A stretch of DNA of 64,000 nt from the NCBI RefSeq assembly GCF_902170305.1, contig NZ_CABHWW010000007.1:1-64000 (forward strand). The letters are read 5' to 3'. This document shows positions 1 to 64,000 of this stretch, piece after piece; position 1 is the first letter of the stretch; the number at the start of each line of letters is the position of its first letter. The notes beneath the pieces are model-generated. The model worked only from the letters and a program-made list of their open reading frames with translations. It ran no database searches and had not been told where the DNA came from. The translations under genes were made by a program, and so were the position numbers. This stretch comes from Yersinia alsatica. Its GTDB lineage: Bacteria; Pseudomonadota; Gammaproteobacteria; Enterobacterales; Enterobacteriaceae.

Positions 1-21
1 GTTCCCGGTCAGTGGAGGCGC

Positions 22-49
22 ATTATAGGGAGTTCCTGACAGCCTGCAA
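22..49 (-). promoter_or_regulatory. rRNA operon P1-type promoter, reading off the left edge
   Basis: On the minus strand a TTGCAG -35 box is followed by a 16-bp spacer and a perfect TATAAT -10 box, then a GCGCC discriminator. The spacer end and the discriminator (CTCCCTATAATGCGCC) match the P1 promoters of E. coli rRNA operons, which I recall with the same core. AT-rich DNA at 50-110 could be the UP element and Fis region. In E. coli rrnC starts divergently from yieP, the same arrangement as here, so a 16S gene probably begins just outside the window. The rRNA gene itself is not visible. Confidence 0.8.
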
Positions 50-203
50 CCCCTAATTTGAAAAAACTTTTCAACCGTGCTTTTTTTCAGCAAAAATGGG
101 GTAAAAGGCCAGTATTTAAACAATTATTAAGCTAAACATTCAGTACCGGTGCTAAACAGTAGAGTAAAATAGAACTATAAGAAGACAGATAGGACAAAAC
201 ACC

Positions 204-893
204 ATGCAACTAAATACCCAACAACAGGCCGCCCAGCGTAATCTTTCGTATCTGTTGGCCGAAAAGATTGGCCAGCGTATTCTCGCCGGGGAATATGAAG
301 CCGGCAGCATATTGCCTGGCGAGATAGAGTTGGGAGAACAATTTGGTGTTAGCCGAACTGCTGTTCGCGAAGCGGTAAAAATGCTCGCCGCAAAAGGGAT
401 GCTATTACCCCGCCCACGGATTGGTACTCGGGTGATGCCGCAAGCCAATTGGAACTATCTCGATCAGGAGTTATTGACCTGGTGGATGAACCGAGAGAAT
501 TTCGATGAAGTCATGCAGCACTTCCTTATATTAAGGAGGTCACTCGAACCTCAAGCTTGTTCACTGGCAGCTATCAATGCTAATGAAAAGCAACGGGCAT
601 TATTAACTTCATTAATAGAAGAGATGCGAGCACTGCATACTCAGTTTAATCGTGAACGATGGATTCAAGTGGATGCTCAGTTTCATCAATTAATCTATGA
701 AGCCAGCGGCAATCCATTTCTGACATCGTTCGCGAATTTGTTCAGTTCGGTTTATCACAGTTACTTTCGCGCCATTACCGGTGATGAGGTGATAAAACTG
801 CAACACCATCAGGATATTGTCGACACCATTCTAGCGGGCGACAGTCAAGGTGCTTTATTAGCCTGCCAAGTGTTATTAACAGAGAAAGATTAG
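204..893 (+). CDS. yieP: GntR/FadR-family transcriptional regulator YieP
   Basis: This 229-residue protein is the length of E. coli YieP. A winged helix-turn-helix of the GntR type covers roughly residues 12-80, with the recognition segment GVSRTAVREAVKMLAAKG. A helical FCD effector domain follows (about 95-220), the usual architecture of FadR-subfamily regulators. The ATG at 204 has an AGGACA ribosome-binding site. It lies upstream of and co-directional with hsrA, as in E. coli, and divergent from the presumed rRNA operon. The ligand and targets cannot be read from the sequence. Confidence 0.9.
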   Translation: MQLNTQQQAAQRNLSYLLAEKIGQRILAGEYEAGSILPGEIELGEQFGVSRTAVREAVKMLAAKGMLLPRPRIGTRVMPQANWNYLDQELLTWWMNRENFDEVMQHFLILRRSLEPQACSLAAINANEKQRALLTSLIEEMRALHTQFNRERWIQVDAQFHQLIYEASGNPFLTSFANLFSSVYHSYFRAITGDEVIKLQHHQDIVDTILAGDSQGALLACQVLLTEKD

Positions 894-960
894 CGACTAA
901 ATGTTATTTATATCTATATAGATAGAGAGGGTATTCCTCCCAAGATAACCAGGACAGACA

Positions 961-2385
961 ATGATAAAATCTGCACGCAGCATGGCGGGCCTTCCTTGGA
1001 TAGCCGCCATGGCTTTCTTTATGCAGGCTTTGGATGCCACCATACTGAATACGGCACTCCCTTCAATAGCTGAAAGCCTTAACCGCTCACCGCTGACCAT
1101 GCAATCAGCCATTATCAGTTATACCCTTACGGTTGCCATGTTGATTCCGGTGAGTGGCTGGCTGGCCGACCGCTTTGGAACTCGGCGGGTTTTCATTGTG
1201 GCAGTGTCATTATTTACGTTCGGCTCGTTTCTGTGCGCGCTTTCAGATTCACTGCCGTTTTTAGTGACGTCCCGAGTGATTCAGGGCGTCGGCGGTGCGA
1301 TGATGATGCCCGTGGCCAGATTGGCACTTATCCGGGCTTATCCACGAAGTGAATTACTCCCCGTATTAAATTTTGTCACTATCCCCGGATTAGTCGGTCC
1401 GGTAATGGGGCCATTACTCGGTGGGCTGCTAGTAACCTATGCCACATGGCATTGGATTTTTATCCTTAATATACCTATCGGCTTGTTGGGCATTTTTTAT
1501 GCTCGTAAATACATGCCTGACTTCACCATGCCTAAACGTGCCTTTGATTTTATTGGTTTCCTGCTATTCGGCAGCAGTTTAGTCATGATATCCGTGAGCC
1601 TGGAAATCATGGGACGGCCTGATATCGCCGACTATCTCCCCGCCGCAACTATGGTCGGCGGCTTATTGATGCTGCTCTTTTATGTATTCCATGCCAAAAA
1701 TCACCCTAATCCACTAATCGGATTACCGCTATTTAAGACCAGAACATTCTCTGTCGGGATTGCCGGTAACGTCGCGTCACGTCTGGGCACCGGTTGCGTA
1801 CCTTTCTTGATGCCATTGATGTTGCAGGTTGGATTTGGTTATTCAGCGATTATTGCTGGTTGCATGATGGCCCCCACAGCCATTGGTTCGATGATGGCAA
1901 AATCTGTGGTGACGCAAGTATTGCGTTCGTTGGGCTACCGTAAAGTGTTAGTGGGGGTCACGGTGATTATCGGCATCCTGATTGCTTTGTTTTCACTGCA
2001 ATCACCGGGTATGTCGCCTTGGTTGATGATATTGCCACTCTTTATATTGGGTATGGCGATGTCCACACAGTTTACTGCGATGAACACCATCACGCTGGCT
2101 GACTTAACAGATAATAATGCCAGCTCGGGCAACAGTGTTTTGGCAGTAACCCAACAACTGGCCATTAGCTTTGGTGTGGCTATCAGTGCGGTTGTATTGC
2201 GCTTTTACGATGGGTTATCCGTGGGCAATAATGTTGATCACTTCCACTACACCTTTATTACTATGGGTATGGTGACATTATTGTCTTCTGCAGTGTTCTT
2301 ATTACTCAAACCCAAAGATGGCAATAATCTCATTAAGGGCCGAGCAGTGAAAAAAGTCGCGCAACCCGCAGAAAGCGAAGTTTAA
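961..2385 (+). CDS. hsrA: MFS transporter HsrA (DHA2 drug:H+ antiporter family)
   Basis: A 474-residue inner-membrane protein with about 14 hydrophobic segments, typical of the DHA2 branch of the major facilitator superfamily. The loop motif [11 protein letters not shown] (about residues 64-74) and the antiporter motif near [13 protein letters not shown] (about 144-156) are present. The length matches E. coli HsrA (475), and the position between yieP and rbsR is conserved. A putative AGGACAG site precedes the ATG. The substrate is unknown. Its TAA overlaps the stop codon of the convergent rbsR gene, so no intergenic terminator separates them. Confidence 0.9.
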
Positions 2386-3383
2386 TGGGTAGCGACTGAC
2401 CCACGTTCGACCAGCTCGGGAGTGAGAATCAGAACTTGAGGTTCCGCTTCCGGGTTATTTAACCGATGAATCAGAGTATCAATGGCAAGTTCACCAAGAG
2501 AGTCTTTTGGCTGATGAATGGTCGTCAGCGGTGGCGTCATATATTGTGCGATTTCGATATCATCGTAACCAATGACGGCCATATCTTGCGGAATTGATAA
2601 CCCTGCCTGATGCAAAGCCTGATAAACCCCAACAGCCATGGCATCGTTGCTGGTAAAAACGGCTTCAGGTGGCTCGGCCAATGCCAGTAACTGTTTCATG
2701 GCAACCAAACCGCCACTAAATTCAAAATCACTCGCCACTTCATATCCCGGTAGCACCGGTAAACCAGCACGATCCATTGCCTGGCGGAATCCTTCCAAAC
2801 GTTCTTTGGCTGGTGTTTTATCTTGTGGGCCAGCAATACAGGCGATGCGGGTATATCCTCTGGCAATCAAATATGAGGTTGCCATTTCCCCACCTAATAA
2901 TGAGTTGTCCTGAATAACATCATTCACCCCTTCGAACGGAGCCCAATCCATCATAATGATCGGCAATGAAGGGTAGCAACGCAGAATATCTTGTGATGGG
3001 CGGTGGCTTTCGGTGCACATTAATAGCAAACCATCGACACGCTTTTGCATCAGGGTTTCAATGCTGCGGCTCATGCGATCGATATCACCTTCGGTATTAC
3101 ACAGAATCAAGCTATAGCCGCGCTCATAACAGCTGCGTTCAACACCACGTACAACTTCGGCATAAAACGGGTTGCTACTGGCGGTAACCAACATACCTAT
3201 GGTACGGGTTTGATTGAGTTTTAAACTCCGCGCTAGCGCAGAAGGGGCATAGTTGAGTTGCTTGATGGCAGCTTGCACTTTGTCGCGAATAGGATCGCTG
3301 ACAAAACGATTTTTATTAATAACATGCGAGACTGTTGATGTTGATACGCCCGCTAGGCGGGCGACATCTTTCATGGTGGCCAA
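2382..3383 (-). CDS. rbsR: Ribose operon repressor RbsR (LacI family)
   Basis: LacI-type regulator with an N-terminal helix-turn-helix ([20 protein letters not shown]) and a periplasmic-binding-protein-like sugar domain. It represses the rbs operon, and ribose relieves this. I place the start at TTG 3383, giving the MATMKDV N-terminus of E. coli RbsR and a 2-nt gap after the rbsK stop. ATG 3374 (MKDV) is the alternative. The frame stays open further upstream inside rbsK, but those residues are not part of the family. It is the last gene of rbsDACBKR, and its operators are at 8467 and 8546. Confidence 0.93.
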
Positions 3384-3385
3384 AG

Positions 3386-4312
3386 TTATATCCGGTCTTG
3401 TAAGAAACTGTCGATTTCGGCCCGCCATGGAATGGAAGGTTGTGCGCCAGGGCGAGTGACCGCAATAGCAGCCGCAGCATGGGCAAAACGAATGGCTAAG
3501 TCCATCGATTGACCTTCCAATAAAGCAGTCAGCAATGCGCCATTAAATGTATCGCCGGCAGCAATAGTATCCACTGCATTCACCTTGAAGCCAGCAACCA
3601 ATTGACCTTTACCCTGTTCACTGAGCCAAACACCACGGCTACCCAAGGTAATGATGACGGTAGCAATCCCTTTATCATGCAGAATTTGCGCAGCTTTAGC
3701 GGCATCATCATCCTGCTCAATATGCACGCCGGTTAAGCGCTCAGCTTCGGTTTCATTGGGTGTTATCATATCCACCAGCATTAACAACTCATCGGGCAAC
3801 GCGCGAGCTGGGGCTGGATTAAGAATTACTTGGGTTTTATGCTGCTTTGCCAGTTTAGCAGCGGCGATAACTGTCTCAAGTGGCGATTCCAGTTGCATCA
3901 ATAATGCATCAGCATCAATAACCTGCTGTTGGTAGCGGCTAAGATACGCCGGTGTGACCGCTGAGTTTGCGCCAGCATCAATACCAATGACATTCTCGCC
4001 TTCACCGTTAACAAAGATCAGCGCAACCCCTGTTGTGGTGCCGGCTACCGCCTCGATGGGTGCAGTATCAATATTATCGCTGGCTAACTGCTGACGCACC
4101 CGGTCACCAATATCATCTTCACCCACACAGGCAATAAACGCGATATTCGCCCCACTACGGCCAGCAGCAACCGCCTGATTAGCGCCTTTACCACCGAAAG
4201 CAACTTTATACTGCTTCCCGATCACCGTTTCACCTGGACGCGGAAACTGCTCAATATTCAGAATATGGTCGGCATTGATGCTGCCTAAGACCACTAATTT
4301 ACCTGTTTCCAT
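3386..4312 (-). CDS. rbsK: Ribokinase
   Basis: PfkB-family sugar kinase that phosphorylates D-ribose to ribose 5-phosphate with ATP in the cytoplasm. Visible hallmarks are the N-terminal GSINADHI segment, the [13 protein letters not shown] substrate motif (about residues 40-52) and the C-terminal signature [14 protein letters not shown] with the catalytic Asp in AAGD. The length of 308 residues matches the family. The start is ATG 4312. A GTG directly before it (4315) is possible, and both share the AAAGGA ribosome-binding site. That site touches the end of the ERIC-like repeat that separates rbsK from rbsB. Confidence 0.96.
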
Positions 4313-4324
4313 CACATGTATTCC

Positions 4325-4442
4325 TTTGTACTTGAAGCTGCAGGGTTGTTAGCTACATTCGCTCCCCCGAATTACTTACTTCAGTAAGTTCATCGGGATG
4401 AGTTCATTTGCTGCCTACCTGCAACTTCAATTACCTTGGATT
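4325..4442. repeat. ERIC-like palindromic repeat between rbsB and rbsK
   Basis: About 118 bp of imperfect inverted repeat. The outer arms are TTGAAGCTGCAGG and CCTGCAACTTCAA (12 of 13 pairs), and the centre carries CCCGA..ACTTACT-TC-AGTAAGT..CGGG. The GTTGCAG/CTGCAAC arms and the TAAGT centre are the hallmarks of Yersinia ERIC elements; the terminal TATACCC is degenerate here. It lies inside the rbs transcription unit and would fold in the mRNA between rbsB and rbsK. Confidence 0.75.
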
Positions 4443-4472
4443 TATTAAATAATTATTCTTTGATGAATAACG

Positions 4473-5363
4473 TTATTGCTTAGTCACTAACTTCAAGTCA
4501 ACCGGGATAACCGCTGGTACTTTTTCACCTTTCAGTACTTTATCCGCAGTTTGCACCCCAATAACACCAATTTGATCAGGGCGTTGAGCGATTGTTGCAC
4601 CCATTTTGCCGCTTTCAACTGCTTTGATACCATCGTCTGTACCATCAAAACCAACCACTAACACATCAGTTTTGCCCGCAGTCTGCAAGGCGCGCAGTGC
4701 ACCCAGAGCCATTTCGTCATTCTGCGCAAAGACAGCTTGAACATCCGGGTGAGCCGTCAACAGGTTCTGCATGACATTCAGACCTTTAGTGCGGTCAAAA
4801 TCAGCAGGCTGGCTAGCTAACAGCTGGAACTTGTTTTTTTCCATTGACTGCTTAAAGCCTTCGCCACGTTCGCGGGCAGCAGAGGCACCGGCAATCCCTT
4901 CCAACTGAATCACTTTGGCATCGGTACCGACTTTCTTAGCAATGAAGTCACCGGCCATTTTGCCGCCGAAACGGTTATCAGAGGCCACGTGGCTCACGAC
5001 AGTGCCCGCGTTAGCCAGACGGTCGAGGGTAATGACTGGGATATTAGCCTGATTGGCCATTTTAACTGCGTTGCCAACTGCATCGGAGTCAGTTGGGTTA
5101 ATCAACAGCAATTTAGTGCCACGCACTGTTAAATCCTGCACGTTAGCTAGCTCTTTGGCCGGGTTATTTTGAGAATCCAATATCACCAGATTGTAGCCAA
5201 GCTTATCCGCTTCTTTTTGTGCGCCGTCTTTCATTGAAACAAAGAACGGGTTATTCAGCGTGGAAACTACCAGCGCGATCGTGTCTTTTGCTAGCGCGTT
5301 AGCACTTACGGTAGCGCTCAGTGCAACAACAGAGATCAATGTAGCCAGTTTCTTCATTTTCAT
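4473..5363 (-). CDS. rbsB: D-ribose-binding periplasmic protein
   Basis: A 296-residue substrate-binding protein of the ribose ABC importer, also the ligand donor for ribose chemotaxis in enterics. A Sec signal peptide ends at [14 protein letters not shown] (about residues 1-25). The mature part shows the ribose-binding segments [31 protein letters not shown] and [16 protein letters not shown]. It is nearly collinear with E. coli RbsB (296). It is flanked on both sides by palindromic repeats (4325-4442 and 5401-5523), unlike the tight E. coli operon. Confidence 0.97.
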
Positions 5364-5400
5364 GGTCGCAATTTCCTGTAGGGAGTTAGCTAATTCAATT

Positions 5401-5523
5401 TAGTAGGCGCTATTGTCGCAGACAGTTTGGGCGCGGCCAGCACACAGAACCGGAACGTACACCAAGTACGTGAGGATTCTGAGCACTGCCCAATACCAAA
5501 ATGGCCAGTAAAATAGCCTACTG
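5401..5523. repeat. Palindromic repeat unit between rbsC and rbsB
   Basis: About 123 bp with outer arms TAGTAGGCGCTATT and AATAGCCTACTG (one base deleted) and an inner hairpin CAGAA..ACGTAC-ACCAA-GTACGT..TTCTG. The right arm overlaps the rbsC stop codon (5518-5520). E. coli has only a short gap here. I believe similar units are dispersed in Yersinia genomes, but I see only one copy in this window, so calling it a repeat family is inference. Confidence 0.6.
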
Positions 5524-6483
5524 CTTTTTATTGTCTACCAACACCGCTAGCAGGATAACCACTGCTTTGACGATCATTTGGTAGTAGGAGGAGACACCCA
5601 ATAAATTCAAACCGTTATTTAAAAAACCGAGGATTAATGCGCCGATCAGGGTGCCAACAATCCGCCCTTTCCCCCCAGCAAGGCTGGTACCTCCCAGAAC
5701 CACGGCTGCGATGGCATCCAGTTCATAGCCGGTACCGGCGGTAGGTTGTGCTGACGACAAACGGGCGACTTCAATAATCCCTGCCAATGCCGCTAACAAC
5801 CCACATAGCGAATAAACAATAATTTTAACTTTATCGACGCTGATACCAGAGAGACGAGTGGCTGACTCATTCCCCCCCAATGCATAGATATAGCGCCCCA
5901 AGCGAGTGTGATGCAGCATGTACCAGGCAGCAATAAAGACAATTGCCATCAACCAGATTGGGGTCGGTACCCCAAATGGGCGGCCAATACCGAACCAACC
6001 AAAAGTATCTGCCACATCAGTAAAACCGGTATTTACCGGGCTACCATTGGTATAAACCATGGTGACACCGCGCAATAACAGCATCATGACCAGCGTGGCA
6101 ATAAATGCCTGCACTTTGCCTTTAGCAACAATCACCCCGGTGATCCCACCGACAAACGCCCCCAATGCCAATGCCGCACCTACGGCAACCAATGCATTAA
6201 CTTCCAGCCCGACAATCGAGGCCGCTACCGCACCAGTCAGCGCCAGTAATGAACCTACCGACAGGTCAATCCCTGAAGTCAGAATAACCAGTGTCATCCC
6301 CACCGCCATGATGGCGTTAACCGAAGTCTGCTGGAGAATGTTAAACATGTTATTAAGGGTAAAGAAGTTCGGACTTAGGGACGAAACCACAGCAATCAGC
6401 ACTAGCAGCGCAATCAGTGATTTTTGTTCTAACAACCATTCTTTACTGAACCAGCGTTTTGTCTGGATAGTCTGGGAACTCAT
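5518..6483 (-). CDS. rbsC: Ribose ABC transporter permease
   Basis: A 321-residue inner-membrane permease of the BPD_transp_2 (sugar) type, with 8-10 hydrophobic segments and the conserved [20 protein letters not shown] and [12 protein letters not shown] segments, the latter in the loop that contacts the ATPase. It moves ribose from RbsB through the membrane. The ATG overlaps the end of rbsA by 4 nt, indicating translational coupling. The stop codon lies inside the palindromic repeat that follows. Confidence 0.97.
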
Positions 6484-8027
6484 ATCTGATCACTCCTGCT
6501 CTGCACGCTATGACTTGTCGAGCTATTATTTATAAATGAATCACGCTTGCCGACGGCGGCTGCCATCAATACTTCCTGGGTCGCCTCTTCAATAGAGAAC
6601 TCGCCGCTTAGCTGACCTTCATGCATAACCAGAATGCGGTCACTCATGCCCAGCACTTCTGGCATTTCCGAAGAAACCAAAATGATGCTCAGCCCTTCTT
6701 GTTTGAATTGGTTAATTAACTGATAAATTTCTTTTTTGGCCCCAACGTCCACACCACGGGTCGGTTCATCAAGGATCAATACTTTTGGCCGCGTCATCAA
6801 ACCGCGAGCGATAGCGACTTTCTGCTGATTACCACCGGATAACAAACCAATAGGTTGTTCCATGGATGGCGTCTTGATATTAAATAAACGAATGAAATCG
6901 GCTACTGCCAACTGTTCGTCGGCATGCTTGAGGGAACCGCCGCTGCGGCTAAAATAACGTAATGCAGTCAAAGACATATTTTCTTTAACCGACATACCCA
7001 GCACCAAGCCATCCCGTTTACGATCTTCGGAAATATAAACGATGCCGTTTGCTAAACCGTCTTGTGGTGAATGAGTCACGACTTCGCGGCCATCCAACAT
7101 GATAAAACCAGATTTACGCGGCAATGCACCATAGATGATTTTCATCAACTCGGTACGGCCTGCGCCCATCAAGCCAGCAACTCCCAAGATCTCGCCACTA
7201 TAAAGGGTGAAACTGACATTTTTCACCCCGGGGCCACATAGCTGTTTGACTTGTAAACGCTTTTCACCACGCGGTAAGTTCAGGCGTGGGTATTGTTCTT
7301 CTAACTTACGGCCCACCATCATCTCAATCAGTGAGTTTTCAGTCAGGTCACTCACCGGTTTTTCCGCGATAAATTGCCCATCACGAAATACCGTGACGTC
7401 GTCGCAAATCTCAAAGATCTCTTTTAAGCGGTGGGAGATATAAACAATGCCGCGCCCTTCGGCCTTCAGCTCTTTGATGACGTTAAATAAAGAGGCGGTT
7501 TCGGTATCGGTCAGTGCATCGGTTGGCTCATCCATAATGATGACTTTGGATTCAAAGCTCAGCACCTTGGCGATTTCCACCATTTGCTGGTCACCAATAG
7601 AAAGTTCGCCCACCAGCCGATGGCTGCTGTAGCTGATATTCAGGCGGGCTAGCAGTAAATCGGCTTCGGCATACATCTTTTTCCAATCGATGCCGCCAAA
7701 ACGATTAACAAATTCACGCCCTAAAAAGATGTTTTCTGCGATGGTTAACTGCGGGATCAGGTTAAGTTCCTGATGAATAATGCCGATCCCCGCTTCTTGC
7801 GAGTCTTTTGGGCCATTAAACACCACTTCTTTACCCAAGAAATGCTGACTGCCGGCATCTTTACTGTAGATGCCAGTCAGCACTTTCATCATGGTCGATT
7901 TTCCAGCCCCGTTTTCGCCCACCAGTGCCATTACCCTGCCGGGATAGACACTCAGTGCAGCACCGGAGAGTGCTTTGACGCCGGGAAAGGCTTTATCAAT
8001 CCCTTTCAGTTGCAGCAAAGGTTGCAT
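6480..8027 (-). CDS. rbsA: Ribose ABC transporter ATP-binding protein
   Basis: A 515-residue duplicated ABC ATPase. The first half has a full Walker A (GENGAGKST, about residues 37-45), LSIGDQQ and Walker [10 protein letters not shown]. The second half has the degenerate GLMGAGRTE in place of Walker A, then [15 protein letters not shown] and [10 protein letters not shown]. This asymmetry is normal for the family. The C-terminus runs about 14 residues beyond E. coli RbsA (501). It energises RbsC. The spacing to rbsD is 7 nt. Confidence 0.97.
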
Positions 8028-8034
8028 AAATGCC

Positions 8035-8454
8035 TCAGAAAGTTACGCCGGAGCAGAGAATGATGTTAGCAAAGGGGGAACATTCCCCGCTACGAATCAC
8101 TGCCCGGCTTTGTTTGGTTTGCTCTTTAAAAGCCTCATGGCTGATATAGCGCAAAACAATTTGGTTTCCCTGATGTTGTTCAAGTTGTGTGAGTTGGGCG
8201 AGTAACGCTTCATGGAGTTGCGGATTATTTTTAACAATCTCTTGTGCGAGGTAGGCACTCTCAACCTGCATCTCTTGCGTTACCACCTCAAGAACCTGGA
8301 GGAAACCAGGAACGCCTCGTGTCAATGCCAAGTCGATACGTGTGGTGGTTGCCGGTATTGGCAGCCCCGCATCACCTATCACCAGCTGATCGGTATGACC
8401 CAGACGGGAGATAACAGCGGAAATATCAGAATTCAGTAATGCGCCTTTTTTCAT
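8035..8454 (-). CDS. rbsD: D-ribose pyranase
   Basis: A 139-residue cytoplasmic protein, the same length as E. coli RbsD, which interconverts beta-pyranose and beta-furanose ribose before the kinase step. The conserved [20 protein letters not shown] start with the catalytic His near residue 20, AGLPIP, and the C-terminal [18 protein letters not shown] are present. It is the first gene of rbsDACBKR; the operator-promoter region begins a few bases upstream. Confidence 0.97.
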
Positions 8455-8466
8455 TTTCTACTCCAA

Positions 8467-8484
8467 CAGCGAAACGTTTCGCTG
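8467..8484. promoter_or_regulatory. RbsR operator 1
   Basis: A perfect 18-bp palindrome, CAGCGAAACGTTTCGCTG, 13 bp upstream of the rbsD start codon. It matches the RbsR operator known in E. coli and sits near the predicted transcription start. Confidence 0.9.
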
Positions 8485-8490
8485 ATACTG

Positions 8491-8551
8491 AGTTTAGAAA
8501 AATGGCAGCAGAAGGCAAACCCAATTTGGTGAAAATGTGATCGCCATCGAA
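8491..8551 (-). promoter_or_regulatory. rbs promoter with possible CRP site
   Basis: On the minus strand a TTGCCT -35 (8513-8518) and a TAAACT -10 (8491-8496) lie 16 bp apart, putting the start near 8484, inside operator 1. A half-conserved CRP-type site (TGTGA half at 8536-8540) is centred about 60 bp upstream, a class I position. The -10 is weak, as expected for an activator-dependent promoter. Promoter and CRP site are predictions. Confidence 0.55.
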
Positions 8552-8563
8552 ACGTTTCGCTGA
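8546..8563. promoter_or_regulatory. RbsR operator 2 (upstream)
   Basis: A second copy of the CGAAACGTTTCG core (8548-8559), palindromic over 12 bp, with its centre 78 bp from operator 1. It overlaps the predicted CRP site. Two operators at this spacing could allow repression by DNA looping. Confidence 0.75.
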
Positions 8564-8565
8564 AC

Positions 8566-8664
8566 CTATGAAAAATCAATACTCGCTACAGTTTCATCGG
8601 AGACCGCACCCAATTTGTTATAACGTCTAGCCATACTCTGAAGATATTTCAAACGATCAGTCAT
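8566..8664 (-). pseudogene. Truncated antitoxin-like fragment (type II toxin-antitoxin remnant)
   Basis: A 32-codon frame begins MTDRLKYLQSMARRYN and continues KLGAVSDETVAS before an early stop. It resembles the N-terminus of Xre-type antitoxins that pair with RelE/HigB-like toxins (PF06296). The DNA-binding helix-turn-helix expected downstream is absent. An AGAGGTAAA ribosome-binding site precedes the ATG, 16 nt after the toxin fragment's stop. The family call is from memory of the pattern and should be searched. Confidence 0.5.
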
Positions 8665-8680
8665 CGCATTTTACCTCTAT

Positions 8681-8797
8681 CTATTCTTTATTCTTATTCA
8701 ATTCCTGCCTGATGGCATTAGACATATTTAGGAAGTCTTTTGCGAACGCACAGTAGACTTCAACTTCGTCTTCTTCCAGTTTGCTTATCCCACCAAT
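8681..8797 (-). pseudogene. C-terminal fragment of a RelE-like toxin (toxin-antitoxin remnant)
   Basis: A 38-codon open stretch, without its own start, encodes KLEEDEVEVYCAFAKDFLNM and ends IRQELNKNKE. It looks like the C-terminal tail of PF06296-type toxins, which ends in a similar acidic helix followed by a short LIEV-type tail. An in-frame stop lies at 8798-8800, and the N-terminal two-thirds are missing. It directly precedes the antitoxin-like fragment in the toxin-first order of that family. Together they look like a dead toxin-antitoxin locus between kup and rbsD. Confidence 0.5.
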
Positions 8798-8820
8798 TTA
8801 GTGGAAACCTAATCAGCAAG

Positions 8821-8845
8821 AAAAAGGCCGTTAATCATAACGGCC
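8821..8845 (-). terminator. Rho-independent terminator of kup
   Basis: On the minus strand GGCCGTTA-TGAT-TAACGGCC is an 8-bp perfect stem followed by TTTTT, 7 nt after the kup stop. Confidence 0.9.
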
Positions 8846-8852
8846 TCCCTAT

Positions 8853-10721
8853 CTAAATCTCGACTTGCGTCCCTAACTCAATAACCCGGTTAGGCGGGAT
8901 CTCAAACTGATCGGCTGCACGTAGCGCATTACGGCTGAGGGCAATAAACAACTTGCCGCGCAGGAACAGATACCAAGGGCGTTTGGTCAGAATGAGTGAC
9001 TCGTGCGACATAAAGAATGAGGTTTCCATCATCTGGCATGGCAAGCCCTCTAAACCACAGCGATGGAAAATCTCTTCTACATTTGGCGTTTCTCGCCAAC
9101 CATAGCTGGCGACCACTCGCCAGAATGTCGGTGAGAGTTGCTCGATAGTCACCCGATTAACATTATGCACATAAGGCGCGTCTTCGGTGCGCAATGTCAG
9201 CAACACCACCCGATCATGCAACACTTTGTTATGTTTCAGGTTATGTAACAAGGCAAATGGAATGACATTCATTGCCCGCGACATATACACCGCCGTCCCT
9301 GTTACTCGTACCGGAGGCGATTTTTCCAATGAGGCAATCATCGCCTCCAATGAATTACCATGCTCATGCATACGGCGCAGCAGACTGAAACGCTCGCTCT
9401 TCCAAGTGGTCATGATGATAAACATCACTAAACCAAGAGACAGTGGCAACCAACCGCCGGAGAACAATTTCAGAGCATTGGCAGAAAACATCGGCACATC
9501 GATAATCAGTAAGATCACCAGCAGACAGCCGACAAAAACGCGATTCCAATGCCAGTTTTTCAGCGCTACGGTGCAGAACAGGATACTGGTTATCACCATG
9601 GTACCGGTCACGGCAATCCCATAAGCCGCAGCTAAATTACTGGAGCGTTCGAAGCCAACAATAACCATCACCACCGCCAGATACAGTGTCCAGTTAATCA
9701 CTGGGATATATATCTGGCCTGATTCCATCTCTGACGTATGAATAATTCGCATTGGCGGCAAATAGCCTAAACGAACCGCCTGACGGGTCAGTGAGAACAC
9801 ACCGGAGATAACCGCTTGCGAGGCAATAACTGTCGCTAATGTTGCCAAGATTAACAGTGGGATCAGCGCCCAGTCAGGAGCGAGTAGGAAGAAGGGGTTT
9901 TTGATGGCTTCTGGATTTTTCAGTAATAACGCGCCCTGACCAAAGTAATTCAGCACTAATGACGGCAAAACCACAGTAAACCATGCCAACCGAATAGGAA
10001 ATTTACCAAAATGCCCCATATCGGCATATAACGCTTCTACCCCGGTAATAGCCAAAACTACAGCGCCAAGGGCGAAAAATGAAACTGATTTATATTCTGT
10101 GAAGAAGCTTATTGCCCACTTAGGATTCAGTGCAGCCAGAACTTCTGGGTTAGCGATAATACTGCGCAGGCCAAGGAGCGCCAAGGTCAGGAACCACACC
10201 AACATTACCGGGGCAAAAAGTTTACCGACGCTACCGGTACCGTGTTTTTGAATAATAAACAGTAGGGTTAACACCGCAATCGAGCAGGGAACAATATAGG
10301 GATCAAGTGCAGGAGCGGCAATTTCCAACCCTTCAATGGCCGACATAACCGAAATAGCTGGAGTGATGACGACTTCACCATAAAAGAAGCTGCCGCCAAT
10401 TAAGCCGAGTATCACCAAAATAGACGTGGCTCTGGAAGACGTATTGCGCCCGGCCAAAGACATTAACGTTAAAATACCCCCTTCACCGGCGTTATCTGCG
10501 CGCATGACATAGGTCAGATATTTAACCGAGACAATCAGAATTAGCATCCAGAATATCAGCGATAAAAAACCAAACACCACATCTGGACGGACATCAAAAC
10601 CATAATGACCAGAAAAGCACTCTCTCAAGGTATAGAGCGGGCTGGTACCAATATCACCGTAAACCACCCCTATTGCCGCCAGGGTTACCGCCGATAAAGA
10701 CTGTTTATGCTCTGTGCTCAT
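8853..10721 (-). CDS. kup: Low-affinity potassium uptake protein Kup (TrkD)
   Basis: A 622-residue H+/K+ symporter of the KUP/HAK/KT family, identical in length to E. coli Kup. About 12 membrane segments fill the first 430 residues, including the family signature [19 protein letters not shown] (about 18-36). A cytoplasmic C-terminal domain follows. It takes up K+ at low pH and high osmolarity in enterics. It is a single-gene unit with its own terminator; ravA is divergent across a 265-bp gap. Confidence 0.97.
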
Positions 10722-10944
10722 AATTGATTTCTTTTTGCTAGAACATCCATAAGCTGCTGCGTGCGTTTAAGAACAACTTTAACAGATCCTGTCGTCTTTA
10801 TACGCTCATCAAAAGGCGCACAGTATGCACGATTTCAATGGATTGCCTACCCTTAAATCAAGCAACAGCAAGAGTAAAAATGTATAAAAATATGACTATT
10901 CAACAATCTATTCCCTTAAGAAAAAGAGGATTTATTTCCCGTGA

Positions 10945-12495
<1,551 letters not shown>

Positions 12496-12498
12496 CAG

Positions 12499-13965
12499 AT
12501 GCTGAGCTTGGCAACATTAGATTTGCTGTTATCGATAAGCGAAAATGAGCTTATCGAAGAGATGGTGGTGGGATTGCTGGTCTCTCCTCAGCTAGCGATA
12601 TTTTTTGAAAAATTTCCGCGAATTAAGCGCGCATTAATGAAGGATATTCCCGGCTGGAAGCAAAACTTACAGCAGCGTATCCAAGAAGCAAAAGTTCCGG
12701 CAGGATTGGCTGATGAGTTTTACTTATACCAACAGAGCCAATTAGAGAGTAGCCCGATATTTTATGCCCATCTTCCCGATATCGTAGCGCAGCTACAGCA
12801 ATGGCATTCTCCTTTTGCCGAACAAGCTAAAACATTATTACAAACCGCTGATTTAGAAAGAAACCCACAGACTGGCGATAGCTTACAAACTCTCTTTTTA
12901 CAGCGCTGGCGTGTCAGTCTGACGCTACAAACCATCACTATTCATCATCAGTTGCTGGAACAAGAGCGAGAGCAACTGCTAGCCGAATTACAGCAGCGAC
13001 TAGCACTCAGTGGCGCATTGGAGCCGATTTTGGCGACCAATGACGGGGCCGCAGGGCGGCTTTGGGATATGACTCAGGGCCATTTACAGCGCGGTGATTA
13101 TCAATTGTTACTGCAATACGGTGATTTTCTACAGCAACAACCGGAATTGCAGCAGTTAGCAGAACAGTTAGGCCGTAGCCGCTCAGCCAAAGCACAACCT
13201 ACCCCCGATGCTCGCTATGAACCTTACACAGTAATGGTGCGCCAACCTGATGCGGTACCGGAGGAGGTCAGTGGTATTCACCTGAGCAATGACATTCTGC
13301 GATTGCTCCCAACAGAGCTGGTTATGCTGGGGATGAGTGAACTGGAGTTTGAATTTTACCGCCGCTTACTCGAGCGTCGCTTGCTCACCTATCGCTTACA
13401 AGGGGATAACTGGCAGGAAAAAACCTTACAGCGCCCTGTTAGCCTTAAAAGTCATGATGAACAGCCACGTGGCCCCTTTATCGTTTGTGTCGATACTTCT
13501 GGCTCGATGGGCGGGTTTAACGAGCAATGTGCCAAAGCTTTCTGTTTAGCTCTGCTCCGTATTGCGCTGGCGGATAACCGCCGCTGTTACATCATGTTAT
13601 TTGCGACAGAAATAATTCACTACGAACTCTCTGCGGCCAGCGGCATTGAACAAGCAATACGTTTTCTCAGCCAACATTTTCGTGGGGGGACGGATCTGGC
13701 GGCCTGCCTAACCAACACCTTAAACAAAATGGAAGAGAGAGAGTGGTATGACGCCGATGCGGTGATTATTTCGGACTTTATTGCCCAGCGCTTACCCGAA
13801 GAATTAATCCGCAAGATTAAAATTCAACAGCAAGCCCATCAACACCGATTCCATGCCGTGGCGATGTCTGCATATGGCAAGCCCGGTATCATGCGCATTT
13901 TCGATCATATCTGGCGCTTTGATACCGGTTTAAAAAGCCGCTTGATGCGCCGCTGGAAGCGATAA
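12499..13965 (+). CDS. viaA: RavA partner protein ViaA (von Willebrand factor A domain)
   Basis: A 488-residue protein (E. coli 483). The N-terminal helical part is glutamine- and leucine-rich. The C-terminal von Willebrand A domain carries the metal-binding MIDAS motif DTSGSMGG (about residue 332) and the downstream GGTDL threonine. It stimulates RavA ATPase activity. The frame is intact and shares an operon with ravA. It converges with the DUF1345 gene, whose stop is only 6 nt away. Confidence 0.95.
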
Positions 13966-13971
13966 CGTATT

Positions 13972-14643
13972 TTAGTTTAGTAGGCCGGCCCCCACATTTA
14001 TCGACAGTCCCAATATTGTCATATTGAAAATAAAGGATAATACCGACTGCAATAACACCACGCGGCGGATATCAGATGTGCCGGTTGCCACATCGGCGGT
14101 TTGCGAAGCCACACCAATAGTGAATGAGAAATAAAGAAAATCCCAATAGGAAGGCGTGGTTATCTCCTTAGGGAAAAGTAACGGCAACGTGGTTTCTGAC
14201 TCATCACGGCGCATATAAAACAGGTGGGCGTAGTGCATAGTAAAAGCGGTGGGTAATAGTAGCCACGAGACTAATAAAGTCATGCCCGTCAGTATCAAAT
14301 GAACCGCCTTGGCTGAACCGGCTAACTGATTTGCAGTACTCAACTCAAACAATATAACCAAAATGCTGGCCAGACACGCCATGCTGACAATCGACAACAC
14401 CATGCTGGCGCTTTCATCTTGTACACGGGCTATTTTGCTGATTTTTTTTGGATCAGTACGTAATAGTTGCAGCCATAAAAAGAGCAAATAGAGCCAGGCA
14501 GAAACATTCCAACTGACCATCAGCCGCAATAAAACAGTGTAATGTATTGGTAACAGAAAATAAGTGGCAACCCCAGCACCAACAGAAAACAACAACCTTG
14601 GGCGGGCATGTAAATAGTGTCTAATTGGATGAAATAGAAGCAT
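13972..14643 (-). CDS. DUF1345 family inner-membrane protein
   Basis: A 223-residue protein with about five to six hydrophobic segments. The conserved C-terminal segment YFSFTIGVASQTADVATG is the most recognisable part of the DUF1345 family, followed by RRVVLLQSVLSFIFNMTILG. That hydrophobic-glycine stretch loosely resembles an ion-channel filter region, but no function is established. The ribosome-binding site is weak (AAGG about 12 nt before the ATG). E. coli has no gene between viaA and asnA, so this belongs to a lineage-specific insertion. Confidence 0.8.
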   Translation of the reverse strand: MLLFHPIRHYLHARPRLLFSVGAGVATYFLLPIHYTVLLRLMVSWNVSAWLYLLFLWLQLLRTDPKKISKIARVQDESASMVLSIVSMACLASILVILFELSTANQLAGSAKAVHLILTGMTLLVSWLLLPTAFTMHYAHLFYMRRDESETTLPLLFPKEITTPSYWDFLYFSFTIGVASQTADVATGTSDIRRVVLLQSVLSFIFNMTILGLSINVGAGLLN

Positions 14644-14676
14644 AACATCAATGACCTTGTTGATAGTTATATTGAA

Positions 14677-14740
14677 TATACACCAATAGTTATCAAGTTG
14701 CAGGAAAGCGGCAAACCAGCGATAACTCAGTCAGTAAGCG
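14677..14740. repeat. Truncated ERIC-like element
   Basis: Starts TATACACC and continues TCAAGTTGCAGGAAAGCGGC, the left half of a Yersinia ERIC. The matching right half is missing; the sequence becomes AT-rich after about 14740. It looks like a decayed partial copy upstream of the DUF1345 gene. Confidence 0.5.
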
Positions 14741-15250
14741 GCTTAAACTATAAGATGCCTAACTAGTTGGAATATTTATTAATTAATAATATTTACCTAT
14801 GCAGATAATATTATATTAATAGTGAGTCATTTATTTATAACTAAATATGCTTTCACTAAAATCAACAATATCAATAAGAAATAAAAAGCCAGTTCAATAA
14901 TAACATTTACAACACGAATATTTCACACAACCCTCTTCAATAACCTCCATCAAATATGTGGGAATCATCCTACAACAATCTCACTCCCTGTCTTATATTC
15001 GCCTCAAAACTAACTCTATATGATTACTTTTATCTTAGAACTGTTCCCTCTAAAGATAATGTAAAATAATAGTTAATTAAGTTCATTTAAATTGTTATAT
15101 CCCAAAAGTAATTATTAGCCTTATTGAATTAACATTAAAAATACAAAATAAAAACAATATTTATTAACTGTCTCTACATTAATACCAATTCCATATAGAG
15201 CGCTGTTCCTATATGAGTTTTTGCTATATCAACACTGGACATAAATTTAC
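14741..15250. other. AT-rich intergenic region upstream of the autotransporter
   Basis: About 510 bp with very high A+T and no convincing reading frame on either strand. A short interrupted palindrome, CATATAG..CTATATG (about 15192-15215), lies 40 bp before the autotransporter start. Such DNA in front of a surface-protein gene is a typical target for H-NS silencing, which is inference. I could not assign a promoter with confidence. Confidence 0.5.
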
Positions 15251-18184
15251 ATGAAAATACATTCTTTAGTCTTAATAATTGCTCCGGTGAGCTTGCTGTT
15301 AGCTCACCCTATATATGCTGCTGATGTTGATGCTGGCACGACGAATATAACCAGCGGCCAATATTATAGTGGTTTCAGTATCTCACATACTGTCGATACT
15401 CTGTCAGGTGGTGAAATTGACTACATGATGAATGATGCCAAAATTACTGATATGTCAGGCGGTTATATTGACAGAGTTTATGGTGGTTCAATCACCACTC
15501 TTTCAGGAGGAGGACTTGGTTTCATCACTGATGGGGTAAAAATTGCGGATATGTCGGGCGGGACAATAGGTGACATGCTGGGTGGAACAATCACTTCACT
15601 GTCAGCGGGAGATGTTGGCTCGATGTCCGCTGACTCTCAAATTACGACAATGTCAGGGGGAACATTAGGCCCCATGTATGGTAATGCCCAAATCACCACG
15701 GTGACTGGGGGTGATATTGATAGAATGTATGGCAATGCTTATATAAATGATATGTCAGGGGCGACAGTCGGCCCGATGTATGGCAAAGCTACCATCACTA
15801 ATATGCTTAATAGTTCAGTTGACTATATGTATGGCACCGCCAAAATCACTAATATGTCCGATAGTGGGATTGGTCGTATGTATAATAACTCTCAAGTTAT
15901 TAATATGTTATCGGGCTCAATAGATAGCATGTATGGTAATTCTAGTGTCACAGATATGTCTGGCGGAACTATTGGCTCCGTATATGCTGATGCGCAAGTC
16001 GTCACTATGTCTGAAGGCCAAATTAACAAAGTCTATGATAATGCTAAAATAACTGATTTGACCGGTGGAAATATTGGCTCAGTATATGGTGATGCATTAA
16101 TTCTTAATATGACCGGCGCTGGAATTGATTCATTATTAGGTAATGCAAAGATAATGGATATGTCAGGTGGGTATGTTCATGACGCACTCGAAAATGCCCA
16201 AATAAACTTTACCGGTAGTGCAGGCAGTAACACTGGCGGTACTTTAACGGGCAATATTGCTAATACCACTAATCTGACTCTGGCTAATAATGGTTTTATG
16301 ACCATCGCAACCGGGAATGATATTTTTAGTGGTCGCCTGAAAATGCAAGGTGGCACCGCCAAATTGGATGCCAGTAAGTTCGCAACCAACAGTCTGTTCG
16401 ATATAACCAGTGGCGCAAATAATACGCTCTGGGCTGTGGCTGACAATAGCGGGGTCAACGTGAACTTGGCTTCCGGATTAACTGGCACTATCAATACCGA
16501 TGCGGGCGTCACACTTGGCGTGAATAAACTGAATGGCGACAGCACGACAGTCTTTAATAAAACAGGTACCGGGACTGTGCTGATGACTGCCGCAAATAAC
16601 TACAGCAGCTCTACTATCCTGAGTGAAGGGACGTTAAAAGCAGGGGGAAATAATTTCTTCAGTGCTTATTCTGACTATATTTCTCGTGCTGGCACTACGT
16701 TAGATTTAGGCGGTTACCATCAAACTCTGCAATCTTTAGATAATGCTGGTGTCGTTAACTTTGGTGGAACGGGAGGAAATTCATTAACGATTACTGGTGA
16801 TTACACCGGTAATAATGGTTTGCTTAATATGAATTCAGTTCTGGGTGATGACAGCTCAGTGACTGACAAGCTTAATATCGGCGGCAATAGCTCAGGCACC
16901 ACCTATGTGCAGGTAAATAACCTAGGGGGGAGCGGCGCGCAAACTCTTAATGGTATTGAGTTAATCAATGTTGCCGGGAATTCAACCGGGGAATTTATCC
17001 AGAGCGGACGTATTGTTGCGGGTGCTTTTGATTACTTTTTGGCGCGCGGCGCCAACACTCAAGCCAGTAATTGGTATCTGACCAGCGCGGTTCCACTGGT
17101 GGCTCCGGCACCTATTCCTGAACCAGAGCCGGAAGAAGAGCCAGATGCAATACCAGCTGTGATACCTATGCCCGCAGATCCATCAGTGCCAGCGGATCAG
17201 TCAATCATGATTGAACGCCCTGAAGCCAGTTCTTACAGTGCTAACCTGGCTGCGGCCAATAATATGTTTGTCACTCGTTTGCATGATCGTTTGGGAGAGA
17301 CTCAGTATATCGATGCTCTGACTGGCGAACAGAAAGTCACCAGTATGTGGCTGCGCAATGAAGGTGGGCATAACCGCTCGCGTGATACTCAAGATCAGTT
17401 AAGCACGCTAGCTAACCGCTATGTGCTGCAACTGGGCGGCGATATAGCACAGTGGAGTAATAATGGCCTGGATCGCTTCCATTTGGGCGTCATGGCTGGC
17501 TACGGTAGCAGCAAGAGCAAAACTGAGTCGCGCCTGTCTGGTTATAGTGCCCGTGCCTCTGTCGACGGCTACAGCACCGGTTTATATGGTACTTGGTATG
17601 CCAATGATGCCGATAAATCCGGTTTGTATATTGATAGCTGGGCACAGTACAGCTGGTTCAACAACAGTGTTGATGGTCAGTTCCTGAATACCGAAGAGTA
17701 CAAATCCAAAGGGGTTACCGCTTCGGTAGAAACTGGCTACACCTTTAAAGTGGGTGAAAATGCCGCGAAGAGTGCCAGCTACTTTATCCAACCTAAAGCC
17801 CAAGCCACCTGGATGGGGGTTAAAGCTGATGATCATAAAGAGGCTAATGGTACTAATGTGTCTAGTGAGGGGAATGGTAATATCCAGACCCGCCTGGGAG
17901 TGAAAGCCTTTATGAAAGGGTATAGCGAGCAGGATAAAGACAAAAATCGCGCATTCCAGCCATTTGTTGAAGCAAACTGGATCCACAATACTAAAGACTT
18001 CGGTACCACAATGGATGGTATGACAGTCAAACAAGACGGTGCCGCCAACATCGGTGAGTTGAAACTGGGTGTAGAAGGCCAGATAAGCAAGAAAGTAAAT
18101 GTTTGGGGTAATGTTGGCCAGCAAGTGGGCAATAAAGGCTACAGCGATACATCAGTGATGTTAGGGGTGAAATACAACTTCTGA
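15251..18184 (+). CDS. Type V autotransporter with 17-residue repeat passenger
   Basis: A 977-residue protein. A signal peptide ends near residue 23 (HPIYA-ADV). Residues about 48-317 are 16 tandem units of 17 (two of 16) residues with the form ITxMSGGxIxxMYGNAx. A PATR-like segment (NKTGTGTVLMTAANNY, about 436-466) follows, then a proline/glutamate-rich linker (about 617-652). Last comes a beta-barrel autotransporter domain (about 696-977) that ends in an aromatic residue (VKYNF), as required for BamA recognition. The barrel exports the passenger to the cell surface. I do not recognise a named homologue. The AT-rich flank and absence from the E. coli locus suggest acquisition or lineage-specific gain. 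No protease motif is evident. Confidence 0.9.
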   Translation: MKIHSLVLIIAPVSLLLAHPIYAADVDAGTTNITSGQYYSGFSISHTVDTLSGGEIDYMMNDAKITDMSGGYIDRVYGGSITTLSGGGLGFITDGVKIADMSGGTIGDMLGGTITSLSAGDVGSMSADSQITTMSGGTLGPMYGNAQITTVTGGDIDRMYGNAYINDMSGATVGPMYGKATITNMLNSSVDYMYGTAKITNMSDSGIGRMYNNSQVINMLSGSIDSMYGNSSVTDMSGGTIGSVYADAQVVTMSEGQINKVYDNAKITDLTGGNIGSVYGDALILNMTGAGIDSLLGNAKIMDMSGGYVHDALENAQINFTGSAGSNTGGTLTGNIANTTNLTLANNGFMTIATGNDIFSGRLKMQGGTAKLDASKFATNSLFDITSGANNTLWAVADNSGVNVNLASGLTGTINTDAGVTLGVNKLNGDSTTVFNKTGTGTVLMTAANNYSSSTILSEGTLKAGGNNFFSAYSDYISRAGTTLDLGGYHQTLQSLDNAGVVNFGGTGGNSLTITGDYTGNNGLLNMNSVLGDDSSVTDKLNIGGNSSGTTYVQVNNLGGSGAQTLNGIELINVAGNSTGEFIQSGRIVAGAFDYFLARGANTQASNWYLTSAVPLVAPAPIPEPEPEEEPDAIPAVIPMPADPSVPADQSIMIERPEASSYSANLAAANNMFVTRLHDRLGETQYIDALTGEQKVTSMWLRNEGGHNRSRDTQDQLSTLANRYVLQLGGDIAQWSNNGLDRFHLGVMAGYGSSKSKTESRLSGYSARASVDGYSTGLYGTWYANDADKSGLYIDSWAQYSWFNNSVDGQFLNTEEYKSKGVTASVETGYTFKVGENAAKSASYFIQPKAQATWMGVKADDHKEANGTNVSSEGNGNIQTRLGVKAFMKGYSEQDKDKNRAFQPFVEANWIHNTKDFGTTMDGMTVKQDGAANIGELKLGVEGQISKKVNVWGNVGQQVGNKGYSDTSVMLGVKYNF

Positions 18185-18221
18185 TCTGGTTTAAGCTGGT
18201 ATCACTGGGATAAAAACAACC

Positions 18222-18245
18222 AAAAGACACCCTTAGGTGTCTTTT
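18222..18245. terminator. Bidirectional terminator between autotransporter and asnA
   Basis: AAAAGACACC-CTTA-GGTGTCTTTT is a perfect 10-bp stem with a tetraloop. It has a T run for the plus strand and A-rich DNA on the other side for the convergent asnA. Confidence 0.88.
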
Positions 18246-18282
18246 GTCATATTATCAATATCGTCATTGTCGCTATTAAATT

Positions 18283-19275
18283 TTACAGCAGCCCAGCAAC
18301 TTTCTCACTGATTTCCGGTCCCCACACCCCACATTGCACTTGGCCAATATGTTGTTTTTGCAGCAGTAACATCACTAAGCGCGATTGACCGATGCCACCA
18401 CCAATGGTTTGCGGCATTTCGCCACTCAGCAGAGATTGATGCCATTCCAGTTTCAGACGATCTTCATCAGCAGTCAGAGCCAATTGGCGTTTCAGGGCTT
18501 CAGCATCCACACGAATCCCCATGGATGAAATTTCAAAAGCGTCTTCCAGAACCGGGTTCCAAACAATAATGTCGCCGTTCAGCCCAGCAAAACCTTCCGC
18601 ACTCGGAGAGGTCCAGTCATCATAATCTGGCGCACGAACATCATGAGATTTACCATCAGCTAATTTACCGCCAATACCAATCAAGAACACCGCGCCTAGC
18701 TCTTTGGCAATCGCACGTTCACGACCTTTAGCATCCAAATCAGGGAAACGAGCGCGCAGACTTTCACTGTGAATAAACTGAATATGGTCTGGCAAGAAAG
18801 GTTTCACACCAAATTCAGCACTGATTGCCGCTTCAGTTTCTTTAATTGCTGCATAAATCTTGTTAACTGTGGATTTCAGGTAAGCCAGGTTGCGTTCGCC
18901 ATCACCCATTACACGTTCCCAATCCCACTGATCTACATACACGGAATGAATGGCACTCAGGCGATCTTCATCTGGACGTAATGCTTTCATGTGGGTGTAA
19001 ATCCCTTGGTCAGCCCCAAAGTCAAAGCGGCCTAAGGTTTTACGTTTCCATTTAGCTAATGAATGAACAACTTCAAAAGTTGCGTCTGGCAAAGTTTTTA
19101 CTTTGACCTGCACCGCTTTCTCGGAACCAGAAAGGTTATCTTGAGTACCATCACCAACACGGCTCAGGATCGGAGCCTGCACTTCAATCAGACCCAGTTG
19201 CTGTTCTAATTGGCGGGAAAAGAATGATTTTACGAAGCTGATTTGTTGCTGTTTTTCGATAAATTGTTTTTTCAT
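18283..19275 (-). CDS. asnA: Aspartate-ammonia ligase (asparagine synthetase A)
   Basis: A 330-residue cytoplasmic enzyme, the same length as E. coli AsnA, that makes asparagine from aspartate, ammonia and ATP. It has a class II aminoacyl-tRNA synthetase-like fold; visible conserved segments are [32 protein letters not shown] and GGGIGQSRL near the end. It is divergent from its activator gene asnC across a 182-bp region that should hold the AsnC-responsive promoter. Confidence 0.97.
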
Positions 19276-19457
19276 TGCCGTTTTCTCAATTTGTTATTGT
19301 GTTGTGCAAATAGTCGTTATGCCGTTGGGCTTGTCATCGATTAAGCAACAGAATGAGGGTTAAATTCAATATCCAATAAACAATATTGCCATTTCAATTT
19401 TAATCATTCATTTTTATGGGGCTATAATTAGATAATCGATAAAAAAAGGGGGTTAAT

Positions 19458-19919
19458 ATGAGTGAAATTTATCAAATCGATAATCTCGATCGCGGCATCC
19501 TTAACGCATTAATGGAAAATGCACGCACTCCTTATGCTGAATTGGCGAAAAACTTTGGAGTCAGCCCGGGGACGATTCATGTGCGAGTCGAGAAAATGCG
19601 CCAGGCTGGGATCATCACGGCGGCTTGTGTTCACGTGAATCCAAAACAACTGGGTTATGACGTGTGCTGTTTTATCGGCATTATTTTGAAAAGCGCCAAA
19701 GATTACCCTTCAGCATTGAAAAAACTAGAGAGTTTAGAAGAAGTTGTAGAAGCCTATTACACAACTGGGCATTACAGCATCTTTATTAAGGTCATGTGTA
19801 AATCAATAGATGCGCTCCAACAGGTACTTATCAACAAGATCCAGACAATTGATGAGATACAGTCAACAGAGACACTCATTTCCTTGCAGAACCCCATTAT
19901 GCGTACCATCGTGCCATGA
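19458..19919 (+). CDS. asnC: Transcriptional regulator AsnC (Lrp/AsnC family)
   Basis: A 153-residue regulator (E. coli 152). An N-terminal helix-turn-helix (LDRGILNALMENARTPYAEL, then FGVSPGTIHVRVEKM) precedes the RAM ligand-binding domain with the YYTTGHYSIFIKVMC segment. It activates asnA when asparagine is low. It sits just before mioC and oriC, as in E. coli. A GGGGG-type ribosome-binding site precedes the ATG. Confidence 0.96.
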   Translation: MSEIYQIDNLDRGILNALMENARTPYAELAKNFGVSPGTIHVRVEKMRQAGIITAACVHVNPKQLGYDVCCFIGIILKSAKDYPSALKKLESLEEVVEAYYTTGHYSIFIKVMCKSIDALQQVLINKIQTIDEIQSTETLISLQNPIMRTIVP

Positions 19920-19941
19920 CCGCTAAATAACTATACCCACA

Positions 19942-19950
19942 TTATCCACA
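19942..19950 (+). promoter_or_regulatory. DnaA box in the mioC promoter region
   Basis: Perfect consensus TTATCCACA, 60 bp upstream of mioC. In E. coli DnaA represses mioC through a box in the same place. It is followed by AGATCCCAGCT, a motif repeated in oriC at 20570. Confidence 0.85.
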
Positions 19951-20010
19951 GGTAGATCCCAGCTGATTCACAGCGTACAATACCGGTTCATTACTTCGGT
20001 TGGGTTCTTT

Positions 20011-20451
20011 ATGGCTGACATTACCTTGATCAGTGGCAGTACACTTGGCAGTGCTGAATATGTTGCTGAACATTTAGCTGAGAAATTAGAAGAAGCAGGT
20101 TTCTCCACAGAAACACTGCATGGCCCAGAGCTAGACGAGCTCACGCCGGAAGGTATGTGGTTAATCATTACCTCCACGCATGGCGCAGGTGATCTACCCG
20201 ATAACCTACAACCATTATTAGACCAAATAGAAGAACAGCAGCCGGATCTCTCCCAAGTCCGTTTTGGGGCAGTGGGTTTGGGCAGCTCTGAATATGACAC
20301 TTTCTGCGGTGCAGTAAGAAAACTGGATCAACAGTTGATAGCGTTGGGAGCCAAACGTCTGGGTGATATTTTAGAAATAGACGTCATCCAACATGAAATT
20401 CCCGAAGATCCGGCCGAGGTTTGGGTTAAAAATTGGATTAATTTGCTCTAA
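20011..20451 (+). CDS. mioC: Flavodoxin-like protein MioC
   Basis: A 146-residue FMN-binding protein (E. coli 147). The phosphate-binding loop is SGSTLGSAEYVAE (about residues 8-20), followed by the flavin-contacting THGAGDLPDN and GLGSSEYDTFCGA segments. In E. coli it supports biotin synthase as an electron carrier, and its transcription runs into oriC. The same orientation toward oriC holds here. Confidence 0.95.
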   Translation: MADITLISGSTLGSAEYVAEHLAEKLEEAGFSTETLHGPELDELTPEGMWLIITSTHGAGDLPDNLQPLLDQIEEQQPDLSQVRFGAVGLGSSEYDTFCGAVRKLDQQLIALGAKRLGDILEIDVIQHEIPEDPAEVWVKNWINLL

Positions 20452-20476
20452 TTTGCTTAAAGATCACGCGAACGAA

Positions 20477-20485
20477 TGTGGATAA
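20477..20485 (-). promoter_or_regulatory. DnaA box R4
   Basis: Consensus TTATCCACA on the minus strand at the mioC-proximal edge of oriC, the strong outer box in E. coli. Confidence 0.9.
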
Positions 20486-20656
20486 GTAGGCTTAAAAGCA
20501 GGGTAAAAGCGGTACATATCCACATAACAACCTTGGTGTCTTAAAGTACCTGTGCATAACATGCCATTTAGATCCCAGCTTATACGCAATAGGATCACCG
20601 ATCATTCACAGCAAACGATCCTCCTTAATCTCATGATCTTTAATGTGAATAATCAC

Positions 20657-20665
20657 TTATCCACA
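20657..20665 (+). promoter_or_regulatory. DnaA box R1
   Basis: Consensus TTATCCACA 13 bp from the first AT-rich 13-mer, the box that anchors the DnaA filament toward the unwinding element. Confidence 0.9.
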
Positions 20666-20678
20666 GAGGATCATGATC

Positions 20679-20720
20679 CTAATAAGAGATCTAATAAAGA
20701 GATCTTTAAATAAAAAGATC
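20679..20720. repeat. oriC DNA unwinding element, three 13-mers
   Basis: On the minus strand the right, middle and left 13-mers read GATCTCTTATTAG (20679-20691), GATCTCTTTATTA (20692-20704) and GATCTTTTTATTT (20708-20720). Each starts with GATC, as in E. coli. Confidence 0.92.
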
Positions 20721-20831
20721 TTCTTTTAATTAAGGGCGATCCTAAGCTGCTTGGTCGATCGTCTAAACTTGAGTAGAATCCCCCACCCCAGGGCAAACAC
20801 AGAAATTCGCATAACGGCGAGGTGCAGTACC

Positions 20832-22721
20832 ATGTTTTATCCAGATCAATTTGACGTCATCATCATTGGTGGTGGCCATGCCGGCACGGAAGCTGCAATG
20901 GCAGCGGCACGCATGGGACGTCAGACCTTATTGCTGACGCACAATATCGACACACTGGGACAAATGTCTTGTAACCCAGCGATTGGCGGTATCGGTAAGG
21001 GGCATCTGGTAAAAGAGATCGATGCTCTCGGTGGCTTAATGGCGATGGCAACTGACCAAGCCGGTATTCAGTTTAGGATACTAAACGCCAGCAAAGGGCC
21101 AGCGGTAAGAGCGACCAGAGCTCAGGCAGACCGCGTCTTGTATCGCCAGGCAGTACGTACCGCATTGGAGAATCAACCTAACTTGATGATCTTCCAACAA
21201 CCTGTTGAAGATCTCATCGTTGAAAATGATCATGTGGTCGGCGCTGTGACCAAAATGGGTCTGAAATTCCGTGCTAAAGCCGTGGTACTCACCGTCGGTA
21301 CCTTCCTGGATGGAAAAATTCATATCGGCCTTGAGAACTACAGTGGTGGTCGCGCTGGTGATCCACCATCAATCTCATTGTCGCAACGCCTGCGTGAACT
21401 GCCGCTGCGCGTCAATCGCCTTAAAACCGGTACACCACCTCGTATCGATGCACGCACCATAGATTTTAGCCAATTGGCCCCTCAGTTAGGTGATACCCCA
21501 ATCCCGGTATTCTCCTTCCTTGGCAATGCCGAGCAGCACCCTGAGCAAATGGCGTGTCATATCACATACACCAATGAGAAAACGCATGAAGTGATCCGCA
21601 ATAACTTGGATCGCAGCCCGATGTATGCGGGGATCATCGAAGGGATCGGGCCACGTTACTGCCCATCGATCGAAGATAAAGTCATGCGTTTTGCTGATCG
21701 CAATTCACATCAGATCTTCCTTGAACCGGAAGGTTTGACCAGCAATGAGATCTATCCGAACGGTATCTCTACCAGTCTGCCTTTCGACGTACAGATGCAA
21801 ATAGTCCGTTCAATGAAAGGGCTCGAAAACGCACGTATTATTCGACCTGGTTATGCCATCGAGTATGATTTCTTTGATCCGCGTGATTTGAAACCTACGC
21901 TGGAAAGCAAATATATCCACGGTTTGTTCTTTGCTGGGCAAATCAATGGCACCACCGGATATGAAGAAGCTGCGGCCCAAGGGCTGCTTGCAGGCCTCAA
22001 TGCGGGGCGTTTCGCTAATGATGATGATGGGTGGTCACCTCGTCGTGATGAAGCTTACCTTGGCGTGCTGGTGGACGATTTAAGCACCTTGGGCACCAAA
22101 GAACCCTATCGTATGTTTACCTCACGAGCTGAATATCGTTTGATGCTACGTGAAGATAACGCCGATCTGCGTCTGACCGAAATGGGCCGCAAATTAGGAT
22201 TAGTCGATGATGTTCGTTGGGAACACTTCAGCAAGAAAATCGAGCTGATTGAGAAAGAACGCCAGCGCCTGCGTGATATCTGGGTGCATCCTCATTCTGA
22301 GAATGTTTCCGAAATCAATGCGTTGCTCAAAGCCCCATTATCGAAAGAAGCCAATGGTGAAGAGCTGCTGCGCCGCCCTGAAATCGATTATCGTTTGTTG
22401 ACAACCTTACCCTCTTTTGGTCCGGCATTAACAGACCCACAAGCTGCTGATCAGGTTGAAATTCAGGTGAAATATGAAGGGTATATTGCTCGGCAGCAAG
22501 AAGAGATCGAAAAGCAGCTGCGCAATGAAAATACCTTACTGCCTGCTGATCTTGATTACCGCCAAGTCTCTGGTTTATCAAACGAAGTGATCGCTAAATT
22601 GAATGATCATAAACCTAACTCGATCGGGCAAGCTTCACGTATTTCAGGTATCACACCAGCGGCGATCTCTATTTTACTGGTTTGGTTGAAAAAACAAGGA
22701 TTGCTGCGCCGCAGCGCCTAA
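20832..22721 (+). CDS. mnmG: tRNA uridine-5-carboxymethylaminomethyl(34) synthesis enzyme MnmG (GidA)
   Basis: A 629-residue FAD protein, equal to E. coli MnmG. With MnmE it installs the cmnm5 group on U34 of several tRNAs. The dinucleotide-binding motif [13 protein letters not shown] sits at residues 13-25, and the [13 protein letters not shown] and [10 protein letters not shown] segments are present. The start is ATG 20832 (MFYPDQFD). The frame is open upstream to 20751, but that part runs into the oriC flank and does not match the family. Its partner mnmE is at 57259-58623. Confidence 0.97.
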
Positions 22722-22730
22722 CGACCTAAT

Positions 22731-22768
22731 AATTGCCTGTGTAGCTCAAAGCTAAGCAGGCAATTTTG
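22731..22768 (+). terminator. Terminator-like hairpin after mnmG
   Basis: AATTGCCTG and CAGGCAATT form a 9-bp stem with an inner AGCT/AGCT extension, followed by TTTTG. rsmG begins 100 bp downstream, so it may only reduce readthrough. Confidence 0.7.
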
Positions 22769-22867
22769 CTTTGTATTCAAGCTATAACTAAACATTAAGC
22801 TAGATTATCGTATTCGTATATCGGCCTTTTACATGCTGACAGAACATATCTCTGTCAGAGGATAATT

Positions 22868-23491
22868 GTGGTGTTAAAAAAATTAGATTCCCTGCTGAGT
22901 GCAGCAGATATTGCGCTGCCCGATCAGCAAAAACATCAGTTGATAGGCTATGTAGAGCTGCTGCATAAGTGGAATAAAGCTTATAACCTGACTTCTGTCC
23001 GTGACCCAATGCAAATGCTGGTTCGGCACATTCTGGACAGCATTGTGGTAAACCCACATTTGCAAGGTAGCCGGTTTATCGATGTCGGCACTGGTCCGGG
23101 GCTTCCTGGGATACCCTTGGCCATAGTGCGTCCCGATGCACATTTCACCTTGCTTGATAGCTTGGGTAAACGTGTTCGCTTCCTGCGTCAGGTTCAGCAT
23201 GAATTAGGTCTAAATAATATCGAACCAGTTCAAAGCCGTGTTGAGGACTTTGTCGCAGAACCCCCATTTGATGGGGTTATAAGCCGTGCATTTGCATCCT
23301 TACAAGATATGCTGTCTTGGTGCCACCACTTACCAGCTAAGCCTGAAGGGCGTTTTTATGCGCTTAAAGGGGTTAGGCCGGATGATGAATTAGCTATACT
23401 GCCTGCGGGTATTACTCTTGAGTCGGTTATTCGACTGCAAGTTCCTGAGTTGGATGGTGAGCGTCATCTGGTTATTCTTAAGTCAAACTAA
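22868..23491 (+). CDS. rsmG: 16S rRNA (guanine(527)-N7)-methyltransferase RsmG (GidB)
   Basis: A 207-residue SAM-dependent methyltransferase, the E. coli length, that makes m7G527 in 16S rRNA. The SAM-binding motif [16 protein letters not shown] (about residues 67-82) and [15 protein letters not shown] are clear. The start is one of two adjacent GTG codons (22868 or 22871) behind GAGGATAATT. Loss of this enzyme is a known route to low-level streptomycin resistance; the gene here is intact. Confidence 0.96.
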
Positions 23492-24036
23492 CTTTGTTAT
23501 TTATCAAAAAAATGTAATAAATTCTTAGTCGAGACGCCGAGTTTTATTACATTTAGTGTTTTTAATATTGGTGGGTATTTATTCGCTGATTATCGTATGC
23601 GTAGATAATATTTCACCTATTGTTTACAAAAACAGCGGTAGTTAGTGACATAACAATATTGAAAGGGACCAAATAGTCACTTTGGTCATTATTATCTCAT
23701 CGACATCACTCTTTTTATGTATCCGAACTGTTGCCAAATTATTATCTGAAATGTCAATGGGAAGTTTTTACTAAGTAGATGAGTTGTTTGATAATAGTTT
23801 TAATTTTAAAATTATGATTTGTAAAAGTTTTAATGGCTCTTTTCGTTAAAGACAAAGCGAAGTCTTATGGGATATAAATCAGTTTGTTTTTAGTTATGTG
23901 ATCGGTTCCACGCTTTATTGATAATGTTTGGAATCGTCAGACAATTAAATAAGGGCTTTATTCCGAGGCTTTTCTTGTGAAAATAGCTCGAAAGTAGAAA
24001 ATTTAAATAATTGTTCACCTTTTCGCTACTTATCGA
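23492..24036. other. Long intergenic region between rsmG and the atp promoter
   Basis: About 545 bp, AT-rich, without a credible gene on either strand. The only structure I see is an inverted repeat of 12 bp, AAATGTAATAAA (23510-23521) with TTTATTACATTT (23543-23554), 18 nt after the rsmG stop. It could be a weak terminator, but no T run follows. The rest shows nothing I can support. Confidence 0.5.
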
Positions 24037-24064
24037 TTGAATTCGTTTGAGTGGCCCGTATAAT
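24037..24064 (+). promoter_or_regulatory. atp operon promoter
   Basis: TTGAAT (24037-24042), a 16-bp spacer and a perfect TATAAT (24059-24064), about 95 bp upstream of atpI. It is the best sigma-70 match in the gap and is consistent with a single strong promoter for the ATP synthase operon. Confidence 0.7.
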
Positions 24065-24158
24065 TTGCTCGTTTTTTGCTGCTTGACTCAATGGGGTAAA
24101 AGGCAGTTTTATACCTCACTCAGCATACCCTTAGTGTGGTTCGGAGAGAACAAACGTC

Positions 24159-25405
<1,247 letters not shown>

Positions 25406-25425
25406 TTTTCTTATAACACTACTGC

Positions 25426-25694
<269 letters not shown>

Positions 25695-25754
25695 GTAGAG
25701 TTTTCTCTACTGTGAACTACACCAAACTATTAACTTTTAAAGAGGCATTGTGCT

Positions 25755-26225
25755 GTGAATCTTAACGCAACAATCCTCGGCCAGGCCATCGCGTTTGTCC
25801 TGTTTGTCCTGTTTTGTATGAAGTATGTATGGCCGCCAATTATGGCAGCCATCGAGAAGCGTCAAAAAGAAATTGCTGACGGTCTCTCTTCTGCAGAGCG
25901 TGCCAAAAAAGATTTGGACTTAGCGCAAGCCAATGCGACCGACCAACTGAAGAAGGCCAAAGCAGAAGCACAGGTGATCATTGAGCAGGCAAGTAAACGC
26001 AAAGCTCAGATCATCGATGAAGCTAAAGCTGAAGCTGAACAGGAACGTAACAAAATCGTGGCGCAAGCGCAGGCAGAGATCGACGCCGAACGTAAGCGTG
26101 CTCGTGAAGAGTTGCGTAAGCAAGTCGCGATGTTGGCTATAGCTGGCGCCGAGAAGATCATCGAACGTTCCGTGGATGAAGCTGCTAACAGCGACATCGT
26201 TGATAAACTGGTCGCTGAACTGTAA
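25755..26225 (+). CDS. atpF: ATP synthase F0 subunit b
   Basis: A 156-residue peripheral stalk protein, the E. coli length. One N-terminal membrane helix (about residues 5-26) is followed by a long charged coiled coil rich in Ala, Lys and Glu that dimerises and binds the delta subunit. The start is GTG 25755 ([11 protein letters not shown]), as in E. coli. Confidence 0.97.
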
Positions 26226-26239
26226 GGAGGGAGGGGCTG

Positions 26240-26773
26240 ATGTCTGAATTTGTAACTGTAGCTCGCCCCTACGCCAAAGCAGCTTTTGACTTTGCTGTTG
26301 AGCACCAGGCGGTTGATCGTTGGCAGGATATGCTGGCGTTTACTGCCCAAGTGACTTGCAATGAACAAATCGCTGAATTGCTTTCCGGTGCTGTTGCGCC
26401 AGAAACAATGTCTAAGACGTTTATTGCAGTCTGTGGTGATCAGCTCGATGAACCCGCACAGAACTTCATTCGAGTTATGGCGGAGAATGGCCGTTTACTG
26501 GTTCTTCCTGAGGTGTTGCAGCAGTTTATTCAACTGCGTGCCTCACTGGAGTCTACCGTCGACGTTGAAGTGTCCTCAGCGAGAGCACTTAACGACGAAC
26601 AGCTGGCTAAAATTGCCGCTGCGATGGAAAAACGTCTGTCACGCAAAGTTAAGCTGAATTGCAAAATTGATAAGTCTGTAATGGCCGGCGTAGTAATACG
26701 TGCAGGCGATATGGTGATAGATGGCAGCGTTCGCGGTCGTCTTGAACGCCTGGCAGACGTCTTGCAGTCTTAA
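26240..26773 (+). CDS. atpH: ATP synthase F1 subunit delta
   Basis: A 177-residue stator protein, the E. coli length, linking subunit b to the top of F1. The typical start is [16 protein letters not shown], and the C-terminal segment is [21 protein letters not shown] strong GGAGGGAGGGG stretch precedes the ATG, 14 nt after atpF. Confidence 0.97.
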
Positions 26774-26787
26774 GGGGACTGGAGCAT

Positions 26788-28329
26788 ATGCAACTGAATT
26801 CCACCGAAATCAGCGAACTGATCAAGCAGCGCATTGCTCAGTTCAATGTAGTGAGCGAAGCTCACAATGAAGGTACTATTGTTTCCGTTAGTGACGGGAT
26901 CATTCGTGTACACGGTCTGGCCGACGTTATGCAAGGCGAGATGATCGCACTGCCTGGCAACCGTTACGCAATCGCACTGAACCTGGAGCGCGACTCCGTT
27001 GGTGCAGTAGTTATGGGTCCGTACGCCGATCTTGCCGAAGGCATGAAGGTTAAATGTACTGGCCGTATCCTGGAAGTTCCTGTCGGTCGTGGCCTGCTAG
27101 GTCGCGTCGTCAATACTCTGGGTGAACCTGTTGATGGTAAAGGTCCGGTAGAAAATGACGGCTTCTCAGCTGTTGAAGCTATCGCACCTGGCGTAATCGA
27201 ACGTCAATCCGTTGATGAACCCGTTCAGACAGGCTATAAGTCTGTCGATGCCATGATTCCAATCGGTCGTGGTCAGCGTGAATTGATCATCGGTGACCGT
27301 CAGACAGGTAAAACTGCTCTGGCGATTGATGCGATCATCAATCAGCGCGATTCAGGCATCAAATGTGTGTATGTTGCTATCGGCCAGAAAGCCTCTACTG
27401 TTGCAAACGTAGTGCGTAAACTGGAAGAACATGGCGCATTGGCTAACACCATCGTGGTTGTGGCTACTGCATCTGAATCTGCAGCATTGCAATACCTGGC
27501 ACCTTACTCCGGTTGTGCCATGGGTGAATATTTCCGCGACCGCGGTGAAGATGCTCTGATTATTTATGATGACCTGTCTAAACAGGCTGTTGCATATCGT
27601 CAAATCTCCTTGCTGCTCCGTCGTCCACCAGGTCGTGAAGCATATCCTGGCGACGTATTCTACCTCCACTCCCGTTTGCTGGAGCGTGCTGCGCGTGTTA
27701 ACGCGGATTACGTTGAAGCCTTTACCAAGGGTGAAGTGAAAGGTAAAACCGGTTCTTTGACCGCATTGCCAATCATTGAAACCCAAGCAGGGGACGTTTC
27801 CGCGTTCGTTCCGACCAACGTAATTTCTATTACCGATGGTCAGATCTTCCTGGAATCCAGCCTGTTTAACGCCGGTATTCGTCCTGCGGTTAACCCAGGT
27901 ATCTCCGTATCCCGTGTGGGTGGTGCAGCGCAGACCAAGATCATGAAAAAACTGTCCGGTGGTATCCGTACCGCTCTGGCACAGTATCGTGAACTTGCTG
28001 CGTTCTCCCAGTTCGCATCCGATTTGGATGATGCAACACGTAAACAGCTGAGCCATGGTCAGAAAGTGACCGAGCTTCTGAAACAGAAACAATACGCACC
28101 GATGTCTGTTGCGCAGCAATCTCTGGTTCTGTTCGCAGCTGAACGTGGTTATCTGGGTGATATCGAGTTGGCGAAGGTAGGTAGCTTTGAAGCCGCACTG
28201 TTAGCATTTGCTGACCGTGAGCATGCCGAGCTTCTGCAACAAATCAACCAAACTGGCGCGTATAACGATGAGATCGAGGCCAAGCTGAAAGGCATCCTCG
28301 ATACATTCAAGGCAACCCAGTCCTGGTAA
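26788..28329 (+). CDS. atpA: ATP synthase F1 subunit alpha
   Basis: A 513-residue regulatory nucleotide-binding subunit, the E. coli length. It has Walker A GDRQTGKT (about residues 169-176), the [12 protein letters not shown] segment and the signature [17 protein letters not shown] with the arginine finger. Alternating with beta it forms the catalytic hexamer. A GGGGACTGGAG ribosome-binding region lies 14 nt after atpH. Confidence 0.98.
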
Positions 28330-28340
28330 CGCTATACGGT

Positions 28341-28364
28341 CCTGCTTTTCATTAGGAAAGCAGG
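28341..28364 (+). other. Hairpin between atpA and atpG
   Basis: CCTGCTTT-TCATTAGG-AAAGCAGG is an 8-bp perfect stem, extendable by ACGG/CCGT, just before the atpG ribosome-binding site. No T run follows, so it is more likely an mRNA stability or processing element than a terminator. Confidence 0.6.
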
Positions 28365-28390
28365 CCGTCTGGCAATGAGGAGAAGCAGAA

Positions 28391-29254
28391 ATGGCCGGCG
28401 CAAAAGAGATACGTTCCAAGATCGCCAGCGTGCAAAACACGCAAAAGATCACCAAAGCCATGGAGATGGTCGCCGCCTCCAAAATGCGTAAATCGCAGGA
28501 ACGCATGGCGGCCAGCCGTCCTTATGCAGAAACAATGCGTAGTGTGATTGGTCACCTTGCGCTAGGTAATCTGGAATATAAACATCCGTACCTGGAAGAG
28601 CGCGACGTTAAGCGTGTTGGGTATCTGGTGGTTTCTACAGACCGTGGCTTGTGTGGTGGTTTGAACATTAACCTGTTCAAAAAACTGTTAGCTGAGATGA
28701 AAGGTTGGTCTGAAAAAGGCGTTGAATGCGATTTAGCGCTGATTGGATCAAAAGCAGCATCTTTCTTTGGTTCCGTGGGCGGCAAGATTGTTGCTCAGGT
28801 TACTGGCATGGGGGATAACCCTTCTCTGTCAGAACTTATCGGTCCAGTAAAAGTGATGTTGCAAGCCTACGATGAAGGTCGTCTGGATAAACTGTATATC
28901 GTGAATAACAAGTTTATCAATACGATGTCTCAGGAACCACGGATCATGCAGCTGTTACCTCTTCCGCCAGCGGAAGATGGTGAGCTGAAGAAGAAATCCT
29001 GGGATTACCTGTATGAACCCGATCCAAAAGCATTGCTGGATACTCTCCTGCGTCGCTATGTGGAATCGCAAGTTTATCAGGGCGTCGTTGAAAACCTGGC
29101 CAGCGAACAGGCCGCGCGAATGGTAGCGATGAAAGCCGCCACCGATAACGGCGGTAGCCTGATCAAAGAGCTGCAGTTGGTTTACAACAAAGCTCGTCAG
29201 GCCAGCATCACTCAGGAACTCACCGAGATCGTCGGGGGAGCCTCCGCGGTTTAA
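28391..29254 (+). CDS. atpG: ATP synthase F1 subunit gamma
   Basis: A 287-residue rotor shaft (E. coli 287). N- and C-terminal helices form the coiled coil that turns inside the alpha-beta hexamer: [20 protein letters not shown] at the start and the [20 protein letters not shown] signature at the end. A GAGGAGAAG ribosome-binding site precedes it. Confidence 0.98.
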
Positions 29255-29270
29255 CCAGGCTATTACCCTA

Positions 29271-30735
<1,465 letters not shown>

Positions 30736-30756
30736 CGCTGTTGACTGGAGGGTGAC

Positions 30757-31179
30757 ATGGCTGCAATGACTTACCATCTGGATGTTGTGAGCGCAGAGAA
30801 GAAGATGTTCTCAGGCGTGGTACAAAAAATTCAGGTGACGGGTAGTGAAGGTGAACTGGGGATTTTCCCTGGTCACGCCCCACTGCTCACTGCCATTAAG
30901 CCTGGCATGATACGTATCGTTAAGCAGTTCGGTGAGGAAGAGTTCATTTATCTTTCTGGCGGCATCCTTGAGGTGCAACCGAGCGTTGTGATCGTATTGG
31001 CTGACACTGCTATTCGTGGACAAGATCTGGACGAAGCTAGAGCGCTGGAATCTAAGCGTAAAGCAGAAGCTCATATCAACAGTTCCCACGGCGATGTCGA
31101 CTATGCTCAGGCATCCGCTGAATTGGCGAAGGCGATTGCGAAACTACGCGTAATCGAGCTGACCAGGAAAGCGATGTAA
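30757..31179 (+). CDS. atpC: ATP synthase F1 subunit epsilon
   Basis: A 140-residue subunit (E. coli 139) with an N-terminal beta sandwich ([31 protein letters not shown]) and a C-terminal helical hairpin that can inhibit ATP hydrolysis. It is the last gene of the operon, with a terminator about 60 nt downstream. Confidence 0.97.
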
Positions 31180-31240
31180 TTTTATATTTAATGGGTTATT
31201 AATTCATTGATTTATAAAGTTATCATATAAAGAACGATAG

Positions 31241-31277
31241 AATGCCAATTGGTGAAAACTGATTGGCATTTTTTTTA
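31241..31277 (+). terminator. Rho-independent terminator of the atp operon
   Basis: AATGCCAAT and ATTGGCATT form a 9-bp stem followed by eight T residues. Confidence 0.92.
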
Positions 31278-31624
31278 TCCCCAGTTGGTGAATACTTAAT
31301 CCTTTGCAATATCAGTCTCCCACCCACCTCTTCTGCATTTAATTAAGCCTAAGCTAAACTAATAACGTTTCTTTCTGAAAACTCTTGTTTCTTGTCGTAA
31401 AATAAGTGGTTAATAACTCGCATGAGTGATTGAATTTCGGCAAAAACAGCTCAGAAAACGTCGCCGATCGCAGACACTTTTCGCTACATTTTTTTGTTAC
31501 ATGGCACATAGCTACAACCCTTTAACCACGCGGGTTGAGTACGTTTTTCGTTGAGAAATATGTAGTAATTATTTCGCTAAACAGGTTTACTTCCGTCTAT
31601 TAATTTGGAGTTATCAGGTTGCTT
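31278..31624. other. glmU upstream region
   Basis: About 350 bp holding the glmU promoter region. In E. coli NagC controls glmU-glmS from here. I see AT-rich stretches and two TTTCGCTA repeats (near 31486 and 31570) that could be regulator half sites, but I cannot assign NagC boxes or a promoter with confidence. No gene is apparent. Confidence 0.4.
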
Positions 31625-32995
31625 ATGTCTAACAGCTCAATGAGTGTAGTCATCCTTGCCGCAGGTAAGGGGACTCGTATGTATTCCGACCTTCCTAAGG
31701 TGTTACACCCATTGGCAGGTAAGCCGATGGTTCAGCATGTTATTGATGCGGCCATGAAGTTGGGTGCACAACATGTTCATCTGGTTTATGGGCACGGTGG
31801 CGAGTTGTTGAAAAAAACACTGACCGACCCGGCGTTGAATTGGGTATTACAGTCAGAACAGTTAGGTACTGGGCACGCGATGCAGCAAGCGGCACCGCAT
31901 TTTGCTGATGATGAAGACGTCCTGATGCTCTACGGCGATGTGCCTTTGATCTCCGTTGATACTCTGCAACGATTGTTAGCCGCAAAACCACAAGGCGGTA
32001 TCGGACTGTTGACGGTAAAACTGGATAACCCAAGTGGTTATGGTCGTATTGTGCGCGAGAACGGCGATGTGGTCGGGATTGTTGAGCATAAAGACGCCAG
32101 CGATGCACAGCGTGAAATTAATGAAATCAACACCGGGATTCTGGTGGCGAATGGTCGTGATTTAAAGCGCTGGCTATCATTGCTGAATAACAACAATGCG
32201 CAGGGCGAGTTTTATATCACTGATATTATTGCATTGGCTCATGCTGATGGTAAGAAGATTGCTGCGGTACACCCCACTCGTCTGAGTGAAGTTGAAGGGG
32301 TCAATAATCGCCTGCAATTAGCGACCCTTGAGCGGGTATATCAATCCGAGCAAGCAGAGAAGCTGCTATTGGCTGGGGTGATGTTACTGGATCCGGCGCG
32401 TTTTGATTTGCGCGGAGAATTAACACATGGTCGCGATATCACTATCGATACCAATGTCATCATTGAAGGTCATGTGACTTTAGGCGATCGGGTCCGTATT
32501 GGTACCGGATGCGTGCTTAAAAACTGTGTGATTGGCGATGATTCAGAAATCAGCCCCTATACTGTGTTGGAAGATTCTCGCTTGGATGCTGGCTGTACTG
32601 TTGGGCCATTTGCCCGCTTGCGCCCGGGTGCCGAGTTAGCAGAAGGTGCACATGTCGGTAACTTTGTTGAGATCAAGAAATCCCGCTTGGGCAAAGGATC
32701 TAAAGCTGGCCATCTCTCCTATTTAGGTGATGCTGAAATTGGTTCTGGCGTAAATATTGGCGCAGGAACTATAACTTGCAACTATGATGGAGCTAATAAG
32801 TTTAAAACTATAATTGGCGATGATGTCTTTGTCGGGTCCGATACTCAGCTTGTTGCTCCCGTCACTGTCGCTAATGGCGCCACTATCGCTGCAGGTACTA
32901 CTGTGACACGTGATATCGCCGAAAATGAATTAGTACTCAGCCGTATCAAGCAAGTTCATATTCAGGGGTGGCAACGTCCGGTGAAGAAAAAATAA
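31625..32995 (+). CDS. glmU: Bifunctional UDP-N-acetylglucosamine pyrophosphorylase/glucosamine-1-phosphate N-acetyltransferase
   Basis: A 456-residue enzyme, the E. coli length, making UDP-GlcNAc for peptidoglycan and LPS. The N-terminal uridyltransferase carries [18 protein letters not shown]. The C-terminal half is a left-handed beta helix of hexapeptide repeats with the acetyl-CoA site ([14 protein letters not shown]). I choose ATG 31625 ([11 protein letters not shown]); TTG 31619, two codons earlier, is in frame and also has a usable GGAG. It probably shares a transcript with glmS. Confidence 0.97.
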
Positions 32996-32997
32996 TC

Positions 32998-33122
32998 TAT
33001 CCCCGTCATCTTTCAAGATACTGGGTTGTTGGCTGCCATCAGTCACCCAAGACATTGAGTGTCTCAACGTCTTGGGTTTATTCAGTCGCCGCCGAGCGGT
33101 AACTTGAGTTTTACCGGGTATA
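32998..33122. repeat. Full-length ERIC element between glmU and glmS
   Basis: 125 bp, near the standard 127-bp ERIC length. The ends are TATCCCCGTC and CCGGGTATA; inside, CCCAAGAC..GAG-TGT-CTC..GTCTTGGG makes a long central hairpin. GGTTGTTGGCTGCC matches the Yersinia ERIC flank. It lies 3 nt after the glmU stop and inside the glmU-glmS transcription unit. Confidence 0.8.
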
Positions 33123-33309
33123 TTTAAGATTATAAATTGATTAAAAAACAGCTCTTCAATGCGATTTATTATGCTTTGAAGGGATGTTTTGCCCTGTGTT
33201 TTTGGCTTATTCATCTCTGCCGAGAATACAGAACAAAACATAATAATCCCCAACTCTACAGGCTCGGGGAACCCGGAAAATCCGGATCAATCAGGTCACT
33301 GACATCGAC

Positions 33310-33328
33310 AAGGTTCTTAAAGAACCTT
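33310..33328 (+). promoter_or_regulatory. Hairpin in the glmS leader
   Basis: AAGGTTCT-TAA-AGAACCTT is an 8-bp perfect stem directly before the ATAGGA ribosome-binding site of glmS. E. coli glmS translation is activated by the small RNA GlmZ, which opens an inhibitory leader structure. This hairpin is a candidate for the equivalent structure; that role is inference. Confidence 0.5.
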
Positions 33329-33345
33329 ACATAGGAATAAAACAG

Positions 33346-35181
33346 ATGTGTGGAATTGTTGGCGCAGTAGCGCAACGTGATATCGCTGAGATTCTGATCG
33401 AAGGTTTACGTCGTCTGGAATACCGTGGCTATGACTCTGCTGGTTTGGCCGTCGTTGATGCTGAAGGCCATTTGACGCGCTTGCGTCGGTTGGGCAAGGT
33501 ACAAGAACTGTCGGATGCTGCTGAAAAGCAAGATCTGCACGGTGGTACCGGCATTGCGCACACCCGCTGGGCCACTCATGGTGCGCCATCTGAGGCGAAT
33601 GCTCACCCGCATGTTTCTGATTATATCTCCGTGGTTCATAACGGCATTATCGAAAATCACGAACCTTTGCGTGAGTTACTGGCGAGCCGTGGCTATAGCT
33701 TCAGCTCTGAAACTGATACTGAAGTTATCGCTCACCTGGTCCATTGGGAACAGCAACAAGGCGGTTCTTTGTTGGAAGTGGTGAAGCGTGTTATCCCACA
33801 ACTGCGTGGCGCATACGGCACTGTGGTGATGGATAGCCGTGACCCAAGCCGCTTGGTTGCCGCTCGTTCAGGTAGCCCATTGGTTATCGGTTGTGGCATT
33901 GGTGAAAACTTTATCGCCTCTGACCAGCTTGCTCTGTTACCTGTTACCCGCCGTTTCATTTTCCTTGAAGAAGGTGATGTGGTTGAAGTGACTCGCCACA
34001 GCGTCAGTATTTTTGACAAACAAGGCAATGCCATTGAGCGTCCGGAAACTGAATCTCAGTTGCAGTACGATGCGGGCGACAAAGGTGTTTATCGCCACTA
34101 CATGCAAAAAGAGATTTATGAGCAGCCAACAGCAATTAAAAATACGTTGGAAGGCCGCTTAAATCACGGAAAAATTGACTTGTCTGAGCTAGGCCCGAAC
34201 GCTGATGCTTTGCTGGCTGATGTCCAACATATTCAAATCATAGCCTGTGGTACTTCTTACAACTCGGGCATGGTTTCACGTTATTGGTTTGAAGCTCTGG
34301 CTGGCGTGCCTTGTGATGTTGAAATTGCCTCTGAATTCCGTTATCGCAAACCTGCGGTGCGCCCGAATAGTCTGTTAATCACGTTGTCACAATCGGGTGA
34401 AACGGCCGATACCTTGGCGGCTTTGCGCTTGTCGAAAGAGCTGGGCTATTTAGGCTCACTGGCAATTTGTAACGTTGCAGGTTCATCATTGGTTCGTGAA
34501 TCAGATTTGGCTCTGATGACCAAAGCCGGGACTGAGATTGGCGTTGCCTCAACCAAAGCTTTTACCACTCAATTGACCGTATTATTGATGTTGGTCGGCC
34601 GTATTGGTTTACTGAAAGGCATTAAGGACGGCTTGAAGCTGGAACAAGAAATTGTTGAAGCATTGCAATCCTTACCTGTCCATATTGAGCAAATGTTGTC
34701 GCTGGATAAAACCATTGAAGCCTTAGCCGAAGGTTTCTCTGATAAGCACAATGCATTGTTCCTGGGTCGCGGTGATCAATACCCGATCGCAATGGAAGGC
34801 GCACTGAAGCTGAAGGAGATTTCTTATATTCATGCTGAAGCTTACGCTGCCGGTGAGTTGAAACACGGCCCATTAGCTTTGATTGATGCCAATATGCCCG
34901 TTATCGTGGTGGCACCTAACAATGAATTATTGGAAAAACTGAAATCCAACATTGAAGAGGTTCGCGCTCGCGGTGGCTTGCTGTATGTGTTTGCTGATGC
35001 AGATGCCGGTTTTACCAACAGCGAAGGGGTTAAGATTGTGCCATTGCCTCATGTTGAAGAGATTATTGCGCCAATTTTCTACACCGTGCCGCTACAGCTA
35101 CTGGCTTACCATGTTGCGCTGATTAAAGGTACTGATGTGGATAAACCACGCAACCTGGCGAAATCGGTAACGGTTGAATAA
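33346..35181 (+). CDS. glmS: Glutamine-fructose-6-phosphate aminotransferase (isomerizing)
   Basis: A 611-residue enzyme (E. coli 609) that makes glucosamine 6-phosphate, the first step to UDP-GlcNAc. The glutaminase nucleophile is Cys2 after Met removal (MCGIVGA), followed by [12 protein letters not shown]. Two SIS domains follow, with CGTSYNSGM and [11 protein letters not shown] binding the sugar. The end is KSVTVE, as in the family. A terminator follows 24 nt after the stop. Confidence 0.98.
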
Positions 35182-35204
35182 CGCATAACCAGTATCCCAT
35201 GAAT

Positions 35205-35230
35205 AAAAGCCGGCATTTGTCGGCTTTTTT
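35205..35230 (+). terminator. Rho-independent terminator of glmS
   Basis: AAAAGCCG and CGGCTTTT form an 8-bp stem around GCATTTGT, followed by further T residues. Confidence 0.93.
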
Positions 35231-35388
35231 GTCTTTCGCCACTCAGTAATAAATTGTCACTTTCGATGAAAAAATAATCAGGTATTTTGCTGCCTTATAA
35301 ATGATAAAATGAACTTATTCATGAATTAAAGATAAAAAATAACGACTAAGTTTTTGATAATTAATGTTTTTATGGCCGCCCTAATTCC

Positions 35389-35406
35389 TTGTCATATAAC
35401 TGTAAT
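35389..35406 (+). promoter_or_regulatory. Pho box 1 upstream of pstS
   Basis: TTGTCATATAACTGTAAT matches the PhoB consensus CTGTCATAAATCTGTCAC with two clear TGT direct repeats 11 bp apart. Confidence 0.78.
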
Positions 35407-35421
35407 ATTACGTACATTTTT

Positions 35422-35439
35422 CTGTCATTAAACTGTCCT
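35422..35439 (+). promoter_or_regulatory. Pho box 2 at the -35 position of pstS
   Basis: CTGTCATTAAACTGTCCT is a strong PhoB box, 33 bp (three helical turns) from box 1. It replaces a -35 element; a weak -10 (CATACT or TACTTAAT) lies about 17 bp downstream. Confidence 0.85.
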
Positions 35440-35514
35440 ATTTTCCCTCCTGCACCATACTTAATCTGATGAAAACAATTTAGAGTTAATTCTAATATCC
35501 CATTAGGAGGGATT

Positions 35515-36555
35515 ATGAAACTGATGCGTACCACCGTAGCCAGCATTGTGGCAGCGACTTTATCTATGACCACTGTGTCCGCGTTCGCTGCTGCAAGCCT
35601 GACAGGTGCAGGTGCGACATTCCCCGCGCCGGTGTATGCCAAGTGGGCAGATTCTTATCAGAAAGAAACAGGTAACAAAGTTAACTATCAGGGGATCGGT
35701 TCTTCAGGTGGCGTGAAACAAATCATTGCCAATACTGTTGATTTCGGTGCTTCTGATGCGCCATTAGCAGATGACAAATTGGCTGCTGAAGGTTTGTTCC
35801 AATTCCCAACAGTGATTGGCGGTGTGGTGCTAGCCGTGAATATCCCTGGCATTAAGTCCGGTGAGCTAACATTAGATGGTAAAACACTGGGTGATATCTA
35901 CCTGGGCAATGTGAAAAAGTGGAATGACCCGGCGATTGTGAAGCTGAATCCGGGCGTTAAACTACCTGATCAAAATATTGCTGTCGTACGTCGTGCTGAT
36001 GGTTCCGGTACTTCATTCGTGTTCACCAGCTATCTGGCTAAAGTGAATGCAGACTGGAAAGAAAAAGTGGGCGCGGGCTCTACTGTTAACTGGCCAACAG
36101 GTTTGGGCGGTAAAGGTAACGATGGTATTGCCGCATTCGTTCAACGTCTGCCAGGTGCTATTGGCTACGTAGAATATGCCTATGCCAAACAGAATAATCT
36201 GGCTTACACCAAACTGATTTCTGCTGATGGGAAACCAGTGAGCCCGACTGAGCACAGCTTTAGCTCTGCGGCAAAAGGTGTAGACTGGAGCAAAACATTC
36301 GCTCAAGATTTGACCAATCAAAAAGGTGATGATGTATGGCCAATTACATCAACAACGTTCATTTTGATGCACAAAGAGCAGAAAAATCCTGCTAGCGGCA
36401 CTGAAGTGCTGAAGTTCTTTGATTGGGCCTATAAAAACGGCGCTAAACAAGCTAACGCACTGGATTACGCAACATTACCAGATGAAGTTGTAGAGCAAGT
36501 GCGTGCAGCCTGGAAAACTCAGATTAAAGACAGCAGCGGTAAGCCACTGTTCTGA
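35515..36555 (+). CDS. pstS: Phosphate-binding periplasmic protein
   Basis: A 346-residue substrate-binding protein, the E. coli length. The signal peptide ends near [13 protein letters not shown] (residue 25). The conserved mature regions [25 protein letters not shown] and [15 protein letters not shown] bind phosphate. It is the first gene of pstSCAB-phoU, under two Pho boxes. A hairpin after the gene may favour its higher expression over the membrane genes. Confidence 0.98.
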
Positions 36556-36625
36556 TTGAATACAGTTTGCGTTCGATGCTTTTGCTCCAATAAGTGATTT
36601 ATACAAGATTGGTTTAATCAATTGC

Positions 36626-36647
36626 TCCCTCCCTATTTGGGGAGGGA
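36626..36647 (+). other. Hairpin between pstS and pstC
   Basis: TCCCTCCC and GGGAGGGA form an 8-bp GC-rich stem. No T run follows on the plus strand, so it is probably a 3'-protecting or partial-termination structure for the pstS message. Confidence 0.65.
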
Positions 36648-36674
36648 AATAATACCCCGATGAGAAGAGAGTCT

Positions 36675-37631
36675 ATGGCTGCTTATAAGCCGACGATCAA
36701 AGCACCGAGTAAATACGGTGACATCATTTTCAGTGCGCTGGTTAAGCTGGCAGCGCTGATTACCCTATTTATGTTGGGCGGCATAATCGTTTCATTGATT
36801 GTGGCTTCCTGGCCAAGTATCGAAAAGTTTGGTTTTGCTTTCCTGTGGACCAAAGAGTGGGATCCTCCGGCTGAGCAGTTCGGTGCATTGGTGCCAATTT
36901 ACGGCACAATTGTGACCTCTGTTATTGCCTTGCTCATTGCGGTTCCCGTCAGTTTTGGTATTGCCCTGTTCCTGACTGAGTTAGCACCAAACTGGTTAAA
37001 ACGCCCACTGGGTGTGGCTATTGAGTTACTGGCGGCAATCCCAAGTATTGTTTACGGTATGTGGGGTTTGTTTGTATTCGCTCCCCTCTTTGCCCGTTAT
37101 TTTCAAGAGCCTGTCGGTAACGTGATGTCCGGTATCCCCATTGTTGGTGTGCTGTTCTCAGGCCCAGCATTCGGTATTGGTATTCTGGCCGCCGGTGTCA
37201 TCTTAGCCATCATGATTATTCCTTACATTGCGGCAGTGATGCGCGATGTGTTTGAACAAACCCCAGTAATGATGAAAGAGTCGGCTTACGGTATTGGCTG
37301 CACCACTTGGGAAGTTATCTGGCGCATTGTGCTGCCTTATACCAAAAATGGTGTTATTGGTGGCGTGATGTTGGGGCTGGGTCGTGCATTGGGTGAAACC
37401 ATGGCGGTGACCTTTATTATCGGTAATACCTACCAGCTCGACAGCTTCTCGCTGTTTATGCCGGGCAACAGTATTACTTCCGCGCTGGCGAATGAATTTG
37501 CTGAAGCTGAGTCCGGCTTGCATACCGCCGCGTTGATGGAGTTGGGTCTGATCTTGTTCGTCATTACCTTTATTGTACTGGCTTTATCTAAGCTTATGAT
37601 TCTGCGTCTGGCTAAGAAAGAGGGGCGCTAA
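36675..37631 (+). CDS. pstC: Phosphate ABC transporter permease PstC
   Basis: A 318-residue inner-membrane permease (E. coli 319) with six hydrophobic segments and the ATPase-contact loop [20 protein letters not shown]. The start is ATG 36675 (MAAYKP), matching the E. coli N-terminus; an in-frame ATG five codons earlier (36660) is less likely. The gap to pstA is 1 nt. Confidence 0.97.
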
Positions 37632-37632
37632 G

Positions 37633-38520
37633 ATGGCAACGATGGATATGCGAAGTGATGCGACGCTGTTAGAAACCCGCCGTAAAAAGCAGGCTTGGCG
37701 GCGTCAAAAGAACCGGATTGCCTTAATACTTTCAATGGCAACCATGGCATTTGGCTTGTTTTGGTTAGTGTGGATTTTATTCTCTACAGTGACCAAAGGT
37801 ATCGACGGCATGTCTTTGGCACTGTTTACCGAGATGACGCCGCCACCGAATACCGCGGGTGGGGGGTTAGCCAATGCCATTGCCGGGAGTGGCCTATTAA
37901 TTCTGTGGGCGACAGTCATTGGTACCCCACTGGGTATCATGGCAGGGATTTATCTGGCCGAATATGGTCGCAAATCCTGGCTGGCGGAAATTACCCGCTT
38001 TATCAACGATATTTTGTTATCCGCGCCCTCCATCGTGGTCGGCCTGTTTGTGTACACCATTGTCGTGGCCAAGATGGAGCACTTCTCCGGTTGGGCAGGG
38101 GTGATTGCTCTGGCGCTGTTACAGGTGCCGATTGTTATTCGTACCACCGAGAATATGCTGAAACTGGTGCCCGATAGCTTGCGAGAAGCGGCTTATGCAT
38201 TAGGGACACCAAAGTGGCGCATGATATCGGCTATTACTTTGAAAGCCTCAATCTCCGGCATTCTGACCGGCATTTTGCTGGCGGTGGCGCGTATTGCGGG
38301 CGAAACAGCACCATTGCTGTTCACCTCGCTTTCCAATCAGTTCTGGAGTACCGACCTGAGCCGGCCTATCGCCAACTTACCGGTCACCATATTTAAGTTT
38401 GCCATGAGCCCGTTTGTTGAATGGCAACAACTGGCATGGGCAGGGGTGCTGCTGATTACCCTGTGCGTACTGTTACTGAATATTCTGGCTCGGGTTGTTT
38501 TCGCGAAGAAAAAGCATTGA
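37633..38520 (+). CDS. pstA: Phosphate ABC transporter permease PstA
   Basis: A 295-residue permease (E. coli 296). A charged cytoplasmic N-terminus ([15 protein letters not shown]) precedes six membrane segments; the coupling loop is [19 protein letters not shown]. It pairs with PstC. A 100-nt gap follows before pstB. Confidence 0.97.
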
Positions 38521-38605
38521 TTGGCTGAGAGAACATCAGCAATAAGTCATGAAAATACCGATTCGCCAATAAATTCCAAAATGCTGCTCCGGCGGCATTG
38601 GCTAA

Positions 38606-39397
<792 letters not shown>

Positions 39398-39451
39398 TGG
39401 CTTTGGAGCCGATCACATTCATTTCGCCTACTTATACGTACGGGAAGTATC

Positions 39452-40174
39452 ATGGATAACCTGAATCTTAATAAACATATTTCCGGCCAGTTCAATGCCG
39501 AACTCGAGCATATCCGCACCCAAGTGTTAACCATGGGCGGGCTGGTGGAACAACAATTATCTGACGCGATCACCGCAATGCATAATCAGGACGGTGAATT
39601 AGCAAAGCAGGTTATTGCTGGCGATAAAAAGGTCAATATGATGGAAGTGGCCATTGATGAAGCTTGTGTGCGCATCATTGCCAAACGTCAGCCAACAGCT
39701 AGCGACTTGCGCTTGGTAATGGCGATCATCAAGACTATTTCTGAATTAGAGCGTATTGGTGATGTGGCGGATAAAATTTGCCGCACAGCGCTGGAAAAGT
39801 TCTCCCATCAGCACCAACCTTTATTGGTCAGTCTGGAGTCTTTGGGCCGTCATACTGTACAGATGCTGCATGATGTTCTGGATGCTTTTGCCCGTATGGA
39901 TTTAGATGAAGCCATCCGGATTTATCGTGAAGATAGGAAAGTTGACCAAGAATATGAAGGCATAGTGCGCCAGTTGATGACTTATATGATGGAAGATCCG
40001 CGCACCATACCCAGCGTATTGACGGCACTGTTCTGCGCTCGCTCAATTGAACGTATTGGGGATCGCTGCCAGAATATTTGTGAATTCATTTTCTACTTCG
40101 TCAAAGGGCAAGATTTCCGCCACCTTGGTGGTGATGATTTAGAGAAACTGCTTTCGAGTAAGACTGAAAAATAA
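39452..40174 (+). CDS. phoU: Phosphate signalling protein PhoU
   Basis: A 240-residue cytoplasmic protein (E. coli 241) of two three-helix PhoU domains, each with a metal-binding E/D-x-x-x-D-type patch: [12 protein letters not shown] (about 92-103) and [12 protein letters not shown] (about 196-207). It keeps PhoR inactive when phosphate is plentiful. It is the last gene of the operon, with a hairpin 6 nt after the stop. Confidence 0.97.
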
Positions 40175-40180
40175 CGACTT

Positions 40181-40215
40181 CCCCAATCAGGTTGAGCATT
40201 TATGCTTGATTGGGG
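40181..40215 (+). terminator. Hairpin terminator after phoU
   Basis: CCCCAATCA and TGATTGGGG form a 9-bp stem with an inner AGCAT/ATGCT helix. Only a weak T-rich tail follows (CCGCTTTATT). Confidence 0.65.
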
Positions 40216-40358
40216 CCGCTTTATTAACATCCTCCCTCAGGTATTAACCCCACTTTTATTCTCCTTATCCGTTAGTTTTACATCCGTTTATATTTCACCC
40301 TCCATTGATTGCCATAATACCAAGGTCTTATTTAATTGTTTCACACTGGGCGGGATGA

Positions 40359-41033
40359 GTGAATATAAGTCTATATAGGCCAAATAATATTGCACTTAGC
40401 CTGTTCTGGGTGCTATGGACTACATGTTTGGTTGGCTATATCGCCTACAATTTGTTTTTTTATCTTCTTCTTGCCCCGACTTTATTCCTCATTTTCATAC
40501 TGATAAATATTATGTTTAAAAAGAAATCAAGTAACCATGAAAAGGTATCACCGGTGACTCATTCTCCTCTAAATACTGCCGCGCCAATCTCTAATCCTCC
40601 CTCTGATACCGCGAAGACAAATACCATTATCGCCGTGGGTACAAAATTAAACGGCGACATTACCCTTGATGGCGATATTCAAATTTATGGCGTGGTAATC
40701 GGTGATATTGCTGTTACTGACGGCACAATTAGATTGATGCGCAGTGGCCATATTGAAGGGAATTTAACCGCACCGCATATTACGGTCGATGGGCGTATTG
40801 ATGGGGTTTGTGTTTCCCAGCATCTGGAAATTTTAGAGAATGGCCGTTTAAATGGCATTGTAAAAGGCGGTAATTTCTCCATCAAAAAAGGCGGTATCTT
40901 CATTGGTCAGTCAGAGATTGCTGACGAGTCTGTGGCTCAACCCAAGAGTAAAATAAAACCTGCTGAGGTCGTTAATCTTAAAAAGATAGTCCCCGAAACA
41001 GACACAGCTGAAGTTAACGGGAGCAGTAAATAA
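40359..41033 (+). CDS. Membrane-anchored bactofilin-like protein
   Basis: A 224-residue protein. Two hydrophobic segments (about residues 11-28 and 33-54) are followed by a basic, proline/serine-rich linker. A bactofilin (DUF583) beta-helix core spans about 90-190, with repeats such as LNGDITLDGDIQIYGVVIGD and RSGHIEGNLTAPHITVDGRI. Bactofilins polymerise without nucleotide and scaffold cell-shape or wall enzymes. The N-terminal membrane anchor is less common. The start is GTG 40359, the only one that includes the hydrophobic segments; ATG 40512 would give a soluble form. There is no obvious operon partner. An NlpC/P60 wall enzyme lies 2.7 kb downstream. Confidence 0.82.
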   Translation: MNISLYRPNNIALSLFWVLWTTCLVGYIAYNLFFYLLLAPTLFLIFILINIMFKKKSSNHEKVSPVTHSPLNTAAPISNPPSDTAKTNTIIAVGTKLNGDITLDGDIQIYGVVIGDIAVTDGTIRLMRSGHIEGNLTAPHITVDGRIDGVCVSQHLEILENGRLNGIVKGGNFSIKKGGIFIGQSEIADESVAQPKSKIKPAEVVNLKKIVPETDTAEVNGSSK

Positions 41034-41144
41034 TTCACTGAGATTAATTGGTTATAAATATATCGTTTTATATTATTTCCTGACCTAACGCCGAATTGCT
41101 AGCTTACACACATCGCAATATCTTAATCCTGTTAGGAGCTTTCA

Positions 41145-41999
41145 ATGAAGCAATCTCTATCCACGAAACAAACGGCTTTGGCATTAACGTTGTTAGCCGG
41201 TTTGGCGACACTTTCTGGTGCGGCTCATGCTGATAAACTGGATGATATCAAGCAAGCTGGAGTGGTGCGGATTGCTGTTTTCGATAGCAACCCACCGTTT
41301 GGTTATATTGACCCACAGACTAAAAAGCTGGTGGGATATGACGTGGATGTGGCAAATGCCATTGCTAAAGATTTAGGTGTCAAAGTTGAATTACGCGCCA
41401 CCAACCCGGCTAACCGTATTCCATTGCTGACAGCTAAAAAAGTGGATCTGATTGCTGCCAACTTCACCATTACCGATGAGCGCGCCAAAGAAGTGAACTT
41501 CAGTCTGCCTTATTTTGCTACCGGGCAGAAATTTATCGCCCATAAAGGCGTGCTAAAAACACCGGAAGACATCGGTAAGTTACGTATCGGTGCGGATAAA
41601 GGCACCGTACAGGAAATAACCCTGCGTGAGCATTATCCAACAGCTAAAGTTATTTCCTATGATGATACGCCGCTGGCATTTACTGCCCTGCGTAATGGGA
41701 ATGTGCAGGCAATCACTCAAGATGATGCCAAATTAGTGGGTTTGTTGGGTAATCTGCCAGAGGCACAAAAAGCTGATTTTGAAATCTCGCCATTCAGCAT
41801 TACCAAAGAGTATCAAGGTGTCGGTATTCCTAAAGGTGAAGATCGTTTAACCGCCAGTGTGAATGAGACACTGGTTAAGCTGGAAAAAGACGGTGAAGCC
41901 GCGAAGATTTATGACCGCTGGTTTGGCCCGGCAACCAACGCAGCTCAGCCACGTGGCGACTTTAAATTTGCGCCATTGGATCAACAGCCTAAAGCGTGA
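41145..41999 (+). CDS. Amino-acid ABC transporter substrate-binding protein (family 3)
   Basis: A 284-residue periplasmic protein with a signal peptide ending at GAAHA-DKLDDIK (about residue 29). The SBP_bac_3 fold is visible in VRIAVFDSNPPFGYID, ATNPANRIPLLTAKKVDLI and the GADKGTVQE segment. Polar amino acids such as glutamate or aspartate are the likely ligands of this subfamily, but specificity cannot be read here. Two permease genes follow after a terminator-like hairpin. Confidence 0.9.
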   Translation: MKQSLSTKQTALALTLLAGLATLSGAAHADKLDDIKQAGVVRIAVFDSNPPFGYIDPQTKKLVGYDVDVANAIAKDLGVKVELRATNPANRIPLLTAKKVDLIAANFTITDERAKEVNFSLPYFATGQKFIAHKGVLKTPEDIGKLRIGADKGTVQEITLREHYPTAKVISYDDTPLAFTALRNGNVQAITQDDAKLVGLLGNLPEAQKADFEISPFSITKEYQGVGIPKGEDRLTASVNETLVKLEKDGEAAKIYDRWFGPATNAAQPRGDFKFAPLDQQPKA

Positions 42000-42022
42000 T
42001 CAGTGTTGAAATGAGAAGACAT

Positions 42023-42052
42023 AAGCCCTGCATTCATCATAATGCGGGGCTG
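42023..42052 (+). terminator. Attenuator-like hairpin between binding-protein and permease genes
   Basis: AGCCCTGCATT and AATGCGGGGCT pair over 11 positions with one G-U, followed by GTTTGCTTT. The position suggests partial termination so that the binding protein exceeds the permeases. Confidence 0.7.
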
Positions 42053-42077
42053 TTTGCTTTAAAGCTGATAGGAAAAT

Positions 42078-42815
42078 ATGAATCTACATCATCTCACTGA
42101 TTGGCTGCTGGCCCCGCAATATCTCAGCTGGTTGTGGGACGGATTTCTACTGACATTGTGGATTTCTGCCTGCACGGTGGTCGCTGCCACACTCTTGGGT
42201 TTTCTGCTGGCGGCGGCCAGAGACAGTGAGCTCAAAGCGTTGCAGTGGTTTGCTATTGGTTACAGCACGCTATTTCGCAATACTCCGCTGCTAATCCAAC
42301 TGTTCTTTTGGTACTTTGCGGCGAGTCAATTTTTACCCGCCTCTTGGATACCCTGGCTGAATACTCCCCATGAAATCAATGTGTTCGGGTTAACTCTGAG
42401 CTGGCCTTCATTTGAGTTTTTAGCCGGTTTTATCGGGCTAACGCTTTATTCCACGGCATTTATTGCTGAGGAGTTGCGCTCTGGGATTAGCGGAGTGGCA
42501 AAAGGGCAAAAATATGCTGCCCATGCTTTGGGGCTTACCGGGTGGCAATCCATGCGCCATGTCGTCTTGCCACAAGCACTGAAAATCGCGCTGCCGCCAT
42601 TGCTTGGTCAATACATGAATATTATTAAAAATTCATCATTAGCCATGGCGATTGGTGTGGCCGAGCTTTCATATGCATCACGTCAGGTTGAGACGGAAAC
42701 ATTGCGGACATTCCAGGCATTTGGTGTGGCAACAGTGTTGTATATCGCGATTATTGCGCTGATTGAAGCCTGGGGTATGTGGCGTCAACAGCGAACCGCA
42801 ATCAGGGGGCACTGA
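42078..42815 (+). CDS. Amino-acid ABC transporter permease (HisM/GltJ type)
   Basis: A 245-residue permease with about five membrane segments. The HisMQ-type start SWLWDGFLLTLWISACTVVA and the EAA loop SGISGVAKGQKYAAHALGLT, which binds the ATPase, are present. It forms a heterodimer with the next gene, 1 nt downstream. No ABC ATPase gene lies in this cluster. Confidence 0.92.
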   Translation: MNLHHLTDWLLAPQYLSWLWDGFLLTLWISACTVVAATLLGFLLAAARDSELKALQWFAIGYSTLFRNTPLLIQLFFWYFAASQFLPASWIPWLNTPHEINVFGLTLSWPSFEFLAGFIGLTLYSTAFIAEELRSGISGVAKGQKYAAHALGLTGWQSMRHVVLPQALKIALPPLLGQYMNIIKNSSLAMAIGVAELSYASRQVETETLRTFQAFGVATVLYIAIIALIEAWGMWRQQRTAIRGH

Positions 42816-42816
42816 A

Positions 42817-43563
42817 ATGGATTTTACCATTATCGCCGATAACTGGCGTTATCTGCTGTGGGGGACTTTCCCTGATGGCCCCTTGGGGGGCGCGGCATTA
42901 ACCTTGCTGATAAGCCTCATGGCTGGGGTCGCATCGGCTATATTAGGCACTCTTTTTGGGGTCTTGCTGGCGATGTCTCGCGGTGTTTGGGCTGGCATCT
43001 TAGCTGCTGTTTTAGGCTTTTTCCGGGCAATTCCGGTGATAATGCTGATTTTTTGGACTTACTTCCTGCTGCCAATTGTATTTGGTGTGGATATCCCAGA
43101 AATCACTACCGTGGTGTGCGCGCTGGCATTGATTGCTTCAGCCTACTTAGCCCATGCAGTAAAAGCAGGCATTGTCGCTATCGGGGCGGGTCAATGGCAA
43201 GCAGGCCTATCGCTAGGCTTCAATCGCTGGCAAGTATTGTGGTTTGTGATCTTGCCACAAGCACTGCGCATGATGGTGCCGTCATTTATTAATCAATGGA
43301 TTTCCTTAATTAAAGATACTTCATTGGCTTATATCGTCGGGGTCAATGAACTGACGTTTTTGGCCACTCAGGTTAATAATCGCAGCATGGTTTACCCGAT
43401 GGAAGTTTTCCTGTTTGTGGCACTTATCTATTTTGTCTTATGTCTGGCGTTGGATCTGCTGGCAAATGGCCTTAATCGTCGGTTTAGCCCACAACATGTA
43501 ATTAAGAAGCAAAATACCATCAAACGGTTATTAACCGGCAATTCAAAAGTAATGCCTATCTAA
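42817..43563 (+). CDS. Amino-acid ABC transporter permease (HisQ/GltK type)
   Basis: A 248-residue permease with the coupling segment AGIVAIGAGQWQAGLSLGFN and FRAIPVIMLIFWTYFLLP. The start is ATG 42817 behind CAGGGGG; the same frame is open further upstream inside the preceding permease, but that part is not family-like. A large inverted repeat closes the unit. The missing ATPase must come from elsewhere, for example a GltL-like protein. Confidence 0.92.
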   Translation: MDFTIIADNWRYLLWGTFPDGPLGGAALTLLISLMAGVASAILGTLFGVLLAMSRGVWAGILAAVLGFFRAIPVIMLIFWTYFLLPIVFGVDIPEITTVVCALALIASAYLAHAVKAGIVAIGAGQWQAGLSLGFNRWQVLWFVILPQALRMMVPSFINQWISLIKDTSLAYIVGVNELTFLATQVNNRSMVYPMEVFLFVALIYFVLCLALDLLANGLNRRFSPQHVIKKQNTIKRLLTGNSKVMPI

Positions 43564-43584
43564 GAAATGCTACCAGATTTTAAT

Positions 43585-43634
43585 AAATGATAATCATCAT
43601 GGAGATAATAATTTCCATGATGATTATCATTTTT
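43585..43634. terminator. Perfect 19-bp inverted repeat after the permease genes
   Basis: The arms 43585-43603 and 43614-43632 are exact reverse complements around a 10-nt loop, ending in TTTTT. A bidirectional terminator is most likely. The arm contains AATGATAATCATCATGG, which is Fur-box-like by chance or design. Confidence 0.7.
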
Positions 43635-43748
43635 GTGAATTTCACTTGATAAATAAATATTAGCTAAATGAAATAAGAATAGAATTTGCGTTGCCCAGAA
43701 AATTCTTATAGTAAGGTAAATTGGTTTTTACATTACAGGGATGCAGCA

Positions 43749-45200
43749 ATGAAAATTTATTTTCTTTTACTGATGTCTATTTGTCTTGTCTCTTGTTCCT
43801 TGACCGGGAAAGAGCCACAGGGCTTGGAAGTCGGCACTGTTACCACTAAAAATTCGGAGGGATTAGATTATGTTGACCCAACCAAGGCTATTTTCCCGAT
43901 GGATAATTATTCGCAATCTATTGATAAATGGATATCCCCCAAATCGGAGAAAATAAACATTCCGGTTATGGATGGAGCGGCTCAGACGCGAAATTTCGCT
44001 AACTTAAAATCGCATTATTTCGGAATGAATAAAGAGGATCATTCTCCTTGGAATCCCTATTATATATCATCCATTCTGAGTGGAAGTGATTCTGTCATAA
44101 TTAAGAATGATAAAATAATAAAAGAGTTTCTGAGTAAAGACAGTATTTCTTATGGTGAAAATTTCAGAGTGAACTCTTCCGTCTGGAAAGAGACGGTGAG
44201 AAATAATGCCGATATCAATATTGATGGCATTTATCACCCTTCAGGCCGGGGTATCACTCTCAGAGAGACGTTAGTGAGAATGTTACCAACGGACGATCCG
44301 GCTTATGATGACCCTCGTGAGGCGGGGCAGGGATATCCTTTTGATAACTTGCAGGATTCTTCGGTCAGGCCCGGCACTCCCATTTATATTTTTGCCACCA
44401 GCCAGGATAAAAACTGGAAATACATTACCTCTCCCACTGTAACGGGATGGGTAAAAAGTGATGATGTCGCTGTTGTGGGGCCGAAGTTTATTGCTGAATG
44501 GATATCACTGGCGGAGAAAAACCTGGGCGCTGTTATCAAAGAGCCCGTATCTGTGCATCAAGGTGAAAAGTTCTATTTTACTGCCCGTCCCGGGACTATC
44601 CTACCTTTCAGAAGTGAGAAATCAGGTGGTTATCAGGTCGCCATTCCAGTCCGAAAAGGTGATAGCCATGTGGAAATTAACTGGGTTACCCTGAAAAAAG
44701 ATCAATTCACCGCCATGCCGTGGAAAATGACGCCCGCCAATATAGCAACTTTAATGAAATCAATGAGTGGCAGGCCATATGGTTGGGGAAATTATAATTT
44801 TTATAATGACTGTTCAGCAGAAATACGCAGCCTGATGATGCCCTTTGGTCTATTTCTACCCAGAAATGCGGCACAACAGATACAAGAAATCAGAGTGGTT
44901 GACCTCAGCAAACAGCCACTTAATAAGCGAATAAAGTATCTAAAAGATCACGGTAAACCTTTTACCACTCTGATTTATATTAAGGGCCACATTATGCTGT
45001 ATATCGGTAACGCTACGGTTAATGGAGAGGAGGTGCCGATGACGTATCAGAATATTTGGGGATTGCGCCCTAAAGATTCGAGCAGCAGAAGCATTATTGG
45101 TGGCTCGGTTTTCTTCCCGCTATTGCCCTTTTATCCAGAGCGACCAAATTTAGAGTCTTTGGCAGGTAAGGAAGTATTCAAACTTGGTTTTATAGAATAA
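43749..45200 (+). CDS. SH3/NlpC-P60 family lipoprotein, putative peptidoglycan endopeptidase
   Basis: A 483-residue lipoprotein. The lipobox LVSC puts the lipidated Cys at residue 16, with Ser at +2, favouring the outer membrane. The order resembles the four-domain family of PF12912, PF12913, PF12914 and NLPC_P60: N-terminal stabilising domain (about 40-170), two bacterial SH3 domains (about 175-325) and an NlpC/P60 domain. In the last, Cys355 (NDCSAEIR) and His414 (KGHIMLYIG) are the catalytic pair. The start is ATG 43749 behind CAGGGATG; the longer open frame from 43686 would bury the signal peptide. It probably trims or recycles wall peptides. Confidence 0.88.
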   Translation: MKIYFLLLMSICLVSCSLTGKEPQGLEVGTVTTKNSEGLDYVDPTKAIFPMDNYSQSIDKWISPKSEKINIPVMDGAAQTRNFANLKSHYFGMNKEDHSPWNPYYISSILSGSDSVIIKNDKIIKEFLSKDSISYGENFRVNSSVWKETVRNNADINIDGIYHPSGRGITLRETLVRMLPTDDPAYDDPREAGQGYPFDNLQDSSVRPGTPIYIFATSQDKNWKYITSPTVTGWVKSDDVAVVGPKFIAEWISLAEKNLGAVIKEPVSVHQGEKFYFTARPGTILPFRSEKSGGYQVAIPVRKGDSHVEINWVTLKKDQFTAMPWKMTPANIATLMKSMSGRPYGWGNYNFYNDCSAEIRSLMMPFGLFLPRNAAQQIQEIRVVDLSKQPLNKRIKYLKDHGKPFTTLIYIKGHIMLYIGNATVNGEEVPMTYQNIWGLRPKDSSSRSIIGGSVFFPLLPFYPERPNLESLAGKEVFKLGFIE

Positions 45201-45280
45201 ACCCTTATCAGCACTGGCGCCCCGCTAGCTTACTGATGACGCCGGTGTTATATACCTGCGTCATCAATATGTGGCGATAA

Positions 45281-45958
45281 TTAGTTGCGAGTAATGTGCC
45301 AGCCTCTGGCGCGCCATAACTCTGGCAATTGCTGCATATCATCAAACATGGTGACCAGTGGGTGGTGAATCGGCTGATTGTGCGGGTCGGCACAGTAATA
45401 AAACACCGGTATACCTGCCGCGATTCCAGCGTGGGTTCCTGCCGCCGAGTCTTCAACTAAAATACAGTGCTCAGCGGCAACGTGCATTTCTTCGGCGGCA
45501 TGATAAATCAGTGCTGGATCTGGCTTCCAGCGTTGAATGTCGTAGCCGCTATACAGCCTTTCTTCAAAGAAAGGCAATAAACCAGTCAGGCCAAGGGAGT
45601 GCTGCATTTTGCTTACTGGCCCGTTGGAAACCACGCAAACCGGCAAGGTAATTTGCTCTAACAGCGCCTTGGCACCGGCAATAGGCTGCAACTCCGCATC
45701 GAACAAACGGGCGACTTCCGCTCGATAGAGTTTCTCCAGCGCATCTATCGGCTCATCCAGACCATTTTCTTGACTAACCAGCGCGACGATTTCATTGAGC
45801 TTTACGCCTTTAAAACGCTTAATCACTTCTTCCAGTGACAGGTGAATATCATAATGGGCAAACATCACAACGTATGCCTGACAGCACAGAACTTCACTGT
45901 CGACCAAGGTTCCGTCGCAATCGAACATAACGCATTCTATCTGGCTCACACATCTCAT
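45281..45958 (-). CDS. yieH: 6-phosphogluconate phosphatase YieH (HAD family)
   Basis: A 225-residue HAD hydrolase (E. coli YieH 221). Motif I is FDCDGTLVDSE (about residues 12-22) with the nucleophilic Asp, motif II is VVSNGP, motif III is KPDPALIYHA, and the last acidic motif is LVEDSAAG. E. coli YieH dephosphorylates 6-phosphogluconate. It is divergent from adeP across 277 bp, the neighbour order known in E. coli (yieG-yieH). Confidence 0.92.
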   Translation of the reverse strand: MRCVSQIECVMFDCDGTLVDSEVLCCQAYVVMFAHYDIHLSLEEVIKRFKGVKLNEIVALVSQENGLDEPIDALEKLYRAEVARLFDAELQPIAGAKALLEQITLPVCVVSNGPVSKMQHSLGLTGLLPFFEERLYSGYDIQRWKPDPALIYHAAEEMHVAAEHCILVEDSAAGTHAGIAAGIPVFYYCADPHNQPIHHPLVTMFDDMQQLPELWRARGWHITRN

Positions 45959-46118
45959 CCTTTAATGGTATAAATCACGAATTGTCTAAATTACGGCTTA
46001 CCTCACTTTAACCATCCTGCCCCAGAATGCGATAAATAATCACCCTACTAGCAATATAACTAATACCAAATGAATAAAATTCAATAAGTTGAATAAAACC
46101 AGGGGAACTCAAGGGGAT

Positions 46119-46132
46119 CTGTTGCGCAACAG
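46119..46132. promoter_or_regulatory. 14-bp palindrome upstream of adeP
   Basis: CTGTTGCGCAACAG is a perfect palindrome in the yieH-adeP divergent region, about 100 bp before adeP. It could be an operator. It does not match the PurR consensus. Confidence 0.35.
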
Positions 46133-46235
46133 GGCAGATAAAAAATAGCCAAAAAGACGGTGATCTCGCTCTAAACAACAGTTTTTTTGTTATAGGATAT
46201 CCCCAACTATCACTCCCTTCTGTGGAACTCCTCGA

Positions 46236-47564
46236 ATGAGTAAACCAAACCTTGATACTGAGCAGGGGCTGCTCGAACGTGTTTTTAAACTGAAACAACA
46301 TGGTACAACCGCACGGACCGAATTAATTGCGGGCATCACGACCTTCCTGACCATGGTCTACATCGTGTTCGTCAACCCACAGATTTTAGGGGTTGCCGGG
46401 ATGGATGTGCAGGCAGTATTCGTCACCACCTGCCTGATCGCCGCATTTGGCAGTATCTTTATGGGCTTACTGGCTAACTTGCCAGTCGCGCTGGCACCAG
46501 CGATGGGGCTTAACGCTTTCTTCGCTTTTGTCGTGGTTGGCGCGATGGGTATTTCATGGCAAGTTGGCATGGGTGCTATCTTCTGGGGCGCAATCGGTTT
46601 CCTTTTGCTGACCATTTTCCGCATCCGTTACTGGATGATTGCTAACATCCCATTGAGCCTACGGGTGGGGATTACCAGCGGTATTGGTCTGTTTATTGCC
46701 ATGATGGGGCTGAAAAATGCCGGGATCGTCGTTGCCAACCCGGATACGCTGGTGATGGTGGGTAATCTGGCTTCGCACAGTGTGCTGCTGGGGGCGCTGG
46801 GCTTCTTTATTATCGCGGTACTGGCATCACGCAATATTCATGCCGCGGTGCTGGTTTCTATTGTGGTGACAACCTTAATTGGCTGGGCACTGGGTGATGT
46901 GCATTACTCCGGTATTTTCTCCATGCCGCCAAGTGTCACTTCTGTGGTTGGACAGGTCGATTTAGCCGGCGCACTGAATATCGGTATGGCGGGGATTATT
47001 TTCTCCTTCATGCTGGTTAACCTGTTTGATTCATCCGGCACATTGATTGGTGTGACGGATAAGGCCGGTTTGACCGACGATAAAGGTAAGTTCCCGCGCA
47101 TGAAACAAGCGCTGTATGTGGACAGCATCAGCTCTGTTGCCGGTGCCTTTATCGGTACCTCGTCAGTCACTGCTTATATCGAAAGCTCTTCCGGCGTGTC
47201 TGTGGGTGGCCGTACAGGTTTAACCGCAGTCGTGGTCGGGATTTTGTTCCTGCTGGTGATGTTTATTTCTCCGCTGGCTGGGATGGTTCCTGCCTATGCC
47301 GCCGCCGGTGCATTGATTTATGTTGGCGTGCTGATGACCTCTAGCCTGTCCCGCGTGAAATGGGATGACCTGACTGAAGCTGTTCCGGCATTTGTCACTG
47401 CGGTGATGATGCCGTTTAGCTTCTCTATCACTGAAGGGATCGCGCTGGGCTTCATTTCTTACTGCTTGATGAAGTTGGGTACTGGCCGTTGGCGTGAAAT
47501 CAGCCCATGTGTAGTGGTGGTCGCGCTACTGTTTGTGCTGAAAATTGCTTTTGTTGATCATTAA
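46236..47564 (+). CDS. adeP: Adenine permease AdeP (NCS2 family)
   Basis: A 442-residue inner-membrane purine:H+ symporter (E. coli AdeP/YieG 445) with about 12-14 hydrophobic segments. The AzgA-type features are TARTELIAGITTFLTMVYIV, LFDSSGTLIGVTDKAGL and GTSSVTAYIESSSGVSVGGR, the last in the substrate site. A strong terminator follows the gene. Confidence 0.93.
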   Translation: MSKPNLDTEQGLLERVFKLKQHGTTARTELIAGITTFLTMVYIVFVNPQILGVAGMDVQAVFVTTCLIAAFGSIFMGLLANLPVALAPAMGLNAFFAFVVVGAMGISWQVGMGAIFWGAIGFLLLTIFRIRYWMIANIPLSLRVGITSGIGLFIAMMGLKNAGIVVANPDTLVMVGNLASHSVLLGALGFFIIAVLASRNIHAAVLVSIVVTTLIGWALGDVHYSGIFSMPPSVTSVVGQVDLAGALNIGMAGIIFSFMLVNLFDSSGTLIGVTDKAGLTDDKGKFPRMKQALYVDSISSVAGAFIGTSSVTAYIESSSGVSVGGRTGLTAVVVGILFLLVMFISPLAGMVPAYAAAGALIYVGVLMTSSLSRVKWDDLTEAVPAFVTAVMMPFSFSITEGIALGFISYCLMKLGTGRWREISPCVVVVALLFVLKIAFVDH

Positions 47565-47590
47565 TCGTGCATGATTAGCAATGCATTGTA

Positions 47591-47630
47591 AAAACGCCCC
47601 CATTCTCAGTACCGAGGATGGGGGCGTTTT
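47591..47630. terminator. Bidirectional terminator between adeP and the HbpS-like gene
   Basis: AAAACGCCCCCAT and ATGGGGGCGTTTT form a perfect 13-bp stem with a further CTC/GAG pairing in the loop. It serves the two convergent genes. Confidence 0.93.
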
Positions 47631-47654
47631 ACTTAAAACTCTTTATCTATCGTC

Positions 47655-48149
47655 TTATGCTTTCAACTGAGCACTGATTTTTTCCAATGCTTGGGTGGCA
47701 CATTGTGCGTCCAGATGACCACCCGGCGCACCGGCAACCCCTATCGCACCAACCACTTCGTCGCCTGCTTTCACCGGCACTCCGCCACCTAACAGCAAGA
47801 AACCGGGAATATCTTTCAGGTTATTGGCCGCAGGTGTTTTTTGACTGTTTTCCATCACTTGTCCACTTGGCGTCTTGGTCGATAGCGCGGTAAAAGCCTT
47901 TTGCTCACTGGCTTTGACGGTATGTGGCCCGGCGTTATCCGCGCGCAGCACGGTTTTGATGATGCCCGCACGATCCACCACGGTTACCGCAACGTTATAG
48001 CCATCAGCCTGGCAAATTGCGAGGGTGCGGCTGGCTAAATCAGTGGCCAGCGCCAGAGAGAGATTGCGTTCAGTGTTTAAACCCGCAGCAGAGGCTTGAG
48101 TTATCAGGCCAATGAATAAGGCGGAGGTCAGGGCAATAGGCTTGATCAT
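47655..48149 (-). CDS. Secreted GlcG/HbpS-like (DUF336) protein
   Basis: A 164-residue protein with a signal peptide (cleavage near ASA-AGLNTE, residue 21). The DUF336 fold shows in VAVTVVDRAGIIKTVLRADN, ASEQKAFTALSTKTPSG and the glycine-rich GFLLLGGGVPVKAGDEVVGA. Relatives include HbpS of Streptomyces, an exported haem-binding protein that modulates the sensor kinase SenS. Here it lies 92 nt downstream of a response regulator-kinase pair on the same strand, so a sensory accessory role is an attractive inference. Haem binding is not shown by the sequence alone. Confidence 0.85.
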   Translation of the reverse strand: MIKPIALTSALFIGLITQASAAGLNTERNLSLALATDLASRTLAICQADGYNVAVTVVDRAGIIKTVLRADNAGPHTVKASEQKAFTALSTKTPSGQVMENSQKTPAANNLKDIPGFLLLGGGVPVKAGDEVVGAIGVAGAPGGHLDAQCATQALEKISAQLKA

Positions 48150-48241
48150 ATAAAATCCTTATTGTTAGCGAAGTGATTTCATCACTGTGTCGCCATCCTA
48201 CGGCGAAAAGTGGTGAAAAAACATTCGGCTAACTACCCGTT

Positions 48242-48880
48242 TTACTCCGTAGATCTACCTATCATCAGTGATGAATGACTGGCTATCAGGGGCGCATAAT
48301 GATGAATAAGCAACGCCAGAGAGCTCACTTCCAACTTGGCAAAGAGGTTAGCGCGGTGCGCCTCCACAGTGCGTGGTGACAGTGACAAAAGGTGGGCGAT
48401 TTGTTTACTGGTTTCCCCTTGAATAATCAGGGCCGCCACTTCTCGTTCGCGCGCGGAAAGTTGGTTGAGCCGTTGTTGATAACTTGCCTGTTGCTGCTGG
48501 GCAGCTAGCGCCTGTTCATGCTGCTCCAGAGCCATACTGACGGTTTCAATTAATACATCGGCATCAATGGGTTTGGTTAAAAATTCCAGCGCGCCACCTT
48601 TGAAAGCCCGGCGGCATAATTCAACATTGCCATGCCCGGTCATAATGATGACCGGGAGGGTGCTATCACGAGATTGAATGGCTTCTAATATCGTCATCCC
48701 GCTTTTACCCGGCATACGAATGTCCAGCAGTACACAGCTTGGTTGAGTCACGGCCAAAGTATCGAGGAAAGTTTGGCCGCCGCTGAATGTTTTAACTTCC
48801 CAGCCCATGGTGGTGAGCAACGCGGTCAATGCGGCACGTACGCCCTCATCATCATCAACCAGATAAATGTGTTTTGTCAT
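48242..48880 (-). CDS. Two-component response regulator (FixJ/NarL type)
   Basis: A 212-residue regulator. The receiver domain has acidic residues D9-D10-D11, phosphoacceptor Asp53 (VLLDIRMPG), Thr in IMTGHG and Lys in LTKPID. A LuxR-type helix-turn-helix follows (about 138-190, LSAREREVAALIIQGETSKQ). The gene overlaps the 3' end of the kinase gene by 26 nt, indicating tight coupling. Nearest family logic is FixJ/TtrR/DctR. Its targets are unknown; the HbpS-like gene downstream and chrR upstream are candidates. Confidence 0.92.
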   Translation of the reverse strand: MTKHIYLVDDDEGVRAALTALLTTMGWEVKTFSGGQTFLDTLAVTQPSCVLLDIRMPGKSGMTILEAIQSRDSTLPVIIMTGHGNVELCRRAFKGGALEFLTKPIDADVLIETVSMALEQHEQALAAQQQQASYQQRLNQLSAREREVAALIIQGETSKQIAHLLSLSPRTVEAHRANLFAKLEVSSLALLIHHYAPLIASHSSLMIGRSTE

Positions 48881-50204
48881 GCGTGCTCCCGATAATCAGA
48901 GGAAAAGTCAGGGTAAAGCTGGCTCCGCCATGCACACTGTTCCCTGCTTTTATGTCACCACCCATTCGCTGTACCAATGTTTCACACAAGGTTAGCCCCA
49001 ATCCCAGCCCACTTTCACGGGTGGTATAGAAAGGCGTAAACAGGTTGTCCAGTTGCTGCTGACTTAGTCCCGGCCCATTATCTTCAATCTGAATAACCCA
49101 CTGTTTGGCTTGCTGGCTAACAGTAAAATAGACGGTTGGCTTGGGGGATTGCTGTATTGCGTGAATGGCGTTGCTGAGTAAATTATGTAGAACCTGCTCT
49201 AGCCATAAAGGGTCACTCTGAAGGGGCGGCAAATGAGCCGGAATATTATTTAATATTATGATGTTAGCTGCGGCAATTTCATGGTTCAAAAGCACCTTAA
49301 CCCGCCGCCAGATGTCTGCCACTATCACCGGTTGTAAATTTACCTGCCCACGGCTGAGTAAGGTGCGCAGGCGATCCAGTAAAGCGGCAATCCGTTTGAT
49401 TTGTTCAACTGAAGCCACCAGCAATGGCGTAACTTTCTCATCCTGCGGCGGTAATAACCTTAGCGCAGTCTGGTTATAGGTCAGCGTCGCGGTCAGTGGC
49501 TGGTTTAATTCATGGGCGATGCCGGTCGCAATTTCCCCCATGGCATTCAGTCTGGCTTGATCAGCAAATTTAGCCCGCTGCTCGGCATGTGCGCGATACA
49601 GCGCCAACTGTTGCCAGCGATGCCAGCCATACAGCACTGCGGCGGCGATCAGTGAAAGCAGTAGGGCGGTCAACCAAGGTAAATCACGCCAAACGGGAGT
49701 GGCATGGCCGATTAAGGTGAAAGATTGTTCCCCTTCTCCTAAGGGCTTTTGCCACTGCCAGAAGCTTTTGGCTGATGAATGGCCCAGAACCGCCAATTGA
49801 TGCTGCTGATAGAGTAAGACCAAACTGTCAAAATTAGCCGGTAAGCCCACCACTTGCAGGAGTTTTTGGCCGTTAACCTGTAAACCGCTGCCACTGTAGG
49901 AGTTAGATAAGCGGTAATCGCCCCCCTGAACTTGCAAGGTTAGCTGACCGGCTTTTGATTGGTCTGCGGGTGTTTGGTTTATCGCCACTAACTGAGGAAA
50001 GTGGCGCTGCAATTGCACCAGTTGGCTCGGTTCCAGCGCCAAAAACAAAATAGCCTGCTGCTGAGCTAACTGCTGGCTCAGTTCGCGATGCGTGGTGCGA
50101 AATTCGGCTTCCCGCTCCGCTTGTTGTGTATTCAACCCGAACCAACCCAGCCAGAATGTGGATATCAGGGTCAAGATAAGCCAGAGCATGATTTTAATGG
50201 CCAT
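48855..50204 (-). CDS. Sensor histidine kinase
   Basis: A 449-residue kinase. Membrane segments at about 4-24 and 175-194 bracket a periplasmic sensor domain of about 150 residues with no family I recognise. The dimerisation domain has the phosphorylatable His231 (GEIATGIAHELNQPL). The ATPase domain has the N box NLLSNAIHAI, G1 DNGPGLS and G2 GLGLGL. It resembles the FixL/DctB group. The upstream neighbour is chrR (106-nt gap). The extracytoplasmic domain faces the compartment into which the HbpS-like neighbour is exported. Confidence 0.92.
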   Translation of the reverse strand: MAIKIMLWLILTLISTFWLGWFGLNTQQAEREAEFRTTHRELSQQLAQQQAILFLALEPSQLVQLQRHFPQLVAINQTPADQSKAGQLTLQVQGGDYRLSNSYSGSGLQVNGQKLLQVVGLPANFDSLVLLYQQHQLAVLGHSSAKSFWQWQKPLGEGEQSFTLIGHATPVWRDLPWLTALLLSLIAAAVLYGWHRWQQLALYRAHAEQRAKFADQARLNAMGEIATGIAHELNQPLTATLTYNQTALRLLPPQDEKVTPLLVASVEQIKRIAALLDRLRTLLSRGQVNLQPVIVADIWRRVKVLLNHEIAAANIIILNNIPAHLPPLQSDPLWLEQVLHNLLSNAIHAIQQSPKPTVYFTVSQQAKQWVIQIEDNGPGLSQQQLDNLFTPFYTTRESGLGLGLTLCETLVQRMGGDIKAGNSVHGGASFTLTFPLIIGSTHDKTHLSG

Positions 50205-50310
50205 CGGTCAAGGGTATCCACAACAGAGAAGGTGGCTATTGATAACATGGGTGAGTGGGTGGAGGAAACCCCCAGCGCCCATCGGGCAGTGAGGGGCGGT
50301 TGGGAATCCG

Positions 50311-50883
50311 CTATTTTACGCGAACACGATCAATATAGGTGGCAAAGGCAGAAAGCTGGCCGGTTAGGAAATCCAATGTGCCTTGGTCAACTAATTCCTT
50401 GGCTTGCTCATCGACTTTGCTTTGAATGACACCACCCATAAATTCAGGTTTATTCATTACCATTGCGTCGAGGAAGACCAAAATCTGGCGCAGATGATAT
50501 TGGCAACGTGCGCCTCCCACTGGCCCCATCGAGCTGGTCTGAATGGCAACCGGTTTGCCAGCCAGTGGCTGGTTAGGTAAACGGGATAACCAGTCGATGG
50601 CATTTTTTAATCCGCCGGGCACCGAATAGTTATATTCCGGTGTCACGATAATAACCCCGTCCGCCTGACGAATTTGCTCAGCAATGGCCTGAATTGTGGT
50701 TGGGAACCCATCTTCCTGTTGCACGTCAGCATCATAAAGCGGAATGTCGCGAATAGAAGGCAGTGCTTCAATCGTGACACCCGCAGGTGCTAATTTTGGT
50801 AGCGCGCGTGCCACCATGGCGTTGTAGGAACCACTACGTAGGCTACCCAGCAGGGTAACAATTTTAAGGGATTGCTGTGACAT
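50311..50883 (-). CDS. chrR: NADPH-dependent FMN/quinone reductase ChrR (YieF)
   Basis: A 190-residue flavodoxin-fold enzyme (E. coli 188) that reduces quinones and chromate by two-electron steps. The flavin-phosphate loop is LLGSLRSGSYN, and the conserved TPEYNYSVPGGLKNAIDWLS contacts FMN. The start is ATG 50883 (MSQQSLKIV) behind GGGAG; the frame is open to 50946, but that extension has no family support. It is divergent from a chemoreceptor gene. Confidence 0.94.
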   Translation of the reverse strand: MSQQSLKIVTLLGSLRSGSYNAMVARALPKLAPAGVTIEALPSIRDIPLYDADVQQEDGFPTTIQAIAEQIRQADGVIIVTPEYNYSVPGGLKNAIDWLSRLPNQPLAGKPVAIQTSSMGPVGGARCQYHLRQILVFLDAMVMNKPEFMGGVIQSKVDEQAKELVDQGTLDFLTGQLSAFATYIDRVRVK

Positions 50884-51142
50884 GACATACTCCCGTTGCG
50901 TTAAAAAATAGTATCGTTCTTCATCAAGATTAGGCCAAGACTGCACGACAAAACAATGACTATATATCGTGCTACCCCTTTAAATTTCACTTAAATCAGT
51001 GTTTTTCGCAGATTTATTACACTGAAATTGTGATCCCTGGAGAGGAACGGAAAAATCATTTCTTCCCGTTATCAAGTCTGTACGCGAAATGCCGTTAATA
51101 GATCTGGAGCTATCCAGCTCTCTTACATTGAGCGACACGATA

Positions 51143-53047
51143 ATGCTAAAAACCACTCAAGCCCGATTCACCTTACTCGTTAGTGCGTTTTTCATTTTCT
51201 TGCTGATAATCACCGTGGTGGTTATTCAGCTTTTTGTGACACCACAACTCAAGCAATCTGAAAGCACCATTATTGGCAATAGCGTTGACCAAATCGCGAC
51301 AGCCATAACCGCGCAAATGAATAAGGTAGAAGCACAAGCCCGCAGTATTACGCAGGCTGTTGCCATAATGGACAGTAATACCATCGACCAATTATTACCT
51401 GGGTTAGTGGATCAGTATGGTGACAGTAATGTATTTGGTGGTGGGATTTGGCCATTACCGAATAAGCGTGAGCAAGGGGTAATTAAATTCAGCACGTTTT
51501 TTGCTCGCAATGGAGAAAATAAGTTAACGGTTAACACCCATTGGAACTCACCGGAATCGCAAAATTATTTTGAACAGCCTTGGTATAAAGAGGGCTTAAA
51601 TGCGCCTAAAGGCTTCTGTGCCTGGGCTAAAGCTTATCAGGATGATGCTAGCCCGCAGCCAAGAACTAACTGTGCGATGGCGATTTATAAAGGTGACGAT
51701 GTTTATGGTGTTTCAACCATTGATGTCACATTAGGTTTCTTTAACCGGCTGGTTAAAGAGATGGAACAGAAAGTGAATGGCACCATTCTGATTGTTGAAG
51801 CTGATGGCAAGATTGTTGGTAGTAGCGCCTTAGCCGATGGCAAAGCCGAGTTAAAAAATCTGTCAGACTTTGCCGGTAGTTTGCCGATGGCCGCAGAGAC
51901 ACAGCGGTTACTGGCGCAGATGAAAGATCAACAATCACTGGAAAGTGAATTTGATGTCGATGGAACCTCTCACACCCTGTTTATCCGCCCGATTGCCAAT
52001 AGCCCGTGGTATTTAGTCACTGACTTGCCCACTAGTTTATTGGTCAAACAGAGCCACAGTATTCTGCTGCACCTGGGGTTAGTGCAGATCCCTATCATGT
52101 TGTTATTGCTGTTGTTCCTGGTGTTCTCTATCCGTGTCTTTATGAAACGGTTAGCCGTGTTGAAAGAGAATATCACCGCGCTGTCTGCGGGTGGGGCCGA
52201 TTTAACTCAGCGCTTGCCGCAAAGCACTAGCCCGGAATTCAACGCCATTAACCAGAGCTTCAATGATTTTATCGACTATTTGCAGCAAATGATGCGGCAG
52301 GTCGGCGAGAGCAGTCTGGCGATTGCTTCGGCGTCACGTCAAATTGCCAGTGGTAATCTGGACTTATCGGCCCGAACTGAAGATCAGGCCAGTTCCATTG
52401 AGCAAACTGCGGCTTCAATGGATGAATTGACCAGTACCGTGAAACAAAATGCGGATAACGCCAGCCACGCCAACCAACTGGCGATGGATGCTTCCACTGT
52501 TGCGGTAAAAGGCAGCACAGTGGTGAAACAAGTGGTAGATACCATGGGTTCAATCAATCATTCATCGAAGAAAATTGTCGATATCATCAGTGTGATTGAT
52601 AGCATCGCCTTCCAAACTAATATTCTGGCACTGAATGCAGCAGTAGAAGCAGCCAGAGCGGGCGAGCAGGGGCGCGGTTTCGCCGTTGTAGCCTCTGAAG
52701 TGCGCAACTTGGCTCAGCGCTCTGCCACTTCCGCCCGTGAAATTAAAAAGCTGATTGAAGACTCAGTGGCTGATATTGCGATTGGTACTGGCTTGGTGGC
52801 AGATGCTGGCACCACGATGGATGACCTGATGAGCGGCGTCTCCAATGTGGCGGCATTAATGAATGAAATCATGGCCTCCAGTCAGGAACAAAGTCTGGGG
52901 ATTGAGCAGGTTAATCTGGCGATTAGTCAGTTAGATAACTCAACTCAGCAAAATGCGGCGCTGGTGGAACAAGTGGCTGCGGCAGCGCAAGCCATGCAGG
53001 ATCAAACCGTGCAATTGGAAACTGTCATCAGCGGCTTTAAGGTTTAA
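51143..53047 (+). CDS. Methyl-accepting chemotaxis protein
   Basis: A 634-residue chemoreceptor. A first membrane helix (about 9-31) and a second (about 305-330) flank a large dCACHE-type periplasmic ligand domain with the [14 protein letters not shown] and [13 protein letters not shown] segments. HAMP and the cytoplasmic methylation helices follow. The hairpin tip [20 protein letters not shown] (about 489-508) binds CheA and CheW. There is no C-terminal NWETF-type tether for CheR; it ends ISGFKV. I choose ATG 51143; ATG 51089 adds 18 residues. The ligand is unknown; CACHE domains often bind amino or organic acids. Confidence 0.9.
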
Positions 53048-53078
53048 TATCATATAGTCTTGAGGCTAAAAAAAATCG

Positions 53079-53110
53079 AAACCCCTTTTGTTTAGCAAAA
53101 GGGGTTTTTT
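53079..53110. terminator. Terminator between chemoreceptor and metI
   Basis: AACCCCTTTTG and CAAAAGGGGTT form an 11-bp perfect stem with a 5-nt loop and six T residues. A-rich DNA upstream (53069-53075) makes it usable for the convergent metI as well. Confidence 0.93.
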
Positions 53111-53112
53111 AA

Positions 53113-53775
53113 TTACTCACGGCGAATTTTACGGGCAAATAAATTCCCCAATGATTGGATTAACTGCACGGTAATAATTAATACAATGGCGGTGGTCACC
53201 GTTACGAAAGTATCAAAGCGCTGATAGCCATAAGTGATAGCCAAATCACCAATCCCGCCGCCCCCCACAGTACCGGCCATCGCTGTCGCGCCAATTAAAC
53301 CAATGGTTGCTGTGGTCAGCGCCAATATAAGTGATGAAAGTGCCTCTGGTAGCAAAAAATACCAAATAGCTTGTAGCGGAGTGGCTCCCATCGATTTTGC
53401 TGCTTCCAGAATTCCGGGGTTAACATCCAGCAATGAGTTTTCTACTAGCCGACCAATATAAGGCGCAATAAAGATAATCAGCGGCACAATCGCTCCCGGC
53501 GTCCCGATGGTGGTATTCACAATCAGGCGAGTGAGAGGGATGATAGCCACCATCAAAATGATAAAGGGCAGGGATCGGATGATATTGATAATAGGGTTAA
53601 GAATATTGTAGAAAACACGATTCTTAATTAGCCCTCCCGGGCGGGTCACGACCAGTAAAATACCCAAAGGAATACCAATAAGAGAACCGATCACCAATGA
53701 AATACTGACCATCACCAAAGTGTCATGCAGTGCTTGGATAAATTGCTCCAGAGTAATAGCGGTTTCGATCATCAA
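53113..53775 (-). CDS. Methionine-type ABC transporter permease (MetI family)
   Basis: A 220-residue permease with five membrane segments, the usual MetI size. Family segments are GIPLGILLVVTRPGG and the ATPase-contact loop EAAKSMGATPLQAIWYFLLP. It overlaps the ATPase gene by 4 nt. It is the last gene of a three-gene importer operon, a paralogue of the standard metNIQ, which I would expect elsewhere in the genome. Confidence 0.92.
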   Translation of the reverse strand: MMIETAITLEQFIQALHDTLVMVSISLVIGSLIGIPLGILLVVTRPGGLIKNRVFYNILNPIINIIRSLPFIILMVAIIPLTRLIVNTTIGTPGAIVPLIIFIAPYIGRLVENSLLDVNPGILEAAKSMGATPLQAIWYFLLPEALSSLILALTTATIGLIGATAMAGTVGGGGIGDLAITYGYQRFDTFVTVTTAIVLIITVQLIQSLGNLFARKIRRE

Positions 53776-54788
53776 TTTATTTCCTGTATATCAATTCCGG
53801 TTTCCGCCAGATAAGCGACGGCGCTATCAATCCGGTGGTCCTCACCGGTTAATAGCAGCACCATATGGCCCAGCGTGGTGTCCTGTATCTCTGACATGTT
53901 GGCAAATAGGATATTGACGCCAACATCATATTGCTTGATTAACTGATTGATAACCGGCTGTGTGGCGATATTCCCCATAAAGGCTAGCCTGAATTGACGC
54001 CCGGCATGGCTCTTATCCAGCAGCTTTTTCACACTCTCCGGTAAGCTGTCTTTTATTACGGTACGAACAAAATTAATCGTGGTGGGATGAGTTGGATGGC
54101 CGAAAACCGTTAATACTGAACCCTGTTCAATAATTTGGCCATTTTCCATAACAGCCACTTTATTGCATATTTTTTGAATGACTGACATCTCATGAGTAAT
54201 TAGCAGCACGGTAATATTGTATTGCTGATTAATCTTCTTCAGTAATAACAATATTTGGGCGGTAGTTTGCGGGTCCAGTGATGATGTGGCTTCATCGCAC
54301 AATAGAATTGAGGGATTGGTTGCCAGCGCGCGTGCAATACCGACCCGCTGCTTCTGACCGCCTGATAGCTCATTAGGAAAGCTATGACTTTTATCTCCCA
54401 GCCCGACGAAATCCAGTAGTTCAGCCACCCGCTGTTGAATGAATTTTTTGTTTTTTCCTAATAAAATAAGTGGCATAGCGACATTCTTAAAAACTGTCTT
54501 TGATTCCAGTAAATTAAAGTTCTGGAATATCATGCCAATGTTCTTTTTCAGCAGCCTAAGCTGTTCAGAACTAAAGTCATGCAAATTCTTCCCATCAATC
54601 ACGACATTTCCCGAGGTTGGACTTTCCAGGGCGTTGACCATCCGCAGTAATGTACTTTTTCCCGCTCCGCTGTAACCGATGATGCCAAATATATCGCCAT
54701 CGTCGATGGTTAAACTGACATTATTAAGTGCCTGGAGTTTGATATCTTTACGTTCAAAGGTTTTGAAAATATGCTGAAGCTCAATCAT
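53772..54788 (-). CDS. Methionine-type ABC transporter ATP-binding protein (MetN family)
   Basis: A 338-residue ATPase. Walker A is GYSGAGKSTLLRM (about residue 36), signature LSGGQKQRVGIARAL and Walker B SILLCDEATSSLDP. The C-terminal NIL domain (about 265-338, RLAFMGNIATQPVINQLIKQ) is the ligand-sensing part that inhibits uptake in MetN. It therefore probably responds to methionine or a derivative. It lies 12 nt after the binding-protein gene. Confidence 0.93.
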   Translation of the reverse strand: MIELQHIFKTFERKDIKLQALNNVSLTIDDGDIFGIIGYSGAGKSTLLRMVNALESPTSGNVVIDGKNLHDFSSEQLRLLKKNIGMIFQNFNLLESKTVFKNVAMPLILLGKNKKFIQQRVAELLDFVGLGDKSHSFPNELSGGQKQRVGIARALATNPSILLCDEATSSLDPQTTAQILLLLKKINQQYNITVLLITHEMSVIQKICNKVAVMENGQIIEQGSVLTVFGHPTHPTTINFVRTVIKDSLPESVKKLLDKSHAGRQFRLAFMGNIATQPVINQLIKQYDVGVNILFANMSEIQDTTLGHMVLLLTGEDHRIDSAVAYLAETGIDIQEIN

Positions 54789-54800
54789 CAGGTTATTCCA

Positions 54801-55613
54801 CTATTTCAGATAATCAGGCAGCATATAACCGGCATACTTTTCGTTTTCCAGAATGTATTTTTTGAATTCAGGTGAGTGATAGCCAGCAATAATATCTTTG
54901 GCAAACTCTGCATTCTTATTTTTTCCGGCAACAGTGACCACATTAACAAATTGAGTGGTGGGTTTTTCAAGTTGCAGGGCAGAAGTGAGCTTTATGCCAT
55001 TAGAGACTGCAAAATTGCCTTGAATAGCACCAAAATCGACATCAGGCAACGCTCTGACTTGCTGAGCATTATCCATTTCTTTGATGACTAAATGGTGCGG
55101 ATTTTCTGTAATATCCTTTTGCGAGAAAGTCACTGGATCAATCTTTTCCTTTAATTTTATCCAACCAATAGATTGCAGTAAAAGTGCTGCACGGTATTCA
55201 TTTGATGGCTGGTTAGGAACTGAAATCCACGCGCCCTCCTTGGGTTTATCCTCCTTTTGGTGCTTAGCTGAATACAGCCCCATTGGCGGGGTTGGTACCT
55301 GAACAATACCCGTGTTATCAATGCGTAGCCGATCATTTATTGCTTGTAGATAAATCGGGTGCTGCATGATATTCCCATCAATCTCACCGGTGCTGACGGC
55401 ATTATTTACCTGAATACCATCATTGAAATCTTTATATTCAATACTGTATCCTTTCTTTATTAAATAAGGCGCCACACCGTGCTCAAATTGTTCTTTATAG
55501 GGACCGGGATTAAACCCCAGTTTAATGATTTTCTTCTCTTCGCTATGGGCATTCACTGAGGTTAAAATAATTAAACTGAATAGTGGTATCACCAATGAGC
55601 GCATCTTCATCAT
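54801..55613 (-). CDS. NlpA/MetQ-family substrate-binding protein without lipobox
   Basis: A 270-residue protein of the Lipoprotein_9 family (KLGFNPGPYKEQFEHGVAPY, PNQPSNEYRAALLLQSIGWI). A signal peptide of about 22 residues ends SVNAHS and contains no cysteine; indeed the whole protein has none. Unlike MetQ it is therefore not lipid-anchored and should be a soluble periplasmic protein. Methionine, its D-isomer or related compounds are candidate substrates. The start ATG 55613 follows AGGGAAATT. The 271-bp upstream gap holds its promoter. Confidence 0.9.
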   Translation of the reverse strand: MMKMRSLVIPLFSLIILTSVNAHSEEKKIIKLGFNPGPYKEQFEHGVAPYLIKKGYSIEYKDFNDGIQVNNAVSTGEIDGNIMQHPIYLQAINDRLRIDNTGIVQVPTPPMGLYSAKHQKEDKPKEGAWISVPNQPSNEYRAALLLQSIGWIKLKEKIDPVTFSQKDITENPHHLVIKEMDNAQQVRALPDVDFGAIQGNFAVSNGIKLTSALQLEKPTTQFVNVVTVAGKNKNAEFAKDIIAGYHSPEFKKYILENEKYAGYMLPDYLK

Positions 55614-55832
55614 AATTTCCCTGTATAATTATATTTAAATAAGAACTTATTTTTTTGCAGGCTGGGCTATTCTGTTAGCGATAAACTGAATAACTAAGAA
55701 TGAAATTATTCAAACATTGCCGGGATGATCCGTAAACGAAGAAAATGACCTTAGCTTATCCACTATGGGTATAAGAGATTTGTGATTGGGTATTAGAAGA
55801 GTATAACGAAAGGCAATAATGAGAGAGTGAGT

Positions 55833-55863
55833 AACCCGCTGTACAGGGCACAGCGGGTTTTCT
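55833..55863. terminator. Terminator-like hairpin downstream of fabV
   Basis: AACCCGCTG and CAGCGGGTT form a 9-bp stem around TACAGGGCA, 26 nt after the fabV stop. The T run (TTTT) is on the plus strand; on the minus strand the tail is not T-rich, so efficiency for fabV is uncertain. Confidence 0.6.
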
Positions 55864-55884
55864 GATAATAAAGCTTGAAGTTAA

Positions 55885-57084
55885 TTAGCCCTGAATCAGA
55901 TTAGGGATTTTTACCGCAGGATTAACATCAGCCTCATAATCAACGCCATCAACAGCAAAACCGAACAGATTTAAGAACTCGGTCTTATAACCAGTGAAAT
56001 CGGTCAACTGGTAAATATTGTCGTTGGTGACTTGGTCCCACAGCTGCTGTACCTGGTTTTGCACTTCAGGATCAAGCTCTTTGTAGTCAGCGCGCAGACG
56101 ACCTTCTTGATCCATATGTGGCGCATTGCCACACAGGCTGTCTTTATACAGTGAATACACCTGCTCGATACAACCTTCGTGAGTCCCTTTCTCTTTCATC
56201 ACTTTGAATAACAGTGACAGATACAGCGGCATCATTGGAATGGCGGAGCTGGCCTGAGTCACCACCGCTTTTAGTACTGAAACCCGAGCATCGCCGCCGC
56301 CATGGGCAGATAAGCTATCGCGAATAGTCAGAACTTTTTGGTCCAGATCCTTCTTGGCTGCGCCAATGGAGCCGTTCCAATAGATATCATGGGTAATTTT
56401 TTCGCCCAGATAGGTAAAGGCGGTTGTTTGCGCACCTTCAGCCAGCACGCCAGCCTCTAGCAGTGCATCAATCCACATCTGCCAGTCTTCGCCGCCCATG
56501 ACGGCTACGGTATTGTCGATCTCAGCCTGAGTTGCTGGTTGCAGCACTGCTTCTTTGATCACTTCTTTATCAGTATCAAGACCACGGAACTTCACTTCAT
56601 GACCGATTGGTTTCAGTGTGGAGTTAAACACTTCACCGGTTTTCGGATGAGTACGGCGTGGTGAGGCCAGGCTGTAGATAACCTGATCAACCTGACCCAA
56701 GTCTTGCTTGATAGCTTCGATAGTCAGGCGCTTAATTTCATCAGAGAAAGCATCGCCATTGATACTTTTCGCATACAGGCCTTTTTGTTCCGCGAATTTG
56801 TGGAACGCGGCACTGTTGTACCAACCAGAGGTACCTGGTTTGCCATCTTCACCAGGACGTTCAAAGAAAACGCCCAGAGTATCGGCACCACAACCAAATG
56901 CTGCTGTAATGCGAGCTGCCAGCCCGTATCCAGTTGACGCACCAATCACTAATACTCGTTTTGGGCCATTAGCGATTGCGCCTTCTGCGGTGACGTAGTC
57001 GATTTGCTTTTTGACGTTGGCTTCACAGCCCGCCGGATGAGCAGTCACACAGATAAAGCCGCGTACACGTGGTTTTATAATCAT
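55885..57084 (-). CDS. fabV: Trans-2-enoyl-ACP/CoA reductase FabV (NADH)
   Basis: A 399-residue enoyl reductase for the last step of fatty acid elongation. The cofactor motif is [14 protein letters not shown] (about residues 47-60), followed by the catalytic Y-x8-K motif, [13 protein letters not shown] (Tyr near 235). The FabV type is larger than FabI and, in the species tested, tolerates triclosan. FabV of Yersinia pestis has been studied structurally. E. coli lacks the gene at this locus. It lies downstream of mnmE on the same strand, separated by a short ERIC-derived palindrome. Confidence 0.95.
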
Positions 57085-57125
57085 GGATACCTCAATTTAT
57101 AGATAGAGTTAAGTGTTCGAGCGCC

Positions 57126-57189
57126 TATACCCTTTATCCTTGAAAGTGCAGGAGGCTTGCTGCCTGCCACTCTAAGTTCTTTGGGTATA
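57126..57189. repeat. Internally deleted ERIC element between mnmE and fabV
   Basis: 64 bp with perfect terminal inverted repeats TATACCC and GGGTATA, inner GTGCAGGAGGC and TGCCTGCCAC arms, and no central ERIC core. It is the best-preserved short copy in the window. Confidence 0.75.
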
Positions 57190-57258
57190 ATTGTTTAGAC
57201 CCAGAGAGCAAGACTATCAAAATTAGCGATAATCTGTGTTGGCTCTGTGGCGTCACAC

Positions 57259-58623
57259 TCATTTTCCGATACAAAAACTGGAGAAGATGCGCCCCAGTAA
57301 GTCATCCGAGCTAAATTCACCGGTAATTTCACTCAACGATTGTTGTGCTAAACGTAGTTCTTCAGCCAGTAGCTCACCGGCGCGAGCACTTACTAACTGT
57401 TCATGGCCCTGTACCAGATGCTGTGCGGCTGTTTCCAGTGCTTGCAAATGACGGCGACGAGCCAGGAAACCACCTTCTGTATTGCTGGTAAAGCCCATGC
57501 TCTGCTTCAAATGGTTACGCAGCAGGTCAATACCTTCGCCAGTTCGTGCTGATAAGCGGATTAGTGAGTGACCATTCACTTCGGTTAAACCCAAGGTTTC
57601 ACCTGTAATATCGGCTTTATTACGCACCACTGTTATGGGTAACGTTGCAGGTAACCGCGCCATAAATTCTGGCCAGATTGCCGCCGGCTCAGTGGCATCA
57701 GTGGTGGTGCCATCAACCATAAATAGCACGCGATCCGCTTGTTCAATCTCATGCCAGGCCCGTTCGATGCCAATGCGCTCAACTTCGTCGCTGGCTTCAC
57801 GTAATCCTGCGGTATCAATGATATGCAGTGGCATTCCATCGATGTGAATATGTTCTCGCAATACATCACGAGTTGTTCCGGCGATATCAGTGACAATCGC
57901 GGCTTCACGGCCAGCTAACGCATTGAGTAAACTGGATTTACCGGCATTAGGACGGCCAGCAATAACCACTTTCATCCCTTCACGCAATAGACTGCCTTGA
58001 CGGGCTTCTGTGCGTACTTGCTCCAAGTCAGCCATTACGCCGTTTAACTGGCCTTCAATTTTGCCATCAGAAAGGAAATCAATTTCCTCATCCGGGAAGT
58101 CAATGGCAGCTTCGACGTAGATTCGCAAGTGAGTGAGTGCTTCCACCAATTGATGGATTCGGACAGAAAATGCGCCCTGCAATGAATTTACTGCCGAGCG
58201 TGCAGCTTGCTCTGAGCTAGCATCAATCAGGTCCGCAATAGCCTCAGCTTGTGCCAAATCCAGTTTGTCATTTAAGAATGCGCGCTCAGAGAACTCACCG
58301 GGGCGGGCAATCCGCAGCCCTGGAAGGGCCAGAATGCGTTTTAATAGCAAATCCAGTATCACTGGGCCGCCATGACCTTGTAGCTCCAACACGTCTTCGC
58401 CAGTGAAGGAATTCGGGCCGGGAAAATAGAGAGCAATACCTTGGTCCAATGTGCTGCCATCGACATCTTTAAAAGGCAGATAATCTGCATAGCGCGGCTT
58501 GGGTAATTTACCCAACACGGCCTGCGCGACGGTGGCGGCAGCACGACCAGAAACACGTAAAATGCCAACGCCGCCACGGCCAGGGGGCGTTGCTTGTGCC
58601 ACGATAGTGTCAATGGTGCTCAT
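57259..58623 (-). CDS. mnmE: tRNA uridine-5-carboxymethylaminomethyl(34) synthesis GTPase MnmE
   Basis: A 454-residue GTPase, the E. coli length, partner of MnmG in wobble-uridine modification. The N-terminal folate-binding domain starts [20 protein letters not shown]. The inserted G domain has GRPNAGKSS (about residue 223), DIAGTTRD and DTAGLRE. The essential C-terminal FCIGK motif is present. It is the last gene of the rpmH-rnpA-yidD-yidC-mnmE cluster. Confidence 0.98.
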
Positions 58624-58640
58624 GGTTATTTCTCTCTTCT

Positions 58641-58669
58641 AAAAGAATAAGGCGGTCATATTGACCGCC
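58641..58669 (-). terminator. Hairpin downstream of yidC
   Basis: On the minus strand GGCGGTCA-ATA-TGACCGCC is an 8-bp stem followed by TTATTCTTTT. It sits just before mnmE and may partly terminate the yidC transcript. Confidence 0.75.
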
Positions 58670-58670
58670 C

Positions 58671-58806
58671 TATACCCTTGGCTCTTGAAGTTGCAGCGTT
58701 CAAATCTGCTCCCGGCAGATTGGTCACCCGAATCACTGACCTGTGCCAGCTCATCGGGAGTCAGTCGTTTGGCGCTTAGCCGTCACTCCAATTACCTTGG
58801 GCATTT
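58671..58806. repeat. ERIC-like element between yidC and mnmE
   Basis: About 135 bp. It starts TATACCCTTGGCTCTTGAAG and continues TTGCAG; it ends ATTACCTTGGGCATTTA. Central pairing involves TCACCCGA and TCATCGGGAG. It shares the ATTACCTTGG end with the copy at 4325-4442, so these two belong to one sub-family. Confidence 0.7.
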
Positions 58807-58812
58807 ATCATA

Positions 58813-60459
58813 TTAAGACGATTTTTTCTTGTCGCGGCTGTGTAAACCACGTTTTTCCAGACCACGATAAATCAACTGCTGTTGCAGGATGGTCACCAGG
58901 TTACTGACGATATAGTACAGTACCAGACCAGCCGGGAACCACAGGAAGAATACAGTGAAGATAACCGGCATAAAGGTCATGATCTTCTGCTGCATCGGGT
59001 CAGTCACGGTAGTCGGTGACATCTTCTGAATGAAGTACATGGTGATACCCATCAGAATTGGCAGAATGTAGTACGGGTCTTGTGCTGACAGGTCATGAAT
59101 CCACAAGATGAATGGCGCATGGCGCAACTCAACAGAACTCATCAACATGTAGTACAACGCCAGGAAGATAGGCATCTGAATGACCAGCGGTAAGCAGCCA
59201 CCCAGTGGGTTAACCTTCTCAGCTTTGTACAGCGCCATCATTTCCTGACTCATACGCTGCTTATCGTCACCGATACGCTCACGCATGGCGGCCAGTTTAG
59301 GCTGCAGCAAACGCATTTTCGCCATCGAGGTGTATTGCGCCTTGGTCAGCGGGTACATGATACCGCGCACGATAAAGGTGATTACAATGATGGAGAAGCC
59401 CCAGTTACCGACAAAGCTGTGGATGAATTTCAACAGTTTGAACAGCGGCTGAGAGATAAACCATAACCAACCATAGTCAACAGTCAGGTCCAAATGTGGC
59501 GCAATGGCTGCCATTTTGTCCTGAATTTCTGGACCAACCCATAAGGTTGCCCCCAGTTGTTTCTGCTCGCCTGGTTGAATGACAACAGGTGCACCTTTAA
59601 AGCCGATGGCAGCCAAACCATTACCCAAATCAGCGGAGTAGAAGGTATTGGTTTCGTTAGCTGCTGGGATCCAGGCGGTTGCAAAATACTGCTGCAACAT
59701 TGCTACCCAGCCACCTTTGGTGGTGATGTCCAGACTTTTGTCTTCGATATCACTAAAGCTATATTTTTTATATTTAGTTTCATCAGAAGAGTAAGCCGCA
59801 CCACGGTAAGTATGCAGCGCAAAGTTATTGCTGCCAGTATCACGGTGTTTAGGCAAGTTGATGCTTTGCTTTAATTGACCAAATAGCGTCAGTTCCAGCG
59901 GAGCTTCAGAGGCGTTTTTAACGTGATAATCGACGCCAATGGCGTAATCATTACGTTTCAGCACGAATGTCTTGGTGAACACAGAGCCGTCTTTGCCGGT
60001 GAAGGTCAATGGAATGCGCAGTTCATCTTGACCATCAGCTAATGCAAAGCTGGTTTGAGCCACTTCGAACAGCGGGCGCTCCCCGTTAGCTGGATTGTCC
60101 GGGCCGCTTTTGCCTGTCAAGCCGCTTTGTGCTTGATAAATGAAAGCTGGGGTGGTTTCCAGTAATTCGAAAGTTTTGTCTGAACCCAGAGCATCCGGGT
60201 AAGCCAGCAGGTTAGCCTGCTCGATGTCACCGCCACGGGTATTAATGGTCAGAGACAGCACATCAGTTTTTACAGTAATCAGTTGACCCTGACCACTGCC
60301 TGGCACAGCCTGGCTTGCTTTATCACCGGTAGCAGTATTCGCAGTCTGTTGCGTGGTCTGAGCGGCTGGTTGAGGACTGTTGTCCACTTGCCAGGCTTGC
60401 CAGATCATGAAAGACACGAACAGCAGAGCGATGAGTAGAAGATTGCGTTGCGAATCCAT
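58813..60459 (-). CDS. yidC: Membrane protein insertase YidC
   Basis: A 548-residue insertase, the E. coli length. An N-terminal membrane helix (about 5-20) is followed by a low-complexity Gln/Thr segment and a large periplasmic beta-sandwich (about 60-330). Five C-terminal membrane helices (about 350-540) hold the hydrophilic groove Arg in [21 protein letters not shown] basic tail, [14 protein letters not shown] in part, closes it. It inserts proteins such as AtpE and AtpB, encoded in this window. It starts 2 nt after yidD. Confidence 0.98.
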
Positions 60460-60461
60460 CG

Positions 60462-60719
60462 TTAGTGTTCTCTGTTATCGTCGGGTTTCGGCGGCACGGG
60501 ATCATCGCCACCTGGGTTCAAAGGGTGGCATTTTAATACGCGTTTCAGTGTTAACCAACTGCCTTTTATCATACCAAACCGGCTCAATGCCTCAATTCCG
60601 TAATGAGAGCATGTCGGATGGAAACGACAACGCGGCCCCAACAGCGGACTAATCACGAGCTGATAGCCCCTGATTAGCCCGATCAGGATGCGGGAGCCTG
60701 GCGACAGTGGCGACGCCAT
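60462..60719 (-). CDS. yidD: Membrane protein insertion efficiency factor YidD
   Basis: An 85-residue protein, the E. coli length, with an amphipathic N-terminal helix and the conserved Cys-containing core [17 protein letters not shown] followed by [12 protein letters not shown]. It aids YidC-dependent insertion. Its first 37 nt overlap the rnpA 3' end in another frame, the arrangement known in enterics. Confidence 0.94.
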
Positions 60720-61042
60720 AATTTTTCCAAAGCTTCCGTCAACGCACGGTTATCGAGGTCAGCCACACCTTTTTTCACCAAAACGACAAAATCCATTGAT
60801 GGCAAAGTATGCTGATGCAAGCGGAAGCTTTCGCGTGTTAAGCGCTTTATCCGATTACGTTCATGAGCACGTTTGACATGTTTTTTGGCGACGGTGAGAC
60901 CAATGCGGGGATGCCCCAGCTCGTTCAGGCGGCCGAGGATGGTGATTTGCGGCGTGCCAGCCCGTTGTGGCTGCTGGAAGACGAAAGTAAAATGACTGGG
61001 AGTTAACAAACGTAACTCCCTAGGAAATGCTAGCTTAACCAC
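60683..61042 (-). CDS. rnpA: Ribonuclease P protein component
   Basis: A 119-residue basic protein, the E. coli length, that helps the RNase P RNA bind pre-tRNA leaders. The RNR motif region is [20 protein letters not shown] (about residues 53-72). The start is GTG 61042, as in E. coli, 18 nt after rpmH. Confidence 0.96.
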
Positions 61043-61060
61043 TTAGATGGTTAGCTTTTA

Positions 61061-61213
<153 letters not shown>

Positions 61214-61305
61214 CTAAACTTAAAATAATTACTGATTCAGTAAACGCGTTTGGCTGCTCGGAGTGAAGACACCGACGCCTCAATCGCAACATATAAAGAA
61301 GCGGG

Positions 61306-61334
61306 ATTGTAATAATTGTACAGTCCTGAGTCAA
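61306..61334 (-). promoter_or_regulatory. rpmH promoter
   Basis: On the minus strand TTGACT (61329-61334), a 17-bp spacer and TACAAT (61306-61311), about 100 bp before rpmH. Near-consensus sigma-70 promoter. Confidence 0.8.
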
Positions 61335-61902
61335 TTGACATTGCGTCCGCCCGCACAGAATTCTGTATCGGGAGTTTACCAAGAGCCTGTCCGTGTTCAC
61401 CGCTGGTTTCTTTTTGGCCAAGACCATCAAGAGATCAGGCATCACACGTAGGGCTGAGGATTATACGGACTCCCGGATAAATCGCAAGGATCGCCGCGTG
61501 ATCCTTAAAAGATTAATGAGGATCAGTTGACTGAAAAGGGGAAGGCGATTCCAGTATAATCTGAAATATTTCGGGATCATTGACGATGAAGGGCACGAAA
61601 AGCTGTGCGCTAGGTTACACTCCCGACAGAAGTTATGCCCTGTGGATAAAAAGGATCTAATCTGTGAGGAAGGGGAGGATCTATTGCTCCTTTTGCGCTA
61701 TGATCCGCCATTCCGATCGCATCCGCTACTCTGGGATCACTACTCCGGGATCGTGGGGGGATGTGAGTCGTAAAAACAACCGAAAAACGGTTCGCATGTC
61801 ACTTTGGCTTGCTACAGGCCATATTGGCGTGTGTCAAAAACGATGAGTTACAAAAAATCCTGATTTCTTTCTTTTATTGATCTTGTTCGAGTGGAGTCCG
61901 CC
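61335..61902. promoter_or_regulatory. dnaA upstream control region
   Basis: About 570 bp between the rpmH promoter and dnaA, rich in GATC sites. A perfect DnaA box (TTATCCACA on the minus strand) lies at 61641-61649, about 255 bp before dnaA; in E. coli the equivalent box sits between dnaA promoters P1 and P2 and mediates autorepression. Candidate core elements (TTGACT near 61529, TATAAT near 61555) are too far apart (22 bp) to pair with confidence. No gene is apparent. Confidence 0.6.
61641..61649 (-). promoter_or_regulatory. DnaA box upstream of dnaA
   Basis: Perfect TTATCCACA on the minus strand; candidate autorepression site. Confidence 0.85.
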
Positions 61903-63291
61903 GTGTCACTTTCGCTTTGGCAGCAGTGTCTTGCCCGATTGCAGGATGAGTTACCTGCCACAGAATTTAGTATGTGGATACGCCCCCTACAGGCGGAACT
62001 GAGTGACAATACTCTGGCGCTTTACGCACCTAATCGTTTTGTACTGGACTGGGTCCGTGATAAGTACTTAAACAATATCAATGGCTTGCTTAATGATTTT
62101 TGTGGCACCGAGGTTCCTTTACTCCGTTTTGAAGTTGGGAGTAAACCTGCGGTAAGAGCACACAGTCATCCAGTTACAGCCAGTGTTAGCGCGCCTGTTG
62201 CTCCGGTTACCCGCAGCGCACCCGTGCGTCCGAGTTGGGACAGTTCGCCTGCTCAGCCTGAACTTTCTTATCGTTCGAATGTGAACCCTAAGCACACATT
62301 TGATAACTTTGTGGAAGGTAAATCTAACCAACTGGCCCGTGCTGCGGCGCGTCAGGTTGCTGATAATCCGGGTGGTGCATATAACCCTCTATTCCTTTAT
62401 GGCGGAACAGGCTTGGGTAAAACTCACCTGTTACATGCTGTGGGGAATGGCATCATGGCCCGTAAGGCCAATGCCAAAGTGGTTTACATGCATTCGGAGC
62501 GTTTTGTGCAAGACATGGTTAAAGCCTTGCAAAACAACGCAATAGAAGAATTTAAGCGCTATTATCGTTCGGTTGATGCATTATTAATCGATGATATTCA
62601 GTTCTTTGCCAATAAAGAGCGTTCTCAGGAAGAGTTTTTCCACACCTTTAATGCCTTGCTGGAAGGCAATCAGCAGATCATTTTGACCTCAGATCGCTAT
62701 CCAAAAGAGATCAATGGGGTAGAAGATCGTCTGAAATCGCGTTTTGGCTGGGGCCTGACGGTGGCAATTGAGCCTCCAGAGCTGGAAACCCGCGTCGCGA
62801 TACTGATGAAAAAAGCGGATGAAAATGATATTCGCTTGCCGGGTGAGGTTGCGTTCTTTATTGCCAAGCGTCTGCGTTCCAACGTTCGTGAGCTGGAAGG
62901 GGCATTGAATCGTGTGATCGCCAATGCCAATTTTACAGGGCGGGCAATCACCATTGATTTTGTTCGTGAAGCTCTGCGTGACTTACTGGCATTGCAGGAA
63001 AAGCTGGTTACTATCGATAATATTCAAAAGACGGTTGCTGAATATTATAAAATTAAGGTCGCTGACCTGCTCTCCAAACGGCGTTCCCGTTCGGTAGCCC
63101 GTCCACGCCAAATGGCGATGGCGCTGGCGAAAGAGTTAACCAACCACAGCCTGCCTGAAATCGGCGATGCGTTTGGTGGCCGCGACCATACCACGGTGTT
63201 GCATGCTTGCCGCAAGATTGAGCAATTGCGTGAAGAAAGTCACGACATCAAAGAAGATTTCTCTAACTTAATCAGAACATTATCCTCCTAG
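61903..63291 (+). CDS. dnaA: Chromosomal replication initiator protein DnaA
   Basis: A 462-residue AAA+ initiator (E. coli 467). Domain I starts [20 protein letters not shown], and a variable proline/serine linker is domain II (about 85-130). Walker [14 protein letters not shown] and Walker [10 protein letters not shown] lie in domain III. The DNA-binding signature [18 protein letters not shown] is in domain IV. The start is GTG 61903, as in E. coli; an in-frame GTG at 61891 is less likely. It binds the boxes listed in oriC, 41 kb to the left. Confidence 0.98.
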
Positions 63292-63295
63292 CGCT

Positions 63296-64000
63296 ATGAA
63301 ATTTATCATTGAACGTGAGCATCTGCTAAAACCGCTGCAACAGGTCAGTAGCCCGCTGGGTGGACGTCCTACGTTGCCAATTTTGGGCAACTTGTTGCTG
63401 CAAGTCACGGAAGGCTCTTTGCTGCTGACCGGTACCGATCTGGAAATGGAGATGGTTGCGCGCGTGGCGCTGTCTCAGCCCCATACTCAGGGCGCAACTA
63501 CCGTGCCTGCACGGAAGTTTTTTGATATCTGGCGTGGTTTGCCGGAAGGTGCAGAAATTACCGTTGCGTTGGATGGTGATCGCCTACTGGTGCGTTCAGG
63601 CCGTAGCCGTTTCTCACTATCCACCCTACCTGCGGCAGATTTCCCGAATCTGGATGACTGGCAGAGTGAAGTTGAATTCACTTTACCGCAAGCAACATTG
63701 AAACGTCTGATTGAGTCTACCCAGTTCTCAATGGCCCATCAGGATGTGCGCTATTACTTGAACGGCATGCTATTTGAGACTGAAGGCGAGGAGCTGCGTA
63801 CTGTCGCAACTGATGGTCACCGTTTGGCGGTTTGTTCGATGCCAGTGGGCCAGACGTTACCTTCACATTCGGTGATCGTGCCGCGTAAAGGTGTGATGGA
63901 GTTGGTTCGGTTGCTGGATGGTGGTGATACGCCACTGCGTCTGCAAATTGGCAGTAACAATATCCGCGCACACGTCGGTGATTTCATTTTCACCTCTAAG
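63296..64000 (+). CDS. dnaN: DNA polymerase III beta subunit (sliding clamp), 5' part
   Basis: 235 codons visible; the gene runs off the window end (full length about 366). It starts MKFIIEREHLLKPLQQVSSP, with the clamp segments RPTLPILGNLLL, GTDLEMEM and TVATDGHRLAVC. The ATG is 4 nt after the dnaA stop, as in the dnaA-dnaN-recF operon. The frame has no stop up to 64000. Confidence 0.97.
   Translation, partial: MKFIIEREHLLKPLQQVSSPLGGRPTLPILGNLLLQVTEGSLLLTGTDLEMEMVARVALSQPHTQGATTVPARKFFDIWRGLPEGAEITVALDGDRLLVRSGRSRFSLSTLPAADFPNLDDWQSEVEFTLPQATLKRLIESTQFSMAHQDVRYYLNGMLFETEGEELRTVATDGHRLAVCSMPVGQTLPSHSVIVPRKGVMELVRLLDGGDTPLRLQIGSNNIRAHVGDFIFTSK

Follow-up and report, generated by a model that had tools for sequence, protein, structure and literature searches.

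A putative two-component circuit in Yersinia alsatica and other Proteobacteria with an exported DUF336 protein as its probable main output

Background

The closest described counterpart of the locus considered here is the HbpS-SenS-SenR system of Streptomyces, in which an exported protein of the DUF336 family (PF03928) has its gene next to those for a membrane kinase and a regulator. The accessible part of one study reports that SenR activates hbpS and that HbpS is exported by the Tat pathway (PMC3754957). A 2016 paper stated that clustering of hbpS-like genes with senS-senR is restricted to those of actinobacteria (PMC4991794), and according to the accessible text of the EfgA paper HbpS was the sole bacterial DUF336 protein to have been studied comprehensively before. 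EfgA and PduO-C share the same PF03928 fold and, in those parts of their descriptions that were available, bind small molecules or a tetrapyrrole; however, both are cytoplasmic or microcompartment proteins, whereas the DUF336 protein of the present locus is exported. The open-access literature searched yielded no description of a corresponding proteobacterial circuit. Here we report on such a locus in a 64,000-nucleotide stretch of Yersinia alsatica DNA (contig NZ_CABHWW010000007.1; henceforth the window) and on its relatives.

Results and discussion

The locus in Yersinia alsatica

One strand of the window encodes, in this order, a sensor kinase, a FixJ-type regulator and an exported HbpS-like protein, which we refer to as the trio (Table 1). 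A preliminary description made from the sequence had already placed a secreted DUF336 protein, a FixJ-type regulator and a kinase consecutively on one strand, and both this arrangement and the coordinates given for it are confirmed. The regulator and kinase genes overlap by 26 bp. Three more PF03928 genes occur elsewhere in the genome. Divergent from the chrR gene lies a gene (51089-53047) for a dCache_1-containing methyl-accepting chemotaxis protein.

Table 1. Features of the trio locus and its surroundings (positions in the window)
Feature	Position	Strand	Remarks
Histidine kinase	48855..50204	-	449 aa; HisKA + HATPase_c
FixJ-type response regulator	48242..48880	-	212 aa; receiver + GerE/LuxR HTH
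Exported DUF336/HbpS-like protein (PF03928)	47655..48149	-	164 aa
Putative regulator operator	48223..48258	-	15/15 defined positions
Promoter -10-like hexamer TAGGAT	48195..48200	-	22 bp after operator
ChrR-like FMN reductase (FMN_red) gene	50311..50886	-	upstream of kinase; outside conserved unit

The kinase and the regulator

The kinase is composed of a long TM1/signalling helix, a periplasmic domain (about residues 25-175), TM2, and a core in which Pfam recognizes HisKA (E=6.6e-8) and HATPase_c (E=6.3e-26). The periplasmic domain had been called unclassified, and its region, the N-terminal 200 or so residues, indeed gave no Pfam match at E-values up to 1. By its predicted structure the domain looks Cache-like. 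Its identity to the Cache-domain sensors KinD and CqsR and to LuxQ is about 10%, and a fold shared with these proteins would not by itself indicate a function. The kinase core matches the AtoS, TtrS, ZraS and FixL models, every score being under the curated cut-off; none of the matches begins much before residue 180, so the similarity does not extend to the sensor domain. His231 and Asn341/Asn345 are invariant among 18 kinases.

The regulator scores 192.8 bits against the FixJ equivalog (NF006900; cut-off 255) and 169 bits against TtrR (NF040749; cut-off 290), in both cases below the cut-off. D49, T77 and K99 (trimmed-alignment numbering) are each present in at least 95% of the 71 regulators, out of 73 in trio loci, that were taken into the alignment. 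Catalytic and phospho-acceptor motifs are intact in kinase and regulator, as is expected of a two-component system. The pair is akin to the FixL-FixJ / TtrS-TtrR class in its regulator and kinase core, but differs from it in the sensor domain and in the candidate output, here an exported DUF336 protein. The kinase class of SenS is presumably also different from that of the window kinase.

Conservation of the gene order

The likeness to HbpS-SenS-SenR, in that membrane kinase, regulator and exported PF03928 protein are encoded side by side, extends well beyond the window. Of 80 named loci, assigned by their organism names to the Alpha-, Beta- and Gammaproteobacteria, 72 have kinase, regulator and PF03928 in this order on one strand; the loci are the best 80 of 338 relatives, so the count describes close relatives only, and it takes in loci with a broken- or split-looking gene in the list of open reading frames (L087, L090, L095, L123). 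In this analysis 68 of 73 kinases were aligned. Genes flanking the trio vary from group to group among the same 80; they were called from open reading frames and mutual similarity, so that minor neighbors are possibly wrong.

A profile of the sensor domain matched 20 of 398 genomes across the phylum, and 19 of these 20 kinases have a PF03928 gene downstream on the same strand, starting about 1.4-1.6 kb past the sensor domain. Within the family (149 genomes), an adjacent PF03928 gene accompanies 16 of 19 sensor-domain kinases; adjacency was read by eye in both samples. Two of the 19 kinase-linked DUF336 matches among the 398 genomes (G513 and G230) have a stop in the matched stretch. Given that some PF03928 match occurs in 135 of the 398 genomes, most of the PF03928 family is not linked to the trio kinase. 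The preliminary description had named, as the observation that would count against it, a DUF336 gene that in the majority of relatives lacks the kinase pair: this does not apply to the close relatives, but does apply to the PF03928 family at large, with 19 linked genes against 135 genomes with a match. On the evidence of gene order, together with the putative operator and promoter described next, the trio genes very probably form one dedicated signalling circuit.

A 36-bp element upstream of the DUF336 gene

The PF03928 gene is preceded by a 36-bp element of the form GTA-N4-TAC-N12-GTA-N5-CCGAAT, which is perfect in the window and shares 17 bp there with the end of the regulator gene. The best site reaches at least 11 of the 15 defined positions in 71 of 73 trio loci, as against 44 of 2160 random windows, some of which may overlap real sites; since the 15 positions were picked after viewing the trio loci, this comparison is not independent. 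The two trio loci below the threshold are L129 (7 positions) and L076 (10), and the alphaproteobacterial sites that were looked at have 11-12. A hexamer of the form TAnnnT lies exactly 22 bp after the element in 54 of the 71 sites, while any other offset tried gave at most two. Exceptions include L183, a trio locus with no recognizable element, and L121, where an element of 14/15 has no hexamer at the set offset.

Element and hexamer also separate linked from unlinked members of the family. In a further test, which drew on other genomes, the 30 top-scoring PF03928 genes from the 398 genomes were compared: the element (at least 12 positions) together with the hexamer was found at 14 of 15 kinase-linked genes and at none of 15 unlinked ones. 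The linked set comprises 15 of the 19 linked genes, one of them that of the window itself, and some of the genomes are close relatives; the Fisher value of 2e-7 ignores this relatedness.

Scans of whole genomes point to a nearly unique site. The genome of the window contains a single perfect match, and the sole other match with at most one mismatch falls inside a long open frame. Exactly one perfect match, at the DUF336 gene, was found in 13 of 15 other trio genomes, with 0 for a reversed-pattern control; when one mismatch was allowed, 11 of 13 genomes retained a single match and the reversed control gave 3 in all across the 13. At up to two mismatches the window's genome has 10 matches versus 15 for the reversed control, so that weaker sites cannot be judged. 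Comparison between genomes thus establishes the linkage, the element, its geometry relative to the promoter and the usual presence of one perfect site per genome scanned. The element is unlike the consensus deduced for the SenR site, CGGGCCGCGTCCCG.

Position of the element before the DUF336 gene points to DUF336 as the output. Moreover, because it is associated with kinase-linked PF03928 genes and stays with PF03928 when the genes separate (see below), this gene is most likely the main target of the regulator, although the element could be read by another, co-occurring regulator.

Genes associated with the trio

Homologues of an outer-membrane barrel protein are encoded directly after PF03928 in nine loci (L026, L034, L035, L036, L038, L039, L042, L106, L158). 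Enterobacter chuandaensis has a second perfect element before an unlinked barrel gene of this kind. The unlinked barrel gene of E. cancerogenus has a perfect element with the hexamer and that of Y. rohdei a 12/15 site with the hexamer; the barrel gene of genome G119 has a 10/15 site only. No element was seen at a distant barrel homologue (31%) in the genome of L087, and no such barrel gene was found in the window's own genome. This barrel family (OMP_b-brl, PF13505) is seen with the element whether or not a DUF336 gene is near (L184, L218, L219, L229).

In 23 of the 80 loci (the best 80 of 338 relatives), most of them Burkholderiales going by the organism names, PF03928 is directly followed on its own strand by an ankyrin-repeat gene. 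The encoded proteins (7496-8251 in L111, and 22 more loci) often have a signal-like start when inspected by eye. Pfam was run on four of the barrel proteins and on one (L111) of the 23 ankyrin proteins. An ankyrin-repeat gene also follows DUF336 in L096, a locus with neither kinase nor element.

As for chrR, which the preliminary description had taken as part of a redox theme, it is linked in only four Yersinia loci of 81 examined (the window and the best 80 of 338), and we do not count it as a member of the system.

Loci in which the genes part

Genome G068 carries the kinase pair on one contig and DUF336 on another, with the element (13/15) at DUF336. The same holds for the genome of L059 (13/15), where the hexamer is absent at the set offset. 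Two loci of Achromobacter, L079 and L115, have both on one contig, but with about 7.5 kb of other genes between the kinase pair and DUF336 downstream of it, and a 15/15 element is found at DUF336. No site of at least 12 positions was detected in the 7-8 kb around these four kinase pairs (L186, L226-L228).

A kinase-regulator pair with the element and without DUF336 behind it is seen at L184 (G148), L187 (G488) and L229 (G557). At the cut-offs used, the G148 and G488 genomes gave no DUF336 match; G557 has DUF336 elsewhere (L062). After the kinase pair with its element, G148 and the Lampropedia genome (L062/L229) have a barrel gene and not PF03928. Of the three kinases of the family sample without adjacent DUF336, that of G068 has DUF336 on another contig, that of G119 has an apparent remnant of the gene and that of G148 has the barrel gene instead; G488 carries the one sensor-domain kinase of the 20 in 398 genomes that has no DUF336 downstream. 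The G119 remnant (L185, between 5094 and 5311), judged by eye, has the start and end of DUF336 with the middle missing, and lies between the regulator and the barrel gene. At L187 (G488:C2, 5226-5450) the pair is followed by a 14/15 element and a TAATAT hexamer, with no evident long gene after them on the same strand; by eye, two stem-loop-like stretches follow the element, the second ending in a T run. The output there is possibly a small RNA, or the gene has been lost.

Other exceptions are L062, L069 and L096, with DUF336 but neither element nor adjacent kinase, and L092, with element and regulator and no kinase found. A search of eight exception genomes with an Achromobacter-type sensor gave good matches for L079, L115 and L059, a weak one for L062 and none for L069, L096, L121 and L092; this query missed the divergent kinase beside L121.

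A few genomes keep the kinase pair but not PF03928 with it, which suggests that sensing can at times do without this protein. This bears on the alternative that the trio is a true three-component sensor like HbpS-SenS-SenR, wherein DUF336 would dock on the Cache-like domain and set kinase activity in addition to being induced. Kinase pair and element remain in G148 and G488, where DUF336 is not among the matches at these cut-offs, and in G557, where it is encoded elsewhere; such a sensor is nevertheless a serious possibility, if not the one we favor.

The exported protein and the question of haem

The window DUF336 protein matches PF03928 over positions 1-128 of 128 (E=8.3e-31; 107.1 bits, cut-off 25), and its nearest named relatives are from Yersinia rohdei, Y. 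proxima and Y. massiliensis (94-97%). An N-terminal signal peptide (about residues 1-21) appears by inspection to be of the Sec type, in contrast to the Tat export described for HbpS in the accessible text on that protein, and a simple rule devised here for recognizing signal peptides accepts 77 of 81 DUF336 proteins (the window and the best 80 of 338 relatives). Three residues, C46, H76 and C150, are invariant among relatives (H76 in 81/81 of the same set) and absent, by alignment, from HbpS and from the three other PF03928 proteins of the genome. They were considered as a mark of kinase linkage and rejected because unlinked relatives carry them too (L043-L045, and several others by eye). A DUF336 serum antigen of Achromobacter xylosoxidans (PMC12108089) was not taken to be the same protein, the primers in the accessible part of that paper matching none of the loci examined.

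A second alternative is that DUF336 binds haem as HbpS does and that the circuit answers haem or oxidative stress. HbpS is the nearest protein in both fold and sequence: the predicted model superposes on its structure (3fpv) with a TMt of 0.89 and rmsd of 1.8, at 41% identity. Of the iron sites of HbpS (K108, E78xxE81 and D141xxE144), the window protein keeps the K108 (K112) and E81 (E82) positions, and 41 of 73 trio proteins have Glu at the E78 position. Furthermore, H76 might serve as a ligand instead, a redox-sensitive disulfide might link C46 and C150, and the ankyrin-repeat gene that often follows DUF336 recalls periplasmic AnkB, reportedly associated with catalase. Against this, the position of HbpS T113, part of its haem site, is F117 in the window and Phe or Tyr in 81/81 proteins of the window and the best 80 of 338 relatives. 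The window protein lacks E78 (K79) and D141 (H145), and across the 73 trio proteins the K108 position is Lys in 5, E81 Glu in 9 and D141 Asp in 0. There is also no His in the first helix (32-48), to which a rough alignment assigns His18, the haem ligand of PduO. The failure of chrR to be conserved also weighs against a haem or redox role. Other ligands are moreover on record in the available parts of the sources: HbpS also binds cobalamin (PMC4991794), and EfgA formaldehyde. Because T113 is absent throughout, with the iron sites kept only in part, haem sensing by homology is rejected as the default and a haem or redox circuit appears unlikely. Thus, of the proposal that the trio is one haem-sensing system, the first half stands, in that gene order and a shared operator-promoter indicate that the genes belong together, and haem sensing by HbpS rules is not supported.

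That the gene order reflects mere hitch-hiking by lateral transfer of a block, as the patchy spread (20 of 398 genomes) might suggest, is highly improbable, given that the order is still kept where, outside Yersinia, sensor-domain identity to the window falls to 16-30%, that the flanks differ between groups and that the element remains at DUF336 when the genes separate.

The proposed circuit

We therefore return to a dedicated two-component circuit with the exported DUF336 protein as its main output, a reading that we hold with considerable confidence on comparative grounds. In such a circuit the periplasmic Cache-like domain of the kinase would detect a signal, and the phosphorylated FixJ-type regulator would bind the 36-bp element just upstream of the promoter and turn on the DUF336 gene; we infer activation rather than repression because the site is just upstream of the promoter. 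In some relatives the outer-membrane barrel gene would be turned on together with DUF336, and in others the ankyrin-repeat gene directly after it. The exported protein would probably bind or remove the inducing compound in the periplasm, thereby damping the signal, or report to the kinase; the nature of the ligand and any feedback are conjectural. The proteobacterial circuit would be a two-component system coupled to an exported protein of its own, one in which T113 of the HbpS haem site is not conserved. A more specific version, parallel to that of Streptomyces, can be put forward only tentatively: a three-component system in which DUF336 is the dedicated transcriptional target of a Cache-type kinase and, in the periplasm, also senses together with it or feeds back on it, by means of the invariant His and pair of Cys residues in place of a haem site like that of HbpS.

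Conclusions

An arrangement like hbpS-senS-senR, with another DNA element, recurs across the alpha-, beta- and gammaproteobacteria, which contrasts with the statement, in the available part of PMC4991794, that such clustering is confined to actinobacteria. The element ties an uncharacterized outer-membrane barrel to the putative circuit, and an ankyrin-repeat protein is tied to it by position. With mostly one perfect site in each genome scanned, the element offers an unusually clean way to the function of the exported DUF336 protein, and the candidate promoter is directly testable.
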